From assembly GCF_001984175.1 (NCBI RefSeq), contig NZ_MTQP01000066.1, positions 310,001 to 374,000 on the forward strand: a DNA stretch of 64,000 bases, written 5' to 3'. Made by a program: the position numbers and the translations under genes. Below are positions 1 through 64,000 of this stretch, piece by piece. The notes under the pieces are model-generated. The model saw only the letters and a program-made list of their open reading frames with translations, did no database searches and was not told the DNA's origin. This stretch comes from Saccharothrix sp. ALI-22-I. Lineage in GTDB: Bacteria; Actinomycetota; Actinomycetes; Mycobacteriales; Pseudonocardiaceae. Within the stretch, counting starts at the first letter, position 1. Every line of letters begins with the position of its first letter.

Positions 1-149
1 ACGTCGCCGGTGAGCAAGGTGACCGTGCCGTCCGGGCTTTCCGCGCCTTGACCAGTGGGCGGCGCCGCAGTCGCCGAGCCGGTCACGGCGGTCATCGCGG
101 CCGCCGTCACCAGCCCGACTGCCAGTAACGCCGTAGTTCTGCGGGACAT
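1..149 (-). CDS. Exported protein, N-terminal part only (probable S8-family peptidase)
   Basis: Only the first 49 codons lie in the window; the gene runs off the left edge. The start ATG follows a strong GGGGGAG ribosome site. The N-terminus is a Sec-type signal peptide: MSRR, then a hydrophobic Ala/Val/Leu core ending in SATAAP. The mature part begins with TVTLLTGD, a motif common at the start of the propeptide of actinobacterial S8 (subtilisin-like) peptidases. The family is inferred from that motif alone; export is well supported, the enzyme identity is not. Confidence 0.6.
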   Translation of the reverse strand, partial: MSRRTTALLAVGLVTAAAMTAVTGSATAAPPTGQGAESPDGTVTLLTGD

Positions 150-324
150 GTCGAACTCCCCCTGTCACCGTGGCAGCACCTTGCCGACTGCCACTCCCCT
201 CAGTGACTAGGACACCGCAGAGAGCCATGAAGTTGCCTGGAGCGCGCAGATCACTGCGGTTTGTGCGGGACCGGGCCGACCACGTGCCGCCGGTCGGTCG
301 GGGTCCGCGGGTCCGGGTCCTCGG

Positions 325-1194
325 CTAATCGCCAATCGAGACACCGCGGAACGGGCGCAGCACCTCGCGGAGGTAGTCCAGCGCACCCCACCGGTCGCCT
401 TCGTGCGCCACGGTGCTGAGGATTTCCCGGAGGAAGACCACGGGCATCCGATCACGCCAACCCGCGTCCAGCGGCCGGACCTCGTGGTAGGCGTCGAAGA
501 AACGGGCGGGCGAGTCCTTGCCGCAGAACATCATGCTGAGGTCCACGTCCGGCCACATCCACGACACCGCCGGATCGATGAACGCGGGCTCGCCCGCCGC
601 AGTGGCGACAACGTTGTTGTGCCACAAGTCGCCGTGGGTCAACGCGGGCGGCGCGGCGGGCACGATCTCGGGCAGTCGCGTGCACAGCCGTTCCAGCGCG
701 GTGCGGTCCTCCGTCGTCAGCACGGCGTCGACTTTCGGCTCGTCCAGGTAGCGCAGGAGCCGTTGCTCGACGAAGAACGCGTGCCCGTCGTCGTGCCACG
801 TATTGCGCTGCGGGAGCACGCCCAGCCACCCGTCGTGCTCCCAGCCGAACCTCGGGCCGCGCACGTCGTGCAGCGCGGCGATCGCCCGTCCCGCGGTCTC
901 CCAGAACGCGTCGGACGCCGGCGGCTCCGGTGTCAGCGCCTCCAGCAGCAGCCAGTCGGCACCGACGTCGAGCACCTCGGGCGTGCTCAGGCCGTGCTCG
1001 CGCAGCACCGTCAAGCCCTGCGCCTCGATCTCGAACAAGGATTGCGGCGCGTCGTCGGTCGTCTTGAGCACGGCATCGCGTTCGGGACCACGAACGAGCC
1101 ACACCGTGTTGACCACGCCGCCGGTCAACCGGACCGCCTCGGCGGCGCCGAACCGGGCCAGGACGTCTTGCGTCGAAACCTCTCGGGCAGCCAA
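325..1194 (-). CDS. Fructosamine kinase / aminoglycoside phosphotransferase-fold kinase
   Basis: About 289 residues with the fructosamine-kinase (FN3K) fold. An early GGVVNTVWLV nucleotide-loop segment is followed by the AVLKT lysine region, FEIEAQGL, the catalytic HGDLWHNN motif and the metal-binding FIDPAVSW segment. FN3K proteins phosphorylate ketoamines on glycated protein amines; related kinases act on small molecules, so the substrate is open. The reading frame extends upstream to 1275, but that extension is an Arg-rich stretch atypical of the family. A TTG at 1194 sits 5 bases after GAGGGGGAA and gives a normal-length protein, so it is preferred. It is divergent from the HAF-repeat gene, with a gap of about 100 bp. 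Confidence 0.8.
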   Translation of the reverse strand: MAAREVSTQDVLARFGAAEAVRLTGGVVNTVWLVRGPERDAVLKTTDDAPQSLFEIEAQGLTVLREHGLSTPEVLDVGADWLLLEALTPEPPASDAFWETAGRAIAALHDVRGPRFGWEHDGWLGVLPQRNTWHDDGHAFFVEQRLLRYLDEPKVDAVLTTEDRTALERLCTRLPEIVPAAPPALTHGDLWHNNVVATAAGEPAFIDPAVSWMWPDVDLSMMFCGKDSPARFFDAYHEVRPLDAGWRDRMPVVFLREILSTVAHEGDRWGALDYLREVLRPFRGVSIGD

Positions 1195-1292
1195 CGGTTC
1201 CCCCTCGATTCCGCTGTCCGGCCGACGCCGGCGCCGTCCCGCCGAGACTACCGTTCGAATCGATTCAGCGGACATCTCGCAATGGAGCGATC

Positions 1293-2429
1293 ATGCCCAA
1301 GTCACGCACGTCCCTCGGCGTCCTCGCCCTGGCCTTGGCCCTGCCGCTGGTGATCGCGCCCGCCGCCGGCGCGAGCGCCGTCATCACCGAGTTACCCGGC
1401 CTGCCCGGCTACCCCACCCACCGCACCATCGCGGTCAACGACCTCGGCCAGGTAGTCGGCGCCGCCTCCGGCAACGGCGCGCCGCGCGCCGTCCAGTGGG
1501 CCCGCGGCAACGTGGCCACCGACCTCGGCAAGGGCACTCCGACCGGCCTCAACCAGATCGGCCAGGTGCTCGGCCTGGAGTCCGTCACCGGTGCCGGCCC
1601 CTACGTCCAACAGCCCCGGATCTGGCACGAGGGCAAGGTCTTCGACCTCACGCCGTCCGGCTCCGGCTGGGTCGTCGCGTCGGCGATCAACAACAACGGC
1701 GTGGTGCCGATGACGTACTCCGGCTCGCCGTCCGGGTACCACCAGGAGCACGCGGCGGTGTGGCGCGACGGCAAGCACACGTCGTTGGCGGTGTCCGGGT
1801 CGCACCTGTCGCTGAGCGCGATCAACGACGCCGGCGTGATCGCGGGGTCGAAGACGCCCATGTTCACCAACGACGTGCACGCGTTCCGCTGCACGAACGC
1901 CACGACGTGCACCCGGCTGGCGACGGTGTCCGGCTCCGGCAGCTACTCGGTGGAGGCGATCAACGAGGCCGGCGTGATCGTCGGCAACCGGGGGAACCAG
2001 GCGCTGCGCTGGGAAGGCGGCGGCGTGACCGTGCTGTCCACGTCCGGCCAGGTGGCCAACGGCCCGCAGGCGCTCAACGAGCGCGGTGACGTCGTCGGCT
2101 GGACCACGGAGTTCAGCGGCGTCCGGAAGGCCACGCTGTGGCCGGGCGGCGGCAAGCCGGTGGACCTGGGTGTGCCCGGCCCGTCCGAGGCGGTCGCGGT
2201 CAACGAGCGGGGTGACGTGATCGGCTGGACGTCGGCGGACAACCCCGACGCGCCGCGCGCGTTCCTGTGGCGGGCCGGGAAGGTCTCCTACCTGGGCTCG
2301 CTCGGCGGCGCGCACAGCCTGCCGGTGGCGTTGAACGACCGGGGCACGATCGTCGGCGAGAGCACCACCGCCGACGGCACGCTCAAGGCCGTGAAGTGGA
2401 CCGTGATCAGCACGACGCCGCTGGGCTGA
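1293..2429 (+). CDS. Exported HAF-repeat protein
   Basis: 378 residues. A classical signal peptide (Lys/Arg start, hydrophobic core, cleavage near AGASA) is followed by many repeats of about 45-50 residues. These contain the pattern A-x-N-[DNE]-x-G-x-[VI]-[VI]-G, for example AVNDLGQVVG, AINDAGVIAG and ALNERGDVVG, alternating with FLW/AVW and LG segments. This is the HAF-repeat family (extracellular repeats, probably a beta-propeller). The function is unknown; such proteins are often surface or secreted adhesion-like proteins. The ATG is preceded by TGGAGCG. The stop codon directly abuts the stop of the convergent kdpE. Confidence 0.85.
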   Translation: MPKSRTSLGVLALALALPLVIAPAAGASAVITELPGLPGYPTHRTIAVNDLGQVVGAASGNGAPRAVQWARGNVATDLGKGTPTGLNQIGQVLGLESVTGAGPYVQQPRIWHEGKVFDLTPSGSGWVVASAINNNGVVPMTYSGSPSGYHQEHAAVWRDGKHTSLAVSGSHLSLSAINDAGVIAGSKTPMFTNDVHAFRCTNATTCTRLATVSGSGSYSVEAINEAGVIVGNRGNQALRWEGGGVTVLSTSGQVANGPQALNERGDVVGWTTEFSGVRKATLWPGGGKPVDLGVPGPSEAVAVNERGDVIGWTSADNPDAPRAFLWRAGKVSYLGSLGGAHSLPVALNDRGTIVGESTTADGTLKAVKWTVISTTPLG

Positions 2430-3101
2430 TCACGCCTGGAAGCGGTAGCCCTGCCCGGGTTCGGTCAGCAGGTGCCTGGGGTGGGCGGGGTCCGGTTCGA
2501 GCTTGCGGCGCAACTGGACGAGGTAGACGCGCAAGTAGTGGGTGGCCGACGTGTAGGTCGGCCCCCACACCTCGGTCAGCAGCCGCTGCGGGCTGATCAC
2601 CTCGCCGCGCGCCCGGACCAGGGCCTCCAGCAGACCCCACTCGGTCGGGGTGAGGTGCACCTCGGACCCGGCGCGGTGGATCTTCTTCGCGGTCAGGTCG
2701 ATGGTGAACGACGCCGTGCGCACGGGCGGCTCGTAGGCCCGCCTGTTCGACCGGCGCACGGCGGCCCGCAGCCGGGCCAGGAACTCGTCCATGCCGAACG
2801 GTTTGGTGACGTAGTCGTCCGCGCCGGCGTCCAGCGCGCGCACCTTGTCCGCCGAGTCGAGCCGGGCGGACAGCACCACGATCGGCGCGGTGGTGGACCG
2901 CCGCAGACCGGTGATCACGTCGATGCCGTCCAGGTCGGGCAGGCCGAGGTCCAGCACCACCACATCGGGCCGGCCCTCCGCCGCGCGTAACGCGGACGCG
3001 CCGTCCACGGCGGTCAGCACGTCGTACCCGTGGGCGGTCAGACTGATCCGTAACGCGCGCACGATCTGCGGGTCGTCGTCCACGACTAAGACGGTGGTCA
3101 T
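2430..3101 (-). CDS. kdpE: KdpE-type OmpR-family response regulator
   Basis: 223 residues. Receiver domain (about 1-118) with the acidic pocket VVDDDPQ, phospho-acceptor Asp in VVVLDLGLPDLDG, Thr/Ser switch and Lys in VTKPF. It is followed by an OmpR/PhoB winged helix with HLTPTEWGLLEALV and the C-terminal YLRVYLVQLRRKLE/GQGYRF signature typical of KdpE. It is transcribed after kdpD with an ATGA overlap, so the two are translationally coupled. KdpE normally activates the kdpFABC K+ ATPase; no kdpFABC genes lie in the window, so its target must be elsewhere or it has been rewired. Confidence 0.9.
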   Translation of the reverse strand: MTTVLVVDDDPQIVRALRISLTAHGYDVLTAVDGASALRAAEGRPDVVVLDLGLPDLDGIDVITGLRRSTTAPIVVLSARLDSADKVRALDAGADDYVTKPFGMDEFLARLRAAVRRSNRRAYEPPVRTASFTIDLTAKKIHRAGSEVHLTPTEWGLLEALVRARGEVISPQRLLTEVWGPTYTSATHYLRVYLVQLRRKLEPDPAHPRHLLTEPGQGYRFQA

Positions 3102-5659
3102 GCCGGCGTCACCTCGGCGATCGGCAGCGAGATGACGATCGTCAGGCCGCCGCCCGGTGTGTCCTCCGCCGTGATGGCGCCACCCATGGCGTCCACGAAA
3201 CCCTTCGCCACGCTCAACCCGAGGCCGACGCCCGGTGTGGCGGCACGGTCGCCCAGGCGTTGGAACGGCGCGAACACCGCGTCGGCCGTGTTCTTCGGCA
3301 GCCCCTGCCCGTGGTCGACCACGCGCAGCTCCACCCGGTCGCCGTAGGCGCTCGCACGCACCGCGATCTCCGGCTCGTCCACCATGATCCGGCCGTCGCC
3401 GTCCACGTCCACCAGGCGGCGCGGGGTGAGTCTGCCGTGCCGCAGGGCGTTGTCGATCACGTTCGCCACGACGCGTTCCAGCAGGCCGATGTCGGCGAGC
3501 ACGGGCGGCAGCTGTTCGGCCACGTCCACGGACACCGTGCGGCGTTCGTCGATACCGGCCAAGGCGCGCGCCACCACCTCGTCGTACGTCACCGCACGCA
3601 GCTGCGGCGCGACCGCGCCGGTGGCCAGCCGGGACGAGTCGAGCAGGTTGTCGATCAGGCCGGTCAGCCGGTCGGCGGACACCTCGACGGTCTCCAGCAG
3701 CTCCGAAGTGTCCTCATCGGACAGTCGCAGATCGGTGTCGCGCAGGCTGCCGATGGCGGCCTTGATGGAGGTCAACGGGGTGCGCAGGTCGTGCCCCACG
3801 GCGGACAGCAACGCGGTGCGCAGCTCCGTGGTCTCCGCACGCCGCTGCGCGTCGGCCGTCTCGGCGGCCATCCGCTGCTGCCGCAACGCCATCAACGCCT
3901 GACCGGCCGCCGCCTCCAACGCCCGCTGGTCGCCCGCCGGCAGCGTCCGGCCGCGCAACGCCAGGTGCACGTCCGCGGTCACCGGCACGTCCACATCCGC
4001 GTCGTCCGGCTCGGCACACGGCTGGGGTCCGACGCACGCCACCCGCTCCCACTCCCCGTCGCGCCGCTCCAGCAACGCCACCGACTCCAGCCCGAAGTTC
4101 TCCCGCACCTTCTCCAGCAGCCGCGCCAACGGGAACGGGCTGGTCAGCACGGTCCGCGCGTAGGAGGCGAGCAACGCGGCCTCGGTGCGGGCCCGCGCGC
4201 CCTGCTCGGCCAGCCGCGCCGAGCGGTCCACCACCAGGGCCACCAGCACCGCCACCAGCAGCATCGCGATCAGCGTGACCAGGTTCTCCGGGTTCGCGAC
4301 CGTGAGGCTGTAGTAGGGCGGGGTGAAGAAGAAGTTCAGCAGCCCGGCGCCGAGGAACGCCGTGGCCAGCGACGGGCCGTGCCCGCCGATCAGCGCGACC
4401 ACGACCGTGGCCAGGAAGAACCCGACCAGGTCGGTGGAGAACGCCAGGCTGTCGCGGAGCAGTGTCCCCACGCCGGTCACGACGGCGGGCAGCACCAACG
4501 CCAGCGTCCACCCGAGCAGCTTCCGCGGCCTGGAGCGCGTGCCGTCGCCCCACCGCCACCGTGGGGCGCGACGCGCCTCGTCGTGGGTGACCATGTGCAC
4601 GTCGATCGGCCCGGACGCCTGGATGACCGCCGCGCCGATGCCCTCCTCGAACACCCGGGCCAGGCGCGAGCGCCGCGACGTGCCCAGCACGAGTTGGGTG
4701 GCGTTCACGCCGCGGGCGAACTCCAGCAGCGCGGTCGGCACGTCGTCGCCCACCACGCTGTGGAACGTCGCGCCGACGTCCTCGGTGACCCGCCGGAAAC
4801 CGGCCACCAGCTGCGGTGACGCGCCGGCCAGGCCGTCACCGCGCATGATGTGCACGACCATCAGGTCCGCGCCCGCACGCACCGCGATGCGGCGGGCGCG
4901 GCGGATCAGCGTCTCGCTCTCCGGGCCCCCGCTGATCGCCACCACGACCCGTTCCCTGGTCTCCCAGGTGTCGGTGATGCTCTGCTCCGAGCGGTACCGC
5001 TGCAACGCGACGTCGACCTGGTCGGCCACCCAGAGCAGGGCGAGTTCGCGCAACGCGGTGAGGTTGCCGACCCGGAAGTAGTTGCCCAGCGCCGCGTCGA
5101 TCTTGTGCGCGGCGTAGACGTTGCCGTGCGCGAGCCGGCGGCGCAGCGCCTCGGGCGTGAGGTCCACCAGTTCGACCTGCTCGGCGCGGCGGACGATCTC
5201 GTCCGGCACGGTCTCGCGCTGGGCCACGCCGGTGATGCGTTCGACCACGTCGTTGAGCGATTCGAGGTGCTGGACGTTGACCGTGGACAGCACGTCGATG
5301 CCCGCGTCCAGCAGCTCTTCGACGTCCTGCCAGCGCTTGGCGTTGCGCGAGCCGGGCACGTTGGTGTGCGCCAACTCGTCCACCACCGCGACCTCCGGCG
5401 CACGGGCCAGCAGAGCATCGACATCGAGCTCTTCGAGATCTATGCCCCGGTGGTAAACGCGTCGGCGCGGCAGCTGCTCCAGGCCGTCGAGCAGGGCCGC
5501 GGTCTTCTCCCGGCCGTGCGTCTCGACCAGGCCGACCACGACGTCCGTGCCCCGCGCCCGACGCCGGTGCGCCTCGCCGAGCACGGCGAACGTCTTGCCG
5601 ACGCCGGGCGCCGCGCCGAGGTAGATCCTCAGCTCTCCGCGCTTGCGTTTGCCCTCCAC
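3098..5659 (-). CDS. kdpD: KdpD-type osmosensitive K+ sensor histidine kinase
   Basis: About 853 residues from the GTG at 5659. The order of domains is the full KdpD set. The N-terminal KdpD domain has Walker A GAAPGVGKT (about residues 15-23) and VVDELAHTN. A Usp-like domain (VVVAISGGPESE, LVLGTSRRS) is followed by a DUF4118 block of four membrane segments (LALVLPAVVTG through LIAMLLVAVLVALVV), a GAF-like region, HisKA with GHDLRTPLTSIKAAIGSL (phospho-His) and HATPase with NVIDNALRHG and GVGLGLSVAKGF. The frame is open to 5842, but the extra 61 residues are not KdpD-like. The GTG lies right before the conserved KRGELRIYLGA. It lacks a strong own ribosome site; see the leader ORF. It forms a two-gene operon with kdpE. 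Confidence 0.9.
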   Translation of the reverse strand: MEGKRKRGELRIYLGAAPGVGKTFAVLGEAHRRRARGTDVVVGLVETHGREKTAALLDGLEQLPRRRVYHRGIDLEELDVDALLARAPEVAVVDELAHTNVPGSRNAKRWQDVEELLDAGIDVLSTVNVQHLESLNDVVERITGVAQRETVPDEIVRRAEQVELVDLTPEALRRRLAHGNVYAAHKIDAALGNYFRVGNLTALRELALLWVADQVDVALQRYRSEQSITDTWETRERVVVAISGGPESETLIRRARRIAVRAGADLMVVHIMRGDGLAGASPQLVAGFRRVTEDVGATFHSVVGDDVPTALLEFARGVNATQLVLGTSRRSRLARVFEEGIGAAVIQASGPIDVHMVTHDEARRAPRWRWGDGTRSRPRKLLGWTLALVLPAVVTGVGTLLRDSLAFSTDLVGFFLATVVVALIGGHGPSLATAFLGAGLLNFFFTPPYYSLTVANPENLVTLIAMLLVAVLVALVVDRSARLAEQGARARTEAALLASYARTVLTSPFPLARLLEKVRENFGLESVALLERRDGEWERVACVGPQPCAEPDDADVDVPVTADVHLALRGRTLPAGDQRALEAAAGQALMALRQQRMAAETADAQRRAETTELRTALLSAVGHDLRTPLTSIKAAIGSLRDTDLRLSDEDTSELLETVEVSADRLTGLIDNLLDSSRLATGAVAPQLRAVTYDEVVARALAGIDERRTVSVDVAEQLPPVLADIGLLERVVANVIDNALRHGRLTPRRLVDVDGDGRIMVDEPEIAVRASAYGDRVELRVVDHGQGLPKNTADAVFAPFQRLGDRAATPGVGLGLSVAKGFVDAMGGAITAEDTPGGGLTIVISLPIAEVTPA

Positions 5660-5664
5660 GGGCG

Positions 5665-5709
5665 TCAGTGTGCTCGTGCCCGTGCCGGCGCGTGGTCGAG
5701 GGTGGTCAC
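5665..5709 (-). CDS. Possible 14-codon leader peptide of kdpD
   Basis: A GTG at 5709 has a strong GGAGGGGG ribosome site and opens a 14-codon frame that ends in TGA only 5 bases before the preferred kdpD GTG start, which has no good ribosome site of its own. It encodes a short Ala/Arg-rich peptide beginning (M)TTLDHAPA. This looks like translational coupling through a leader peptide. Alternatives are a frameshift that removed the true kdpD start, or a chance ORF. Confidence 0.3.
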   Translation of the reverse strand: MTTLDHAPARARAH

Positions 5710-5844
5710 GCCGCCCCCTCCGATCGGCGCAGCGTGCCGAAGTGTTCACCGGCTGTTCGACTCCGCGCACCACCGGACACATAGCCGGAAAACGATACTT
5801 CGCTCCGGCTACCGCCATCCGGGTCAGGAAACGGAGTTCCACAC

Positions 5845-7548
5845 ATGTCGCACGACCACCACGACCACACCCACGAGCACGACCACGTGGAGGTGGAGGG
5901 GAGCTGGCGCGACGGCCAGGACGACCGGCCGCTCTCGGTGGCGCGACGCCGGTTCCTGTCCGGTCTGGGTGCGGCCGGTGTCGCGACGACGCTGAGCACG
6001 ACGTTGGGCGCGACCCCCGCCCACGCGCACGACGGCCGCCCGGCCTCGCCGGTGAACCCGTGGGCCGGCCGCGGTCGCTGGTTCGCGGGCGACCACCACA
6101 TCCACACCAAGTACTCCCAGGACGGCCAGTACGAGGTCGCCCAGCAGGTCGCCAAGGCTCGCGAGTACGGGCTGGACTGGGTAGTCATCACCGACCACGG
6201 CAGTGTCGCGCACGAGAAGTTCTCCATCAGCCAGGTCACGCCCGACATCGAGCAGGCCCGCCGGTCGCACCGCGATGTGCTGGTCTACCAGGGGCTGGAG
6301 TGGAACATCCCGGGCGCCGAGCACGCCACGGTGTTCCTGCCGCCCGGCCGGTCCACCGTGGACATCCTCCAGGCGTTCGAGGCGGCCTACGACGGCGCCC
6401 TGCTGTCCACGCCGGTCGCGAACGGCGGCAAGGGCCTGATCACCCGCTCGACCTCGGCCGACGGTGAGCCGTACGCGCTGGCCGCGCTGCGGTACCTGGA
6501 AGCGCAGGTGCTGTCCGGTCGCACCGAGATCGCGCTGATGTTCGCCAACCACCCGGCCCGGCGCGGCGTGGACAGCCCGCACGAGTTCCGCGGCTGGCGT
6601 GACGCCGCACCGGACGTGGCGGTGGGCATGGAGGGCGCGCCCGGTCACCAGGCGGCGGGCATCCGGACGGCCGACGGCGGCAACGGCACCGGGCGAGGCG
6701 GCTACGACGCCTCGCCGAACCAGGACAGCTTCCCCGGCTACGCCCCGACCGCCACGGAGAACCCGTACCGCACCTACGGCGGGTTCGACTGGATGACCGC
6801 CAAGGTCGGCGGCCTGTGGGACTCGCTGCTGGCCGAGGGCAGGCCGTGGTGGGTCACCGCCACCTCCGACGCGCACCGGGTGCACCAGGACACGTTCACG
6901 CCGGGCACCGGCGACCACGGCAAGACCGGCAGCCGCGGCGCGCCGATCGACACCGGCAAGCCGCAGGTCCAGAGCGACTACTGGCCGGGGTTCTACAGCT
7001 CCACGCTGGTCGGCGCGAACTCGAAGTCCTATGTGGACGTGATGCGCGGTATGCAGAGCGGCAAGGTCGTCGCGGTGCACGGACGGATCATCGACGGGCT
7101 GAACCTGCGGGTGCGCTCGCTCGGCGAGGGTGACAACCGGGGCGTCACCATCGGCGGTCGCACGTTCGTGCGGCGCGGTGACGACGTCGAGGTGGTCATG
7201 GAGATCGACCTGGCGCGTGGCGCGAACTTCGCCGGTGTGGTGGCCCGGCTGGCGAAGGTGGACCTGATCGCCGGTCCGGTCACCGGCCCGGTGGTCGACC
7301 GCGACACGTTCTCCGCGCCGGCGACGAAGGTCGTGAAGTCGTTCGAGGTCGCCCGCACCGCGCGGGGCACGGTGAAGTTCACGCACACGTTCCGCGGTGT
7401 CGAGGGGGCGTTCTACCTGCGGCTGCGTGGTTCGGACGGCAACAAGCTGACGTCGGACGGCCACCCGGTGATGGACGTGATCGGTGACGCCGACCCGTGG
7501 TCGGACCTGTGGTTCTACGCGAACCCGGTGTTCGTGGACGTCATCTGA
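5845..7548 (+). CDS. Tat-exported PHP-domain metal-dependent phosphoesterase-like protein
   Basis: 567 residues. A His/Asp-rich leader (HDHHDHTHEHDH) precedes a twin-arginine signal (ARRRFLSGLG, then AGVATTLSTTLGATPAHA). The mature part carries PHP metal ligands: GDHHIHTKYSQDG, WVVITDHGS, a central FANHPARRG region, and the late TATSDAHRVH motif. This fits an exported PHP phosphoesterase; C-terminal sequences (about 400-567) form a beta-rich domain. The His-rich leader may bind metal before export. The ATG has an ACGGAG ribosome site. The next gene starts in the TGATG overlap, so the two form an operon. The substrate is unknown. Confidence 0.85.
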   Translation: MSHDHHDHTHEHDHVEVEGSWRDGQDDRPLSVARRRFLSGLGAAGVATTLSTTLGATPAHAHDGRPASPVNPWAGRGRWFAGDHHIHTKYSQDGQYEVAQQVAKAREYGLDWVVITDHGSVAHEKFSISQVTPDIEQARRSHRDVLVYQGLEWNIPGAEHATVFLPPGRSTVDILQAFEAAYDGALLSTPVANGGKGLITRSTSADGEPYALAALRYLEAQVLSGRTEIALMFANHPARRGVDSPHEFRGWRDAAPDVAVGMEGAPGHQAAGIRTADGGNGTGRGGYDASPNQDSFPGYAPTATENPYRTYGGFDWMTAKVGGLWDSLLAEGRPWWVTATSDAHRVHQDTFTPGTGDHGKTGSRGAPIDTGKPQVQSDYWPGFYSSTLVGANSKSYVDVMRGMQSGKVVAVHGRIIDGLNLRVRSLGEGDNRGVTIGGRTFVRRGDDVEVVMEIDLARGANFAGVVARLAKVDLIAGPVTGPVVDRDTFSAPATKVVKSFEVARTARGTVKFTHTFRGVEGAFYLRLRGSDGNKLTSDGHPVMDVIGDADPWSDLWFYANPVFVDVI

Positions 7549-8099
7549 TGACCTGGCTCGGCGCCGTGCCCACCCTGCCCGGTGAGCACGGCGCGGCGCA
7601 CGTGGACGCGCTGCTGCTGGCCGCGTTCGACGGTGTGGCAACGGACTTCGTGTGCACGCACATCGACCGCCTCGGCCCGGTCGCCGTCACCACGCTGTCG
7701 GCCCACGTGACGGGCGAGGTGGACGTCGACCGGCTGTCGGCCGCCCTGGGCGGCCCCGTGGTCGTGCTCGACTCCCCCGACCCCGACTCGCCCGGCTCGC
7801 CTGCCGCGCGGGCTGCCAAGGCGGCCCGCGACCGCGCCGAAGGCCGGTGCATCCGCTTCCCCGGCCAGTCCGCGCTCACCGGCACCCACCCGGTGGCGGA
7901 GGTGGTGGCCGGGTCGGCGATCGACCGGGTGGTCGGCATCGGTGTCCCGGTCTCCCCGACCGATCGGGTGGAAACGCTCGGCTTCCTCCGCCCGGTCTGC
8001 CAGGACGGCGAGCTGGTGCTGCTCGTGGAGCCCGCCGTCGGCGGCGTGCTGCGCCCGACGGAGGCGGAGAACCCGCACGAGTGCTGCGGGGGTCATTGA
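7548..8099 (+). CDS. Unknown protein coupled to the PHP gene, Cys/His C-terminal tail
   Basis: 183 residues starting at the ATG inside the TGATG overlap with the PHP gene, so it is translated as its partner. I do not recognise the family. It is an Ala/Val/Asp-rich alpha/beta protein without signal peptide or membrane segment. It has a segment RCIRFPGQSALTGTHPVAEV and a late ELVLLVEPAVGGV strand, and it ends in HECCGGH, a likely metal-binding tail. The tail is suggestive given the metal-dependent PHP partner. The last 7 bases overlap the end of the convergent MFS gene. Confidence 0.7.
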   Translation: MTWLGAVPTLPGEHGAAHVDALLLAAFDGVATDFVCTHIDRLGPVAVTTLSAHVTGEVDVDRLSAALGGPVVVLDSPDPDSPGSPAARAAKAARDRAEGRCIRFPGQSALTGTHPVAEVVAGSAIDRVVGIGVPVSPTDRVETLGFLRPVCQDGELVLLVEPAVGGVLRPTEAENPHECCGGH

Positions 8100-9685
8100 C
8101 CGGACCCTGACCGCCGCGCTCCGCCGGGTTCTCGCAGGCTCAGACGGCGGGAGGGGGTCTCGGTGAGGTCCAGGCTGGTGCGCAGGGTGATCGGCTTGAG
8201 CAGCAGGGCCGCGACCACGCCGACCACCGCGACGGCCGCCGAGATCACGAAGATGTGGCCGGTGGCGTCGCCGTACGCGGCGCGGACGATGTGCTGCACG
8301 GCGTCCGGCAGCACGTTCAGGTTGAGGTTGCCGCCGCCGGCGCCGGCGGTCGGGATGCCCGCCGCGGTCAGGTCGCGGGTGATCGCGGCCTCGACCCGCC
8401 GGGCCAGCACCGCGCCCAGCACCGACACGCCGATCGTGCCGCCGAGCGACCGGAAGAACGCGATGGTGGAGCTGGCCGCGCCGACGTCCTTCAACGGCAC
8501 CGCGTTCTGCACGGCGAGCACCAGGTTCTGCATGCTCATGCCGACACCGGTGCCGACCAGCAGCATCGCGCCGCCGACCAGCACCAGCGGCGTCTCGTGG
8601 TCGATCTGCCCCAACGCGAGGAACCCGAGGACCAGCGTGGCCGAGCCCGCCACGATGTAGGGCTTGATCCGGCCGGTCTTGCTGATCAGCCGTCCGGAGA
8701 TGATGGACGCGCCCAGCACGCCGGCCATCAGCGGGATGGTCAGCAGGCCCGCTTCGGTCGGGCTGTAGCCGCGGCCGATCTGGAAGTACTGGCCCAGGAA
8801 CACCGCGCCGCCGAATATCGCCATGCCCACCGCGATGCTGGTCAGGATCGCCAACGCCGTCGTGCGCTGCTTGACGATCCCCAGCGGCACCACCGGTTCC
8901 GCCGCACGGGCCTCCACCGCGACGGCCGCCCCCAGCAGCACCACCGACGCGCCGACCATGGTGACCGACTGCCACGACAGCCACGCGAACGAGCCGTCCA
9001 CGAACGAGATCCACACCAGCAGCACGCTCACGCCCACCGCGATCAGACTCGCGCCCAGGTAGTCGATCTTCACGTCCGCACGCCGGACGGTCCGCACCTT
9101 CAGCGTGGCCTGCAGCACGAACAGCGCGACCACCGCGACCGGCACGCCGATGAAGAAGCACCAGCGCCAGCCCAGCCACGGGGTGTCCACGATCAGGCCG
9201 CCGAGCAGCGGGCCGCCGACGGTGGACAACGCCACCACGCCGCCGAGGTAGCCGTTGTACCGGCCGCGTTCGCGTGGCGGGATCATCGCCGCGATCACCA
9301 CCTGCACCAGCGCCTGGAGGCCGCCGACGCCGATGCCCTGGAACGCGCGGGCGGCGATGAGCTGGCCCGCGCTCTGCGCGAAACCGCTGACCACCGAGCC
9401 GACCACGAAGATCACGATGGCGACCTGGACCAGGGTCTTCTTGTCGAACAGGTCCGCGAGCTTGCCCCAGACGGGGGTGGTGGCGGTCGCGGTGAGCAGG
9501 GTCGCGGTGACCACCCAGGTGTACTGGGTCTGCGAGCCGTTGAGCGCGCCGATGATCTGCGGCAGGGCCGTGGCGACGATGGTGCTGCTGAGCATCGCGA
9601 CGAACAGCACCAGCAGCAGGCCGCTCAGGGCCTCCAGGACTTGGCGGTGGCTCATCGGGGCGGTGGTGGTGGCGGGTGCGCTCAT
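8093..9685 (-). CDS. DHA2-type (EmrB/QacA) MFS drug exporter
   Basis: 530 residues with about 14 membrane segments, the size of the DHA2 family. Motif A appears as GKLADLFDKKTLV, motif C region as GPLLGGLIVDTPWLGWRWCFFIGVP, and motif D1 near the start (LVLFVAMLSSTIVATALPQI). These are proton-driven exporters of drugs and other amphiphiles. The gene lies downstream of, and overlaps by 4 bases, a MarR regulator (ATGA), the usual self-regulated efflux arrangement. The substrate is not predictable. Confidence 0.9.
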   Translation of the reverse strand: MSAPATTTAPMSHRQVLEALSGLLLVLFVAMLSSTIVATALPQIIGALNGSQTQYTWVVTATLLTATATTPVWGKLADLFDKKTLVQVAIVIFVVGSVVSGFAQSAGQLIAARAFQGIGVGGLQALVQVVIAAMIPPRERGRYNGYLGGVVALSTVGGPLLGGLIVDTPWLGWRWCFFIGVPVAVVALFVLQATLKVRTVRRADVKIDYLGASLIAVGVSVLLVWISFVDGSFAWLSWQSVTMVGASVVLLGAAVAVEARAAEPVVPLGIVKQRTTALAILTSIAVGMAIFGGAVFLGQYFQIGRGYSPTEAGLLTIPLMAGVLGASIISGRLISKTGRIKPYIVAGSATLVLGFLALGQIDHETPLVLVGGAMLLVGTGVGMSMQNLVLAVQNAVPLKDVGAASSTIAFFRSLGGTIGVSVLGAVLARRVEAAITRDLTAAGIPTAGAGGGNLNLNVLPDAVQHIVRAAYGDATGHIFVISAAVAVVGVVAALLLKPITLRTSLDLTETPSRRLSLREPGGARRSGSGQ

Positions 9686-10140
9686 CGCGTGGCCTCCAAG
9701 GTGGAGCCGAGGGCTCCTTCGACGTCGGTGGTCAGGCGCCCCAGCGCCGAGGTCAGCGCCTCGACCTCGGTGGGGTTCCAGTCGGCAAGGGCGGTGCGGA
9801 GCAGCCGGTCGTACCAGTCGCGGGCGTCGGCCAGCTCGGCGCGACCGCGTTCGGTCACCACGAGGATGCTGGCGCGGCCGTCGTCGGGGTCGGCGCGGCG
9901 TTCGACCAGGCCGTTGGCGACCAGCGCGGCCACCGCCCGGCTGACCGTGGACGGGTCGAGCCCGGCGCGGGTGGCCAGCTCCTTGGCGTGGCAGCCGGTG
10001 GGCCGCGCGCCGGCGTGGTCGATCAGCGAGAGGATGCCGGTCAGGCCGTCGGTCAGGGGTTGGCGGCGCTGTTTGACCATCCGCACGACCTTCAGCAGGT
10101 CACGCACCCGATCTTCGAGTTGCCGCGCGACGGCGTCCAT
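9682..10140 (-). CDS. MarR-family transcriptional regulator
   Basis: 152 residues of MarR winged-helix type: an N-terminal dimer helix, the recognition region [20 protein letters not shown], and the wing [21 protein letters not shown], then C-terminal helices. It is the first gene of the operon with the DHA2 pump and probably represses both, releasing DNA when ligand binds. The upstream 10141-10338 stretch holds the promoter region with paired ACGTCTTACGT/ACGTCATACGT direct repeats at 10154-10174, a plausible MarR site. Confidence 0.9.
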
Positions 10141-10338
10141 GCCGCCCCCCTTACGTCTTACGTCACGTCATACGTCCGCATTGCTTGCCACATACAACTA
10201 CCCGACAAACTTGCACGATGTGCAAATTTGACCGGGTGCACATCCGGAAAGCTGCACAGCGCGCAAGTCTTGGTACGGTGAGTTACTACTACGCTGAGCT
10301 GCGGCCCGGTTACCCGCCGGGTCGGGAACGAATCGTCG

Positions 10339-10646
10339 ATGACCACCGCTTCCCAGCAACAACGCCCCAGCACCGGCCGGTTGACCGTCCCCCTGCCGCC
10401 CGAGTTCCTCCGACGCGACGCGGGCCCGTTCGACCCGCCGCGGGCCTGGTGCGGGCGTTCGCGCTGCCGGTGCCGTCACTGGTGATCTGCGAGCTGCTGG
10501 GCGTCGAGTACGGCGACCGCGCCGAGTTCCAGGAGCGCACCGCGAGGCTGCTGCGGCCGGCCGTGCCGGCGGCGGAGGTGCCGCTGCGCGGCGACATGCT
10601 GGTCCACGGCGTGCACGCGCTGCCGATCACCTGGGACGAGGCCTGA
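10339..10646 (+). pseudogene. Cytochrome P450 remnant
   Basis: Three pieces of a P450 lie in two frames. From the ATG at 10339 the frame reads a P450-like N-terminus ([20 protein letters not shown]) and then stops. The other frame continues with the helix-C/D region [20 protein letters not shown] and [13 protein letters not shown]. It then jumps to a P450-type C-terminal end, [14 protein letters not shown]. The heme-binding Cys loop, the ExxR helix and the oxygen-binding helix I are all missing, so the gene has lost most of its middle by at least two deletions. It cannot encode a working enzyme. Confidence 0.75.
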
Positions 10647-10659
10647 GGCCTGAGCGAGC

Positions 10660-11265
10660 CTAAGACGGGGCCCGGTTCGGGTGGACGGTGGCGAAACCCG
10701 CGTCCAGCCGGTCGATCATCACGCCGATGAGGTCGGACAGCTCGGGCCGCTCGACGGCGTCCAGCCACCAGCCGACGACCACCCGCAGCGTCGCCATCAC
10801 GGTGGCCGCGAACATCATCGGGTAGAGGTCGGTGGCCGGGTCCAGGCCGACCCGTGCGGCCACCGCGGCGGCCAGTTCGCGTTCCCGCGCGACGAAGGCG
10901 GCGATCTGGTGCGGCAGCAGCGCCGGGGTCCGCCGCAGGACGCGCAGCTGCGCCACCCGTTCCGGGTCGATCCGGTCGGGCACGGTCTCGACCAGCGCGC
11001 GGTGCAGGGCCTGCAGCACCGGCTCCGACTCGGGCCGCCCGGCGAAGGTCTGGACGAACGCGGCGGCGGTGGCTGCGTCACCCGCCACCACGGCTTCCTC
11101 TTTGGAGGAGAAGTAGTTGAAGAACGTACGCAGTGACACGCCAGCGTCATTGGCCACCTGTTCGACGGTCACTCCATCGAGGCCGTGCTCTACGCACAGT
11201 CGCAGCGCGGCATCGGCCAACGCCGTCCGGGTGGCCAGCTTCTTGCGTTCGCGCAGTCCCGACAC
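10660..11265 (-). CDS. TetR-family transcriptional regulator
   Basis: 201 residues. The N-terminal HTH reads RTALADAALRLCVEHGLDG, then VTVEQVANDAGVSLRTFFNYF and SSKEEAVV, the standard TetR recognition helix. The C-terminal ligand domain is helical and ends at a WWLDAV region. A perfect inverted repeat lies 9 bp upstream of its start, so autorepression is likely. It now faces only a dead P450 gene, perhaps its former target. Confidence 0.9.
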   Translation of the reverse strand: MSGLRERKKLATRTALADAALRLCVEHGLDGVTVEQVANDAGVSLRTFFNYFSSKEEAVVAGDAATAAAFVQTFAGRPESEPVLQALHRALVETVPDRIDPERVAQLRVLRRTPALLPHQIAAFVARERELAAAVAARVGLDPATDLYPMMFAATVMATLRVVVGWWLDAVERPELSDLIGVMIDRLDAGFATVHPNRAPS

Positions 11266-11273
11266 GCGCGAAA

Positions 11274-11314
11274 GTGTCGCACTTGTCCGGCGATGTGCAG
11301 GACAAGTGCGACAC
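11274..11314. promoter_or_regulatory. Perfect 15+15 bp inverted repeat, probable TetR operator
   Basis: Left arm GTGTCGCACTTGTCC (11274-11288) and right arm GGACAAGTGCGACAC (11300-11314) match 15/15 with an 11-base spacer. It is centred 29 bp upstream of the TetR start. TetR operators are usually inverted repeats of this kind. No T-run follows, so an operator is more likely than a terminator. Confidence 0.7.
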
Positions 11315-11423
11315 CCGTGTCTCCCGAGCTAGCGCCGCGTCGCGCAACGGGCCCTTCGTGGTCCTGCCGATCCGCTGAAGCTTCCGGCCCTGCGCCACGG
11401 ACTCGCCGTTCCGAGACACAGCA

Positions 11424-12734
11424 CTAGATCGTGAACGGACGTTGGAGTTCGAACGCGACGCTGGGCGGGTTGGTGTCCCAGAAGTAGTTCGGTGTCTGCT
11501 GGGGCGGCATGGAGGCCACTATTTGCCGGTGCAGCTCCCGGTAGTTGCCGCTGAACCGGCCATTGCTCCAGGTCTCCAGCAGGCGCTGGGTGAACAGCCC
11601 GTTCTTCACGCCGTCGAGCGAGAGCTGGTTGTCCTGGCAGCCCGAAATGAGGAGCACGGACGCCTGCGGTGGTTTCGCGTTCCGGACCTCCTTCTTGACC
11701 TCGCTGTATTCGCGCCAGCGGGCGACCTGGTCGGCGTGGGCGATCTCCGGCGGGAGGTTGCGGGTGACGGGTGACTGGTCGAGGACGGCCGGACCCGTGT
11801 CCCTGAACTGGCTGACGGCCATCATCCGCGTGTCGTCCTCCAGCTGGGTGAGCACCAGATCGACGTAGTGGTCCACCTCGGGGGGCTGGACCTCCTCCGA
11901 GGCTCGGCCGCCCTGCAGTTGGGCCACCACCGTGGGCATCACTTCGCGCAGCGACTGCTCCACCTCGTCCCACCCCGGCGCGCTCCTCGTGGTGAGCATC
12001 GGTATCGGCGTGTCGAGGAAGAACCCGACGTCGCGGGCTTCCTGGAACGAGGCCGCGAACGCCTTGTAGGCGAAGACGACATCCCGGCTGACGGTGCCGC
12101 TGTGGCAGGAATCCGAGAGCATCATGATGCGCACACCGGGCCTGAATTCAGCCCACAGCGCGGAGAGTTCGTCGTCGAGCAATTGCCGGTCGTACAGCAC
12201 CCAGGTTTCGTCCAGCTGGTCCGGTTCCTCGCCGGTGGCGTCACGCATCTGACTGCCGTGCCCGGAATAGGTGAGGAAGAAGAAGTCCCCGGATTCCAGT
12301 TCCCGGGCCGCGTCCCGAATCGCCTCGATGACACTGGACGCGGTCGCCTGCCCGTTCAACATGATCCGGCTCTCGAAGCGCTGGGCCTGGGCGAGCGCCG
12401 TCATGTCCCTGGCGTCGTTCTCACACCCGCGCAGCGGTGGCACCGCCATCCCGTACGCCGCGTCGTCCACGAAATTCAGCCCGATGTGGAGGGAGCGCCC
12501 ACGTGCCGCGCCCGGGGTCGGGTGGAGTGCGGTCAACGCGCCCCAGGTCTTCGGCCCGACCCGGCCGTCCGTCTCGAGACCGTGGTCGCGCTGGAAGTCC
12601 GTGACCGCGCCCTCGGTGCGTTCCCCGAAGATCCCGTCGACCTGGCCGGGATCGTAGTTCGCCTGCCTGAGCACCAGCTGGAGCCGGCGTACGTCCTCGC
12701 CTTGCGATCCGCGCGTCAGCGTGCGCTGCGCCAT
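11424..12734 (-). CDS. Caspase-like (C14) protease with N-terminal peptidoglycan-binding-like domain
   Basis: 436 residues. Residues 1-70 form a PG_binding_1-like three-helix domain (GSQGEDVRRLQLVLRQANY, VDGIFGERTEGAVTDFQ, DGRVGPKTWGAL). Residues 80-330 are a caspase/metacaspase fold: LHIGLNF, LRGCENDARDM, catalytic His159 in FFFLTYSGHGSQ and catalytic Cys210 in MLSDSCHSG. The last 100 residues include LLISGCQDNQLS and NGLFTQRLLETW, also typical of C14 proteins. There is no signal peptide or membrane segment, so the protein should be cytoplasmic despite its wall-type domain. The ATG follows GGGAGGAAAG. It lies 65 bp downstream of the prion-like gene, on the same strand. Confidence 0.88.
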   Translation of the reverse strand: MAQRTLTRGSQGEDVRRLQLVLRQANYDPGQVDGIFGERTEGAVTDFQRDHGLETDGRVGPKTWGALTALHPTPGAARGRSLHIGLNFVDDAAYGMAVPPLRGCENDARDMTALAQAQRFESRIMLNGQATASSVIEAIRDAARELESGDFFFLTYSGHGSQMRDATGEEPDQLDETWVLYDRQLLDDELSALWAEFRPGVRIMMLSDSCHSGTVSRDVVFAYKAFAASFQEARDVGFFLDTPIPMLTTRSAPGWDEVEQSLREVMPTVVAQLQGGRASEEVQPPEVDHYVDLVLTQLEDDTRMMAVSQFRDTGPAVLDQSPVTRNLPPEIAHADQVARWREYSEVKKEVRNAKPPQASVLLISGCQDNQLSLDGVKNGLFTQRLLETWSNGRFSGNYRELHRQIVASMPPQQTPNYFWDTNPPSVAFELQRPFTI

Positions 12735-12759
12735 CTTTCCTCCCTAGAGGCACAAGTGA

Positions 12760-12792
12760 GGGGTAGGGCGGCCGGACGGGCCGCCCTACCCC
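12760..12792 (-). terminator. 14-bp perfect hairpin between prion-like and caspase genes
   Basis: Arms GGGGTAGGGCGGCC and GGCCGCCCTACCCC pair perfectly around a 5-base loop. It sits after the prion-like stop and before the caspase ribosome site. With no T-run it may act as a partial terminator or RNA stabiliser, giving more of the first protein than of the protease. Confidence 0.55.
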
Positions 12793-12799
12793 CGTTCGG

Positions 12800-13786
12800 T
12801 CAGACTGACTGCTGCGCGAACTGCTGGGCCGGCTGGCCGTACTGCTGCTGGGCCTGCTGGCCGTACTGCTGCTGACCCTGCTCCACGTAACGCTGGCCGG
12901 TGAACAGCCCGATCAGCGGCGGCACGCACTGCGTGAGCGCGGGCACCACCGCGCTGAGCACCGGGCCGAGGACGCGCTGGGCGACCTGGGGGTCGTGCGC
13001 CCTCGCACCGGTCGGCGGGAGCTGACCGGGTGCGAACGCGTTGAGGATGACCGGTGCCGCCTGGATGAGCTGCGGCACGATGGACGCGATCAGCGGACCG
13101 AAGAATCGGGTCGACACCTCCTCGTCACTCTGCGGGAGGTCACGGGTGCCCTGGAGGGACGAGATGATCGTCGGAACGGCCTGGAGAACCTGCGGCACCA
13201 CCGCGCTCAGCACCGACAGGAAATCCCGCTGGACCTGTTGCGGGTCCTGCGACGGCGTGACGATGTCCCGGTTCTGGGCCTGGATGCCGTTGATGATCTG
13301 GGGCACGGCGGACACCACGGCCGGCAGGATCGCGGCCAGCACCGGCAGGAAGCGTTCCTGCACGTCAGGACCGGTCAAGCTCATGCCGGGCTGCTGCCCG
13401 AACTGACCCTGTTGCTGCCCGAGCTGGCTGGGTTGCTGCCCGAACTGGCCCTGTTGCTGCTGGCCGAACTGGCTGGGCTGCTGCCCGAACTGGGTGGGCT
13501 GCTGCCCGAACTGGCCCGGCTGCTGCTGCTGCCCGAACTGACCGGGCTGCTGCCCGAACTGGCCCGGCTGCTGCTGCCCGAACTGACCGGGCTGCTGCCC
13601 GAACTGGGTGGGCTGCTGCCCGAACTGGCCCGGCTGCTGCTGCCCCGACATGTCCGGCCCCACGTCGCGAGAGCGCGGGCCACCGGCCTGCTGCAACGCG
13701 TCCCTGAAACCCTGCGCCATCATGTCTGCCAGCTGACGCATCTGCTGTGTCTGGCCGGACGACGCATAGGACGTTGCGGTGGTCAT
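12800..13786 (-). CDS. Prion-like FGQQP-repeat protein with four hydrophobic repeats
   Basis: 328 residues from the ATG at 13786 (site GAAAGG; the frame's longer start is not protein-like). There are three regions. Residues 1-46 are a short helical head. Residues 47-134 hold ten FGQQ units and one LGQQ, in blocks such as QFGQQPT and QFGQQQQPG: low-complexity, charge-free and prion-like. Residues 141-297 hold four repeats of about 40 residues, each with a polar lead (DPQQVQRDF, SDEEVSTRF, HDPQVAQRV) and a hydrophobic helix pair of pattern L-x-x-[IV]-[VL]-P-x-[VL]-x-x-[AC]-[VA]-P. The tail is again QQYGQQ-rich. There is no signal peptide and no recognised family. It is upstream of the caspase gene and probably co-transcribed. 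Confidence 0.8.
   Translation of the reverse strand: MTTATSYASSGQTQQMRQLADMMAQGFRDALQQAGGPRSRDVGPDMSGQQQPGQFGQQPTQFGQQPGQFGQQQPGQFGQQPGQFGQQQQPGQFGQQPTQFGQQPSQFGQQQQGQFGQQPSQLGQQQGQFGQQPGMSLTGPDVQERFLPVLAAILPAVVSAVPQIINGIQAQNRDIVTPSQDPQQVQRDFLSVLSAVVPQVLQAVPTIISSLQGTRDLPQSDEEVSTRFFGPLIASIVPQLIQAAPVILNAFAPGQLPPTGARAHDPQVAQRVLGPVLSAVVPALTQCVPPLIGLFTGQRYVEQGQQQYGQQAQQQYGQPAQQFAQQSV
13387..13650. repeat. Tandem coding repeat array (FGQQ units)
   Basis: Units of about 15-30 bp based on CTGCTGCCCGAACTG recur through this stretch. They encode the FGQQP blocks on the minus strand. The units differ mainly by extra CTG triplets, consistent with replication slippage, so copy number probably varies among strains. 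Confidence 0.85.
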
Positions 13787-14386
13787 GATCGTGCCTTTCG
13801 TTTGACGATGATGGGCGGTCGGCCAGGCAGGAGCCACCACTCGATAAATTGGGTAGCGTCGACTGCACATTCGCCCGCCTGGTACCAGCCGGAAGTCGGC
13901 CAAGGACTACATGGCCGACTTCTGCAATGGCTTCGCGAGCCGCCTGTGAGTCTGCCACGCCAACTGCGGACAAGGGTTCACCCAGACGTAGGAAAATTCC
14001 ACGCGACCTGGCGACTGAAAGTTGATTGGGCGACCGCCTCGCGGCGTTGAATCGTTCTCACGTTGCGCGTGCCGCAATGGCCGCAATTGATGTTGAGAAT
14101 TGCCCGGCAACCGTCAATTGACTGAATTGTGATGGGTGTCGAAGTAGAAACACAGCGTCACCACAGGGTGGCCGAGCGGCGTGCGCGTTACGCGGACGGG
14201 TGCGCGTTGTCGTGCTGCCGCAGCCGACCGGTCACGGTCAGCGGGCCCGGTCTCCGACATCGTCTTGCGGCCGCGAAGCCCCTCGGCCGCCTGCGTGGTC
14301 ACTCGGTCAGGGCAGGAAAAATCATGCACGTACGGCAACTTGCAGGACCTGCACGATTATGATCCCCCTCTCCCCCGCACAGGACT
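13787..14386. other. 600-bp intergenic region upstream of prion-like gene
   Basis: No convincing gene. The central part (about 14040-14135) is AT-richer than its surroundings and carries two AATT-based inverted repeats: GCAATT-N9-AATTGC at 14083-14103 and CAATT-GACTG-AATTG at 14115-14129. On the minus strand a TTGACG box falls here, so this may be the promoter/operator of the prion-like and caspase genes. A 74-codon minus frame (14114-14338) has no good ribosome site and is not accepted. Confidence 0.5.
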
Positions 14387-15190
14387 TCACGCACGCCGCT
14401 CCAACATGACCGTGTCCCGCCAAACCCCGTGGTGCACCGCGACCCGCTCCCGAACCCCCACCGTCCGGAACCCGGCCGACCGGTGCAACGCGATGCTGGC
14501 CCGGTTCTCCGGAAACACGACCGCCTGCAACGTCCACAACCCCGCCGCGTCCGCCGCCGCGACCTGCCGGTGCAGCAACGCTTTCCCCACACCCCGCCCC
14601 CGACAACGCGCGTCCACGTACAACGACGTCTCCGCAACCCCGGCGTAGCACTCACGAGGCGACACAGGCGTGGCTGCCGACCACCCCGCGACCCGCCCGT
14701 CGACCACCGCGACCCAACGGTGGTCGAGCAACCACTTGGCGTCCAGCGTCCGGCGACTCGGGGTCTCGGTCTCGAACGTGGCGTCGCCGGTCGCGATCCC
14801 CTCGCCGTAGATGCGCCGTACATCGCCCCAGTCGTCGTCCACCATCGCGCGCACGGCGACGTCCGCAGGCGGGTCGAGCGGAGCCGCGGCGATCGCTCCC
14901 AGCACCGCGTCCACCGCGTGCGGCAGGACCGTCCGGCCGGACGGGTCGACCGAGGCGAAGGTCGCGGTGCCGTCACGCCGGAGTTGCACGAAGCCGGCGG
15001 CGGCCAGCTTGCGCAGGTGGTGCGAGCAGGTGGGCTGGCTGACGCCGAGCACGTCGGCCAGCGCGCCGACGGTGGCCTCGCCGGTGGCGACGGCGTGCAG
15101 CAGTCGGACCCGCGTCGGGTCGGCCAGGCAGCCGAACCGTTCCGCGTAGGCGGTGGCCAGGTCGACCGGTAGGACCGCTGTGGGTGTCAT
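14387..15190 (-). CDS. ArsR-GNAT fusion: ArsR-type regulator with acetyltransferase domain
   Basis: 267 residues. Residues 1-95 are an ArsR/SmtB winged helix (FGCLADPTRVRLLHAVATGE, then LGVSQPTCSHHLRKLAAAGF). Residues 105-267 are a GNAT acetyltransferase of the phosphinothricin/ArsN type (VRRIYGEGIATGDATFETE, VAGWSAATPVSPRECYAG, acetyl-CoA loop CRGRGVGKALLH). It is a close paralogue of the gene at 27609-28460. The linker cysteines of that paralogue (ACCTGLP and RPCCP) are replaced here by SGRTVLP and APLDP, so arsenite sensing may be lost or changed. The ATG at 15190 is preferred over a GTG at 15220 by comparison with the paralogue. Confidence 0.88.
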   Translation of the reverse strand: MTPTAVLPVDLATAYAERFGCLADPTRVRLLHAVATGEATVGALADVLGVSQPTCSHHLRKLAAAGFVQLRRDGTATFASVDPSGRTVLPHAVDAVLGAIAAAPLDPPADVAVRAMVDDDWGDVRRIYGEGIATGDATFETETPSRRTLDAKWLLDHRWVAVVDGRVAGWSAATPVSPRECYAGVAETSLYVDARCRGRGVGKALLHRQVAAADAAGLWTLQAVVFPENRASIALHRSAGFRTVGVRERVAVHHGVWRDTVMLERRA

Positions 15191-15259
15191 AGCTGGGGAT
15201 TGTTTGCCTTGCGGGGCCACGTGGTCAATCGAATCCGGTCGATGCAGCGGGACTCACTT

Positions 15260-15277
15260 CATAGACGTTTGTCTATG
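15260..15277. promoter_or_regulatory. ArsR-type operator ATAGA-N6-TCTAT
   Basis: CATAGAC-GTTT-GTCTATG is a perfect 7+7 inverted repeat, 71 bp or more upstream of the ArsR-GNAT start. Written as pentamers it is ATAGA-N6-TCTAT, the same geometry as the sites before the other two ArsR fusions of the window. Confidence 0.6.
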
Positions 15278-15352
15278 GTTGCGTCGGTCCGCGCAGGTTG
15301 TCCGAACCCTTGCGAAGCCGCTCGGGTGTCCGCGTGGTTCGTGCGGTCCGGG

Positions 15353-17104
15353 CTATGGCCGGCGGTGGATCGTGATGGAGTGGCCGACCTCGTCGATCGG
15401 CGTGCTGCCGTCGATCAGCGCCGTCAGGCGGTCATCGGCCTTGGCGATGGCGGAATCCGACACGACGAGCAGCCCGCGCACCTGGTCCGGGGACGCGTCG
15501 AGCGGGTCGGCGGCGTCGATGCCGTAGTGGGACGGCAGGCCGCTGCCCTTGTAGACCAGCCAGATCCGCTCGCCCGGGTAACGCTGCCTCAGGCGGTCCG
15601 CCAGCCGGCCCAGGTCCTGGCCCCAGTCGACGTTCGAGTCGTGCAGGTGCAGGTGGGTCTTCGCCGGCCCGCCGAACGCCTCGTTGGAGTACGGCAGGTA
15701 GTACGGGAACGTCCGCAGCGAGCTGACCGCGGCGAAGACGACCAGGACCGCCGCCGTGACGTGCGCCCACCTCCAGCGCAGGGCGACCACGCCGGCCGCC
15801 GCGACCGCCAGGAACATCGGGGCGAAAACCGCGTACCGGACGCCGAGGTCGCGGTCGCCGGTCATGGCCGCGGCCAGCAGCACGACCGCGGGAACGAGCA
15901 CGTAGGGTGCCGCCGGGCGCAGCCGGGGGACCGCCACCATCACGACGGCACCGGACAGCCACAGCGCCAGTGCGCCCAGCGGCGTCTTCACCAGCAGCGC
16001 GACCGGCAGGTAGTACCACATCGAACCGTGGTAGTGCCGGCCGAACAGGAAGCCGCCCCACACCCGGTCCTCGAAGCCGAGCTGGACGCGCATCCCGTCC
16101 CCGTACGGCTCGGGGAACGGCAGCCAGGCGACGAGCGCGCGCAGGCCCTGGGCAGGCGGCAGGTCCCGTGGCGTCTCCCAGCGCAGCCGCGGATCCACCG
16201 CGAGGTAGGAGGCCCACACCACGGCGACCGCGATCAGCGCCACGGCGACCGCCGCCGCGCCGAGCCCGAGGAGCCGGGCCGACCGGGCAGTCCTGTTCGG
16301 GTCGGGGTCGCGCGTGCGGCGGGCGTGCCGGACGGACGGCACGACCAGGAGTAGCAGCACCGGAACCGCGGCCAGGGCGTTCATCTTCGTGGCCAGGGCG
16401 GCGCCGAGGGCGAGGCCCGCGAGGGGCAGGTAAAGGGCGGGGCGGCGCCGGGCCCGCCACAGCAGCCAGACCGACGTCAGCAGGAAACCGGCCACCGGCA
16501 CGTCGAGCGTGGCCAGCGACCCGTGCGCGATGACGTCGGGTGAGAACGCGTACAGGGCGAGCGCCGCCACCCCGCCGACCGGGCCGACCAGATCACGAGC
16601 GAACACGAAGACGACCAGTCCGAACAGCAGCGTGAGCACGATCATCGGCAGCCGCGCCAGCAGCATCAGCCGTCCCGGATCGTTGCCCGACTCATACAGC
16701 ACGTGCCGGCCGAGCTGCGTCTGGTCGCCGACGAAGGCGGGGTCGAGGCGCGCGTCGGCGAAGGCCAGCCCGGTCGCCATGACCAGCTTGCCCAGCGGAG
16801 GGTGCTCCGGGTTGTACCGCAGGCCGTGCTGCTCCAGGTAGACCACGGCCGTGCCCACGTAGACCGGCTCGTCGATGGTCGGGGTCTGCTCCACGGCCGC
16901 CGTGATCATCGCGACCGCCATCCCGGCGAGGAGCGCGACCACGACGAGCGCCAACCACCACCGCCGGTGCCGCCGCAGCCGGTCGAACCGGCCCGGCGGA
17001 CGTCCGCCTGCCGCCGGCGGCAGGTCCTCCGGGCTTGCCTCGCCCGTGATCAGTGGCCGGCTCGCGGAGGACGACAACCCCGAGGCCCTTCCGTGAGGGA
17101 ACAA
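15353..17104 (-). CDS. GT39/ArnT-like membrane glycosyltransferase
   Basis: 583 residues. It has an arginine-rich cytoplasmic head, then about 11-12 membrane segments starting at WWLALVVVALLAGMAVAMI. The first outer loop carries the GT-C acidic motif (TPTIDEPVYVGTAVVYLEQHG) and the HPPLGKLV motif shared by PMT/ArnT/GT39 enzymes. These transfer sugars from polyprenyl-phosphate donors to proteins or lipids outside the membrane. The C-terminus holds a soluble outer domain (VDWGQDLGRLADRL, IWLVYKGSGLPSHYG). The start is TTG after GGAGG at short spacing and is uncertain. It stands alone; the acceptor is unknown. Confidence 0.8.
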   Translation of the reverse strand: MFPHGRASGLSSSASRPLITGEASPEDLPPAAGGRPPGRFDRLRRHRRWWLALVVVALLAGMAVAMITAAVEQTPTIDEPVYVGTAVVYLEQHGLRYNPEHPPLGKLVMATGLAFADARLDPAFVGDQTQLGRHVLYESGNDPGRLMLLARLPMIVLTLLFGLVVFVFARDLVGPVGGVAALALYAFSPDVIAHGSLATLDVPVAGFLLTSVWLLWRARRRPALYLPLAGLALGAALATKMNALAAVPVLLLLVVPSVRHARRTRDPDPNRTARSARLLGLGAAAVAVALIAVAVVWASYLAVDPRLRWETPRDLPPAQGLRALVAWLPFPEPYGDGMRVQLGFEDRVWGGFLFGRHYHGSMWYYLPVALLVKTPLGALALWLSGAVVMVAVPRLRPAAPYVLVPAVVLLAAAMTGDRDLGVRYAVFAPMFLAVAAAGVVALRWRWAHVTAAVLVVFAAVSSLRTFPYYLPYSNEAFGGPAKTHLHLHDSNVDWGQDLGRLADRLRQRYPGERIWLVYKGSGLPSHYGIDAADPLDASPDQVRGLLVVSDSAIAKADDRLTALIDGSTPIDEVGHSITIHRRP

Positions 17105-17386
17105 AGTCCTCCACTGTGGTACGGCTTGCCCGGTGGTTCAGCTCACTGCCGATCGTGCCGCCCGCGCCCTGATACGTCCGCGAGACGGTGGACCCTTCTC
17201 GCCGCTCCGGCCGACGACGAAAGATGACATGAAGCGAGACTCCCTCAGCTCAGGCGTCTTCGTCCGGTGTCGGCGGCACGTTTCGGAGCGTACGTCACCC
17301 CGACGCGTGACTGTCCACTTGGAACGCCTGCGCCCCGCTGGGCGCTAGGGTCCCTCGAAGGCTAGATCGACCCGCGAGGGAGAACG

Positions 17387-17668
17387 ATGCTCCGCAGCAC
17401 TCGCCTCTTCGGCCCGAAGCGCCGGGTGACCTTTTCACTGCCGCTCGACCAGCCGCGCGGCCCGGTGAGCGTGGTCGGCACGTTCAACGGCTGGACCCCC
17501 GGCGTGCACGAGCTGGTGCCGCGCCGCGACGGCACGCGCACGGTGACCGTGATCCTCCCGCCGGGCACGCACCGGTTCCGCTACCTCGGCGCCGGCGGCC
17601 ACTGGTTCGACGACGCCGACGTGCCGCACGTCGACCACGAAGGTTGCGTGATCACGATTGACGGTTGA
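17387..17668 (+). CDS. Small CBM48 / E-set glycogen-binding-like protein
   Basis: 93 residues forming one isoamylase/AMPK-type N-terminal E-set domain: RRVTFSLPLDQPRGPVSVVG, TFNGWTPGVHEL, then TVTVILPPGTHRFRYLGAGG and HWFDDADVP. FNGW and the RYLG..HWFDD strand are the usual glucan-contact positions. Stand-alone CBM48 proteins of this size are common in actinobacteria and are thought to bind alpha-glucans; the role is unknown. The ATG follows CGAGGGAGAACG. The gap before it (17105-17386) holds no gene. Confidence 0.8.
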   Translation: MLRSTRLFGPKRRVTFSLPLDQPRGPVSVVGTFNGWTPGVHELVPRRDGTRTVTVILPPGTHRFRYLGAGGHWFDDADVPHVDHEGCVITIDG

Positions 17669-17677
17669 TGGACGCGG

Positions 17678-19069
17678 TCAATGAGCCGTGGAGGTGAAGC
17701 GGCCGTGGAATCCGAACGGGATCGCGTGTGGCACGTCGGCGCGCGCGATCTCCTCGAACGTGGCCGCGTCGAGCACCAGTAGGCCGGACCGGCCGGCGTC
17801 GACGTCGAGCACCACGGACAGCAGCACGCCGTCGTCCTCGGCCCGCGCGTTTGGCGCCGCGACGAACACGGGTTCGCCCGGGTAGCGGCCGGGCTCGTGC
17901 CACCGGCTGGTCCGGCCGCTGCGGACGTCCACTTTGACGAGTTGGTTGAAGAAGTCGTTCCTGCCGTTGCCGAAAGCGCCGACACCGTAGGCGTAGCGGT
18001 AGTCGCGGCCGTTGTGGGAGCCGTAGGAGATGCGGGGCAGTTCGAGGGCGTCCTCCGCGAGTCGCCGTGACCGGATGCCGTCGCCGGTCAGGTCCACTTC
18101 GTAGCGGGTGGGGAACGGCAGTGGCAGTTCGACGCCGTCGCGCAGCTTGTCCAGGTACAGCGCGTCCACCACTTCCGCGTCGGGGTAGGCGCAGATGTCC
18201 ACGACGACCCGATCGTCGGCGTCGTAGGCGTTGATGTGGTGGAAGGCGAAGAACGCGTCGGTGCGCCGGTCGGCGACGACCGAGCCGTCCTGCTGGTCGA
18301 ACACCACGAACCGGGTGCCCAGCTCCGGCCGCCACCGGTAGTTCTCGATGAACGGCTTGCCGCGCACCAGGAACGACAGCGGGTTGACCACGAGTGGGAA
18401 CACGACCAGCACCACGTGCCGCTCGGTGATGGCGAAGCTGTGCAGGTAGCCGGGGCGGTCGGTGGGCAGGGTGGCGAGCAGTTCCCTGGTCCGGCCGCGC
18501 TGCCGGTAGATCTGGTAGACGCTGCGCCTGCCGAACTTCAGCACGTAGTTGACCAGGTCGCCGGTCAGCGGAGCCTGGTGCGGGTGCGCGGTGGTGACCT
18601 GGCCGGTGATCGCGTCGTCGTGGTCGGAGAGGCCGACGGTGGCCAGCGTGTCCGGGTCGAACTGGACCGCGATGGGCGTCTCGGTGAGCGCCCAGTCCCG
18701 GTCACCGTCGGACACCACGTTCACGTTGGGGTTGGGCGCGAGGCGCGGGCGGGTGAAGAAGCGGCCGAAGATCGAGCGGCACGGGTCCGTGGCGAACTCG
18801 CCGAAGGAAATGCGGCCCTCGTCGCGCACCGACCGGAGGCTCGGTGTGTCCAGGAACCGGTTGCGGTAGGAGACGGTGCCGTCGGCGAAGCCGAAGCGGT
18901 GCAGCATCGCCTGGCCGTCGAACCAGTGGCGGAACGAGCGGCGGTCGGTCTCGAACCTGGCCGGGCCGTTGCGCACCAACGTGCCGGACAGCCATCGCGG
19001 CAGCTCGCCGCGGACTTCCAGGTCGTCCACGACGACCTCGCGGTCGAGGGTCTGGAACCCGTTCTTCAT
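17678..19069 (-). CDS. Carotenoid cleavage oxygenase (RPE65/CCD family)
   Basis: 463 residues with the family start (GELPRWLSGTLVRNGPARFE, then RHWFDGQAMLHRFGFADG). The iron-ligand histidines appear in order: AHPHQAP, GYLHSFAITERH, FAFHHINAYD and the C-terminal FGFHGRF. These non-haem iron dioxygenases split conjugated double bonds of carotenoids or stilbenes to give aldehydes. There is no signal peptide. It is convergent with the CBM48 gene. The upstream region carries a near-perfect palindrome that suggests TetR-type control. Confidence 0.88.
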   Translation of the reverse strand: MKNGFQTLDREVVVDDLEVRGELPRWLSGTLVRNGPARFETDRRSFRHWFDGQAMLHRFGFADGTVSYRNRFLDTPSLRSVRDEGRISFGEFATDPCRSIFGRFFTRPRLAPNPNVNVVSDGDRDWALTETPIAVQFDPDTLATVGLSDHDDAITGQVTTAHPHQAPLTGDLVNYVLKFGRRSVYQIYRQRGRTRELLATLPTDRPGYLHSFAITERHVVLVVFPLVVNPLSFLVRGKPFIENYRWRPELGTRFVVFDQQDGSVVADRRTDAFFAFHHINAYDADDRVVVDICAYPDAEVVDALYLDKLRDGVELPLPFPTRYEVDLTGDGIRSRRLAEDALELPRISYGSHNGRDYRYAYGVGAFGNGRNDFFNQLVKVDVRSGRTSRWHEPGRYPGEPVFVAAPNARAEDDGVLLSVVLDVDAGRSGLLVLDAATFEEIARADVPHAIPFGFHGRFTSTAH

Positions 19070-19093
19070 GTATGACCTCCCGGGAAGTTTAAC

Positions 19094-19119
19094 GAAACAC
19101 TGTTATAAAACATTGTTTC
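19094..19119. promoter_or_regulatory. 26-bp palindrome upstream of carotenoid oxygenase
   Basis: GAAACACTGTT-ATAA-AACATTGTTTC matches 10 of 11 positions across the arms. It lies 25-50 bp upstream of the oxygenase start in an AT-rich patch (GTTATAAAACATTG) that probably includes the -10 region. It is a likely TetR-type operator; no intact TetR gene is adjacent. Confidence 0.6.
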
Positions 19120-19122
19120 AAA

Positions 19123-19440
19123 TCATCCGTCAAGTCGGACCTCATCACCGCGGTCGTGCGCCCAGCGGCCCAGCGCGTCGATCGGCCCGAGCAGGCTGCG
19201 CCCCAGGTCGGTGAGCTCGTACTCGACCCGGCCGGGGAAGGCGTTCCTGACCACCAGCCCGGCGCCCGCCAGCCGGCGCACGGTCTCGGTGAGCACCTTG
19301 GGCCGGCTGCCGCCGATGGCGCGGCGCAGGTCGGCGGGTCAGCGGGGGCCGTGCCGCAACGCGTGCAGGACCACCGGGTTCCACGTGTTGGCGAGCAGGT
19401 CGAACGCCTGCCGCGCGCGGCAGTCGGCGAGGAAGGTCAT
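19123..19440 (-). pseudogene. HxlR-family regulator interrupted by an in-frame TGA
   Basis: From the ATG at 19440 the frame reads an HxlR winged helix: CRARQAFDLLANTWNPVVLH, ALRHGPR, then a TGA at 19339-19341, then PADLRRAIGGSRPKVLTETV, RRLAGAGLVVRNAFPGRVEY and ELTDLGRSLLGPIDALG, ending at 19123. The stop replaces a residue in the otherwise conserved GPRxPxDLRRAI segment. A single C-to-T change of CGA to TGA would explain it. The gene is a fresh pseudogene or carries a sequence error. Confidence 0.75.
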
Positions 19441-19489
19441 GGGCGGCTCCCTGCCGTGGACACCGTTCGGTGCCTGTCGGGCCCTTTAG

Positions 19490-19765
19490 CGTCGGCTCCA
19501 GCGAAACGCGTTCAACCTCTGTCACGAGGACGTGTGGCGGCTGCCGTCGTTGACGTTCGAGGGACGGCCGCTCGGGGTGCCGTTGTGCGGCGATTCGGCC
19601 GGAGCGGTGGAGGTCGTGCGGGCGTTGGTGCGGTCGATCGGGTGCGCGCCGGTGGACGGCGGACCGCTGGAGCGGGCCGAGCTGCTGGAGGCGATGACCG
19701 CGTTCGCCATCGGGCTGTGGGCCGGCGGCGCGGATGTGCGGTCGATGTACCCCACGGTCGCGTAA
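19490..19765 (+). pseudogene. NADPH-dependent F420 reductase-like protein, C-terminal remnant
   Basis: The frame begins just after an in-frame TAG and reads NAFNLCHEDVWRLP, then FEGRPLGVPLCGD, VVRALVRSIGCAPVDGGPLE, and AFAIGLWAGGADVRSMYP. This is the C-terminal half of a Rossmann-type F420:NADP-reductase-like protein; the NADP-binding half (GxxGxxG) is missing. It is divergent from the broken HxlR gene, a classical regulator/target pair that has decayed together. Confidence 0.65.
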
Positions 19766-19810
19766 GCGCTAATGTAACAGCACTGTCATATCTGCAAGAG
19801 GGGGCAGATC

Positions 19811-20734
19811 GTGCTGTACCCGGAGATCGAGCCGTACGACCACGGGATGCTCGACGTCGGCGACGGGCACCACGTGTACTGGGAGGTGTGCGGCAACCCG
19901 GACGGCAAACCGGCCGTGGTGCTGCACGGCGGGCCCGGGTCCGGGTGCACGACCCGGGCCCGCCGGTACTTCGACCCGCGGGCGTACCGGGTGGTGCTGT
20001 TCGACCAGCGCGGGGCCGGGCGGAGCACGCCGCACGCCGGTCAGCCGGTGGTGGACCTGTCCACCAACACCACCGATCACCTGATCGGCGACATGGAGCG
20101 GCTGCGCGAGTTCCTGGGCATCGACAAGTGGCTGTTGTTCGCGGCGTCGTGGGGCTCGGTGCTCGGCCTCGTGTACGCGGAACGCTTCCCGCACCAGGTG
20201 TCGGAGATGGTGCACGCGGGCGTGGCGACCGGGCGGCGGGCGGAGACGGACCTGTTGACGACCGGGCTGGGCCCGATGTTCCCGGAGGCGCACGCCCGGT
20301 TCCGCGAACTGGTGCCGTCCGGCGATCCGGCGGCGGGGTACCTGGAGTTGCTCCTCTCCCCCGACCCGGCGGTGCACAACCGGGCGGCGGCCGAGTGGTG
20401 CGCGTGGGAGGACGCGTTGCAGCCTCTGGCGTCCGGCGGTCTGCGCTTCGAACCTCCGGAGTACGGACTGGCGTTCGCCCGACTTGTCACCCACTACTGG
20501 GCGCACGGGTCGTGGCTGCCGGAGGGGATCGTCCTGGAGGAAGCGCGGAAGCTCGCGGGCATCCCGGGCGTGATCGTTCAAGGAGTGCTGGACCTGGGGA
20601 ATCTGCTCGGCACACCGTTCGACCTGGCCCATGTCTGGCCGGACGCCGAGCTGGTGCTCATCCCCGAAACCGCTCACGGCGGGAGTGATGCGATGACCGA
20701 AGCAAGGCGCGCGGCTACTGACAAATTCCGGTAA
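19811..20734 (+). CDS. pip: Prolyl aminopeptidase (alpha/beta hydrolase, S33)
   Basis: 307 residues from a GTG after GAGGGGG. Oxyanion motif LHGGPGSGC, then FDQRGAGRSTPHA, the nucleophile elbow AASWGSVLGLVYAERFP (Ser in SWGS), a cap domain (WCAWEDALQPL), the Asp region VQGVLDLGNLLGTP and the final His in PETAHGG. This enzyme removes N-terminal proline from peptides in the cytoplasm. The nucleophile context is AASWGS instead of the more usual GGSWGS. A short dyad ACAG-CA-CTGT lies upstream at 19777-19786. Confidence 0.85.
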   Translation: MLYPEIEPYDHGMLDVGDGHHVYWEVCGNPDGKPAVVLHGGPGSGCTTRARRYFDPRAYRVVLFDQRGAGRSTPHAGQPVVDLSTNTTDHLIGDMERLREFLGIDKWLLFAASWGSVLGLVYAERFPHQVSEMVHAGVATGRRAETDLLTTGLGPMFPEAHARFRELVPSGDPAAGYLELLLSPDPAVHNRAAAEWCAWEDALQPLASGGLRFEPPEYGLAFARLVTHYWAHGSWLPEGIVLEEARKLAGIPGVIVQGVLDLGNLLGTPFDLAHVWPDAELVLIPETAHGGSDAMTEARRAATDKFR

Positions 20735-20792
20735 CACCCGGAAACTCGATGCGATGGTGTGGTTACAGCCTGATCGCACGGAGAGGTGCCGG

Positions 20793-20936
20793 GTGTCCGA
20801 CAGGGTCAGCGCAGACCTGAGACAGGTGTTCAGCCGCGCGCACGAGAAGGCCAGGCGCCTCGACCACAGCCCCGGGCGGCGTGAAAGTGTCCGCGCGGAT
20901 GTGGCACGGCTGGTCGATGCGGTGACGAAGGACTGA
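20793..20936 (+). CDS. Small 47-residue protein coupled to the Clp_N-TIR gene
   Basis: The GTG at 20793 has a GGAGAGG site at 6-base spacing. The frame ends in a TGATG overlap with the next gene, so the two should be translated together. It is charged and helical (DLRQVFSRAHEKARRL). The end, ESVRADVARLVDAV, closely resembles the end of the TIR domain of its neighbour (ETFRADVARLADVV), about 10 of 15 positions. It may be a remnant of an older TIR protein or a real small partner. Confidence 0.5.
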   Translation: MSDRVSADLRQVFSRAHEKARRLDHSPGRRESVRADVARLVDAVTKD

Positions 20937-21748
20937 TGTTGGAACGATTTACCGAGGGCGCGCGCCGGGTTTCCGTGTTGGCCCTCCAGGAGGCGCGAAG
21001 GTTCAACCACACCGCCATCGGCACCGAGCACCTGTTGCTGGGGCTGATCGGCGAGGGTGGTGCGGCCTCGTCGGTGCTGGTGTCGTTCGGGTTGTCCCTG
21101 CACGGGTGCCGGGCGAACGTGCGGGAGGTGGCCGGGTGCGGCAGCGTGCCGGTGCCCGGTCACCTGCCGTTCACGCCGGGCGCGAAGCGGGCGTTGGCGT
21201 TGGCGGTGCGGGAGGCGCTGGCGTTGGAGCACCGGCACGTCGGCACCGAGCACCTGCTGCTCGGCGTGCTCGCTCTCGATGACGGTGTGGCGCTGGACCT
21301 GCTCGCCCGGTGCGGGCTGGAAGCCGTCGACGTGCGGGACCGGGCGTTCGCGGTGCTGGCCGGGATCGACCTGCCCGCGCAACGGCCCGCCCGGCTGTTC
21401 CTGAGCTACCGGCGTCCGCAGGACCTGCACCTCGCGGGGCGCATCGCGGACCGGCTCGACGACATCGGCCGGTCGGTGGTCGGTGACGTCGGCGAGTGCG
21501 ACGTGCTGCTCGCCGTCGTCGGGCCGGAGTGGGCGCCGACCGATCTGATCCGCGCCGAGGTGGACCGGGCGGCCGAGCGTTCGGTGCCGGTGATCCCGGT
21601 GCTGGTCGACGGGGCCGTGCTGCCCGTCGACCAGCTACGGGGGACCGGTCACGTCGCCGATCACGTCACCGTCCGGCACGAGACGTTCCGGGCGGACGTG
21701 GCGCGGTTGGCCGACGTGGTCCGCTACGCCCAGCCGGGCATCGGGTAG
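20936..21748 (+). CDS. Clp_N double repeat fused to a shortened TIR domain
   Basis: 270 residues. Residues 1-67 and about 78-145 are two Clp_N repeats, each with [HT]xxIGTEHLLLGL (TAIGTEHLLLGLIGEGG and RHVGTEHLLLGVLALDD), as at the N-terminus of ClpC/ClpA chaperones; there is no AAA+ domain. Residues 152-262 match a TIR domain: RLFLSYRRPQDLHLAGRIAD, CDVLLAVVGPEW, LIRAEVDRAAERSVPVIPVL. The stretch that normally lies between the first helix and CDVLLAV (about 28 residues, including the BB loop) is absent. The Glu in RAEV is at the position of the catalytic Glu of NAD-cleaving TIRs. It may be a scaffold or NADase controlled by Clp substrates. It overlaps the convergent glyA end by 25 bp. Confidence 0.75.
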   Translation: MLERFTEGARRVSVLALQEARRFNHTAIGTEHLLLGLIGEGGAASSVLVSFGLSLHGCRANVREVAGCGSVPVPGHLPFTPGAKRALALAVREALALEHRHVGTEHLLLGVLALDDGVALDLLARCGLEAVDVRDRAFAVLAGIDLPAQRPARLFLSYRRPQDLHLAGRIADRLDDIGRSVVGDVGECDVLLAVVGPEWAPTDLIRAEVDRAAERSVPVIPVLVDGAVLPVDQLRGTGHVADHVTVRHETFRADVARLADVVRYAQPGIG

Positions 21749-22980
21749 CCCGCCATCAGGTCGGCCACCTCGGCGGCGATGCGGTCGAGTTCCGGCCCGT
21801 CGTCGGCGACCCGGACGGCGCGGTCGATCCACTCCGCGATCTTCGGCATGTGGTCGGCGGTGAGGCCGCGGGTGGTGATGGCGGCCGTGCCGAGGCGCAC
21901 GCCGGACGGGTCGAACGGCTTGCGCGGGTCGAACGGGACGGTGTTGTAGTTGGCCTCGATGCCGGCCCGGTCGAGGGCTTTGGCGGCGGGCTTGCCGGCG
22001 ATGCCCTTGCCGGTCAGGTCGACCAGGACGAGGTGGTTGTCGGTGCCGCCGGAGACCAGGTCGAAGCCCCGGTCGAGCAGGGCGACGGCCAGCGCGCGGG
22101 CGTTCTGCACGATGGCGTGCGCGTAGAGGCCGAAGGACGGCTCCAACGCCTCGCCCAGCGCGACCGCGATGGCGGCGGTGGTGTGGTTGTGCGGGCCGCC
22201 TTGGAGGCCGGGGAACACCGCCTTGTCGATCGGCTTGGCGTGGGCGGCGTCGGTGAGGATCATCGCGCCGCGCGGGCCGCGCAAGGTCTTGTGGGTGGTC
22301 GTGGTGATCACCTGGGCGTGGCCCACCGGTGACGGGTGCGCGCCGCCCGCGACGAGACCCGCGATGTGCGCGATGTCGGCCGCCAGGACCGCGCCGACCT
22401 CGTCGGCGATCTCGGCGAAGGCGGGGAAGTCGATGGTGCGCGGGATGGCCGTGCCGCCGCAGAAGATCACCTTCGGGTGTTCGGCGCGGGCCAGGTCGCG
22501 GACCTCGTCGAGGTCGACCACGCCGGTGTCCTTGCGGACGCCGTACTGGACGCTGCGGAACCACTTGCCGGTGGCCGAGACGCCCCAGCCGTGGGTCAGG
22601 TGGCCGCCGGCCGGGAGGGCCATGCCCATGACGGTGTCGCCGGGGTCCAGGAAGGCCATGTAGACGGCGAGGTTGGCCGGGGAGCCGGAGTAGGGCTGGA
22701 CGTTGGCGTGGTCGGCGCCGAACAGCGCCTTCGCCCGCGCCACGGCCAACTCCTCGACCGGGTCGACCACCTGCTGGCCCTCGTAGTAGCGGCGGCCCGC
22801 GTAGCCCTCGGAGTACTTGTTGGTCAACACCGAGCCGGTGGCTTCGAGGACGGCGGTCGAGACGTAGTTCTCCGAGGCGATCAGGCGGACCTTCTCGAAC
22901 TGGCGGCGCGCCTCCGCCTGGACCAGCCGGGCGACCTCGGGGTCGGCACCGGTCAACGACGGGATGGCGGGTTCGTGCAC
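21724..22980 (-). CDS. glyA: Serine hydroxymethyltransferase
   Basis: About 418 residues of a PLP fold-type I enzyme. ASENYVSTAVLEATGSVLTN and KYSEGYAGRRYYEGQ are the substrate-binding start; the PLP lysine lies in ITTTTHKTLRGPRGAMI; the C-terminal RLGTAAITTRGL motif is also present. It converts serine and tetrahydrofolate to glycine and 5,10-methylene-THF. The GTG at 22980 is preferred because GGAGG sits 5 bases upstream; the open frame itself starts at a GTG at 22992. A ZTP riboswitch lies in the leader. The substrate loop reads MALPAGGHLTHGWGVSATGK, near-standard. Whether this is the housekeeping copy or a second one cannot be told. Confidence 0.95.
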   Translation of the reverse strand: MHEPAIPSLTGADPEVARLVQAEARRQFEKVRLIASENYVSTAVLEATGSVLTNKYSEGYAGRRYYEGQQVVDPVEELAVARAKALFGADHANVQPYSGSPANLAVYMAFLDPGDTVMGMALPAGGHLTHGWGVSATGKWFRSVQYGVRKDTGVVDLDEVRDLARAEHPKVIFCGGTAIPRTIDFPAFAEIADEVGAVLAADIAHIAGLVAGGAHPSPVGHAQVITTTTHKTLRGPRGAMILTDAAHAKPIDKAVFPGLQGGPHNHTTAAIAVALGEALEPSFGLYAHAIVQNARALAVALLDRGFDLVSGGTDNHLVLVDLTGKGIAGKPAAKALDRAGIEANYNTVPFDPRKPFDPSGVRLGTAAITTRGLTADHMPKIAEWIDRAVRVADDGPELDRIAAEVADLMAGYPMPGWA

Positions 22981-23011
22981 GACGACCTCCACGCGCGCGG
23001 GGGCGCTGCCG

Positions 23012-23100
23012 TAGCACCCAGGCGCGCGGTGCGATCCGGCTCAACGCTCCCCGGTGGTCGTTCCCACCCTCGACACGCCAGTCGCGAACACCCGGAGCCT
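23012..23100 (-). ncRNA. ZTP (pfl) riboswitch in the glyA leader
   Basis: Reading the minus strand, the conserved pfl elements occur in order: CGCGACTGGCG (around 23076-23086), a GGGTGGGAACGACCACC segment, CACCGGGGAGCG (23045-23056) and the downstream pseudoknot half GCGCCTGGGTGC (about 23014-23025). ZTP riboswitches sense ZMP/ZTP, which build up when 10-formyl-THF is low, and turn on folate one-carbon genes such as glyA. Location and sequence match that class; folding was not computed. Confidence 0.85.
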
Positions 23101-23245
23101 ACCGAATCGCCCAGGGGTGACGAGCGGTTTGGGCGGAACGGGCCATTGCCGCGGCGGTAGGCCGGCCCAATACTTTGTTCGTTGGAAAACTTCCAACCTG
23201 CCCTGCTCCACGTCAGCACTTCCCCCTGCCCCCGAAAGGACTGAC

Positions 23246-24100
23246 GTGCTCAATCGGCGAACGTTCGTGCTGGGTGCCGCCGCCACCGCGGCCATCACCA
23301 GCGCATTACCGGCCCACGCGGCTGCCGCGGCACCCGCGTCGGGCGACACCTCCGACAACCCCGGCTCCACCGCGGGCGTCTTACTCGCGCCCGACGGCAC
23401 TCCCCTGCTCTTGGCCCAGCGAGACGGCCAGTGGGTCCTGGTCGACGAAACCGGTTCGGTGCGCATCACCGACGGCCTCGCCGGCGCGGACCTGGTGGAC
23501 GTCACCGGCGACGGCGCCGCCTTCACCGCTGTCGGCGCGGTGAGCGGTGACCCGATCGCCACGATCTGGGAATCCGCCGACGCCGTCACGTGGCGCGAAG
23601 CCCGGCGGCTGCACGGCGTGCGCTCGGAGTTCACCGCCGTCGGCAACGGCCTGGCGCTGGGCTCCGTGGTGAAGCGCGAACGCGCTTCGGTGGTCCGCAT
23701 CGCCGCCCGCCGCACCGCGTCGGGCTGGAACACCGTCCCGGTCCGCGGTCTGGAGTGGACCGACGGCCTGTCCGCCACCGCCGTCGCCACCACGGCCGAC
23801 GGCTGGATCGCGGCGGCCGTGGACATTTCCGGCACGGTCCTGCACACCTCGCGCGACGGTGTCACGTGGACCACCCGACCCCGCCTGGACGGTGTCGCGG
23901 TGCGCGGGCTGGCGCTGGTGGACGGCCGCGTGCACTGGGTCGGCAACGAGATCGTCGACGCCACCCCGCTCACCGGCGTGCTGGACGCGGACCGGACCCG
24001 CCCGGCCGTGCCGCAGGACGCCAAGGCTCTGGGTGTCGCGGGCACCCGGTCCGGCTGGTTCACCGGCGGCCGGCTGATCACCGTGGAGGCGGCCCGATGA
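23246..24100 (+). CDS. Tat-exported protein of unknown function
   Basis: 284 residues from a GTG after GAAAGGACTGAC. The head (M)LNRRTFVLGAAATAAITSAL, then PAHAAAA, is a twin-arginine signal. The mature part is beta-rich with repeated strand units (LLAPDGTPLLLAQRDGQWVL, ATIWESADAVTWREARRLHG, HTSRDGVTWTTRPRLDGVAV). The S-x-D-[AG]-V-T-W repeats resemble BNR/sialidase-like beta-propeller blades. It is coupled by ATGA to an extensin-like peptidase gene, so a cell-envelope role is likely. A longer reading frame starting at 23054 overlaps the riboswitch and is not used. Confidence 0.75.
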   Translation: MLNRRTFVLGAAATAAITSALPAHAAAAAPASGDTSDNPGSTAGVLLAPDGTPLLLAQRDGQWVLVDETGSVRITDGLAGADLVDVTGDGAAFTAVGAVSGDPIATIWESADAVTWREARRLHGVRSEFTAVGNGLALGSVVKRERASVVRIAARRTASGWNTVPVRGLEWTDGLSATAVATTADGWIAAAVDISGTVLHTSRDGVTWTTRPRLDGVAVRGLALVDGRVHWVGNEIVDATPLTGVLDADRTRPAVPQDAKALGVAGTRSGWFTGGRLITVEAAR

Positions 24101-24756
24101 TCACGTTCAGCCGGATCGACGGCACCCCGGTCTACTACTGGCGGTCCAGCCGCGGCAACACGACGTTGCGCAACTGGCAGGCCACCCAGTCCTTCTACGA
24201 CAGCCTGGTGCTGTGGATCCGCGACCTGCGGTCGCTGTCGTCGGCGTACGGCAGCATCACCTACCTGGTGTCGGCGGGCTTCTACGTGAACAAGCCGGGC
24301 GAGCACGGCGCGGGCACCGCGATGGACCTGGACCACGTCCGGTGGAGCGGCGGGCAGGTCTCGTCGCCGCTGGACCGCGACCACGCGTCCGGCACGCTCG
24401 CCACCCGGCGCCGCTACCTGGCGGTGGACGCGGTGTGCCGGCGGCGGTTCCGGTACGCGTTGGACGGTTGGTACAACGCCGACCACGCCGACCACATCCA
24501 CTCCGATTTCGGCGGCCTGCCGGTCCGCTGCGTGACGGGGTCGGAGAGCGACACGAAGTTCGTCCAGGCGCTGTGCAACAACTTCATGAGCTCGGGCCTG
24601 GCGGTGGACGGCGACTGGGGTCCGCTGACGCAGAGCGCGTTCAACACCGCCAAGTCCCGGCTCGCCGTCACGGGCGATCCGCACACCAGCAGCGCGGCGT
24701 GGCAGTCGTTCCTGTCGGCGGCGGCGCGAAAGGGTTTCGCGAACCAGGCGTTCTGA
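24097..24756 (+). CDS. Extensin-like / M15-type wall peptidase-like protein
   Basis: 219 residues, starting in the ATGA overlap with the upstream exported protein. The core has the metal-ligand pattern of the extensin-like C-terminal / D,D-peptidase group: GEHGAGTAMDLDHVRW (His and Asp) and YNADHADHIHSDFGG (second His). The last 80 residues look like a peptidoglycan-binding repeat (KFVQALCNNFMSSGLAVDGD, WGPLTQSAFNTAKSRL). No signal peptide is visible, which is odd for a wall enzyme; it may be carried by its Tat-exported partner or act in the cytoplasm. Enzyme activity is inference. Confidence 0.7.
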   Translation: MITFSRIDGTPVYYWRSSRGNTTLRNWQATQSFYDSLVLWIRDLRSLSSAYGSITYLVSAGFYVNKPGEHGAGTAMDLDHVRWSGGQVSSPLDRDHASGTLATRRRYLAVDAVCRRRFRYALDGWYNADHADHIHSDFGGLPVRCVTGSESDTKFVQALCNNFMSSGLAVDGDWGPLTQSAFNTAKSRLAVTGDPHTSSAAWQSFLSAAARKGFANQAF

Positions 24757-24789
24757 CCGGAACCCTGAAGACAACGCCGTTACACACTG

Positions 24790-24828
24790 ACGGGCCCGGA
24801 GTCGGCGACGACTCCGGGCCCGTTTTCG
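24790..24828 (+). terminator. Intrinsic terminator after extensin-like gene
   Basis: Perfect 14-bp stem ACGGGCCCGGAGTC / GACTCCGGGCCCGT with a 6-base loop, followed by TTTTC. It ends the plus-strand two-gene unit. Confidence 0.9.
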
Positions 24829-24902
24829 CACTACCCGATGGAACGCCATTGCGAAATCAAATCCAGGCCGATCCCACATCGCGCCCCGTCGATGGCTGTG
24901 GG

Positions 24903-24946
24903 CCACCGGACCCGGCCCGCGATCGTCCGCGGGCCGGGTCCGGTGG
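24903..24946 (-). terminator. Perfect 19-bp hairpin after the MFS gene
   Basis: Arms CCACCGGACCCGGCCCGCG and CGCGGGCCGGGTCCGGTGG pair at all 19 positions around ATCGTC. It lies 15 bp past the MFS stop codon on the minus strand and faces the plus-strand terminator, forming a back-to-back pair between convergent units. Confidence 0.85.
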
Positions 24947-24961
24947 TCGGTCGTGCGTCGA

Positions 24962-26416
24962 TCAGCCCGCCGGTTGGGCGGCGGGCTCGGCGACCGGCTC
25001 CACGGCCGGCTTCTTGCCGAACAGCCCGGTCGCCACGACCACCACGGCCGCCGCCGTCGCGATCACCGGCACCATCAGAGCGCTGTGGAAGCCCTCCAGC
25101 AGTCCGCCTTCGGCGGTGCCCGCCGCCACGCTCAGCGACGCGGCCAGGGCCAGTCCCAGCGCGGCGCCGAACTGGAACGACGTGTTCCAGATGCCGCCCG
25201 CCAGACCCTGCTCCTCGTCGTCGACGCCTTCCACGGCGACGATCGTCAACGGGCCGTAGACCAGGGTGAACGCCAGGCCGAGTAGCACCATGGTCGGGAA
25301 CATCGCGGTCCAGTAGTTCGCGTCCGCCGGGATGTCGAGGAACAGCGCGTACGCGACCAGCGCGCCGATGAAGCCGACGAACAGGACCTTGGGGTTGCCG
25401 AACTTGTCGACCAGCTTCGGCGTCAACGTCGGTGCGAGCACCGAGTCGATGCCGATGACCAGCATCGCGACACCGGTCTCCAACGCGGTCCAGTCCCGCA
25501 GGTCCTGCATGTACAGCACCGCGATGAACTGGAACCCGAAGAACGACCCGGCGAACAGCACGGTGGCGATGTTCGCCCGCACCAGGCTCGCGCTGCGGAA
25601 GATGCCGAGCCGGACCAGCGGCTCGGCGGACCGGCGTTCCGCGATCACGAACGCCACCAGCAGCGCGATGCTGATCACCGCCGTCAGGACCGTCTCGCTG
25701 ACCGGAACCTCCGGAGCCACCACCACGGTGTAGACCAGGCCGACCGCGCCGAGGGTCATGGTGACCGCGCCGAACACGTCGTACTTCTGCCCAGGCACGC
25801 GCTCCGGAGCCTCGTCGCGCTCGATCAGCTTGACCGCCATGACCAGGATGATCACCGCGAGGATGACGGGTGCGAAGAACACCCAGCGCCAGCCGAGCGC
25901 GGTCAGCAGACCGCCGACGACGAGGCCGAGCGAGAAGCCGCCCGCCGCGGTGCCCGCGTACCAGAGCAGCGCGCGGTTGCGCAGCGGGCCTTCGGCGAAG
26001 CTGCTCGTGATCAGGGACAGACCGGCGGGCGTCATGAACGCCGCGGCCAGACCGGTGATCGCGCGGGCGGTGATCAGCATCCAGCCCTCGCCGGCCAGAC
26101 CGCCGAGACCGGAGAACACGACGAACACGGCCAGCCAGAACACGAACATCTTCCGGCGGCCGAGCAGGTCGGCGGCACGACCGCCGAGCAGCATGAAGCC
26201 GCCGTAGGCGAGCGCGTAGGCGCTGACGACCCACTGGAGTTCGCCGGGTGCCATGCCGAGATCCGCCTTGATGGCGGGTAGTGCGACACCCAGCATCGAG
26301 ATGTCGACACCTTCGAGGAAGATCGAGCCGCACAGCACGAACAGCAGTGCGCGGGCGCGTGCGCTCATGCGGACGGGGCCACCGTCGACCGGTGGACTCT
26401 GCGGTGTCGCGGACAC
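24962..26416 (-). CDS. DHA2-type MFS transporter
   Basis: 484 residues from the GTG at 26416, which has an AAGGAG site; the open frame upstream to 26950 is not protein-like. It has about 14 membrane segments. The start reads LLFVLCGSIFLEGVDISMLG; motif A is GGRAADLLGRRKMFVFWLAV; motif C region is GFSLGLVVGGLLTALGWRW. The C-terminus is a Pro/Ala/Glu tail. It is an exporter of unknown substrate. An HxlR gene that might have controlled it is now truncated just upstream and divergent. Confidence 0.88.
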   Translation of the reverse strand: MSATPQSPPVDGGPVRMSARARALLFVLCGSIFLEGVDISMLGVALPAIKADLGMAPGELQWVVSAYALAYGGFMLLGGRAADLLGRRKMFVFWLAVFVVFSGLGGLAGEGWMLITARAITGLAAAFMTPAGLSLITSSFAEGPLRNRALLWYAGTAAGGFSLGLVVGGLLTALGWRWVFFAPVILAVIILVMAVKLIERDEAPERVPGQKYDVFGAVTMTLGAVGLVYTVVVAPEVPVSETVLTAVISIALLVAFVIAERRSAEPLVRLGIFRSASLVRANIATVLFAGSFFGFQFIAVLYMQDLRDWTALETGVAMLVIGIDSVLAPTLTPKLVDKFGNPKVLFVGFIGALVAYALFLDIPADANYWTAMFPTMVLLGLAFTLVYGPLTIVAVEGVDDEEQGLAGGIWNTSFQFGAALGLALAASLSVAAGTAEGGLLEGFHSALMVPVIATAAAVVVVATGLFGKKPAVEPVAEPAAQPAG

Positions 26417-26553
26417 TTCAGCCAACTCCTTGTAGGAAGACCCGAGGGGAGTGGTGCCCACACCGCCGGGGGCGGTTACCTTTTGGCACGTAAGTTCCCT
26501 CTTGTACGTAAAAGCATGATCAGTGACCATGCAACGTTGCGGAAGAAGGCACT

Positions 26554-26721
26554 TTGAAGTCACCGAGTCTCTGCGGTGATACCGAGGACCACGGGGCCCG
26601 GCAGTGGGACACCAGGGCCGACTGCGAGGTGCGCCAGATCCTGGACCGCATCGCGGACAAGTGGTCGTTGCTGGTGATCGTCCAGTCGACGATGAACAGG
26701 ATCGTGTCGCCGGTGACGTAA
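26554..26721 (+). pseudogene. HxlR-family regulator, N-terminal fragment
   Basis: TTG start after GGAAGAAGG. The frame reads WDTRADCEVRQILDRIADKW then SLLVI, the typical first 40 residues of an HxlR protein, and then leaves the family and stops at 26719. The junction near 26684 joins it to an inverted SnoaL-like fragment. The gene lies divergent from the MFS pump, the expected place for its regulator. Confidence 0.7.
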
Positions 26722-26809
26722 CGCTCCCGCTCCACCGCGACCACGGTGGGCTTGCGGGACAGGAATTCGCGGGCTGCCTCGCCCCCGCTTGGGTGCACGT
26801 TCGAGATCT
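26684..26809 (-). pseudogene. SnoaL-like domain fragment
   Basis: On the minus strand the stretch reads EAAREFLSRKPTVVAVERER then YVTGDTILFIVDWTIT. This is a middle segment of SnoaL/nuclear-transport-factor-2-like proteins (GD-x-A-L-x-x-x-DWT). No start or end is present. It is joined head to head with the truncated HxlR gene, marking a rearrangement. From here to 26989 no gene is recognised; a plus-strand end LATALGLLRPITPTLMIRR may be another remnant. Confidence 0.5.
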
Positions 26810-26989
26810 GTCACCTGTTCGGATGCTGAACCGACATCGCCCCCGTCGCCGAACGTCCGGCGAGCGCTTCCGCCAAGGATGGGGGATCCACGAACCGGGC
26901 GACCACCTGCCCCGGTTGGCGACCGCGCTGGGACTGCTCCGCCCGATCACGCCGACGTTGATGATCCGGCGCGCGGTGACACCCGGCCG

Positions 26990-27472
26990 TTAGCGAGGAC
27001 CGAGTCCCGTCTTCCCGTCGATCAGTTCACGCACGGCGTCGAGGTGGCCGGCGTGGCGTGCGGTCTCCTCGATCATGTGCAGGACGATCCGGCGCAGATC
27101 GGTGACCTCGTCGCCGAAGTCGCCGGGGTGGTGTCCTCGCGGGGGCGTCGACAGCGGCGTGGCGGCGAGGAGCGCGTTCGAGCGCTCGCACTGGGCCCGG
27201 TAGAACGTGAAGACCTCGGACGCGGGTCGCGGCGTGGTGAGCGGCTCCGGGTCGTCCGACCACGGCAACGGGTCGGCGTGCCCGGTGAGCACCTCCTGGA
27301 ACCAGTGCCGTTCGGCGTAACCGAGGTGTTCGACCATGCCCAGCGGTGTCCACCCCGAGGGCAGGACCGCTGTCGTCAACGCTTCGTCGTCGAGGCCTTC
27401 GAGGATCGCGAGCACGGCGCCGCGCTGCGCGTCCAGGAACATCGTCAAGGCGTCTTTCTCGCCGTCGTCCAC
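26990..27472 (-). CDS. DinB-family (DUF664) protein
   Basis: 160 residues from a GTG with a GGGGG-type site at 27472. A four-helix DinB fold with the metal-ligand histidines: LGMVEHLGYAERHWFQEVL (first His and second His) and HMIEETARHAGHLDAVRELI (third). The family includes mycothiol-dependent enzymes and proteins of unknown activity in actinobacteria. The final GKTGLGPR tail is also typical for DUF664 members. It follows the tandem 22-bp repeats and is on the same strand as the ArsR-GNAT gene. Confidence 0.85.
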   Translation of the reverse strand: MDDGEKDALTMFLDAQRGAVLAILEGLDDEALTTAVLPSGWTPLGMVEHLGYAERHWFQEVLTGHADPLPWSDDPEPLTTPRPASEVFTFYRAQCERSNALLAATPLSTPPRGHHPGDFGDEVTDLRRIVLHMIEETARHAGHLDAVRELIDGKTGLGPR

Positions 27473-27538
27473 CGGTCCGTGCCCCCTGTTCGGTCGGGTG
27501 GTGCAGCGCCAAGCGCGTTCTGAGTGTTCAACTCGGGT

Positions 27539-27604
27539 GTTCTGAACGTAGGACACGCGCGTTCTGAACGTAGGACACGCGCGTTCTGAAGGTAGGGCAC
27601 GCGG
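27539..27604. repeat. Three tandem 22-bp repeats
   Basis: Copies at 27539-27560, 27561-27582 and 27583-27604. The core is GTTCTGAACGTAGGACAC followed by GCGC. Copies 1 and 2 are identical; copy 3 has three changes. A related half unit GCGTTCTGAGTGTTCAACTC lies just before them. GTTC-T-GAAC inside each copy is a small dyad. They fill the space between the ArsR-GNAT stop and the DinB start. Confidence 0.9.
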
Positions 27605-27608
27605 GGGT

Positions 27609-28460
27609 TTAGCAGGTGGGGGTGGAGGGGGTTCGGCGTTCGAGCATGACGGTGTCGCGCCAGGTGCCGTGGTGTTGGGCGATGCGTTCGCGGACGCCTA
27701 CGGTGCGGAAGCCGGCCGAGTGGTGCAGGGCGATGCTGGCGCGGTTCTCGGGGAAGATCGAGGTCTGGAGGGTCCACAGGCCGGCCTCGTCGGCGGCGGT
27801 GACTTGCTTGTGCAGCAGGGTTTTGCCTACGCCTCGGCCGCGGAAGGCCTCGGCTACGTAGACGGAGGTTTCGGCTACGCCGGAGTAGCACTCGCGGGGT
27901 GAGACGGGGGTGGCGGCGGCCCAGCCGGCGACTTGGCCGTCGATGACGGCGACCCAGCGGTGGTCGGGTAGCCACTTCGATTCGAGGGTGCGGCGGCTGG
28001 GGGTCTCGGTCTCGAAGGTGGCGTTGCGGGTGGCGATGCCCTCGCCGTAGATGCGGCGGACGTCGGGCCAGTCCTGTTCGCTCAGGGCGCGGACGGTGAC
28101 GTCGGTGGGCAGGTCGGTCGGGCAGCACGGGCGGGTGACGATGGTGCCCATGACGGCGTCGGCGGCGTGCGGCAGGCCGGTGCAGCACGCGGGGTTGACC
28201 GAGACCAGGGTGGCGGTGCCCTCCTTGCGGAGGCGGACGAAACCGACGTCGGCGAGCTTGCGCAGGTGGTGCGAGCAGGTGGACTGGCTGACGCCGACGG
28301 CCTCGGTGAGCGCGCCCACGGTGATCTCACCGGGGTGGGTGGCGACGGTGTGCAGCAGCCGAACGCGGGTCGGGTCGGCCAGGCAGGCGAACCACTCGGC
28401 GTAGGTGGTGGCGTCCTCGGCCGCGAGGCCCAGGACGACCGCGGGCAGCGTCGTCGTCAT
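27609..28460 (-). CDS. ArsR-GNAT fusion with arsenite-type cysteines
   Basis: 283 residues. The ArsR winged helix is about 1-105 (FACLADPTRVRLLHTVATHP, VGVSQSTCSHHLRKLADVGF). The linker holds two vicinal cysteine pairs (ACCTGLP, RPCCP), good ligands for As(III). The GNAT domain (about 120-283) has VRRIYGEGIATRNATFETE and the CoA loop FRGRGVGKTLLH; relatives acetylate phosphinothricin or methylarsenicals (ArsN). It is divergent from the FAD/MFS pair, which it probably represses through the ATCGA-N6-CCGAT sites in between. Compare the Cys-free paralogue at 14387-15190. Confidence 0.9.
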   Translation of the reverse strand: MTTTLPAVVLGLAAEDATTYAEWFACLADPTRVRLLHTVATHPGEITVGALTEAVGVSQSTCSHHLRKLADVGFVRLRKEGTATLVSVNPACCTGLPHAADAVMGTIVTRPCCPTDLPTDVTVRALSEQDWPDVRRIYGEGIATRNATFETETPSRRTLESKWLPDHRWVAVIDGQVAGWAAATPVSPRECYSGVAETSVYVAEAFRGRGVGKTLLHKQVTAADEAGLWTLQTSIFPENRASIALHHSAGFRTVGVRERIAQHHGTWRDTVMLERRTPSTPTC

Positions 28461-28471
28461 GGCATCAGAGT

Positions 28472-28548
28472 ATCGACAAATACCGATGGTTGCATCGATC
28501 TACGTTCCTCGATAGATTGCTCCTCGTTCGATCGAGAAACACCGATGG
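28472..28548. promoter_or_regulatory. Paired ArsR-type operators in the divergent promoter
   Basis: Two copies of ATCGA-N6-CCGATGG lie at 28472-28489 (spacer CAAATA) and 28531-28548 (spacer GAAACA), 59 bp apart. Each is an imperfect inverted repeat (ATCGA against CCGAT). A third dyad ATCGAT-N9-TCGAT lies between them. The second site sits just upstream of the FAD gene's ribosome site. Confidence 0.65.
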
Positions 28549-28560
28549 AAGAGGTGCCTG

Positions 28561-29877
28561 GTGGACGAGCTCTCCGTGGTCGTGGTCGGTGCGGGGCCGG
28601 TCGGTCTGGCGGCGGCGGCCCGCCTGCTGGAGCGCGGGTTGCGGCCGTTGGTGCTGGAAGCGGGCCCGCAGGCGGGTGCGGCGGTGGCGCAGTGGCGGCA
28701 CGTCCGGCTGTTCTCGCAGTGGTCGGAGCTGATCGACCCGGCCGCGCGCCGGCTGCTGGAGGGCACCGGGTGGCGCGCGCCGAACCCCGACGGCTACCCC
28801 ACCGGCGAGGAGTGGGCCGCGCAGTACCTGGTCCCGCTGGCCGAGGCGTTGGGCGACCACGTCCGGGTGAACGCCCGCGTGGTCGGTGTCGCCCGCCGTG
28901 GACGGGACCGGGTCGTGGACGCGGGCCGGGACAGCGAGCCGTTGACCGTGCACGTCGAGGGCGGCGAGCGGATCACCGCACGGGCGGTGGTCGACGCGTC
29001 GGGCACGTGGGGCTCGCCGAACCCGCTGGGCGGCGACGGGCTGCCGGCGGCCGGTGAGCGGGAGGCGGCGGACCGGATCGGCTACCGCGTGCCGGACGTG
29101 GTCAACGAGGTCGAGCGGTACGCGGGCAAGCGGATCGCGGTGGCGGGTAGCGGGCACTCCGCGCTCACCGCCCTGGTCACGCTGGCGGACTTGGCCGAAC
29201 GGCACCCCGGCACGCACGTGACGTGGCTGCTGCGCCGCGGCACGGTCGGCGCCGTGTTCGGTGGCGGCGAGGCCGACCAGTTGCCGGCGCGCGGCGCGTT
29301 GGGCCTCAAGGCGCAGGCGGCGGCGAAGGCCGGGCACGTCGAGGTGGTCACCGGGTTCCGCACCGCGGCGGTCGAGCGCGACGGTGACCGGGTGGTGCTG
29401 GTCTCGCAGGACGGGCACCGGCTCGACCCGGTGGACGAAGTCGTGTCGCTGACCGGGTTCCGGCCGGACCACTCGTGGCTGTCCGAAGTGCGGCTGGACC
29501 TCGACCCGGTGCTCCAGGCACCCACCAAGCTGGCTCCGCTCATCGACCCGAACGCGCACTCGTGCGGCACCGTCTACCCGCACGGCGCGAACGAACTGCG
29601 CCACCCCGAGCCCGGCGTCTACCTGGTGGGCATGAAGAGCTACGGCCGCGCGCCGACGTTCCTCGCACTGACCGGCTTCGAACAGGTGCGCAGCGTCGTC
29701 GCCGAGATCGCGGGTGACCACGAGTCGGCGGCGAAGGTCGAGCTGACGTTGCCGGAGACCGGCGTGTGCGGCGGGTCCGGGGTGTTCGACATCGCCGAGC
29801 CGGAGTCCTCGGGCGGGTGCTGCGGTGGCCTGGCGGTGGCGGACCTGACCCTGACGGCACCGAGTGCGCGGGTCTGA
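28561..29877 (+). CDS. FAD/NAD(P)-dependent oxidoreductase of the ars cluster (ArsO-like)
   Basis: 438 residues from a GTG after GGAAGAGG. FAD-binding Rossmann motif VVGAGPVGLAAAARLLERG, second nucleotide motif IAVAGSGHSALTALVTLADL, and LTGFRP near the end of the FAD part. This is the flavoprotein often seen beside ArsR and MFS genes in actinobacterial arsenic clusters (ArsO-like monooxygenase/reductase). The C-terminus has Cys-rich pieces (GVCGGSG, GGCCGG) that could bind metalloid. It overlaps the next gene by 14 bp and is divergent from ArsR-GNAT. Confidence 0.82.
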   Translation: MDELSVVVVGAGPVGLAAAARLLERGLRPLVLEAGPQAGAAVAQWRHVRLFSQWSELIDPAARRLLEGTGWRAPNPDGYPTGEEWAAQYLVPLAEALGDHVRVNARVVGVARRGRDRVVDAGRDSEPLTVHVEGGERITARAVVDASGTWGSPNPLGGDGLPAAGEREAADRIGYRVPDVVNEVERYAGKRIAVAGSGHSALTALVTLADLAERHPGTHVTWLLRRGTVGAVFGGGEADQLPARGALGLKAQAAAKAGHVEVVTGFRTAAVERDGDRVVLVSQDGHRLDPVDEVVSLTGFRPDHSWLSEVRLDLDPVLQAPTKLAPLIDPNAHSCGTVYPHGANELRHPEPGVYLVGMKSYGRAPTFLALTGFEQVRSVVAEIAGDHESAAKVELTLPETGVCGGSGVFDIAEPESSGGCCGGLAVADLTLTAPSARV

Positions 29878-31090
29878 CGTCGAGCGGCCCGGCGTGATCG
29901 GGGGGCACGCCGGACCGCGCCGGGTGCTGGTGGTGCTGTGCCTGACCCAGCTCACCGGCTGGGGTGTGCTGTTCTACGGCTTCCCGGTGCTCGCGCCGAC
30001 CATCGTGGCCGACACGGGCTGGTCCGGCACGGCGGTCATCGGCGCGTTCTCGGTGGCGCAGTTGGTCAGCGCGGTGGTCGGGATGCCGGTCGGCAGGCTG
30101 CTCGACCGGCACGGGCCGCGCGTGGTGATGACGGTCGGGTCGTTGCTCGCGGTGGTCGCGTTGGCGGTGGTCGCGGCGGCGCGGTCGTTGCCGTGGTTCT
30201 ACGCGGGGTGGGTGCTGGTCGGCGTGGCCATGGCCGGGGTGCTGTACCAGCCGGCGTTCGCCGCTCTCACCCGCTGGCACGGTGAGGAACGCCGGGTGGC
30301 GGCGATGACCGCCGTGACGCTGGCGGGCGGGTTGGCGAGCACGGTGTTCGCCCCGCTCACCGCTGCGTTGGCCGCCCACTCCACCTGGCGGGAGACGTAC
30401 CTGGTGCTCGCCGCGCTGCTGGCTGTGCTCACGGTGCCCGCGCACCTGTTCGGCCTGCGGCTGCCGTGGCCCGCCCACCCGGCCGCGACGGACGCCCGCC
30501 ATCCGACCACGATCGCCCGCAGCCGACCGTTCGTGCTGCTGACCGTCTCGATGAGCCTCGGCGCACTGGCCATCTACGCGATCGTCGTCGCCCTCGTGCC
30601 GCTGTTCGCCGAGCGCGGCTTGTCCACGACCACCGCTGCTTGGGCACTGGGACTGGGAGGCGTCGGCCAAGTCGTCGGACGCATCGGTTACGGCCGATTG
30701 GTGGCCAGAACCAGCGTGCGCGCCAGAACAGCGGGCATTCTGCTGACCGCCTCCGCCAGTACCCTCCTCTTAGGACTGATCCCCGGCCCCGCGGTCGTGT
30801 TGATCGCCGTCGCTGTCCTGACGGGCGCCGTTCGGGGCATGTTCACCCTCGTCCACGCGACCGCCGTCTCCGACCGCTGGGGCAACGCCCACTACGGACG
30901 CCTCAGCGGCCTCCTCCACTTCCCGCTGACCGTCACCGCCGCCGTTGCCCCCTGGGCCGCGACCGCGCTCGCCGGGACGCTCGGCGGCTACCCGGCGGTG
31001 TTCGCCGTCCTCGCCGCACTGGGTGCCGTCGCGGCGGTCGTCTCCCTCAAGTCCGTGCCGCCGCGAAGTGAGACTTACACTGCGGAGTAA
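29864..31090 (+). CDS. MFS exporter of the arsenic cluster
   Basis: 408 residues, about 12 membrane segments. It begins (after 15-20 residues) with LVVLCLTQLTGWGVLFYGFP; motif A is GRLLDRHGPRVVMTVGSLLA, with a second half motif GRIGYGRLVA. The GTG at 29864 overlaps the end of the FAD gene; a later GTG (VIGGHAG) is possible. Position directly after the ArsR-controlled flavoprotein suggests export of an arsenic compound, as for ArsJ/ArsK-type MFS proteins; the substrate is inferred from context only. Confidence 0.82.
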   Translation: MRGSDVERPGVIGGHAGPRRVLVVLCLTQLTGWGVLFYGFPVLAPTIVADTGWSGTAVIGAFSVAQLVSAVVGMPVGRLLDRHGPRVVMTVGSLLAVVALAVVAAARSLPWFYAGWVLVGVAMAGVLYQPAFAALTRWHGEERRVAAMTAVTLAGGLASTVFAPLTAALAAHSTWRETYLVLAALLAVLTVPAHLFGLRLPWPAHPAATDARHPTTIARSRPFVLLTVSMSLGALAIYAIVVALVPLFAERGLSTTTAAWALGLGGVGQVVGRIGYGRLVARTSVRARTAGILLTASASTLLLGLIPGPAVVLIAVAVLTGAVRGMFTLVHATAVSDRWGNAHYGRLSGLLHFPLTVTAAVAPWAATALAGTLGGYPAVFAVLAALGAVAAVVSLKSVPPRSETYTAE

Positions 31091-31110
31091 GACTTATCAG
31101 GGGGCGCGCG

Positions 31111-31485
31111 GTGGCTGTGGGTAGTGACGAGTTCTTCCGGATCGTGAACGCGCTCGTGGACGTCGAGCGCGCGGAAAGCGGGCAGTACAGCTCTTTCAGC
31201 GTGCGCGGCAAGCGGTTCGGGTACTACTGGCCGCGCACGCAGACCGTGGGCCTGAAGCAGACCCTGTCCGAGCAGCTGGCGCTGGTCGCGGAACGGCCGG
31301 AGGTCTTCGAGGAGCAGTTCACGGCCGGTGGTTTCGGCTGGGTCGTGGTCTACCTGGCGGGCATCGAGGCCGACGAGCTGTCGGAGCTGGTGTTCGAGGC
31401 CTGGCGGCTGTCCGCGCCCGAAGAACTGGTCGCCCAGGTGCCAGACCCGGCACAACCGACCTCCCACTCCCGCGCCACCACCTGA
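31111..31485 (+). CDS. MmcQ/YjbR-like protein
   Basis: 124 residues from a GTG after an AGGGGGC site, 20 bp behind the MFS gene. It shows the MmcQ/YjbR (CyaY-like fold) layout: a short helix start, FSVRGKRFGYYWPRTQTVGL, then GWVVVYLAGIEADELSELVF and a C-terminal helix EAWRLSAPEELVAQ. Proteins of this family are small and of unknown role; some bind DNA. It may simply ride on the arsenic operon. Confidence 0.7.
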   Translation: MAVGSDEFFRIVNALVDVERAESGQYSSFSVRGKRFGYYWPRTQTVGLKQTLSEQLALVAERPEVFEEQFTAGGFGWVVVYLAGIEADELSELVFEAWRLSAPEELVAQVPDPAQPTSHSRATT

Positions 31486-31548
31486 CGCGCCGCAGATCCG
31501 GCCATGCTGTACTCCCCCGCAGCACGATCACCGACGGGGAGAGTCCGC

Positions 31549-33528
31549 ATGACCGAAACGCCGGAATTCGCCGTTCCCGCACGGGTGGACAGCGCGGTCC
31601 GGCCGACCGTGCCGTCGACCGGGCTCGGCCGCTGGTTGTTGCAACACCGGGTGCAACCGGCCGGTCCGGAGAGCGACCACCAGCACGCCAAGCCCGAGGC
31701 GTGGTGGAAGGTCATGTGCCTGACCGGTGTGGACTACTTCTCCACTTTGTCCTATCTGCCCGGTATCGCGGCCTTGGCGGCCGGGGCGATCTCGCCGTTG
31801 GCCACGCTGCTGATCGTGGCGCTGACCCTGCTCGGCATGCTGCCGATGTACCGGCGGGTGGCGCACGAGAGCCCGCACGGCCAGGGGTCCGTGGCGATGC
31901 TGGAGGACCTGCTGCCGTTCTGGCGCGGCAAGCTCTTCGTCCTGGTGCTGCTCGGGTTCGTCGCCACGTCGTGGATCATCACGATCACCCTGTCGTCCGC
32001 CGACGCCACCGTGCACGCGTTGGAGAACCCGCACGTCCCGGAGTTCCTGCACGGTCAGGAAGTCCTGGTCACCGTCGTGCTGCTGCTGATCCTCGGCGGG
32101 GTGTTCCTGCTCGGGTTCAGCGAGGCCGTCGGCGTCGCCATCCCCCTGGTGGCGATCTTCCTGGTGCTCAACGCGGTGGTCGTGGTCGCGGGCGTGCTCG
32201 AAGTGCTCGCCGAGCCCGTCGCGCTCGACCGCTGGCTGGACGCGTTGACCGCGAGCGGCGGCTTCGGCGGCGTGATCGTGCCGGCGATCATCGCGTTCCC
32301 GCTGCTCGTGCTGGGCCTGTCGGGGTTCGAGACCGGGGTGAGCATGATGCCGCTGGTCGCGGCCGACGGCGAGACCGCCGGGGAACGGCTGGCCAACCGC
32401 ATCCGCAACACCCGCAAGCTGCTCACCGCCGCCGCGCTGATCATGTCCGTCTACCTCATCGCGACGAGCTTCGTCACCACGGTCCTGGTGCCGGCGGAGG
32501 AGTTCGAGCCGGGCGGCGAGGCGAACGGCCGCGCGTTGGCCTACCTGGCGCACGAACTGCTCGGCGAGTGGGTCGGCACCGCCTACGACATCAGCAGCAT
32601 CCTCATCCTGTGGTTCGCGGGCGCCTCGGCGATGGCCGGACTGATCAACATCGTGCCGCGCTACCTGCCGTCTTACGGCATGGCCCCGGAGTGGTCGCGC
32701 GCGGTGCGGCCGGTCGTGCTCGTCTACACCGCGATCGCCATCCTCGTCACCATCGTCTTCGGCGCCGACGTGAACGCCCAGGCCGGCGCGTACGCGACCG
32801 GCATCCTGGCGATGATGGTGTCCGCTTCGGTGGCGGTGACCATCTCGGCCGCACGGCGGCGGCAGCGCAGGGCCTCGATCGCGTTCACCGTGCTGACGCT
32901 GATCATGCTCTACGCGCTGGTGGAGAACGTGATCGAGAAACCGGACGGCCTGGCGATCTCGGCGTTCTTCATCCTCGGCATCGTGGCCGTGTCCCTGGTC
33001 TCCCGCGTCTCCCGGACCACCGAACTCCGCGCCGAGCACATCGAGTTCGACGAGCGGGCGCGCCGGTTCGTCACCGAGTCCATCGCCCACGACAACGCGC
33101 TGACCGTCATCGCCAACCGCCGCCAGGCGGGCGACGCCGCCGAGTACCTCGCCAAGGAGGTCGAACAGCGCGGGATGAACCCCGTGCCCGGCCAGGCCGA
33201 CGTGCTGTTCCTGGAGATCGACGTGGCCGACCCCTCCGCGTTCAGCGAAGTCCTCCAGGTCCGGGGCGTGGAGGTGGACGGACACCGCGTCCTGCGCGCC
33301 GACAGCCCCGCCGCCCCCAACGCCATCGCCGCGATCCTGCTGGCCCTGCGCGACGCCACCGGCGTCCGCCCGCACTGCCACTTCGAGTGGAGCGAGGGCA
33401 ACCCCCTCGGCCACCTCTTCCGCTACCTGATCCTCGGGCGCGGCGACACCGCCCCCGTCGTCCGCGAGATCATCCGCACCAGCGAACCCGACCCGGACCG
33501 ACGTCCCAGCATCCACGTCGGCGGCTGA
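31549..33528 (+). CDS. APC-superfamily amino-acid/cation transporter
   Basis: 659 residues from the ATG at 31549 (site GGGGAGAG). About 12 membrane segments from [20 protein letters not shown] to [15 protein letters not shown], followed by a 160-residue soluble C-terminal domain ([40 protein letters not shown]). The transporter start [13 protein letters not shown] and the central [13 protein letters not shown] helix fit the APC superfamily. The soluble tail may be a regulatory domain. The substrate is unknown; there is no local partner. Confidence 0.82.
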
Positions 33529-33537
33529 GGCGGTCCG

Positions 33538-34059
33538 TCAGCCCCGGTCTTCGAGGGTGAGCTGGCGGTGGTGGAAGTCGAAGTGCTGCACGGGGAATCG
33601 GTAGACGTCGGCCAGGGTCATGAAGTCCCGGAAGAACGGGTCCCACCGGGTCGGGTAGTGCATACCGCGGGCCAGGTCGGTGTCGGTTTCGCGGTCCAGT
33701 CGCCGGTGCAGGGCCGCGATCACGCGGTCGCAGAGCGTGGCCATCCGGCGGCGGCCGAGGGTCGTGCCACCCAGCCACGACCCGGCGAAGTTCACCGCGT
33801 CGAACGGCTTGGTGCCCGCGTTGAGCAGGCGGGCGAAACCCCGGCTGATCCGGACGGGGAGTCGGCTGAACAGGCGCACCAGGGCGAGCAACGCGCGGAT
33901 GACGAGGAACCCGAGGAGCATGTGGAACAGCAGCTGTTCGTTGTTCCAGCGCGTGCCGTCGGACTTGCGGCGCAGGTCGGCGTCACTCGCCTGTTCCAGG
34001 AGCGCGTGGAACGTGGCCCGTGCCCGCTCCATGTCGTCGTGAACCGCCTGCTTGTCCAC
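33538..34059 (-). CDS. DinB-superfamily protein
   Basis: 173 residues from a GTG with a GGGGGA site. A DinB-like four-helix protein: VHDDMERARATFHALLEQAS, SDGTRWNNEQLLFHMLLGFL, a middle hydrophobic helix, and the late VYRFPVQHFDFHHRQLTLED with a His cluster. The pattern W-x-x-x-[EQ]-x-L-x-H and Q-H-F-D-F-H-H-x-Q are typical of DinB_2 proteins. It is divergent from the ArsR-ArsC fusion. The activity is unknown. Confidence 0.78.
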   Translation of the reverse strand: MDKQAVHDDMERARATFHALLEQASDADLRRKSDGTRWNNEQLLFHMLLGFLVIRALLALVRLFSRLPVRISRGFARLLNAGTKPFDAVNFAGSWLGGTTLGRRRMATLCDRVIAALHRRLDRETDTDLARGMHYPTRWDPFFRDFMTLADVYRFPVQHFDFHHRQLTLEDRG

Positions 34060-34154
34060 TCCCCCAGTGTGCGCCCGCCACGGCGCCAAAGCGCCTGGCG
34101 CCGGTGGAGACGATCGAGCGGTTCGTGTACGTGATCTCACCCAACGTTCATTGG

Positions 34155-34223
34155 CTCAATGAGCATTGAGCAGTTCCCCGACGCCACAGGTTGACGCCAC
34201 GAACCCGCTCAAGCATGATTGAG
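34155..34223. promoter_or_regulatory. Two CTCAA-N6-TTGAG operators before the ArsR-ArsC fusion
   Basis: CTCAA-TGAGCA-TTGAG at 34155-34170 (perfect and extendable to 7-bp arms) and CTCAA-GCATGA-TTGAG at 34208-34223. They are 53 bp apart, close to five helical turns. The second site reaches to within 3 bp of the start ATG at 34227. They are likely targets of the ArsR domain encoded just downstream. Confidence 0.7.
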
Positions 34224-34226
34224 TCA

Positions 34227-34922
34227 ATGACTACTGACTGGCCTTCGGACACGGTGGCCCGTGCCCGCGTGCACGCGGCCCTCGGCGAGCCCGCCCGGCT
34301 CGCCGTGGTGGACCTGCTCGTGCTCGGCGACGCCTCCCCCGGCGAGGTCGGTCGCGCGCTCGGGCTGCCCAGCAACCTGCTCGCCCACCACGTCAAGCTG
34401 CTGGAACAGGCGGGCGTGATCGAGCGGTCACGCTCGGAGGGCGACCACCGGCGCACCTACCTGCGCCTGCGCACGGCCGCGCTCACCGACCTCGTGCCGA
34501 CCGGACTGCGGCAGGCGCCGCGCGTGGTGTTCGTGTGCAGCCACAACTCCGCACGGTCACAACTGGCCGCCGCGCTGTGGAAGCGGCACAGCAAGGTGCC
34601 CGCCGCGAGTGCGGGCACCCGGCCCGCCGAGCGCGTGCACCCGCTGGCCGTCGCCACCGCCCGCACGCACGGGCTGTCACTGACCCGGGCCCGCACCCAC
34701 CACCTGGACGCCGTGCTGAAGCCGGACGACCTGGTCGTCGCGGTGTGCGACAACGCCCACGAAGAACTCGACCACTCCACGCACACCGACCGGCTGCACT
34801 GGTCCGTGCCCGACCCGGCCGCGGTCGGCACCGAGGACGCGTTCGACGCCGCCTACCGCGACCTCGCCGACCGCGTCGAACGCCTGGTGCCCGCCGTCCG
34901 CCCCGCTTCCGAGGGATCCTGA
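34227..34922 (+). CDS. ArsR-ArsC fusion: regulator plus low-molecular-weight phosphatase-type arsenate reductase
   Basis: 231 residues. Residues 1-95 form an ArsR winged helix (HAALGEPARLAVVDLLVLGD, LGLPSNLLAHHVKLLEQAGV). Residues 100-231 form a low-molecular-weight tyrosine-phosphatase domain with P-loop VVFVCSHNSARSQLAAALW (CxxNxxRS) and the late acidic WSVPDPAAVG. It combines arsenic sensing with arsenate reduction in one chain. No extra cysteines are seen in the ArsR half. The ATG at 34227 is preferred; one at 34215 lies inside an operator. No ribosome site is visible, so translation may be leaderless. It starts the operon with aquaporin and ArsC. Confidence 0.88.
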   Translation: MTTDWPSDTVARARVHAALGEPARLAVVDLLVLGDASPGEVGRALGLPSNLLAHHVKLLEQAGVIERSRSEGDHRRTYLRLRTAALTDLVPTGLRQAPRVVFVCSHNSARSQLAAALWKRHSKVPAASAGTRPAERVHPLAVATARTHGLSLTRARTHHLDAVLKPDDLVVAVCDNAHEELDHSTHTDRLHWSVPDPAAVGTEDAFDAAYRDLADRVERLVPAVRPASEGS

Positions 34923-35636
34923 ATGCCCCGCCCGCTCCCCCACCGGCTGCTGGCCGAATATCTCGGCAGCCTGCTGCTCGCCGCCCTGGTGATCGGCTCC
35001 GGCATCGCCGCCCAACGCCTCTCCCCCGGCGACGTCGGCCTGCAACTGCTGGAGAACGCCGCCGCCACCGCCGTCGGCCTCTACGCCATCATCCTGATCT
35101 TCGGGCCGATCAGCGGCGCGCACTTCAACCCCGCCGTGTCGATCGTGGACGCCGCGTTCCGCGGACTGCCGTGGCGTGACGTGCCGTTCTACGCGCTCGT
35201 CCAGGTCCTCGGCTGCATCACCGGCGCCGTGCTGGCCAACACCATGTTCGAGGCGTCACCGGTCAGCATCAGCACGACCGGACGTGCCACGTTCGCCCAC
35301 GGGTTGTCCGAGGTCATCGCGACCGTCGGCCTGCTGCTGGTGATCTTCTCGCTGGTCAGGTCGGGCAGGGCCGCGCTCGCCCCGTCCGCGGTGGGCGCCT
35401 ACATCGGGGCCGCGTACTTCTTCACCAGCTCCACCAGCTTCGCCAACCCCGCGATCACCGTCGGCCGCGCGTTCAGCGACACGTTCGCCGGTATCGCGCC
35501 CTCGTCCGTGCCGGTCTTCGTGCTGGCGCAGCTCGTCGGCGTCGCGGTGGCCGTTCCGCTGCTGCGCACGCTCTACCCCACCCCGTCCGCTGTCGAGGCG
35601 ACCGCGGCACCCGTCACCGAAGGACAATCGCGTTGA
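34923..35636 (+). CDS. MIP/aquaporin-family channel of the ars operon
   Basis: 237 residues, six membrane segments and the two half-helix motifs of the aquaporin family: HFNPAVS and FANPAIT followed by VGRAFSDTFAGI. It starts right after the stop of the ArsR-ArsC gene, without a gap. In ars operons such channels (AqpS-like) let arsenite leave the cell after arsenate reduction. It replaces an ArsB/Acr3 pump, none of which is present in the window. Confidence 0.9.
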   Translation: MPRPLPHRLLAEYLGSLLLAALVIGSGIAAQRLSPGDVGLQLLENAAATAVGLYAIILIFGPISGAHFNPAVSIVDAAFRGLPWRDVPFYALVQVLGCITGAVLANTMFEASPVSISTTGRATFAHGLSEVIATVGLLLVIFSLVRSGRAALAPSAVGAYIGAAYFFTSSTSFANPAITVGRAFSDTFAGIAPSSVPVFVLAQLVGVAVAVPLLRTLYPTPSAVEATAAPVTEGQSR

Positions 35637-36046
35637 ACAGCAAGAAGCCCGAAGTCCTGTTCGTCTGCGTCCACAACGCGGGCCGTTCCCAGATGGCCGC
35701 CGCGCTCCTCCAGCACTACGCCATGGGCCGCGTCACCGTCCGCTCGGCCGGGTCCGCGCCCGCCGACAAGGTCAACCCGGCCGCCGCCGAGGCGCTGGCC
35801 GAGCTTGGCCTGGACATCACCGCCGAGGTGCCGTCCAAGCTGACCACCGAGGACGTCGAAGCCTCCGACGTGGTCATCACCATGGGCTGCGGCGACACCT
35901 GCCCCGTGTTCCCCGGCAAGCGCTACCTCGACTGGGAACTCGAAGACCCGGCCGGCCAGGGCGTGGACGCCGTCCGCCCCATCCGCGACGACATCGACCG
36001 CCGTATCCGCGGCCTGCTCGCCGAACTCCTCGACGCACCCGCGTAG
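35633..36046 (+). CDS. arsC: Arsenate reductase, low-molecular-weight phosphatase type
   Basis: 137 residues from a TTG that overlaps the aquaporin stop (TTGA), with a GAAGGAC site. P-loop VLFVCVHNAGRSQMAAALLQ (CxxNxxRS), then VRSAGSAPADKVNPAAAEAL, and MGCGDTCPVFPGKRYLDWEL with the resolving cysteines. It reduces arsenate to arsenite with thioredoxin or mycothiol/mycoredoxin. It acts with the fused reductase in the first gene, so the operon carries two reductase domains. Confidence 0.93.
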   Translation: MNSKKPEVLFVCVHNAGRSQMAAALLQHYAMGRVTVRSAGSAPADKVNPAAAEALAELGLDITAEVPSKLTTEDVEASDVVITMGCGDTCPVFPGKRYLDWELEDPAGQGVDAVRPIRDDIDRRIRGLLAELLDAPA

Positions 36047-36055
36047 GCGCCACAC

Positions 36056-36082
36056 GTTGCGGGGTGTCCGACACCCCGCAAC
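36056..36082 (+). terminator. Hairpin after arsC
   Basis: GTTGCGGGGTG and CACCCCGCAAC form a perfect 11-bp stem around TCCGA, 10 bp after the arsC stop. There is no T-run. It marks the end of the arsenic operon. Confidence 0.65.
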
Positions 36083-36132
36083 ATCGCCGACGTGCCCCGG
36101 TACTTCCCACCGGAGCAGGCCGGCTACGCCGG

Positions 36133-36540
36133 TCAGGTCGGCCGGACCACCGCCACCGGGCACGGCGAGTGGTGGACGAGGGCCTGGCTGGTCGAGCCGA
36201 GCAGCGCGCCAGTGAGGGCACCGTGACCGCGGGTGCCGACCACCAGCAGTTGGGCGTGCTCGGCGAACCTCAGCAGCGCGGGCACCGGCCGGTCGTGGAC
36301 CACGCACCGGTCCACGAGAACGTCCGGATACCGCTCCCGCCACCCGGTCAGGCGCTCGGCGAGCAGGCACAGTTCCTCCTCCTGCACCTGCTCCCAGTCG
36401 ACGGCCAGCCGGGAGTGGTACGCGCGTCCACGAGGAAGTCGTTCCACGCGATCACGGCACTCAACCGCGCACCACACCGGGAGGCCGTCTCGAACGCGTG
36501 ACCGATCGCGGCCTCACTCGCGGGCAAACCGTGCCCCGTC
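36133..36540 (-). pseudogene. Universal stress protein, truncated and frameshifted
   Basis: Two frames together give one UspA domain. The upstream part reads LPASEAAIGHAFETASRCGA then RLSAVIAWNDFLVDART. After a frameshift near 36425 the other frame continues LAVDWEQVQEEELCLLAERL, then LLVVGTRGHGALTGALLGST (ATP loop) and HHSPCPVAVVR. The first strand (VVVGVDGS) is missing, cut next to the stop of the NACHT gene. The gene is dead by both truncation and frameshift. Confidence 0.75.
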
Positions 36541-36555
36541 GTCGACAGCCGAGCG

Positions 36556-39500
36556 TTACAACGTCCGAGGTGGGCGCAGGTCCGAGATCACCCGGATAGC
36601 ACCCACGACGTCCCTCAATGCCTCGGCCACGTGAAGACCGGCGACCGGATCGTCGCCATCACTGAGGACATCGAGCAGGATTCGTCGTGCGACGGCCTGG
36701 TGCCGGGGATCGAGGGATCGGAGAGCTTGGGCGACTTCGATCTTGCGTAGGACCTCGGATCCAGGCACCAGCGATTCCAGCGCGTCACCGGCCTGGGCCC
36801 GGTCGGAGAGCCAGCGCGAGGCCAGCAGCCCGGAGGCGAGTGCGCGTTCGTGGTCGTCCGCCGAGAGGTCCGCAGCCTGGCGTTTCAGTACATCGACCGC
36901 GAGATCACCGCGGTCGGCGGAGTCCCGGAGGAGCAACTCGCAGGCACGTCGCCGAGCAGTCGGTTCGGCCGCCTCGTCCGCCGCCACGGCCTCCACCGCC
37001 GACAGGGCCTCGTCGAGGTAGCCGTTGTGCAGCTCGACCAACGCCGTCCACGCCTCTATCCGGTCGACGGCGGAGAAGTCGTCCGAGGTCATCGCCTCCA
37101 GCAGCGCAAGCCCTTCGGCCCGCGCACGCCCGGGCTCCACCATCGCCACGGCGGCGCGGCGACGTTCGCGAATGTCGACGTCCGGGTCGCTCGCCAAGGC
37201 GCGGAGCACGCCGTTCGCCGCGTCGTAGGAAGACCTCGACATGGCCAGCAACGCCTCCGCCGCGTAGCGCCGTTCTGCCCACGGCATCTTGTCGTCGGCG
37301 GCGAACCGCTGAACCAGGTCGACCATCGATTCCCCGGCGACCGGATCGAGCCGCAGGACCGACGCCGCGGCGTCGGTCCGTTCCCAGACCGCGCAGGTCT
37401 CGTCATGGGCGAGCGCGGTCAGCGCCGCCCCGGCATCGGCCAGACCCTGCATGTCGAAGCTGCCCAGCCTCAAGGCGGCGAGACGGCGTTCCCAGCCGCC
37501 CAGATGGGGGTCCTCCGTGAGCACACGCAGGGCACGGGCGGTGGCGCGGCGGCCGTGCGGGGCGATGCGGAGCAAGGCTTCGACTGCCTCCAGTCGCACC
37601 CGCCCGGACGCGGTCGGGTCAGCGACCAGCTCGTTGAGCTCGATGAACGTCTCCCACGCCCGCGTGTCGTCAGCCATGACCAGCTCGACCTTCGCCAGGA
37701 GCGACGGCACGAGGTCGTCCGGTTGCCCGTCCGCCAGGCGCTCCAGCGCGGCCAAACCGGCCGACCGAGGTTCGCCGCCGAGCGCAGTGAGGTGCTGTGC
37801 CGCCCACAGGCGGTTCCAAGCGTCGACCTCCGGCTGGTCGGCGAGATCGCGCAGGGCTGCCACGCCGTGCTCGTACGACTCAGGCCCCAGAGTGGTCAGC
37901 CATTGTGCCGCCTGGCCGCGAAGGGCCGGGTCCGCGCTCTGGTCGGCAGTCACCAGGTTCAGGATGTTGATCAGTTCACGCAGCACGGCGCCCCGCCATC
38001 GGCCCAGCGCCTGGGCGACGCCGATCCGCAAGGCTGCCTGGCTCGAGGGGTGGGCCGCCAGCGTCCCCGCCGACTTCGCCGCCCGAGCAACCCAGTCGCC
38101 ACCGAACCGGGCGAGCTGTTCGCATGCCTGCAACCGGAACCCCGGCGGAGCGGACGCATCAGCCGCGAGAATTTCGAGCGTGGTGGCCACCATGTCGTGC
38201 CGGTGCTTCAGTCGGAGGAGAGCGGCGTGGCGGTGTTCGCGGTGGACGGCCGGATTGGTGGCGATCTTCTCCAACTCGGCCAAGGCGATCGACGTGTATT
38301 CCCCGCCGAGCCGTACGGCGATCTCGGCGAGGTCCAGCCGAGTCACGACGTCGTCGACAGTCGCACCCTGTACAACGGCTGCCTCGGCTTGGTCGCGTTC
38401 GCCCGCACGCACGAGCCTGATCAGGATGTTGACCCGGTCCCGGCGGCTCAAGCGGGGTTCTTCGGCCATTTCCCTCGCGGTGCGCAACGCATCGGCGCGC
38501 TCCTCCTCGCCGAGCGAGCCGAGGGCGGAAACGGTATTCAACCTGTCGTCGGTCGGTCTGGTCGTGTCCCGGGTCTTGGCGTGCAACGTGGCGACGGCTC
38601 GGGCGCGCTCGTCGTCGCCCACGTACGCCATCAACGTGAACACCTCCTGGACGGATATCCAGCCGGGTAGGTCGGCGAGGTTCCACTCGAGCGCCTCGAC
38701 CGCACGGGCCGGAGTCGCCGGGGCATGGATGAACAGCTCTGCGGCATAGGTGTTCAGTTGGGTCTGGGGAGCTTCGAACAGCGGGATGTACGCCGACGCG
38801 ATCTCGTCCCGCAGATCGGGTCGGTGCTCCTGCAGGTAGAACACCATCCACAACTGGTCGTGCGCGGGGATTGTCGGGTCGAAAGCGAGGTGCCGCATTG
38901 CCGACCAACCCGCCTCAGCCCACTTCTCCGGAGACTTGGCCAGTCTCAAGGCGGCGTCGCGTCGCATGTCGTGGGACAACGAGGGATCGGCACACAGATC
39001 GGAGAGCGCGGCGTTCGCGCCGGCGTGGTCGCCGATCCGGATGAGTTCGCGGGCGATGCGCGCTCTGACCGCCCCGGTCAGCGCCGGGGACCGGCCCAGC
39101 CTGGTCAGCACCGCACTGGCCAGTGCTTCGCGACTCGGATCGACGCCGGCCGCGAGGATCGCCGCGCTCGCCTGCCAGTCCGCAGGCACGTCGGCACCAC
39201 TCAGGTGCGAATCGCACCACGCGAGCACCTCGGCGCGCTGCTCGGTGCCCATGTTGGCCAGCAAGCGCCCGGCCCGCAGTCGTTGCGCCGGCGAAGTGGT
39301 CGGCCCCGTGAGGAGTTCGCGAGACGTGGTCACGGCTGCCGGGTAAGCGGCGGTGCCGAGCTTCACCAGCGCCTCGCTCACATCGCACCGGTAGTCTTCG
39401 CCGATCGTCCGGTCGAGGGCGAGAGCGCTCATGGCCTCGACCGCCTTGGGACGGTGTGCCCGGCCCAGTTCGGCGATGGTCTCGGCGGCGCGAAGCCGCC

Positions 39501-42108
39501 AATACGGGTCGACAACGCTGTCGCGGGCGATGGCCTCCAGGCTCTCCACTGCCGACATCCGGTGTCGCTTGCCCAATCTGCCCAGCGCCGACGCGCCGGA
39601 GATGCGGGCGTACTCGGTCAGATGCGGGTTGTCCACCAGACGAACCAGGTGCTGCACGGCCCACTGGTGGCGGCGCGGTTCGATCGAGGGAATGGCTTCG
39701 GCGATTGTCAAGCGGTCGTGGACATCGACCGCGGGGTCGTCGGTGAGTTCGACGAGAACGGCCGCTGCGGGCTCGCGGTGCTGCCGACTCACCTCGGCGA
39801 GCTTGATCGCCGCGTCCACGCGTTCGGAGATGTCGAGCAACGGGCTCTTCACCATGCCCAGCAGCAGCGCGGCGGCGGACTCCAAGTGCGCGCCGCCGAG
39901 CCGGGCGAGGTCGTGCGCCGCGGTCCGCCGCTGGTGCGTGGACGCGGTCGGGTCGGTGGCAAGGACCGTCAAAACTCCGGCCGCCGTCCGCCGTTCGGCT
40001 TGGCCGAACTCGGCCAGCACACCCGCCGCATAAAGTCTGTCCCACGCTGTGTTGGACGATTTGTCCGTCATGCCGACCAGCACCCGGATCGCGGTGTCGC
40101 GGGCGTCATCCCCGAACTTCGCGAGCACCTTCGCCGCCTGACGCCGGTGCCAGGAAGGCCAGGTGTGGTCAGTGGACCGGACGAGCATCGGAACGCCTTC
40201 GCGCCACACCTCGGGCGAGTGCTCTCGCAGCAGGTCGATGACGGTGATCTTCAGTTCGTCGTGGACGGCCGGGTCCTTGAGCAGTGCCGTCAACCACGAG
40301 CGGACGGTCGGCCTGCCGACCAGGCCCCGTAAGTTCCTCAGCCGCGTCGCGAACTCGTCGTCGGCGACGGCTTCCTTCCTCAGCTGTGACAGGTACTCCC
40401 GAACCCGCTCATCGCGGCACGGCGTACCCTGGTTGATCAGTTCGCCCGCCCGTTCCCGCTGGGTCAGGGTGCCGCGCTGGAGCGCTTCGATCACCGCGTC
40501 CCCGTCGCGCAGGTACAGGTAGTGCAGCACGACGCGGGTGTCGTTCTCGTCGCCAAGGGACATGCCGCGGATCAGTTCGTCCCACACCGGTTCGGTCGGG
40601 GTGAACCGCTCGGGCAGCTGCTTGGCCTTCGCCGACGCCGCCAGGTGTTCGGCGAAGGTCTGGTGCAGGAAGCGCAGCCGTCCACCGCTGCGGGTCAGCA
40701 GGCCGGTCTGGCACAGCCACTCCGCCAGGGTGTCCTCCCACTTCGGGCCTCGCCTGGGCGGCAGCAGGTCCTTCTCGGCCAGGTGGTCGCGGGCCAGGTC
40801 GAGCAGCGGGGTCTCCGTGGTCATGTACGACAGGGCCAGGTCCTCCAGCAGCGGCATGCGTTCTTCGCCGATGCGCCACGCCAATTCGTCGTCGCCCGCC
40901 AACGCCGCCAGCGCCTGCGCGTCGGCATCCGCCCGCATCTCCGCGTAGCTCTTGATGTACCGGACGTACAGCTCGTACCGGCTCGCCGGCAGCGGGCTGT
41001 CCGGGTCGGACTGGTGGACGTTCGCCGCGATCGCGGCCAGCAGCGGCACTTCCAGGACGTCGGTCAGGCCGGCCGTCCGGACCTGTTCCAGGAAGTGGTC
41101 CGCCGCGACCACGCCGTCCGTGGTGTCGCGCGGGTTGAACCAGTTGTGCGCGAACCGCTTCAGCGCCTCGGCGTCGAACGGTTGCAGCTCGAAGAAGCCC
41201 GCGCCGGTGAGCCTGGTGGTCTCCCCCAGTTCCAGCGGCCGGGTGGTGATCAGGAAGCGCGTCGAGTTCGTCGACTGGCCCATCCGCCCGGCGATGAGGG
41301 TGATCAGCTGGTCGCGGGCGGTGTTGTCGGGGATCTCGTCCAGCGCGTCGACCACCACCATCCAGCGGTGGCCATCGACGTCCTGGGTGAACAGGGCCGG
41401 GCGCAGTTCGCGATCGGAGAAGCCCGGGTACTCCTCGGTGAGCGACGCCAGCAGCGCCTCGCCCCACGATCTCCCGTCGATGTGCTTGGCCAGCACCCGT
41501 GCCGACAGCAGCAGCGGGATCAACGGCTGGGCGTCGCGCACCTGCTCGACGAGGTCGGCCACGAGTTGCCGGGCCAACGTCGTCTTGCCCAGGCCCGCGC
41601 CGCCCTCGATCACCAGGTGGTCGTTCTGCTCGAACACGTCCTGGAACGGCTGGGCCAGCGTCGAGGCCAGCCGGGTGCCCTCGACCCACCCCACTTCCTC
41701 GGGTAACTCCTCCCGGGGCCACCGCACTTCCGCCGGTGAGCTGACGCTCTGCCGGACGTACAGCGTCGACAGGGACAGCGGTTGGCGGGAGGGCAGCAGG
41801 TACGGCAGTTCCCGGCACACCATCGCCATCCGGTCCAGCAGGTCGACGAGCGCTGGAGGCAGGGCCGGGAGCTTGAAGTTGCGCGCTTCGGCGTACAGCG
41901 TCGCCAGCTCCGGCGCGTCCGGGAACTCGGCCGCGATCCGGGCCGCGTCCTTGACCGAGGGCAGACGCCTGCCCGCGAGGATCTCCGACAGGTGGGACGT
42001 CGAGACGAACACCGCCTTCGCGAAATCCGCCTGAGTGCCGGGGCGGTTCTTCACGAGTGGGCGCAGGAGGTGTGCGTACGCGGCGGCGGGGTCCTGCGGG
42101 TCGCTCAC
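36556..42108 (-). CDS. Giant STAND NTPase: XRE-type HTH, NACHT, long HEAT-repeat tail
   Basis: 1850 residues from the GTG at 42108 (site GGGAGG; the frame upstream to 42798 is not protein-like). Residues 10-62 are an XRE-type helix-turn-helix (TQADFAKAVFVSTSHLSEIL, AGRRLP). NACHT follows with Walker A GGAGLGKTT (about 169-177), Walker B VVVDALDEIP (about 251-260), sensor FLITTRP, and a winged-helix region to about 560. The rest is a long array of regular HEAT-like repeats of about 37 residues (pattern RxxAAxxLAxLG, then AxxxLxxLAxDP). Such proteins act as sensors that oligomerise on binding a trigger; several Avs-type STAND proteins defend against phage. No effector nuclease, TIR or protease domain is visible, so an effector may be separate. 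The neighbours are a dead usp gene and a small divergent gene. Confidence 0.88.
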   Translation of the reverse strand: MSDPQDPAAAYAHLLRPLVKNRPGTQADFAKAVFVSTSHLSEILAGRRLPSVKDAARIAAEFPDAPELATLYAEARNFKLPALPPALVDLLDRMAMVCRELPYLLPSRQPLSLSTLYVRQSVSSPAEVRWPREELPEEVGWVEGTRLASTLAQPFQDVFEQNDHLVIEGGAGLGKTTLARQLVADLVEQVRDAQPLIPLLLSARVLAKHIDGRSWGEALLASLTEEYPGFSDRELRPALFTQDVDGHRWMVVVDALDEIPDNTARDQLITLIAGRMGQSTNSTRFLITTRPLELGETTRLTGAGFFELQPFDAEALKRFAHNWFNPRDTTDGVVAADHFLEQVRTAGLTDVLEVPLLAAIAANVHQSDPDSPLPASRYELYVRYIKSYAEMRADADAQALAALAGDDELAWRIGEERMPLLEDLALSYMTTETPLLDLARDHLAEKDLLPPRRGPKWEDTLAEWLCQTGLLTRSGGRLRFLHQTFAEHLAASAKAKQLPERFTPTEPVWDELIRGMSLGDENDTRVVLHYLYLRDGDAVIEALQRGTLTQRERAGELINQGTPCRDERVREYLSQLRKEAVADDEFATRLRNLRGLVGRPTVRSWLTALLKDPAVHDELKITVIDLLREHSPEVWREGVPMLVRSTDHTWPSWHRRQAAKVLAKFGDDARDTAIRVLVGMTDKSSNTAWDRLYAAGVLAEFGQAERRTAAGVLTVLATDPTASTHQRRTAAHDLARLGGAHLESAAALLLGMVKSPLLDISERVDAAIKLAEVSRQHREPAAAVLVELTDDPAVDVHDRLTIAEAIPSIEPRRHQWAVQHLVRLVDNPHLTEYARISGASALGRLGKRHRMSAVESLEAIARDSVVDPYWRLRAAETIAELGRAHRPKAVEAMSALALDRTIGEDYRCDVSEALVKLGTAAYPAAVTTSRELLTGPTTSPAQRLRAGRLLANMGTEQRAEVLAWCDSHLSGADVPADWQASAAILAAGVDPSREALASAVLTRLGRSPALTGAVRARIARELIRIGDHAGANAALSDLCADPSLSHDMRRDAALRLAKSPEKWAEAGWSAMRHLAFDPTIPAHDQLWMVFYLQEHRPDLRDEIASAYIPLFEAPQTQLNTYAAELFIHAPATPARAVEALEWNLADLPGWISVQEVFTLMAYVGDDERARAVATLHAKTRDTTRPTDDRLNTVSALGSLGEEERADALRTAREMAEEPRLSRRDRVNILIRLVRAGERDQAEAAVVQGATVDDVVTRLDLAEIAVRLGGEYTSIALAELEKIATNPAVHREHRHAALLRLKHRHDMVATTLEILAADASAPPGFRLQACEQLARFGGDWVARAAKSAGTLAAHPSSQAALRIGVAQALGRWRGAVLRELINILNLVTADQSADPALRGQAAQWLTTLGPESYEHGVAALRDLADQPEVDAWNRLWAAQHLTALGGEPRSAGLAALERLADGQPDDLVPSLLAKVELVMADDTRAWETFIELNELVADPTASGRVRLEAVEALLRIAPHGRRATARALRVLTEDPHLGGWERRLAALRLGSFDMQGLADAGAALTALAHDETCAVWERTDAAASVLRLDPVAGESMVDLVQRFAADDKMPWAERRYAAEALLAMSRSSYDAANGVLRALASDPDVDIRERRRAAVAMVEPGRARAEGLALLEAMTSDDFSAVDRIEAWTALVELHNGYLDEALSAVEAVAADEAAEPTARRRACELLLRDSADRGDLAVDVLKRQAADLSADDHERALASGLLASRWLSDRAQAGDALESLVPGSEVLRKIEVAQALRSLDPRHQAVARRILLDVLSDGDDPVAGLHVAEALRDVVGAIRVISDLRPPRTL

Positions 42109-42225
42109 TCGGCGCCTCCCCAGCGGTTCCGGAGTTTCGGAAATCTTCCCATCCTGTCCGGAATCCGAGTGCTCCAGCAGCGTGGTTCTCGTCAGCGGAA
42201 CTACGGCACACGAGGAGCGGTCGGC

Positions 42226-42399
42226 GTGACGGAGCAGTGGTGGTTGTGGGCGGGATCGGTCCCGGTGCTGGTCAGCGCCGTGCGCGGGCTGGTGTCGGTG
42301 TGGAAGTTGGCGATCACGGTGCGCGGCACGAAGGGCGCCGAGCGGGCGCGGGTCTTGCGGGCATACGCGCAAGTCGCCTCGGAAGAATCGGCCCGGTAG
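42226..42399 (+). CDS. 57-residue membrane peptide divergent from the NACHT gene
   Basis: GTG start with a GGAGCGG site. One hydrophobic stretch (WWLWAGSVPVLVSAVRGLVS, then VWKLAITV) is followed by a basic then helical tail (GTKGAERARVLRAYAQVA). A perfect 12-bp terminator begins 13 bp after the stop, which supports expression. It shares the intergenic promoter region with the NACHT gene, a common place for a partner or immunity-type small protein. No family is recognised. Confidence 0.55.
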   Translation: MTEQWWLWAGSVPVLVSAVRGLVSVWKLAITVRGTKGAERARVLRAYAQVASEESAR

Positions 42400-42411
42400 C
42401 CGCAAGAATGA

Positions 42412-42441
42412 GGCCCACCCGGGGAAGAACCCGGGTGGGCC
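42412..42441. terminator. Bidirectional 12-bp terminator hairpin
   Basis: GGCCCACCCGGG and CCCGGGTGGGCC pair perfectly around GAAGAA. It lies between the ends of the small membrane-peptide gene and the convergent RsbW-like gene. Confidence 0.75.
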
Positions 42442-42449
42442 GTGCGGCT

Positions 42450-42494
42450 GGGACGCCAGAAGCGGGGACGTCAGAAGCCGGGACGTCAGAAGGC
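42450..42494. repeat. Three tandem 15-bp repeats
   Basis: Copies GGGACGCCAGAAGCG, GGGACGTCAGAAGCC and GGGACGTCAGAAGGC at 42450, 42465 and 42480. The last copy includes the stop codon of the RsbW-like gene, so the array probably arose by duplication of that gene's end. Confidence 0.85.
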
Positions 42495-42875
42495 GACTTC
42501 GCCCCACACGGTCTTGTAGCCGACTTGGGGGTCCACGCCCCAGCGTGACGACAACCGGTTGACCAGGAGCAGTCCGCGGTGGTGCAGCCCGCGTCCGCCC
42601 AGTTTGCCGAGCACGGGCAGCCGTTCCGGACTGGCGTCGTCCACCTCCACCCGGACCAGTCCACCCGGTGGATGGCTCAGCCGCAGCCGGCGGGGTTCCA
42701 GGGCGTGCTCGAAGGCGTTGGTCAGCAGCGCGTCGGTGATCAGCAGCAGGTCGAGCAGCTGTGACTTGTCCAGGACCGACGCGTTCGCGGTGATCCACTT
42801 CCGGGCGCGGCTCATCGGTGGGACGGTGTCCCCCAAGTCGAAATCGACCTGGTCAGGGGACCGTTCGAGGTCCAC
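42486..42875 (-). CDS. RsbW/SpoIIAB-like HATPase (anti-sigma-type kinase)
   Basis: 129 residues from a GTG at 42875 (GGAAGG site; another GTG at 42881 is possible). The GHKL fold shows an N-box-like ITDALLTNAFEHA, a strand VRVEVDDASPERLPV and the G-box-like GGRGLHHRGLLLVNRLSSRW. The family phosphorylates anti-sigma antagonists and binds sigma factors in stress signalling. No sigma factor or antagonist lies next to it; the SpoIIE-type phosphatase at 50995-53361 is the only obvious functional relative in the window. Confidence 0.75.
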   Translation of the reverse strand: MDLERSPDQVDFDLGDTVPPMSRARKWITANASVLDKSQLLDLLLITDALLTNAFEHALEPRRLRLSHPPGGLVRVEVDDASPERLPVLGKLGGRGLHHRGLLLVNRLSSRWGVDPQVGYKTVWGEVAF

Positions 42876-43001
42876 GGGCACGTGCCTTCCAGCAAATCGG
42901 TAAGCCTGTTGTTTCAGAGCGCAAAGGCCCGGTTGCCCGATCCGGCGTGCCGCCAAACGGCGTCACCGACATCGTTATCGGTCCGTCGTCACCCGTCCGG
43001 G

Positions 43002-43160
43002 TCATTCGGGCGTTCGTGGTGACGGTCGGGTGGCCTGCTTGAGGTAGTGGGCGATCAGCGCGTAGCTCTCGCGGGCTTTGACGACGTCGCTCATGTCGTA
43101 GGCGTGGTCACCGTCCGGCACGTCGCGGTGTTCCAGCAGGGCACCGGCCTGCCGACGCCC
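43002..43160 (-). pseudogene. Possible C-terminal remnant of an alpha/beta hydrolase
   Basis: The minus frame reads ALLEHRDVPDGDHAYDMSDV then VKARESYALIAHYLKQA and stops at 43002. PDGDHAY with a following helix resembles the catalytic-His end of alpha/beta hydrolases. Nothing upstream continues the fold. The rest of the 42876-43263 gap has no recognisable gene and must hold the promoter of the plus-strand operon that starts at 43264. Confidence 0.35.
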
Positions 43161-43263
43161 GGCGGACGCGGCTGATTGTGGTCCGCGGGGTGGCTTTGGG
43201 CCATTCGAGGGGTTGATCGGCAACTCGCCACGGGCCCGTTACCGCAGGTCGTATGGTCGCGCC

Positions 43264-44787
43264 GTGGCGGCTGGACAGCGACGTTCGTCGGAGGACGAAC
43301 AGTGGCGCGTGCGCCTCGTCGACACCGAGGGCCGCACTCACGGTGCCGGAGTACAGCTCGGGCAGCGGCACGTGCTGACCTGCGCCCACGTCGTGTCCGA
43401 CATCGGTGACGACGTCGTCGTGCGAGCGGGTTCCGCCACCGCGCGGGCGGTCGTTCGCCGGTCCGTCCCCACGCTGCCGGACGGTCGCGGGGACGTCGCC
43501 CTGCTCGAACTGGATCGCGATCTGCCCGGTGACGGGGCCGTGCTGCACCGGGCGGCGGTGAGCTGGGACCGAGCCGTGCACGTGTTCGGGTTCCCGGAAG
43601 AGCTGAGCGACGGCGTCTACGCGCGCACGGTGACCGCGGGTCGGGCCGGTCCCGGGTCGGAGTGGATCCAGATGAACGCCCGGTCCAGCGTCGAGCAACG
43701 GGTGCGTCGCGGGTTCAGCGGCGGCGGGGTCGTCGACGACCAGACCGGTGCCGTGCTGGGCATCGTGGTCAGCGCGTACAAGGACAAGACGCAGGCGTCG
43801 GCGAACCTGTCGTGGATGATCCCGGTGGAGACGATCATCTCGCACCTGCCCGACGTGACCCGGTGGGTGACCGGGGAGTCCGCCGCCGACGAGGTGTTCA
43901 GCGGCAGGGCGTCACCCGAGGTCTCGCGGGTCGGTGTGGCCAAGGCGCTGGCGGACTGGCTGGCCCGGAGTGGTCGCGGTGATGTCGTGATCACGGTGGT
44001 GGGTGCGGACCGGCGGGAGTTGTACCGGCTGGTGGCGTTGGCCGACCGGGAGTCGCGGTTGGTCGCCCCCGACGCGCCCGACGGCACGGTGCCGGCGGTC
44101 GGCAGCATCGACCTGGCGGTGGACGCCTCGGGCCGGACCGCGGACGAGGTGGCGCTGCGGATCGTGCGCCGGGTGGGGATCGCCGTGGACGAGCGGGTCG
44201 GGTCGAGTGCGCTGGTCCGGTCGGGCATCCCGCCGATGACGGTCGCGGTGGACGGCGTGGACCAGGCCGTGGACCCCGACGAGTTGCTGAACGGGGTGCT
44301 GCGACCACTCGCGGAGCACGGGACCCGGCTCATCCTCGGGTTCCGGCACCCGGAGTCGCCCAGCCTGACCGCGGCCAGGGCGTGGGAGGTCGACCAGCGC
44401 CTGGACGACCTGAGCCGGGTGATCGTGGCGCACGGCGGCGACCGGGCGATGCGGCTGAGGCAGCGGGTGACGGAGCTGCGGATCATCGCCAAGCGCCTGG
44501 GTCCCGCGGCGGTGCGGCCACAGTTGGAGAAGTTCGCCCGCGAGGTGGCCGGTATCGAGGCGGACGCCGGTCCGGACGACGTGCCGCGGGAACTCCACGA
44601 ACAGGAGAAACTGCTCGACGTCTACCTGGCCAAGGCGGTGAAGCGCCGGATCGCCGAGCGCCCCGACCTCGTGGCTCTGCACCGCACCGCGACCGGGTTG
44701 CTGCGGCGAGAGCCACCCGACCTGGACGCCGTGAAGGACACGGTCCTGGCGTACGCGCGTGCGGTGCGGCGAGAGGAGCGGAAGTGA
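43264..44787 (+). CDS. Cytoplasmic trypsin-like serine protease with C-terminal unknown domain
   Basis: 507 residues from the GTG at 43264. Residues 10-215 are a trypsin-like fold: His42 in VLTCAHVVSDIGDD, Asp78 in GRGDVALLELDR, Ser152 in RRGFSGGGVVDDQTG. There is no signal peptide or membrane segment, so it acts in the cytoplasm. Residues 235-385 form an alpha/beta region (VVITVVGADRRELYRLVALA, RLILGFRHPESP). Residues 395-507 are helical and charged (RVTELRIIAKRLGP, HEQEKLLDVYLAKAVKRRI). It is the first gene of a five-gene unit and overlaps the PknG-like kinase by GTGA. Confidence 0.85.
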   Translation: MAAGQRRSSEDEQWRVRLVDTEGRTHGAGVQLGQRHVLTCAHVVSDIGDDVVVRAGSATARAVVRRSVPTLPDGRGDVALLELDRDLPGDGAVLHRAAVSWDRAVHVFGFPEELSDGVYARTVTAGRAGPGSEWIQMNARSSVEQRVRRGFSGGGVVDDQTGAVLGIVVSAYKDKTQASANLSWMIPVETIISHLPDVTRWVTGESAADEVFSGRASPEVSRVGVAKALADWLARSGRGDVVITVVGADRRELYRLVALADRESRLVAPDAPDGTVPAVGSIDLAVDASGRTADEVALRIVRRVGIAVDERVGSSALVRSGIPPMTVAVDGVDQAVDPDELLNGVLRPLAEHGTRLILGFRHPESPSLTAARAWEVDQRLDDLSRVIVAHGGDRAMRLRQRVTELRIIAKRLGPAAVRPQLEKFAREVAGIEADAGPDDVPRELHEQEKLLDVYLAKAVKRRIAERPDLVALHRTATGLLRREPPDLDAVKDTVLAYARAVRREERK

Positions 44788-46997
44788 CCCCGTGCAACCG
44801 CCCCGGCTGCGGGGGAACCGTGGAGGAGACGGGCTTCTGCGACACGTGCGACCGGCGGCCGCTGGACGACGACCAGGTGGACCCCGGCAGCACCCGGCAG
44901 GGCGACGCGTTGTCGTTGCCCGTCTTCGAGTTCCCCGATCCGTCCAGCCGCATCCGCACCGACGCGGAGGTGCCGGAGGACAGTCGCCGGTGCGGCTGGT
45001 GCGAGGCCCCGGTCGGTCGCAGCTACAAAGGAACGCCGGCGCTCGCCGAGGGGATCTGCCGCCGGTGCGGTCAGCCGTACTCGTTCCTCCCGACGCTGCA
45101 CGCGGGCACCGTGGTGGCCGACCAGTACGAGGTGATGGGGGTTTTCGCCCGCGGCGGCCTCGGTTGGGTCTACCTCGCGCGCGACACGCACCTGGACGGC
45201 AACCTGGTCGTGCTCAAGGGCCTGATCGACACGCGTGACACGGGACTGGCCGTGGCCGAACGCCGTGCGTTGACCACCATGGACCACAAGAACATCGTGC
45301 GGATCTTCAACTTCGTGTCGCACCCCGACGCCCGGACCGGCGAGTCGCGCGACTACATCGTGATGGAGTACGTCGACGGCCTGGAGCTCAGCGAGGTCCA
45401 GAAGTGGTCCGCGCTCGGGCGTGAGCCGCTGCGGGTGGAGCACATCCTCACGTGCGTCAGGTACGTGCTGGAGGCGTTCGAGTACCTGCACGGCCGCGGG
45501 TTCCTCTACTGCGACATGAAGCCGGCGAACGTGATCATCCGGCCGGGCAACCGCGGCGAGCACGAGAGCCGGGTGAAGCTGATCGACCTCGGCGCGGTGC
45601 GCCGGATCGGTGACCGCGCCTCGCCGAGGATCGGCACGGACGGGTACGAGGTGTCCGAGCGGGAGATCATCGAGCGCGGGTTGACCGTGCGGTCCGACCT
45701 GCACACCGTCGGCGTGATGCTGGAACGGCTGTTCCACGCCAGCGTGGACTGGGGCGAGGTCTATCCGCCCGCGAACGCCTCCACTCCCCTCGCGATCGGG
45801 CTGGAGTCGTTCGACCGGCTCTGCAAGCGTGCGGCCCACGCGGACGCCGACCGGCGGTTCGCCTCGGCCCGGCAGATGCTCGACCAGCTCGACGGGGTAC
45901 TCCGGGAGTTCGCCTCGCTGCGCGACGGCGTCGCCCGCCCCGAGCCGTCCACCACGTTCACGCCCACGGCGGCGTTGCTCGACGACGGGCTCGGCTCGGT
46001 GCCGCCGCTGGCCCGCTGGACCCGGCCGCAGGAGTACCGCGGCACCGGCGAGTCGTTGCCGGACGGACGCCCGACACCCCGCGCCGTCGCCGTCGGGCTG
46101 CCGGTGCCGCGGGTCGATCCCGATGACGCCGCCGTCGACGTCGTGACGGCCGCGGGCGCGTCGGAACCGCGCCGGCTGCTCGACAAGCTGTCCACGGCCG
46201 GGCTCGACACCGCCGAAGTCCGGTTCGCCCGCTGCCGGGCGCACCTGGAACTGGCCGAACTCGACCAAGCCGCGGACGACCTGCGTGCGGCCGAGGACCA
46301 GGCACCCGACGACTGGAAGGTCGCGTGGCACAAAGGTCTGCTCGCGCTGGCCCGGGACGAGGTCGACACGGCGCGGGCCGAGTTCGACGCCGTCTACGAC
46401 GCCCTGCCCGGTGAGGACGCGCCGAAACTCGCGCTCGGGTTCTGCGCCGAGCACGCCGGTGATCAGGTCCGCGCGGAGAAGCTCTACGAAGCGGCGTGGC
46501 GTCGCGACCGGTCGCAGGGCAGCGCCGCTTTCGGGTTGGCCCGGATCAGGCTCGGTCGACGCGACCGGGCCGGTGCCGTGGCGTTGCTGGACGAGGTGCC
46601 GAAGGTGTCCCGGCACTACGACGCCGCCGCGGTCGCGGCCGTGGTCGTCCTCTCCGGCCGGCTCGGGTCCGATGTGGCCGAAGAGGGAGAACCCGGTCCG
46701 GCCGATCTGCGCGAGGCCGCGGAGCGGTTGTCCGGGCTCTACCTGGACGGCGGCGCTCCGGCCGGGCCCGCCCGTGACCGGATGACCGCGATCCTGCGGG
46801 AAGCCGCGTCCCATGTGGACGATCAGCCGGCCGTGCTGCCGTCGGGGGCGTTGTTCGGTGATGGGCCGACCACGAAGGAGCTGCACAGGAAGCTTGCCCA
46901 GTCGTACCGGGCGCTGGCCGGGCAGGCGGACGACGCCGACGACCTCGGTGTCCTGATCGACCTGGCCAACAAGACTCGTCCGAGGACGTGGGTATGA
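44784..46997 (+). CDS. PknG-like Ser/Thr protein kinase with zinc ribbons and TPR domain
   Basis: 737 residues. Residues 4-22 are a small zinc ribbon (CNRPGCGG, CDTC); residues 70-95 hold two CxxC pairs (CGWC, CRRCG) as in the rubredoxin-like domain of PknG. The kinase (about 115-370) has glycine loop ARGGLGWVYLA, Lys145 in VVLKGL, the catalytic loop YCDMKPANV (Asp244) and LIDLGAV in place of DFG, the last two as in PknG. The C-terminal half is TPR-like (LAELDQAADDLRAAEDQAPD, WHKGLLALARDEV). PknG senses amino-acid supply and controls 2-oxoglutarate use through GarA/OdhI. Overlaps of 4 bases link it to both neighbours. Confidence 0.9.
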   Translation: MTPCNRPGCGGTVEETGFCDTCDRRPLDDDQVDPGSTRQGDALSLPVFEFPDPSSRIRTDAEVPEDSRRCGWCEAPVGRSYKGTPALAEGICRRCGQPYSFLPTLHAGTVVADQYEVMGVFARGGLGWVYLARDTHLDGNLVVLKGLIDTRDTGLAVAERRALTTMDHKNIVRIFNFVSHPDARTGESRDYIVMEYVDGLELSEVQKWSALGREPLRVEHILTCVRYVLEAFEYLHGRGFLYCDMKPANVIIRPGNRGEHESRVKLIDLGAVRRIGDRASPRIGTDGYEVSEREIIERGLTVRSDLHTVGVMLERLFHASVDWGEVYPPANASTPLAIGLESFDRLCKRAAHADADRRFASARQMLDQLDGVLREFASLRDGVARPEPSTTFTPTAALLDDGLGSVPPLARWTRPQEYRGTGESLPDGRPTPRAVAVGLPVPRVDPDDAAVDVVTAAGASEPRRLLDKLSTAGLDTAEVRFARCRAHLELAELDQAADDLRAAEDQAPDDWKVAWHKGLLALARDEVDTARAEFDAVYDALPGEDAPKLALGFCAEHAGDQVRAEKLYEAAWRRDRSQGSAAFGLARIRLGRRDRAGAVALLDEVPKVSRHYDAAAVAAVVVLSGRLGSDVAEEGEPGPADLREAAERLSGLYLDGGAPAGPARDRMTAILREAASHVDDQPAVLPSGALFGDGPTTKELHRKLAQSYRALAGQADDADDLGVLIDLANKTRPRTWV

Positions 46998-48409
46998 CAT
47001 CGCGAAAGCAGCCGCGGATCACCCTGGCGGTGGAGCAGAACGAATACCTGTCACCGGGTGACACGGAGATGCACGCCGTGCTGACCGTCACGGCGGAAGG
47101 ACTCGGCGGCAGCACGGGGCCCGGTGTGGCCGAGGCCGCCGAGGTGATCGCCATCGACTGCTCCAGCTCCATGCTCTACCCGCCGACGAAGATCACCTCG
47201 GCCCGTCAGGCCGCCGCCGCCGCGATCGACGCGTTGCGCGACGGGGTGTTCTTCGCCGTGATCGCGGGCACCGACACCGCGCGCGAGGTGTACCCGACAG
47301 GCGGGCGGCTGGTCAGGGCCACCGCCGAGTCCAGGGCCGCGGCGAAGCGAGCGGTTCGCGTGCTGCGGCCCGACGGCGGCACCGCCATCGGTGCGTGGTT
47401 ACGGCTGGCGGACCGGCTGCTGGCCGCCCACCCGTCGGCGATCCGGCACGTCATGCTGCTCACCGACGGGCGCAACGAGCACGAGACCAGCAAGCAGCTG
47501 GACGCCGTGCTCGCGGCCTGCGAAGGACGCTTCACCTGCGACGCGCGCGGTGTCGGCGCGGACTGGTCGCCCCAGGAGCTGCTGCGCATCGTGTCCGTGC
47601 TGCACGGGTCCGCCGACGCCGTCCGGGCCGGTGAGGAGCTGGTGGCCGACTTCACCGCGATGATGCGCACGGCGATGGACAAGGTCCTGCCGGACATCCG
47701 GCTCCGGATTCGGACGGGGCAGTCCGCGCGTCTCCGGTTCGTCAAGCAGGTGCTGCCCACGCGCGCGGACCTGACCGAGTTCGGCACCGTGATCGACCCG
47801 CGCACGACGGTGTTCTCGACCGGCGCGTGGGGAGAGGAGAGCCGGGACTTCCACGTGTGCCTGGACGTCACGCGGGGTGGCGCGCCGCTGAACGAGGACG
47901 TCCGGGCCGCCCGGGTGGACCTGGAAGTCGACCACCACGGCACGGGCGGGCCCGCGGTGATCCTGGTGCGGTGGACCAACGAGCTCAAGCTCTCCAGCGT
48001 GATCCACCCGCTGGTCGCCCACTACAGCAAGCAGACCGACCTCGGCACGGCGATGATGGCCGGCTACGAGGCCTACGACGCCGGAAACGTGCGGCACGCC
48101 GAGGAGCAGTGGGGACGTGCCGTCGCACTCGCGTCCGGGCTGGGCAACGCCGAGGTCCTGCGTCGGCTGGGACGGTTGGTGGACGTCGTCGGCGAACCGG
48201 CGGACGGCGTGGTGCGGGTCAAGTCGTCGCTCTCGCCGCACGACATCCTCAGCAGCGCCATGGTGTCCGTGACGTCCAGTCGCGCCCCGCAGCCCGAGGT
48301 CGAGGTCGAGGAAGGGCCGGACGTGGTCTGCCCGAACTGCGAGCTGGTGTGGCCGCCCGGATCGGCGTTCTGCGAGGGCTGCCGCCAACCCATCGAGGCG
48401 GCACCGTGA
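46994..48409 (+). CDS. vWA-domain protein with C-terminal zinc ribbon
   Basis: 471 residues. The von Willebrand A domain (about 40-240) has a MIDAS in VIAIDCSSSM (DxSxS), the Thr region GGTAIGAWLRLADRLLA and the Asp in MLLTDGRNEHETS. A beta-rich middle part (SARLRFVKQVLPTRADLTEF) and a helical section follow. The end is a zinc ribbon, CPNCELVWPPGSAFCEGC, like that at the kinase N-terminus. It starts in the ATGA overlap with the kinase and ends in the GTGA overlap with the membrane gene. It may be a scaffold that binds metal and kinase products. No signal peptide. Confidence 0.88.
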   Translation: MTSRKQPRITLAVEQNEYLSPGDTEMHAVLTVTAEGLGGSTGPGVAEAAEVIAIDCSSSMLYPPTKITSARQAAAAAIDALRDGVFFAVIAGTDTAREVYPTGGRLVRATAESRAAAKRAVRVLRPDGGTAIGAWLRLADRLLAAHPSAIRHVMLLTDGRNEHETSKQLDAVLAACEGRFTCDARGVGADWSPQELLRIVSVLHGSADAVRAGEELVADFTAMMRTAMDKVLPDIRLRIRTGQSARLRFVKQVLPTRADLTEFGTVIDPRTTVFSTGAWGEESRDFHVCLDVTRGGAPLNEDVRAARVDLEVDHHGTGGPAVILVRWTNELKLSSVIHPLVAHYSKQTDLGTAMMAGYEAYDAGNVRHAEEQWGRAVALASGLGNAEVLRRLGRLVDVVGEPADGVVRVKSSLSPHDILSSAMVSVTSSRAPQPEVEVEEGPDVVCPNCELVWPPGSAFCEGCRQPIEAAP

Positions 48410-49572
48410 CCACTCGACGCCCCACCACGCGGGCCGCGCTGCTCGCGCGACTGCACCGCGTGCGCCGCCTGCTGCGGGCGCGTTCCAAGACCCGGCTGAC
48501 GCTGTGGTCGCTGAACGCGAGTCTGCTCGTGACGACCGCGCTGGTGGCGGCGGTCTCGTGGTACGCCTTCGACGACGTACACGACACCATCGACACGGTG
48601 GACACCCGGACGTCCCGGGCCCTGCTGGAGGCGTCGGCGGCGAAGTCGGCGCTCGTGGAGGCCGACCTGTTGGCCATCACCAGCTTCCGCACCGGTGAAG
48701 CGCTGCTCTCCGGGCCGGGTGACCGCTACGGGAACCGGATCGCGACGGCGAGCCAGAGCCTCGCCCAGGTCGCCGAGGACAACGTGGCCGGCGAGGACGG
48801 CAGCAAGCAGATCCAGGTGGTGGAAGGACTGCTGGCCTCCTACACCGATTGGATCGGGCAGGCGAACGCGCACCACCGGCAGAACAGCGGCCTGGCCACG
48901 ATCGACCTCTGGTACGCCTCCCGACTGCTGCACACGCAGGACAGCGGCGTGCTGGCGCAGCTGGAGAACCTGGTGAAGGTGCAGCAGGACGCGATGGACG
49001 TCCAGCTGGCGGGCAGCTCGACGTCACCGGGGCGGATCGCGTTGCTGACCGTGCCGGTGGGCGTGCTGCTCGCCCTGCTCGTCGGCGCACAAGTGTTCCA
49101 CGCCAAGCGGTTCCGCCGGGTGTTGAACGTGCCGCTCGTGCTGGCCACGCTGGTTCTCGCGGGCGTGTGCGCGGTCGTCGGGTACGGCCTGGTCGCGCAG
49201 CACCGGGTCGAGGTCGCGGCCGATGACCTGCGGGCGCTCGTCGGCACGTGGCAGGAGCGGACGTCCGCCACGGCGGCCGAGGGGCAACAGGCGCTCAGCG
49301 ACCTGGTGACCGGTGAGTGCCGGGGCGCGGACGGCGGGTGCGGCGAAACGGTCACCCGGTTCATCACCGAACTCCGCGCGGCCGACCCCGGGACCAGGCC
49401 CTCCGATCTGGAACTGACCGGGGGTGTGCAGCGGGTCAACTCCCAGATCGCCGTGGCGAACGGCACCGCGGACCTGGAGCTCCTGATCCCGGCCGGCGCC
49501 CTGCTGATCGCGGTGCTGGTCTGGCTCGGGTTCCTGCCCCGTCTAGAGGAGTACAGGCACAGGCGACGATGA
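48406..49572 (+). CDS. Four-TM membrane protein with GlnX topology
   Basis: 388 residues. Membrane segments at about 36-56, 211-231, 243-264 and 357-378. Two large outer regions lie between TM1-TM2 (about 150 residues, helical, with VDTRTSRALLEASAAKSALV and VEGLLASYTDWIGQANAH) and TM3-TM4 (about 90 residues, with paired Cys in TGECRGADGGCGE). The basic cytoplasmic head is RARSKTR. This is the layout of mycobacterial GlnX, which passes a nutrient signal from the GlnH binding protein to PknG. The helical outer region also resembles four-helix-bundle sensors of chemoreceptors. The operon position supports the same role here. Confidence 0.8.
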   Translation: MTTRRPTTRAALLARLHRVRRLLRARSKTRLTLWSLNASLLVTTALVAAVSWYAFDDVHDTIDTVDTRTSRALLEASAAKSALVEADLLAITSFRTGEALLSGPGDRYGNRIATASQSLAQVAEDNVAGEDGSKQIQVVEGLLASYTDWIGQANAHHRQNSGLATIDLWYASRLLHTQDSGVLAQLENLVKVQQDAMDVQLAGSSTSPGRIALLTVPVGVLLALLVGAQVFHAKRFRRVLNVPLVLATLVLAGVCAVVGYGLVAQHRVEVAADDLRALVGTWQERTSATAAEGQQALSDLVTGECRGADGGCGETVTRFITELRAADPGTRPSDLELTGGVQRVNSQIAVANGTADLELLIPAGALLIAVLVWLGFLPRLEEYRHRRR

Positions 49573-50879
49573 ACAGGACCACGGCACTACTGCTCACCGC
49601 GGTGCTCGCGGCCGCCGTGCCCGCGTGCGCCGGCACCGGTTCCCGGCCCACCGTCTCGATCCTCGCCTCCTGGACCGGCGCGGAGCAGACGAGCTTCGAG
49701 GCGGTGCTGGCCGCGTTCGAGGCGAAGGAGAACATCGAGGTCGACTACAACGGCACCCGCGCGGTCGGCCAGGTGCTGCGATCCGAGGTGCAGCAAGGCA
49801 CCCCGCCCGATCTGGCGGTGCTGCCGAGTCCCGGCGAACTGGCCACCTACGCGCACGACGGCTACCTGCACGCGCTCGACGACGTGATCGGCCCGCAGAC
49901 CGACGAGTACAGCAGCCAGTGGGTGGACCTGGAACGTGCCGCCACCGATCGCCGTTACGGCGTCGCGGTGAAGGCCGACCTCAAGGGCACCATCTGGTAC
50001 AACCCGAAACGCCTGCCGGGGCCGAAGCCGACCACCGAGGCGGAGCTGGCGACGTTCGTCGGCGATCTGGCGGGTGGCGGTGCGGCGCCGTGGTGCATGG
50101 GGATGGGCGCCACGCCGGACTCGGGTTGGCCGGGGACCGACTGGGTGGAGAACATCCTGTTGCAGCAGGCCGGGCCCGACGCGTACCGGGCGTGGGCGGG
50201 CGGGGAGCTGGCCTGGACGTCGGAGCCCGTTCGGCGGGCGTGGCTGACGTGGGGGCAGCTCGCGGGGCCGACCACGGTGCGGGGCGGGCCGACGTCGGTG
50301 CTGCTCACCGACTTCGCGGATGCCGGCCGCGGGCTCTTCGCCCAGCCGGCCGGCTGCCTGCTGGACCACCAGGCCACCTTCGCCATGAGCATGTACCAGG
50401 GTTACGACGGGTACGCGGTCACCGCCGGATCGGACTTCGACTTCTTCCCGTTCCCCTCGTCCACCGGCGGCGATCGGGCGTGGGAGGTCTCGGCCGACCT
50501 GGCGGCGATGTTCAACCGCACACCGGAGTCGGAGAAGCTGATCAGGTTCCTCGCCTCTGCGCAGGCCCAGGAGATCTGGCCCGACAACGGCGGGGCGTTC
50601 TCGGTGAACCGCAAGGTGACCAAGGCGGTGTACGCCGACGAGGTGAGCAAGCGGATCGCCGAGACGCTGACGTCACCGGGCACGTTCTGCTTCGACGCGT
50701 CGGACCTCATGCCGGGATCGATGCGCACCGCGTTCTACCGGGCGGCACTGGAGTACGTCAACGACCCGACCCGGCTGGACACCGTGCTGGTGCAACTCGA
50801 AACCGTCCGGTCCAACATCGGGAAAAGCGAATGGCTGGACTTCCCCTGCGGCGGTCGAGTCACGGTCGGTCCCAGATGA
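49569..50879 (+). CDS. Lipoprotein extracellular solute-binding protein (family 1 type)
   Basis: 436 residues. Lipoprotein signal with lipobox VPAC (Cys20). The mature part is an ABC-type solute-binding fold of family 1 (carbohydrate/oligomer type): VSILASWTGAEQTSFEAVLA, VEVQQGTPPDLAVLPSPGEL-like region, GVAVKADLKGTIWYNPKRLP, and the late WEVSADLAAMFNRTPESEKL. There are no ABC permease or ATPase genes nearby, so it is a sensor protein and not a transporter part. It is coupled by ATGA to the GlnX-like gene, like GlnH to GlnX, but of another solute family. Confidence 0.88.
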   Translation: MNRTTALLLTAVLAAAVPACAGTGSRPTVSILASWTGAEQTSFEAVLAAFEAKENIEVDYNGTRAVGQVLRSEVQQGTPPDLAVLPSPGELATYAHDGYLHALDDVIGPQTDEYSSQWVDLERAATDRRYGVAVKADLKGTIWYNPKRLPGPKPTTEAELATFVGDLAGGGAAPWCMGMGATPDSGWPGTDWVENILLQQAGPDAYRAWAGGELAWTSEPVRRAWLTWGQLAGPTTVRGGPTSVLLTDFADAGRGLFAQPAGCLLDHQATFAMSMYQGYDGYAVTAGSDFDFFPFPSSTGGDRAWEVSADLAAMFNRTPESEKLIRFLASAQAQEIWPDNGGAFSVNRKVTKAVYADEVSKRIAETLTSPGTFCFDASDLMPGSMRTAFYRAALEYVNDPTRLDTVLVQLETVRSNIGKSEWLDFPCGGRVTVGPR

Positions 50880-50994
50880 GACTCGACGTTGACACCAGGT
50901 CGATTAATCACATGATTGACTTAACTAAACGAGTGATTTACCCACTCGCCGATGGCACGTCCACTTTCCCGGCCTTGACCGATGTCGGCGACGG

Positions 50995-53361
50995 TCACGC
51001 GCTGATGGTGGCGGCCACGATGCACGTGTCGTCCAGCGGGGTGGCGGGGACCAGGCGCGAGGTCAGCGCCCCCGGCATCTTCGCCGGGTCGAGGTCCTCG
51101 ATGAACCCGCGGATCTCCTCCACCAGGCGTTCCAGGTCGTCACCGCCGTCGCTGCTGGACGGTCGGCGCTCGATCAGGCCGTCGGTGAACAGCAGCAGCG
51201 TGTCACCGGGTGCCAGGACCGTGCGCGCCGTCGCGTACACCGCCCCCGGTATGGCACCCAGGATGGGCCCCGAGGGCCGGTCGAGCCGGTGCACCTCGTG
51301 CGACCGCAGCAGCAGCGGCGCGGGGTGCCCGGCCTGCGCCCACGACAGCCTGCGGGTCGTCGGCTCGTACCTGCCGACCAGCGCCGAGGCCAGCGTGACG
51401 TCGTCTCCCCCGGTCAGCATCCGGTTGAGCACGTCGAGCACACCGGCCGGGTCGGGGTTGGTGAGCGCGGCCCCGGTGAGCGCGTACCGCAGCTTCGCCA
51501 TCGCCGCCGCGGTCGCCAGGCCGTGGCCCGCCGCGTCGCCGATCGCGAGCAGCGTGCTGCCGTCGTCGATCGGGAACGCGTGGTACCAGTCGCCGCCGAC
51601 CTCCGCCCACTGCTCGGCGGCCAGGTACCGCACCGCCACCCGCATCCCCGGCAGCTCCAGCGGCTGGCTCGGCAACGGCAGCACGGCGGAACGCAACTGG
51701 TTGGCCACTTGGTGCTCCTGCGCGAACTGCTCGCTGAGGTCGAACATCCGCTTCTCGGCCCGCCGCGTCGCGGTCACGTCCTGCAACACCACGTCCAGCC
51801 GGATGGCCTGGCCCTGCACGTCCAGCACCGGCTCGCCGATGAACCGGGTGAACCGGACCTGCTCACCGGCCCACAGGCGCAGCTCGGAGTCGGTGCGCTC
51901 GCCATCCTCCAGCATCCGCCGCACGGCGTTCTGGAGGATCGGCAGGTCCTCGTCCACGACGGACGCCTGGATCTCCTCCAACGACATGGGGCCGAGTGCC
52001 GGGTCGCGGTCGAAGATCACGTAGAGCTGCTCGGACCAGTCGATCTCGTTGGTCACCAGGTTCCACTCGCCCCAGCCGATGTTGCCCAGGCGCTGGACGC
52101 TGCGCAGCCGCTCCAGCTGCAACGGGTCCTCGTGCTCGTGCCAGGCCACGATCAGGCCGTCGCCGAACTTGCCGATGGTCACCGTGAACCGGCCGCGCTG
52201 CGGCAGACCGGGGCTGACCTCCTCGTAGTCGAATATGCTGACGACCTCCCGGACCCCGGTGCGCAGCACGCGGTGGTACGCCGCCCACAGTTCGGTCCCC
52301 GCGATCGTCGGGTAGCTGGCGAGGATGCTCTGCCCGACCAGTTGCCGGTACCGGCGGCCGCCGAAGTCGACCGCGTCGGGGCTGGCGGCCTCGAACCGGA
52401 AGTCCACCACCTCCCCGTTCTCGTCGTGGACCGCGCCTTGCAGCGTCACCGAGCCGGGCAGCACGTCCAGCAGGTGCTGGGCCCAGAGGGTCCAGTTGCG
52501 GCTCTGCCCGGGGCCTCCGGTGCTCAGCAGCTCCATGAGCGTGAATCCCGCGGCTCGTGCGAGCACCTCCAGCTCCCACTGCTCCTCGGACGAGAAGTCG
52601 TGGTTCTCGTTCCAGAACAGCCCGATGACACCGGTGACGCGCGTCTGGTCCCGGAACGGGAGCCAGGCACGCGAGCACCACTCCGTGTCGGGGTCGCCGA
52701 TCAGGACGTACCGCCGACGGGCCTCCTCCCGGTCGGGCAGCCAGTGCGGCAGGCCGCTGCGCACCGAGGTGAGGATGCCCGTCATGAGCTGCAACGGCAC
52801 CCGCTGCCACTCCAGCCGCACCTTCGTGGGCACGTTCGCCGCGGCCTCCAGCCGCATCCCGCCGTCGGGTTCCACCAGGTAGATCAGCACACCGTCGCAG
52901 CCGACGTGCTCACGGAGGAGTTCGGCCAGCTCATCGGGGTCGGCCGCGGTGCCGATCGCGGCCAGCGCCACCGGCTGCGGCGTGCGGTCGCCCACCGGGG
53001 CCGGTGAGGGCTTCGGGGTGTCGGCCCGCCGCTCGCCGCGGGTCTGGTCGCCGCGGGTCTGGTAGAAGGGGCCGTCGGCGGGCACGTGGCGCGGGCCGGG
53101 CGGCGGCGCCGGCACGCCGAGCACGGCCGCCGCGATGGCGGCCAGGTCGCTGCCCGTCGCCTGGGCGAGCCGCACCATGTCCTCGAACGCCTCGTCGGGA
53201 CGGCACGACAGTCGCTCGGCGAGCATCCCCTTGGCCTGTTCGACCACGGCCTGCCTGCGCGCAGCCGCTCTCAGCCGGTCGATCTCGTCGCGCTGCCGGG
53301 CGACGAGGTCGGCCAGCGCAGAGCCGCTCGGATCCCGCTGGACTGCCATCGCGTCCAGCAT
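50995..53361 (-). CDS. Multidomain PP2C phosphatase: ANTAR, GAF, PAS, SpoIIE
   Basis: 788 residues from the ATG at 53361 (alternative 53349). Order of domains: ANTAR RNA-binding-like helices (RRQAVVEQAKGMLAERL), GAF (about 130-310, GVLIYLVEPDGGMRLEAAAN), two PAS-like regions (to about 555, including IGWGEWNLVTNEIDWSEQLY), and a SpoIIE/RsbU phosphatase (GGDWYHAFPIDDGSTLLAIG, DAAGHGLATAAAMAKLRYAL, LLLFTDGLIERR). It is soluble. Such enzymes dephosphorylate anti-sigma antagonists in stress responses and can bind RNA through ANTAR. It is convergent with the solute-binding gene. The intervening 116 bp is AT-rich with a GTGATT/AATCAC inverted pair. Confidence 0.88.
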   Translation of the reverse strand: MLDAMAVQRDPSGSALADLVARQRDEIDRLRAAARRQAVVEQAKGMLAERLSCRPDEAFEDMVRLAQATGSDLAAIAAAVLGVPAPPPGPRHVPADGPFYQTRGDQTRGERRADTPKPSPAPVGDRTPQPVALAAIGTAADPDELAELLREHVGCDGVLIYLVEPDGGMRLEAAANVPTKVRLEWQRVPLQLMTGILTSVRSGLPHWLPDREEARRRYVLIGDPDTEWCSRAWLPFRDQTRVTGVIGLFWNENHDFSSEEQWELEVLARAAGFTLMELLSTGGPGQSRNWTLWAQHLLDVLPGSVTLQGAVHDENGEVVDFRFEAASPDAVDFGGRRYRQLVGQSILASYPTIAGTELWAAYHRVLRTGVREVVSIFDYEEVSPGLPQRGRFTVTIGKFGDGLIVAWHEHEDPLQLERLRSVQRLGNIGWGEWNLVTNEIDWSEQLYVIFDRDPALGPMSLEEIQASVVDEDLPILQNAVRRMLEDGERTDSELRLWAGEQVRFTRFIGEPVLDVQGQAIRLDVVLQDVTATRRAEKRMFDLSEQFAQEHQVANQLRSAVLPLPSQPLELPGMRVAVRYLAAEQWAEVGGDWYHAFPIDDGSTLLAIGDAAGHGLATAAAMAKLRYALTGAALTNPDPAGVLDVLNRMLTGGDDVTLASALVGRYEPTTRRLSWAQAGHPAPLLLRSHEVHRLDRPSGPILGAIPGAVYATARTVLAPGDTLLLFTDGLIERRPSSSDGGDDLERLVEEIRGFIEDLDPAKMPGALTSRLVPATPLDDTCIVAATISA

Positions 53362-54255
53362 CGCGCGCCTACCCACCGCACGGCCAGCCGAACCGTCGGA
53401 TTGCGTCCACACGGGACGGACTAGGGGAGGCAGGCGACCAGGTCCCGTCGGGCGGCCTCGCGGGAGTCTCCACCGATCCCGGAGCGCTTCACCCACCCGT
53501 TCGGGCGCATGGCCAACAGCACACCGGAGGAGCTTCCGACGACCGGCTCGCCAGTGCGGCAGCCGTGGCGGATCGCGCTGCCGTGCCTGCCGAATTATTC
53601 CAGCGCGAAAACACTTTCCACCACCGGCCCCGGGGCCGATATCATGTTCAATTGCGCCAGGCCGTCAACCGTGAAATAAATACTCAACAACCTCGGCCGC
53701 GAAGACCACCGAGCCGACGAAAGTAGCCGCCGGCGAACATCTCCGCACCATCCGGCTCCCATGCCCGACAACTGCCGTGCCAGTCGTAGACCACGACAAA
53801 GCCCGGCTCGTAGGTGACCTCCCGCGCCTTTCGAGCCCCCACTCCACTCGACCCGCATCGGCCCGCCACGCGGCGGAATGTCTCCCTCAGCGCACCAAGT
53901 CCGATCAATTGTGGATCGAACACGTAGTCAGTTTGTTGACGAGTTTCGGCAGCACTTGTCGATCAACCGACCGCCGAATGTCGATGAGAGTTGACACCGC
54001 TCGCCGCAGTCTCCGGCCGCTGGAACGGCTCAGCGTGCGGGTTATCCGCACTTCCAGGGGTGTCCGAGCTGCCGGCCTCGCCTTCGACCCGGAACCGCGG
54101 TAACCCTGACCATTCAACCTCTGTGTGAAGGTGATTCCTCGACGACACCCGGATGTCGAGGTTGGCCAGGGACAACGGGATCGCGTCCTCGACGGCGTAT
54201 GCCCACCGTGACGAGAGTTGATCAGGCAACGCCACGCACGGTTACTCGGAAAGAC
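53362..54255. other. 900-bp region without a confident gene
   Basis: No family member was recognised. Two minus-strand frames are possible but weak: 53684-53923 (79 codons; contains YEPGFVVVYDWHGSCRAWEP, protein-like) and 53963-54235 (90 codons; begins MALPDQLSSRWAYAVEDAIP). Neither has a good ribosome site. GC at third positions is lower than in neighbouring genes, so the stretch is either foreign or decayed. Confidence 0.4.
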
Positions 54256-54678
54256 TCAGTGGCCGGCTTCACCGGGATGCTCGGCATCCCACCGCTGTCG
54301 GGCCGCGGCCATGGTGTCCTTGTGGTCGCGTGACCAGTCGGCGAGGCCGGAGATCGTCGTCGCGAGGCTGCGGCCGACGTCGGTGAGCCGGTACTCGACC
54401 TGTGGCGGGATGGTCGGGTAGACCGTCCGCTCGACCAGGCCGTCGCGGCACAGGCGACGCGTGGTCACGGTGAGCATCCGCTGCGAGATACCGGGAATCG
54501 CCCGTTGCAACTCGCGGTAACGGCGAACGCCCTTGGCCAACTCCACGATGACCAGCACGGTCCACTTGTCGCCGATGCGATCGAGGACATCCCGGATACC
54601 GCAGTCGTCCTCGCCACACGGACCGACCGGCTCGGTACCGCTGACCTGCGGGGTTACCGCGGTGTGCGCGACGGACAC
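54256..54678 (-). CDS. HxlR-family transcriptional regulator
   Basis: 140 residues. Starts GTG. The redox-type cysteines CGEDDCGI precede the winged helix VLDRIGDKWTVLVIVELAKG, RYRELQRAIPGISQRMLTVT, LVERTVYPTIPPQVEYRLTD. HxlR regulators often sense electrophiles or formaldehyde and control adjacent oxidoreductases. It is divergent from the NmrA-type gene. The spacer contains the perfect 8-bp palindrome ACGATCGT at 54712-54719. Confidence 0.9.
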   Translation of the reverse strand: MSVAHTAVTPQVSGTEPVGPCGEDDCGIRDVLDRIGDKWTVLVIVELAKGVRRYRELQRAIPGISQRMLTVTTRRLCRDGLVERTVYPTIPPQVEYRLTDVGRSLATTISGLADWSRDHKDTMAAARQRWDAEHPGEAGH

Positions 54679-54755
54679 GGTAGTGCCTCCTTACCGGCTG
54701 GACCTGTGATCACGATCGTATGGTCATCCGACCCAACCACAGTGAGGGGTACTCC

Positions 54756-55640
54756 ATGATTCTGGTGACCGGTGTGTCGGGCGCGCTCGGTGGCCTGGTC
54801 CTCGACCGGCTCAACGCCGTCGCCGACCTCGACGTGGTGGCGGGCACGCGTGCGGCCACGGCCGCCGCCCGACGGATCGACTTCGACGACCCGACCACGC
54901 TCGTCGACGGTTTCACCGACGTGCGGGTGCTGGTGTTCGTCTCGGCCGGCTACGCCGAGGACGACGTGGTGCTGGCCCGGCACGGCGCGGTCGTCGACGC
55001 GGCCGCCACGGCGGGAGTCCGGCACGTGATCTACACCAGCCTGGCCGGTTCGGGCGATCAGCTGAGCATCGCGCTGGCGCACCGGTGGACCGAAGCCCGT
55101 CTGGCCGAAGCCCCGTTCGACGTCACCGTGCTGCGCAACGGGCTGTACGCGGAGATCCCGGCCGGGCTGGCGACGAGTTCCGCCGAATCCGCGGCCGCCA
55201 CCGGCCTGTTCACCGCACCCCTGGGCCACGGCCGGGTAGCGGTCGTGGCGAGGGAAGACCTCGCCGACATCACGGCCCGCGTCGCGGTGGAGACGCAGTC
55301 CGACCTGGCCGCCGGCCGGCGCAGCCGCCACGCCGGGTGCACGTACGAACTGGCGGGCACGACCGCCGTCGGAGGCGAGGACATCGCCGGTGCGCTCGCC
55401 GAGGTCCTCGGACGCCCGGTGACGTACCAGCCGGTGTCACTGACCCAGGCCCGCGAAGCACTGGCCGGACTTGAGCCGTACCAGGTGTCGCACACGCTCT
55501 CGCTGTTCGCCAACATCGGCGCGGGCCTGCTGGAATCCCCCGGCGACGACCTGGCCGCACTGCTGCCGACCTCGCCGCGACCGGCGCTGGACCTGATCTC
55601 CGATGCGCTGAAGGCCGTCGTCCCCGTCCCGACGGTCTGA
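54756..55640 (+). CDS. NmrA-like NAD(P)H quinone oxidoreductase (QorB type)
   Basis: 294 residues from the ATG at 54756 (site GTGAGGGG). Short-chain Rossmann start MILVTGVSGALGGLVLDRL, then VLVFVSAGYAEDDVVLARH, VRHVIYTSLAGSG and VTVLRNGLYAEIP. This is the NmrA/QorB group (NAD(P)H:quinone reductase-like). The divergent HxlR gene is its probable repressor, the standard pair for quinone or electrophile stress. Confidence 0.88.
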   Translation: MILVTGVSGALGGLVLDRLNAVADLDVVAGTRAATAAARRIDFDDPTTLVDGFTDVRVLVFVSAGYAEDDVVLARHGAVVDAAATAGVRHVIYTSLAGSGDQLSIALAHRWTEARLAEAPFDVTVLRNGLYAEIPAGLATSSAESAAATGLFTAPLGHGRVAVVAREDLADITARVAVETQSDLAAGRRSRHAGCTYELAGTTAVGGEDIAGALAEVLGRPVTYQPVSLTQAREALAGLEPYQVSHTLSLFANIGAGLLESPGDDLAALLPTSPRPALDLISDALKAVVPVPTV

Positions 55641-55727
55641 CGGTCTGATGGCACCACCTACGCCAGCGGTGGCGCGGCGACCACGGGCCGCCGCGCCACC
55701 GGTGCGGTGTTTCGGGGGTTCGCCGCG

Positions 55728-56411
55728 TCAGCGCACCGTGATGTTCGAGTTCCCGCTGCTCTGGTAGCCCTCTGTCGCCATGATCATGTAGTAGCTGAAG
55801 TTGCCCAGGTTCATGCCGACCCGGCGCCACGCGTCGAAGTGGTTGCCGGTGGTGATGGTTCCACCGGTCTTCTTCGACTGCCGGACGCTCCAGAATTGGG
55901 GGAACGTTTTGTTGCCTTCGACGGAAGGGGCGTTGTACCGCATCGTCTGGTAGATGTCGTACGTACCGCCGTCAGTGGTGACCGCGCCCTTGTACGTTCC
56001 CGTGGGCCGGTAGGTTCCCCAGTTGTCGACGATGTAGTACTCCACGAGCGGGTTCGACGTCCAGCCGTAGAGGCACAGGTACCCGTTGCCGGACGGGTTG
56101 AAGCTGCCCGAGTAGTTCACGGTCCTGCGGCTGCCGTTGCTCCAGCCCTTACCGCACACGAAATTCCCGGTGTTTCGCCATGACGTGCTGTACTGGCCAC
56201 CGGACCCCATGGTCATGGAGACCGTCCCACCGGCGTCGGTCCAGAACGAGTAGTAGAACCCGTTGTGGGTGCCGGTTTGATTCGTGGTGACGGTCTGCGC
56301 ATGGGCGGTGCCGGGCAGCACGATCGCGGACGTGAGCGCCAAGGCACCCGCGCCACCGATGAACGTCCTGCGGCTGACCGGGTGTGCGGGGACGTTGTCG
56401 TCCATGTGCAT
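55728..56411 (-). CDS. GH11 endo-1,4-beta-xylanase, Tat-exported
   Basis: 227 residues. Twin-arginine signal [20 protein letters not shown], ending TAHAQ. The rest is one GH11 jelly-roll domain: [26 protein letters not shown], nucleophile Glu in [15 protein letters not shown], and acid/base Glu in [12 protein letters not shown]. It hydrolyses xylan. There is no carbohydrate-binding module. The ATG follows GGAGGAAGC. A membrane-anchored LPMO is encoded about 1 kb away. Confidence 0.95.
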
Positions 56412-56781
56412 GCTTCCTCCTCGTTGAGGTTAGCGAGGGCCACGCAGCGTGATATGGCCCCGACGACTGCCGGCGGCCAGGGGCGGTGACCCGGATCGAC
56501 AGGGGTTCAGGGTCTGCCGATGCGCACAGTGTTCGTCCGACTCCGCCGAGTTGTCAATGATTGTCGAAAAGTTGCGAAAACCTCTCGCAAGCGACCGACA
56601 CGCGTTCGCACATCGGCGTCGTTGCGGCATTTTTCCTCGACGTACCGGTCCTCTCCGCCCGACGCCAGTGCCTACTCCAGGAATCCACGCAGGTCTTCGG
56701 CCAATTCCCGGCAACTGTCCGTCTCGTGTTCCCAGACCACGATATTGCCTTGACGTCGCGTCAAGGTTTAGCGTCGGCGCA
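56412..56781. promoter_or_regulatory. Upstream region of the xylanase gene
   Basis: No gene seen. Two CGAAAA elements lie 10 bp apart (56565-56570 and 56575-56580), close to the CGAAA-type operators of LacI-family xylan regulators in other actinobacteria. Near them, TTGCGAAAACCTCTCGCAA (56572-56590) contains the dyad TTGCGA/TCGCAA. It may be the control region of the xylanase gene. Confidence 0.4.
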
Positions 56782-57212
56782 ATGACGATGAATTTCGCGG
56801 TCGGCTACAGCACGCCCTACTTCGGCGTTGACCCCGACAAGATCACGGCCTACGCGCAGCACGCCGAGGACTGCGGCTTCGAGGCGCTGTACCTGCCGGA
56901 GCACATCGCGTTGTACCCCGGCGCGAAGATCGGGTTGATGGAACTCCCGCCGTCGCTGCCCTACGCCGATCCGCTCGACTGCCTGAGATCGACCTCGCCC
57001 GCTCGACCGCGACCGACGCCGGTCGGAGCGCGGATTCACTGGAGTACACCCGATGGGGCTCCATCGACATGTCCACCGATCAGGTCGAGGCACTCGGCGA
57101 GCAAGGCGTGACCCGCATCGTCGTGAGCGCCACCTCCACCGAACCCGCCGAGCAACGCGACCAGCTGTCCGCGTTCGCCCAACGGTTCGCCCTCGCCCCG
57201 GCGTCCGCCTGA
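56782..57212 (+). pseudogene. LLM-class F420-dependent oxidoreductase with large internal deletion
   Basis: The frame from the ATG reads a clear luciferase-like start (MNFAVGYSTPYFGVDPDKIT, CGFEALYLPEHIALYPG) for about 65 residues, to about 56980. The matching C-terminal end (EYTRWGSIDMSTDQVEALGE, VTRIVVSATSTEPAEQRDQL) follows at once in another frame and stops at 57212. About half of the 280-300-residue protein is lost, including the barrel centre. Confidence 0.75.
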
Positions 57213-57541
57213 GGGGCACCCTCCTCAGCGGCCTCGAACAGCACCTGCTCTTCGGGATACGGCACGAGCGGCGTGCCTACAGCTCCGGGTGGATGCAGCG
57301 GTAGGTGCGTGCGCGGACTTGTACACGCGCGTCCCGGGTTCACCGTGACCTCCCGCCGCGAAGACCACCTCGCCCTGACCCTTCCAGCTCCGCCCGTGGG
57401 GACTGACCGACTTCCGCCTCCACGACCCCGACGGGTACTACCTCCGCTTCACGTCGTAAGGCGGAGCAGGCCGCGCGGTGAACGTATCCAAGATCATCTC
57501 CGTATCCGCCACCAGGGTGCACGCACGAGGGAGGCGGCAGG
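57213..57541. other. Gap with a VOC-family remnant
   Basis: Around 57396-57461 the plus strand reads WGLTDFRLHDPDGYYLRFTS then a stop. This is the C-terminal strand pair of a VOC/glyoxalase-fold protein (W-G-x-x-D-F-x-x-x-D-P-D-G-Y-x-x-x-F). Nothing earlier forms a VOC protein. No other gene is seen in the gap. Confidence 0.5.
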
Positions 57542-58417
57542 ATGGTTGTGTGGCGGGTGTTGGCGCGGGCGGCTGTGGCGATCGTGGCCGTGCTCCTTTT
57601 CGTGTTCCTGCCCGCCTTGCCCGCGGACGCCCACGGTGCTCCGACCAACCCGGTGAGCCGTGCTGCCGCCTGCGGACCCGAAGGCCGGCAGGCGGCGGCA
57701 CCGGCCTGTCGGGCCGCTCTCGCGGCGGGGCGGCAACTCTCCGCCGAGTGGGACAACATCAGGGTCGCCGACGTGCGCGGCCGGGACCGTCAGGTCATCC
57801 CCGACGGAAAGCTGTGCAGCGCGGGACAGGCGAAGTTCACCGGCCTGGACCTGCCCCGCGCCGACTGGCCTTCCACCCGGCTGACGCCAGGTACCGCCAT
57901 GACGTTCACCTACCGGGGCACCATCCCGCACAAGGGCACGTTCCGGCTCTACGTCACGAAGGACGGCTACGCGCCGACCAAGCCGTTGACGTGGTCGGCT
58001 CTGGAGACCGAGCCGTTCGCCACCGCCACCGACCCCGCGTTCGGCGACGGCTCGTACGCCTTCCAGGGACGGCTGCCGGCGGGGAAGACCGGCAGGCACC
58101 TGATCTACACGATCTGGCAGAACACCGACACTCCGGACACCTACTACTCGTGTGCGGACGTGGACTTCGCCGCCGCCGCAGTGGCAGCCGCCCCACCGGC
58201 CCAGCCCACCACCACCAGCCGAGTGTCCGCCCAGGTTTCCGCCACCTCTCCGTCAACTCCCAGCCCAGTGCCGCCGACGACCACCGACCAAGCAGTCGCC
58301 GTATCGCGGACGGCTTCCTCCGACGACAGCGGCATCCCCATTGCCGCCGTGATCGGTGCTCTCGCGGCAGCAGTCGCGATCTTCTTCGTCCTCCGCGCAC
58401 GCCGCCGAGCCCAGTGA
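57542..58417 (+). CDS. Membrane-anchored AA10 lytic polysaccharide monooxygenase
   Basis: 291 residues. A signal peptide ends PADA, so mature chains begin HGAP; this first His and the later His in TIPHKGTF form the copper His brace of AA10. Other family marks: NPVSRAAACG, FTGLDLPRADW, WQNTDTPDTYYSCADVDF. A Pro/Thr/Ser linker of about 45 residues leads to a C-terminal membrane anchor (GIPIAAVIGALAAAVAIFFV) and RARRR. It should stay on the cell surface, oxidising chitin or cellulose. Most AA10 enzymes are secreted free or carry a CBM; the anchor is less usual. The ATG follows GGAGGCGGCAGG. Confidence 0.92.
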   Translation: MVVWRVLARAAVAIVAVLLFVFLPALPADAHGAPTNPVSRAAACGPEGRQAAAPACRAALAAGRQLSAEWDNIRVADVRGRDRQVIPDGKLCSAGQAKFTGLDLPRADWPSTRLTPGTAMTFTYRGTIPHKGTFRLYVTKDGYAPTKPLTWSALETEPFATATDPAFGDGSYAFQGRLPAGKTGRHLIYTIWQNTDTPDTYYSCADVDFAAAAVAAAPPAQPTTTSRVSAQVSATSPSTPSPVPPTTTDQAVAVSRTASSDDSGIPIAAVIGALAAAVAIFFVLRARRRAQ

Positions 58418-59051
58418 GGCGATCTCCGGACGTTCCAGCGGCTCCACGCTGTAGAACGCGCTGAACCCCGTGGCGTAGCGCCGAGTGCGGTCGGCCGCAA
58501 TGTCCCTGCCGACCAGTGACGCATGAGCTGGGCGCGCGCCCGCCAATCGGGCCGAAGCCCCCTGCGGTCAGGCAGTCGGTTGTACGGTTCCGTGCTGTGC
58601 GCGCGGGCGTAGGTGATCGCCGACGGCGGCGAGCACCGAGCGGTCCGGGCGTCGTCCGGTGGCCACGGCCGACCCGCACACTGATGAGGACATCCCTGGA
58701 GACCTCCCGTTGCCCTCACCGCCGCGGCGCTCGTCGTTCTGGCGGTCGACCTGGCCGAGTGCGCCGCCGAGTGGTGAACGTTCCCCGACGCGAACAGGCA
58801 CACTCCACCGGGTCTCGGCGCAGCCGTGACAGCAAGGACGTGGTCTCCCCTCAGACCGGACGAGACCACCCCCTCATCTCACGGCGTCCGGCCCCGAAAG
58901 GCCCAGATCACCTTCAGGACGCGTTCTCCCGGTGGAACGCGATGTGATCCGCGCACAGCCGTGGTCAGGCGCGCGGGCCAGGCATGTCTCCATTGTGGAC
59001 AGAGGCTGGCTCGCTCGCGGTCCGGATGGACTTCCAGTCCTCACGACACTT
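58418..59051. other. Region without a confident gene
   Basis: Short protein-like stretches occur in several frames. The minus strand at about 58420-58531 reads VGRDIAADRTRRYATGFSAF then YSVEPLERPEIASLG. The plus strand at about 58714-58772 reads LTAAALVVLAVDLAECAAEW then a stop. Both look like ends of lost genes; neither family was recognised. Confidence 0.35.
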
Positions 59052-59062
59052 GTTCATCTGAC
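59052..59062 (+). promoter_or_regulatory. Candidate PHO box upstream of phoD
   Basis: GTTCATCTGAC resembles the 11-bp PhoP direct-repeat unit of streptomycetes (GTTCAYYYR plus G/C). Only one good unit is seen; the following GCTTGCCTGTT is a poor second repeat. A likely -10 (TAGACAT) follows at about 59091. Confidence 0.4.
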
Positions 59063-59102
59063 GCTTGCCTGTTGTCCACTGGCGCAGGTTAGACATTGCG
59101 CC

Positions 59103-60662
59103 GTGACCACCTCCATCGGTAGGCGGCAGTTCCTCGCCGCGCTTTCCACTGTGGCCGGGGCAGCCGCGCTGTCCCAGGTGCCTGCCGACCACGCGGCCGC
59201 GGCACCGCGGGTCGGCGGCGGGAACTACCCGTTCCGGCTCGGCGTCGCCAGCGGAGATCCGACCGCGACGGGTGCCGTGCTGTGGACGCGGCTCGTCCCG
59301 GAGCCGTTCGAGCCGGGCGGGGGCATGCCGCGCACGAAGGTGCCGGTGGAGTGGCAGGTCGCCAAGGACGAGAGCTTCCGCCGGATCACCACCGGTGGCA
59401 TCGCGTGGGCGGTCCCGGAGTTGGCGCATTCCGTGCACGTCGAGGTCAACGGTCTGGCACCGAACCGGGAGTGGTTCTACCGCTTCCGGTACCGCGGCGA
59501 GGTGTCACCGGTCGGCCGCACGCGCACCGCGCCCGCTCCCGGCACCGACGGGGGCTCGTTGGCCTTCGCGTTCGCCTCCTGCCAGGACTGGGCGAGCGGC
59601 TACTACCCGTCGTACCAGCACATGGCCGGCGACGACCTCGATCTCGTGGTGCACCTGGGTGACTACGTCTACGAGGGCGGCATCCCCGCGGACGGTGGAT
59701 ACCGGAAGACCGGCACACCGGATGTGTTGCGGTCGGCACCACAGGATCTGGAACGCTGGCGGATGCAGTACGCGCTCTACAAGAGCGATCCGGACCTCCA
59801 ACTGGCCCACGCCCGTTTCCCGTGGGCCGTCACGTGGGACGACCACGAGGTCAAGAACGACTACGCGGGCACGCGCCAGGAGCACGCGGGCGACATCACC
59901 GCGTTGCGGGCGGCGGCGTACCAGGCGTGGTACGAACACCAGCCCGTTCGCGCGGCGGCGTTCGGCGGGGCCCGGATCTACCGGCGCCTGCACTGGGGCA
60001 GGCTCGCCCAGCTGGACATCGTCGACGGCAGGCAGTACCGCAGTGTCCCGCCGTGCGGCTGGGGCGAGGCCGACGCGTGCACGGGCGGCTACGACCCGGA
60101 GGTGACGATGCTCGGCTTCCCGCAGGAGAAGTGGCTCTTCGACGGGCTGGCCGCGTCAAGCGCGCGGTGGAACATCCTGGGCAGCAACGTGATGCTCGGT
60201 CGGCTGGACCACGACGGCGCTGCCGGTGACCGGTTGTGGCACGACGCCTGGGACGGCTACCCGGCCGCCCGCAACCGGCTGACCGACGCCTGGGTCCGGC
60301 ACCGGGTCGACAATCCGGTCGTGATCACCGGGGACTGGCACTCGACCTTCGTCAACGACATCCACCGGGACTTCGACCGGCCCTCCTCACCGGTGGTCGG
60401 CACCGAGTTCGTCGGCACGTCGATCTCGTCCAACGGGGACGGCGAGGTGTACGGGCCCTATTACGGCCCGATGATCAAGTACAACCCCCACATCAAGTTC
60501 TTCGACGGCGACCGCCGCGGCTACGTCCGCTGCCAGGTGGACGGTGCGCGGATGCGGGCCGACCTCAGGACCGTCTCGACCGTCAGCCGCCGTGACGCGC
60601 CGGAGTCGGTCTTCGGTTCGTTCGTCGTCGAATCGGGCAGGCCCGGCGCGCACCAGGTGTGA
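59103..60662 (+). CDS. phoD: Tat-exported PhoD-type alkaline phosphatase
   Basis: 519 residues from the GTG at 59103. Twin-arginine signal GRRQFLAALSTVAGAAAL. PhoD marks follow: FRLGVASGDPTATGAVLWTR, FAFASCQDWASGYYPSYQHM, LVVHLGDYVYEGG, PWAVTWDDHEVKNDY, and late VVITGDWHSTFVNDI with metal ligands. It is a Fe/Ca-dependent phosphodiesterase/phosphatase that acts outside the cell. A -10-like TAGACAT lies about 12 bp upstream of the GTG, so the mRNA may be nearly leaderless. Phosphate control is plausible. Confidence 0.93.
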   Translation: MTTSIGRRQFLAALSTVAGAAALSQVPADHAAAAPRVGGGNYPFRLGVASGDPTATGAVLWTRLVPEPFEPGGGMPRTKVPVEWQVAKDESFRRITTGGIAWAVPELAHSVHVEVNGLAPNREWFYRFRYRGEVSPVGRTRTAPAPGTDGGSLAFAFASCQDWASGYYPSYQHMAGDDLDLVVHLGDYVYEGGIPADGGYRKTGTPDVLRSAPQDLERWRMQYALYKSDPDLQLAHARFPWAVTWDDHEVKNDYAGTRQEHAGDITALRAAAYQAWYEHQPVRAAAFGGARIYRRLHWGRLAQLDIVDGRQYRSVPPCGWGEADACTGGYDPEVTMLGFPQEKWLFDGLAASSARWNILGSNVMLGRLDHDGAAGDRLWHDAWDGYPAARNRLTDAWVRHRVDNPVVITGDWHSTFVNDIHRDFDRPSSPVVGTEFVGTSISSNGDGEVYGPYYGPMIKYNPHIKFFDGDRRGYVRCQVDGARMRADLRTVSTVSRRDAPESVFGSFVVESGRPGAHQV

Positions 60663-60677
60663 CCAGCGCCGAAGCAG

Positions 60678-60698
60678 CGCCGGCTCGCCCGGCGCTCC
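60678..60698 (+). terminator. Short hairpin after phoD
   Basis: AGCGCCGG and CCGGCGCT pair perfectly around CTCGC, 16 bp after the phoD stop. A G-rich run follows instead of T residues; weak terminator. Confidence 0.45.
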
Positions 60699-60754
60699 GG
60701 GCGGGGGGGCGGCATACCCTCGATGACCCACAAACCCTCGGGATTGGACGCCCG

Positions 60755-61846
60755 ATGAACATCAACAGAGTTCGACGCGACATCAGCGTCATCGCGGATC
60801 ACGCCGAGGTGCCCGGAATCGGGTTCCTCCCGGTCGACGCCTTCGTCCTGCACGCGGAGCAACCGGTCGTCGTCGACACCGGTCTGAGCCTGCCCGACCG
60901 CCGTTTCGTGGACACGATCAGCGCGGTCATCGACCCCGCCGACGTCGAGTGGATCTGGCTCACCCACCCCGACCGCGACCACACGGGCGGCCTGTTCGAC
61001 TGCTCACCGCCGCTCCGAAAGCGCGGGTGATCACCACCTTCATCGGTGCGGGCATCATGTCCACCGAACGGCCGCTGCCGCTCAACCGGGTGTACCTGCT
61101 CAACCCGGGGCAGTCCGTCGACGTGGGCGACCGGCGCCTCACCGCCCTGCGCCCGCCGCTGTTCGACAGCCCCCGCGACCGTCGGGTTCTACGACCACGG
61201 CAGCGGCGCCCTGTTCAGCTCCGACTGCTTCGGCGCGGCCATGCCCACCGCCGAGCTGGCCGTCGCCGAGAACGTCGGCGCCGTGCCGTCCGCCGACCTG
61301 CGCAGCGGGCAGCTGCTGTGGGCCACGGTGGACAGCCCGTGGGTGCACTCGGTCGACCGGAACCTCTTCCTGGACACGGTCGCGCCGCTGCACGCCATGA
61401 ACCCGGACCTCGTCTTCAGCAGCCACCTGCCGGCCGCGGTGAACCGCACGGAGGAACTCCTGCGGACGCTGGCCGAGGCGCCCTCGGCGAACGCCTTCGT
61501 CGGCCCGGACCAGGCCGCGTTGGAGCAGATGCTCGCCTCCTTCGAACCGAGCCCGGTCACGGTCCCCCGGCCGCGAGCTGAGCCGGACCAGCGGGAGTCG
61601 GACCAGCGGGAGTCGGGAGACCCCTTCGCCGCGCCGACCCGGGTGACGCGGCCGTCCTCGAACTCGCCCGTGCTCGAACGCGCCCGAAACCTGCCCCCAC
61701 GCCGTCACAGCAGGACGAGGAACCGATCGGGCAATCGCGTCACGACGCCCTCGGCCGCTGACCTCCGGGGAGTTTTTGTCACTCTCATGACAAATGCATA
61801 CAACCATTTTATCGTGACCACCGAAAGTATAGTTAATACGCCGTAA
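60755..61846 (+). pseudogene. Metallo-beta-lactamase-fold hydrolase with two compensating frameshifts
   Basis: The ATG frame reads MNINRVRRDISVIADHAEVP, VVVDTGLSLPDRRFVDTISA and the metal motif WLTHPDRDHTGGLFD. It leaves frame near 61003, where one C seems missing (GACTGCTC for GACCTGCTC). The middle (ARVITTFIGAGIMSTERPLP, VDVGDRRLTALRPPLF) reads in the next frame. An extra C near 61172 returns to the first frame for GFYDHGSGALFSSDCFGAAM and VFSSHLPAAVNR. As written, translation stops at 61028. The two changes balance, so either sequence errors or a truly dead gene. Homology ends near 61560; the frame itself runs to 61846. Confidence 0.75.
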
Positions 61847-61950
61847 ATACTTGCCGAGTGGCTGATCCGACGTTACATTACCGACGGGTAGACCCAAGCG
61901 GTCAGGCCGCCGTGACCGCGTTTCCATGCGATCTCAACGAGGAGATTTCC

Positions 61951-62565
61951 ATGCTGAAACTCAATTCCATGTCGCGGAGGCTCATCGGTGGACTCGCGGT
62001 GGGAGCCGTCGCCGGCGCGGTCGTGTTCGTCGGTGCGGGCGTGGCCCAGGCGGCCACGGCGTCGTTGACGCTCGTCTACAGCTGCCCGTTCCCGTTGATC
62101 GGCACGCAGGACATGAGCGTGAAGATCGTCGTCGCCGACCTGCCCGACACCGCCGTGGTGGGCCGGCCGATCCCCGCCTCGAAGGTGACCGCGACGGCGA
62201 CCGTGCCCGCCAACGCGACCTTGGGGTTGTCACTGGTCGGCGCGAAGACCGTGGAGGGCACGGCGACGTCGCAGACGCGCTTCGACAACGCCGGGACCCC
62301 GGTGGACGTCGTGGCGAACCTGACCGTCGCGAAGACGAACGTGCCGTCGTCCGGCACCTTCGACACGATCGCGACCGGCGGCACGCCGCCCGCCACCTTC
62401 ACCAAGGCGGGCACGACGACCATCACCGTCGGCAACTTCAGCACCACGCTCACCCCGCGCAGGGCCGACGGCACGACGACCGGCCTGGGCACCTTCACGT
62501 CCAACTGCACGCTCAAGCCCAACCAGGTGACCAAGCTCTACCAGTTCACGGTCTCCGCCGCATAG
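61951..62565 (+). CDS. Exported beta-rich protein (DUF6801-like)
   Basis: 204 residues from the ATG after GAGGAGATTTCC. The signal peptide runs SRRLIGGLAVGAVAGAVVFV, cleaved near AQA. The mature part is Thr/Val/Ala-rich beta sandwich: LTLVYSCPFPLIGTQDMSVK, TATATVPANATLGLSLVGAK, GTFTSNCTLKPNQVTKLYQF, with two cysteines probably forming a disulfide. It resembles DUF6801-type secreted proteins of actinobacteria, whose role is unknown. A distinctly AT-rich stretch (61785-61850) lies upstream and probably contains the promoter. Confidence 0.75.
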   Translation: MLKLNSMSRRLIGGLAVGAVAGAVVFVGAGVAQAATASLTLVYSCPFPLIGTQDMSVKIVVADLPDTAVVGRPIPASKVTATATVPANATLGLSLVGAKTVEGTATSQTRFDNAGTPVDVVANLTVAKTNVPSSGTFDTIATGGTPPATFTKAGTTTITVGNFSTTLTPRRADGTTTGLGTFTSNCTLKPNQVTKLYQFTVSAA

Positions 62566-62664
62566 CCGATACCCCGCCCGGTCGAGGCAACGGCCGTGAT
62601 CGACCCATTCCGGGTTCACCACGAAAGCTCGACCCTAGATAGGCCATGAAATGATTTCGTCACG

Positions 62665-62697
62665 ACGGCGGGCCGTTCTCCACGAACGGCCCGCCGT
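62665..62697 (+). terminator. Perfect 14-bp terminator hairpin after the exported protein
   Basis: ACGGCGGGCCGTTC and GAACGGCCCGCCGT pair perfectly around TCCAC, 100 bp after the stop. No T-run follows. Nothing else is seen between 62566 and 62835. Confidence 0.75.
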
Positions 62698-62835
62698 GAG
62701 GCATTTCGAAAGACGGAGCGATTACTCCGGCAGATCCGTGCGCGGCCGGGTAGAGCCGGTCCGGCGATACGGTTTCGGGCCGCGGGCAGGTTCGCCGTGG
62801 AGGTGACCGCCGGTCCGTGATGCTAACGTCGCGCC

Positions 62836-63444
62836 GTGTATGTGAAGTTGTGCGGACTGCGTACCGAAGCCGACGTGATCGCCGCCGTGGACGCGGGAGC
62901 GGATGCCGTCGGGTTCGTGTTGAGCGAGAGCGTGCGACAGATCGATCTCGACACCGCGCGGCGGCTCGTGCGGGAGGTGCCGCCTCACGTCCTCGCCATC
63001 GGGGTGTTCCGCGAGGTGGACGCGTCGGAGGTCCGCAGGCTCGCGGAGGAGTCCGGCATCGGGGCGGTCCAACTGCACGGCGACTACCCGAAGTCGGCGT
63101 TCGACGACGTGTCGACGTCCGGGATTCCGCTGGTGCGTGCCGTCACGTTGACCCCGGACACCGATGTGCGGGTCGGCGCCTACGGCGAGCGGATGCTGCT
63201 GCTCGACTCACCCGTCGCGGGCTCCGGCGAACGCTGGGACCTCGGCACACTCGCGTCCACCCGCCCTCAGGGTCAGTGGCTGCTCGCCGGCGGCCTCAGC
63301 GTGGACAACGTCGCCGCGGCCGTCACCGAAGCACGACCGTGGGGCGTGGACGTGTCCAGCGGCATCGAGTCCGCCCGCGGCGTGAAGGACCACGGCCTCA
63401 TGCGCGACTTCGTGACCGCCGCACGCGCGGCCGCCGCCGCCTGA
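62836..63444 (+). CDS. trpF: Phosphoribosylanthranilate isomerase
   Basis: 202 residues, a (beta/alpha)8 barrel. The start VYVKLCGLRTEADVIAAVDA carries the catalytic Cys (KxCG). GADAVGFVLSESVRQI, GAVQLHGD, LLLDSPVAGSG with the catalytic Asp, and WLLAGGLSVDNVAAAV, DVSSGIESARGVKDH are standard TrpF motifs. It isomerises PRA to CdRP in tryptophan synthesis. In many actinomycetes PriA does this job, so a separate TrpF is notable. The GTG has no ribosome site; TAACGT lies about 12 bp upstream, so the mRNA may be leaderless. Confidence 0.92.
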   Translation: MYVKLCGLRTEADVIAAVDAGADAVGFVLSESVRQIDLDTARRLVREVPPHVLAIGVFREVDASEVRRLAEESGIGAVQLHGDYPKSAFDDVSTSGIPLVRAVTLTPDTDVRVGAYGERMLLLDSPVAGSGERWDLGTLASTRPQGQWLLAGGLSVDNVAAAVTEARPWGVDVSSGIESARGVKDHGLMRDFVTAARAAAAA

Positions 63445-63564
63445 GCGATCAGAGCAACCCCTTTTGTCCACTATGGACAGTTGGGCGCGACATGGGTGAC
63501 ATCCTGGTGGCGCTGCGCAACAATCACGTGTCCTGGTAGCGGCTTCGGCGCAGGGAGTGACGTG

Positions 63565-63993
63565 GTGGAGTTGAACGCACTGGTCAGGGCGCGGCTGGCG
63601 GCGCCGAACTTCTGGCACCTGGCGACGGTGAACCCGGACGGCTCCCCGCAGGTGACGCCGATGTGGGTCGACGTCGAAGGCGATCACGTCATGTTCAACA
63701 CCTCCCGCGGCCGCGTGAAGGAGGAGAACCTGCGCCGCGACCCGCGCGTGTCGCTGTCCTGCGTGGCCCCGGAGAACCCCTACGACCGGGTGGAGATCCG
63801 GGGTCGGGTGGTCCGGTTCGTCGAGGGGGACGAGGCGGAGCGCTGCATGGACCGGCTGGCGAAGAAGTACGTCGGAACCGACCGCTACGAATGGCTGGTT
63901 CCCGGCGAGCAACGGGTGATGGTCCTGGTCGAGCCCACCCGCGTCCGCCACGTCGTCGGCGTGGAGCCGTTCCGGCCCGGCATCCTGCCGTAA
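63565..63993 (+). CDS. PPOX-class F420-dependent oxidoreductase-like protein
   Basis: 142 residues from the second of two adjacent GTG codons, at 7 bases from AGGGAG (63562 is the other). A split-barrel PPOX fold: FWHLATVNPDGSPQVTPMWV, HVMFNTSRGRVKEENLRRDP, VSLSCVAPENPYDRVEIRGR and YEWLVPGEQRVMVLVEPTRV. This is the FDOR-B group of actinobacteria, which use F420 or flavin to reduce substrates or bind heme-like ligands. It follows trpF by about 120 bp and ends at the window edge. Confidence 0.88.
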   Translation: MELNALVRARLAAPNFWHLATVNPDGSPQVTPMWVDVEGDHVMFNTSRGRVKEENLRRDPRVSLSCVAPENPYDRVEIRGRVVRFVEGDEAERCMDRLAKKYVGTDRYEWLVPGEQRVMVLVEPTRVRHVVGVEPFRPGILP

Positions 63994-64000
63994 GCCGTAA

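Follow-up and report, generated by a model that had tools for sequence, protein, structure and literature searches.

PknG signalling has so far been known for reversible metabolic control, which raises the question of what a PknG-type kinase would do in an operon of Saccharothrix sp. ALI-22-I that opens with a trypsin-like protease. The window analysed here is a stretch of 64,000 nucleotides (assembly GCF_001984175.1, contig NZ_MTQP01000066.1, positions 310,001 to 374,000), and the 10.3 Mb genome assembly harbors a second PknG locus, labelled L035, with which the operon can be compared directly. The features of the operon, in window coordinates, are as follows.

43264..44787, + strand: protease gene (trypsin-like head, putative P-loop-less NTPase-like middle, coiled coil, tail; Pfam and structure models)
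43264..43830, + strand: trypsin-like head with His42/Asp77/Ser152
43867..44350 (approximate limits), + strand: putative NTPase-like alpha/beta middle domain without P-loop, with the Walker-B-like AVDGVDQA
44548..44784, + strand: tail domain common to the protease and protein X of the standard pknG operon
44784..46997, + strand: PknG-type kinase (N-terminal Cys motif, rubredoxin-like, kinase and TPR parts; Pfam)
46994..48409, + strand: vWA protein with intact MIDAS (Pfam, residue check)
48329..48382, + strand: CxxC...CxxC zinc-ribbon-like C-terminal segment of the vWA protein
48406..49572, + strand: membrane protein related to GlnX (predicted TM segments: three strong, one weaker)
49569..50879, + strand: SBP_bac_1 lipoprotein-like solute-binding protein (SBP; Cys20 in AVPAC; Pfam)

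Organization and components of the operon

The five open reading frames are joined by four 4-base GTGA or ATGA overlaps (44784, 46994, 48406 and 49569), and their coordinates together with the Pfam and NCBIfam domains confirm the five-gene operon that had been proposed from the letters alone. Such tight overlap is common, not universal, among the operons of relatives: in distinct trypsin-form operons a gap of -4 or -1 base was counted at 25 of 67 protease-kinase and 13 of 66 kinase-vWA junctions, and at 35/48 junctions between vWA and membrane protein and 35/49 between membrane protein and SBP. Divergently upstream lie genes for an 1850-aa protein that matches NACHT and, weakly, HTH (36559-42108, minus strand) and for a protein with a weak HATPase match (42489-42881, minus strand), and the operon is followed by a SpoIIE-GAF-ANTAR-PAS protein (50998-53361, minus strand). 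PADLOC returned domain-level matches only for the five proteins, placing the protease near RT-Protease XI (39 bits) and the kinase near PD-T4-6 models (up to 92 bits) and giving none for the membrane protein, the vWA protein and the SBP.

The kinase scores 208.5 bits with PknG_TPR, 81 with Pkinase and 52.3 with PknG_rubred (Pfam), and it aligns to solved PknG from the rubredoxin-like part through the end of the TPR part at 348 bits, which gives it the rubredoxin-like, kinase and C-terminal TPR order of PknG. The membrane protein reaches 119.7 bits (E 1.7e-34) against the GlnX family NF058618, a significant score below the curated cut-off of 250, by which it is a relative of GlnX and not a member of the family. 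The PknG and GlnX kinship claimed in the sequence-only reading is thus borne out. The vWA protein is recognized by VWA_3 at 52.9 bits.

The SBP belongs to SBP_bac_1 (64.2 bits, Pfam) and did not qualify as a GlnH-type SBP_bac_3 protein, in agreement with the earlier assignment to a family other than that of GlnH; the genome's own GlnH is of the SBP_bac_3 type. It adjoins the membrane protein or is fused to it in 56 of 57 loci, and an ABC-permease EAA-like pattern, admittedly a crude one, was found at 0/57 SBP loci. Neither the operon's proteins nor the three flanking ones included an ABC permease by Pfam. The proposal that the SBP acts as a sensor without an ABC permease is supported by this adjacency or fusion and by the missing EAA pattern. 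A lipobox-like Cys is present in 40 of 53 unfused SBPs, as read from automatic starts. The nearest solved SBPs, AcbH and NagB2, are matched weakly (E about 4e-4), which hints at sugars as possible ligands.

Comparison with the standard pknG locus

The L035 locus consists of GlnX, GlnH (SBP_bac_3), a 357-aa protein X, PknG, PP2C, vWA and FHA, and its kinase shares 41% identity with the window kinase over 722 columns. Kinase, vWA protein, GlnX kin and tail domain are common to both loci. The differences are that X at L035 has no protease head and is accompanied by PP2C and FHA, whereas the window operon possesses no separate X, PP2C or FHA gene and carries the protease and an SBP of another family. 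The vWA protein had been regarded as an added output, which did not hold: a vWA gene belongs to this genome's standard locus and lies no more than eight genes from 53 of the 54 coil-type tail genes, so the vWA protein is rejected as a new part. By gene content, the new element with respect to the standard locus is the protease. The sequence-only reading had overlooked its X-type tail, the lack of PP2C and FHA around it and the existence of counterparts with caspase heads.

Architecture of the protease

The head scores 45 bits with Trypsin_2 (Pfam cut-off 27.6) and carries a catalytic triad, whose intactness had been noticed correctly, as had His42 and Ser152, while its acidic member is Asp77 instead of Asp78. 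In the predicted structure of the whole protein (mean pLDDT 80.3) this head models as trypsin/HtrA. The C-terminal part was modelled separately (mean pLDDT 89.2), and a fold search with it gave no match with E<=0.001; AAA+ clamp loaders made up the majority of the 50 best matches, with E from 1.6e-3 to 0.06 and large rmsd, which is supportive only of an NTPase-like reading. This assignment of the middle domain is therefore a weak one, drawn from the fold matches (best E 1.6e-3) and a sequence pattern: one pattern picks out a Walker-B-like stretch in 29 of the 69 C-terminal parts of trypsin forms, and a P-loop pattern is absent from all 69.

Sequence search returned no solved relative of the protease, and a profile of its C-terminal part gave weak matches, mostly to coiled coils. 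The X profile matched all 19 proteases of the first set over the C-terminal part (E 3.5e-34 to 3.1e-5), with scores that have a high composition bias from the coil, and comparison of the protease tail with the X tail gave an hhalign probability of 98.7%. On account of this tail homology, the protease can be described as an X-like protein extended by a trypsin head and an NTPase-like middle that lacks a P-loop.

Heads and neighbours of tail proteins

Across the phylum, the tail alignment matched 13 of 396 genomes, counting the own one; within the family it matched 88 of 249, representing 20 of 46 genera, and from more than 100 family-search matches listed, 60 were hand-picked for genus spread. 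The survey set comprised the window and 166 loci (L035-L200), and its 149 tail proteins were reduced to 137 distinct ones by dropping repeats of the last 200 residues. These were divided by their heads into 69 with trypsin and NTPase-like parts, 54 with coil only, eight recognized by the caspase profile, three NTPase-like ones without trypsin and three unclassified by profile. Two of the latter (L153 and L156) were read as decayed caspase-like from further upstream, which leaves L134 as the one unclassified protein and brings the caspase-like heads to ten, namely six intact-looking ones with GHG and the Cys of DCC (L067, L068, L172, L175, L176, L186) and four decayed ones that have lost the GHG His (L149, L153, L156, L160).

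A kinase lies within eight genes of 67/69 trypsin forms, L189 and L120 being the exceptions, and of all 54 coil forms. Over the same distance, neither PP2C nor FHA was found at any of the 69 trypsin forms, in contrast with 53/54 and 51/54 coil forms, respectively; a six-frame recheck of the fetched stretches gave 0/69 for each at trypsin forms and 52/54 for each at coil forms. The intact-looking caspase operons resemble the trypsin type, with PP2C in 0/6 and FHA in 1/6 (L172), the decayed-caspase operons possess both genes in 4/4, and the three trypsin-less operons have neither. Trypco1 was detected at 31 of 69 distinct trypsin loci (coil 0/54, caspase 0/8) and EACC1 at 4/8 caspase loci only; one protein of each checked by Pfam scored 96.6 and 98.1 bits, respectively, above the cut-offs. 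Trypco1 is absent at the window locus.

Loss of catalytic residues in close relatives had been named beforehand as evidence against the sequence-only reading, and the survey found these residues kept in most. The triad is present as called in 62 of 69 trypsin forms and in 65 of 69 after three more (L037, L089, L103) were read from the upstream frame, the exceptions being L038 (Ser replaced by His), L199 (Asp replaced by Asn), L189 (neither His nor Ser retained) and L180 (N-terminus out of frame). In the kinases of protease-type operons, the VLK Lys, the catalytic Asp, the Asn and the DLG Asp are retained in 67/67 and the catalytic-loop Lys in 66/67, and the vWA MIDAS is retained in 66/66 trypsin operons. 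The zinc-ribbon-like end of the vWA protein, likewise pointed out earlier, proved typical of protease-type operons, occurring in 49/66 trypsin, 0/52 coil, 0/8 caspase and 1/3 trypsin-less operons. The three trypsin-less tail proteins (L157:9441-10493, L171:9233-10297, L183:9213-10355) stand in protease-type operons that keep the remaining parts; judged by these and by the altered forms L038, L199 and L180, proteolysis is dispensable in some operons. A tail protease without a kinase operon nearby, at L189:9619-11220, is the one that has lost the His and Ser of the triad.

Recurrence of the gene order

Scanning of named genomes with the protease alignment yielded 54 named loci, of which 32 display the full five-gene order (26 plain and six with added Trypco1). 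A further four, all of the Actinacidiphila loci, retain the order except that a single 750-787-aa fusion protein, with five predicted TM segments, takes the place of membrane protein and SBP; the remainder are six protease-kinase-vWA-Trypco1 loci and 12 other or incomplete ones. The full order was also scored in 31 of 112 other stretches, window included, and in one more with the membrane-protein gene split into two calls; the 112 include many stretches retrieved because of PknG operons of other types, and some that coincide with named loci. The order sought in other actinomycetes thus recurs, beyond chance, in genera including Saccharothrix, Actinosynnema, Lentzea, Actinokineospora, Kutzneria, Kibdelosporangium, Amycolatopsis, Virgisporangium, Streptantibioticus and Streptomyces. 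In a separate vWA search of 60 genomes, the own one among them, 25 matched, and 40 stretches were mapped; together with the window they contained ten window-type loci and nine in which protease-kinase-vWA faces a GlnH-GlnX pair, the rest of the 40 being standard or other PknG loci. One locus, L100, recorded as Rhodococcus rhodnii, is probably misnamed, and no claim beyond the window's family is therefore based on it.

The sensor genes vary as well. GlnH/GlnX genes lie near 13 of the 69 trypsin operons, and L080 (Actinokineospora) alone carries both sensor pairs, as membrane protein-SBP1-Trypco1 and a convergent GlnH-GlnX. An unrooted kinase tree was calculated from 73 of 134 kinases after thinning, in which 38 trypsin-operon kinases and two trypsin-less ones fall on the same side of a 100% branch, and inside the other side the kinases linked to caspases, whether intact or decayed, are united in a single supported group (96; eight rows). 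Inside the trypsin side, the members with GlnH/GlnX sensors belong to a supported set of eight rows that also includes the SBP1-type L187 and L083 as well as L080; this grouping of both sensor types with the operon that has both indicates that sensors were exchanged by way of an intermediate. The protease folds found on this tail are of two unrelated kinds, which implies at least two separate fusions. Since the trypsin-operon kinases sit on one side of one branch, the large counts are not independent, and the trypsin gain and the absence of PP2C and FHA may be one event, with the caspase a second.

Proposed mechanism and alternative explanations

The operon is probably a variant of the GlnH-GlnX-PknG relay with a proteolytic output, and the best reading is that a tethered protease took the place of the relay's phosphatase/FHA branch through at least two separate fusions. 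At the level of sequence, this is founded on the parts and their conservation, the shared tail, the exchange of heads, the absence of PP2C and FHA and the fusion of SBP and membrane protein; complex formation, activation order, ligand and substrate we infer. The lipid-anchored family-1 SBP would bind an outside ligand and dock on the four-helix membrane protein, which would signal to the TPR part of the kinase. Signalling of GlnX onto the PknG TPR, and docking of FHA substrates on the N-terminal segment, have been proposed in the accessible text of PMC6069109 and PMC8546545. Because tail, kinase and vWA protein are shared and the heads are exchangeable, the tail can be taken as the docking part and the head as the output. 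The X-type tail would accordingly hold the protease at the complex, with the vWA protein as an assembly partner, kinase signalling would switch on or release the trypsin head, and cleavage would stand in for the FHA/PP2C branch of the standard locus. Several observations run counter to this model: L157, L171 and L183 lack the trypsin head and L038, L199 and L180 are altered, L189 and L120 have no kinase called, the caspase operon L172 keeps FHA, the counts are not independent, the window has no Trypco1, and the X-profile scores are coil-biased.

A simpler explanation would be an ordinary second PknG metabolic switch, in which a different nutrient leads to phosphorylation of GarA/OdhI, the protease only trimming members of the complex or acting on unrelated proteins. 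It gains from the match to solved PknG over the rubredoxin, kinase and TPR parts and from GarA itself, which was found in 59 of 60 genomes, own included. Against it, the own GarA/OdhI homologue (L201:1282-1743, G000:C54) reads PERTSVFRADFL, with Arg at the position of the PknG acceptor Thr, known as T14 of OdhI and T21 of GarA in the available text of PMC2784874. The same Arg occurs in 29 of 34 readable cases, own included (50 were looked at, 16 being unreadable); the adjacent Thr is retained and is still a possible phosphorylation site. The assay of kinase action on GarA/OdhI suggested earlier is doubtful for this reason. Moreover, the N-terminal arm motif GxGhVxVP is present in 0/67 protease-type kinases versus 25/53 of the coil type, and the Ser/Thr share of the arm has a median of 0.146 (35 long enough) in the former versus 0.312 (27) in the latter, both comparisons being based on automatic start calls. 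With the FHA gene also absent from trypsin loci, the missing arm motif, the low Ser/Thr share and the GarA Arg favour a proteolytic output, and the metabolic switch is considered unlikely. The Arg-bearing GarA coexists with a standard pknG locus in the same genome.

The tethered protease could also serve a conflict (phage or rival defence) system gated by an extracellular ligand, in which it kills or stalls the cell. The modules would then have been exchanged with known actinomycete conflict systems, and as a role this explanation overlaps with that of the relay protease. The Trypco1 and EACC1 partners, the exchange of trypsin and caspase and the P-loop-less NTPase-like middle all speak for it, such modules being described for conflict systems in the accessible parts of PMC7159879 and PMC10907252. 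It is held to be a tentative possibility, as the five proteins and three flanking ones scanned contained no MoxR, VMAP or DNA-targeting part and the sensor parts resemble nutrient sensors. Quite improbable is a protease that acts as a scaffold, with its fold mattering rather than catalysis; trypsin-less and active-site-altered members do occur and the standard X is coil only, but the triad is kept in 65 of the 69 proteases. On a wider and somewhat speculative view, PknG operons could be a plug-in platform, in which a sensor-kinase-vWA core and a docking tail accept swappable heads (coil, trypsin with Trypco1, caspase with EACC1) and sensors (GlnH/GlnX, SBP1 with the four-helix protein) and form an outside-triggered proteolytic death or conflict switch. 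If true, this would turn a metabolic relay into such a switch.

Relation to known systems

The GlnH-GlnX-PknG-OdhI/GarA pathway, as presented in the accessible text of PMC6069109, PMC9769921 and PMC8546545, resembles the operon in the PknG domain order, the GlnX-related protein, the lipoprotein SBP and the grouping in one operon. Unlike that pathway, the window locus has SBP_bac_1 rather than SBP_bac_3, an X-tailed protease, neither PP2C nor FHA, and a genome whose GarA has no acceptor Thr. The VMAP ternary and EACC1-caspase systems (PMC7159879, available text) share the vWA protein with the operon and, with its relatives, protease heads (trypsin or caspase) accompanied by Trypco1 or EACC1, two proteins named there as partners of such proteases in conflict systems; here, instead of MoxR or VMAP, a sensor relay and a PknG kinase are found. 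Membership of the VMAP ternary systems was ruled out, given that Pfam detected no MoxR or VMAP in the five and three flanking proteins, and the words PknG and GlnX are absent from the main text of PMC7159879. The SBP-linked or fused STPKs SCO1468, SGR_4432 and MSMEG_1200, known here by their description in PMC6069109, likewise tie an SBP genetically to a Ser/Thr kinase, with no protease or vWA part mentioned in the text available. Other mixes of kinase domains are shown in the accessible part of PMC1262709. A study of xylan by SirexAA-E, judged from its accessible text, is irrelevant to the operon.

No description of a PknG-protease operon was found among the literature matches listed, which covered text apart from figures and mostly from outside subscription journals, and a vWA gene beside pknG may already appear in the STRING neighbourhood figure of PMC6069109. 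The operon is new as a variant of the PknG relay and has modules in common with conflict systems. The results suggest that many soil actinomycetes contain a PknG copy whose operon supplies a separate outside sensor and, in place of the phosphatase, a protease, as in a sensing pathway that may work through protein cleavage. Such a protease-bearing side branch would connect regulated proteolysis with nutrient-type sensing of the outside, and a metabolic kinase with modules known from the conflict systems of actinomycetes, and the tail would be a candidate adaptor, now testable, for how PknG reaches its partners.

Four Trypco1 matches lie elsewhere in the own genome (G000:C65, C57, C48 and C34; L257-L260), one of them in a long open frame. 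The trypsin-less tail protein of L157 contains the segment GNVVQAGRVAGDVHVH (GNVVQAG), which may resemble RHIM/BASS3-like amyloid motifs. BASS3 is named RHIM-related in the portion of the literature available.
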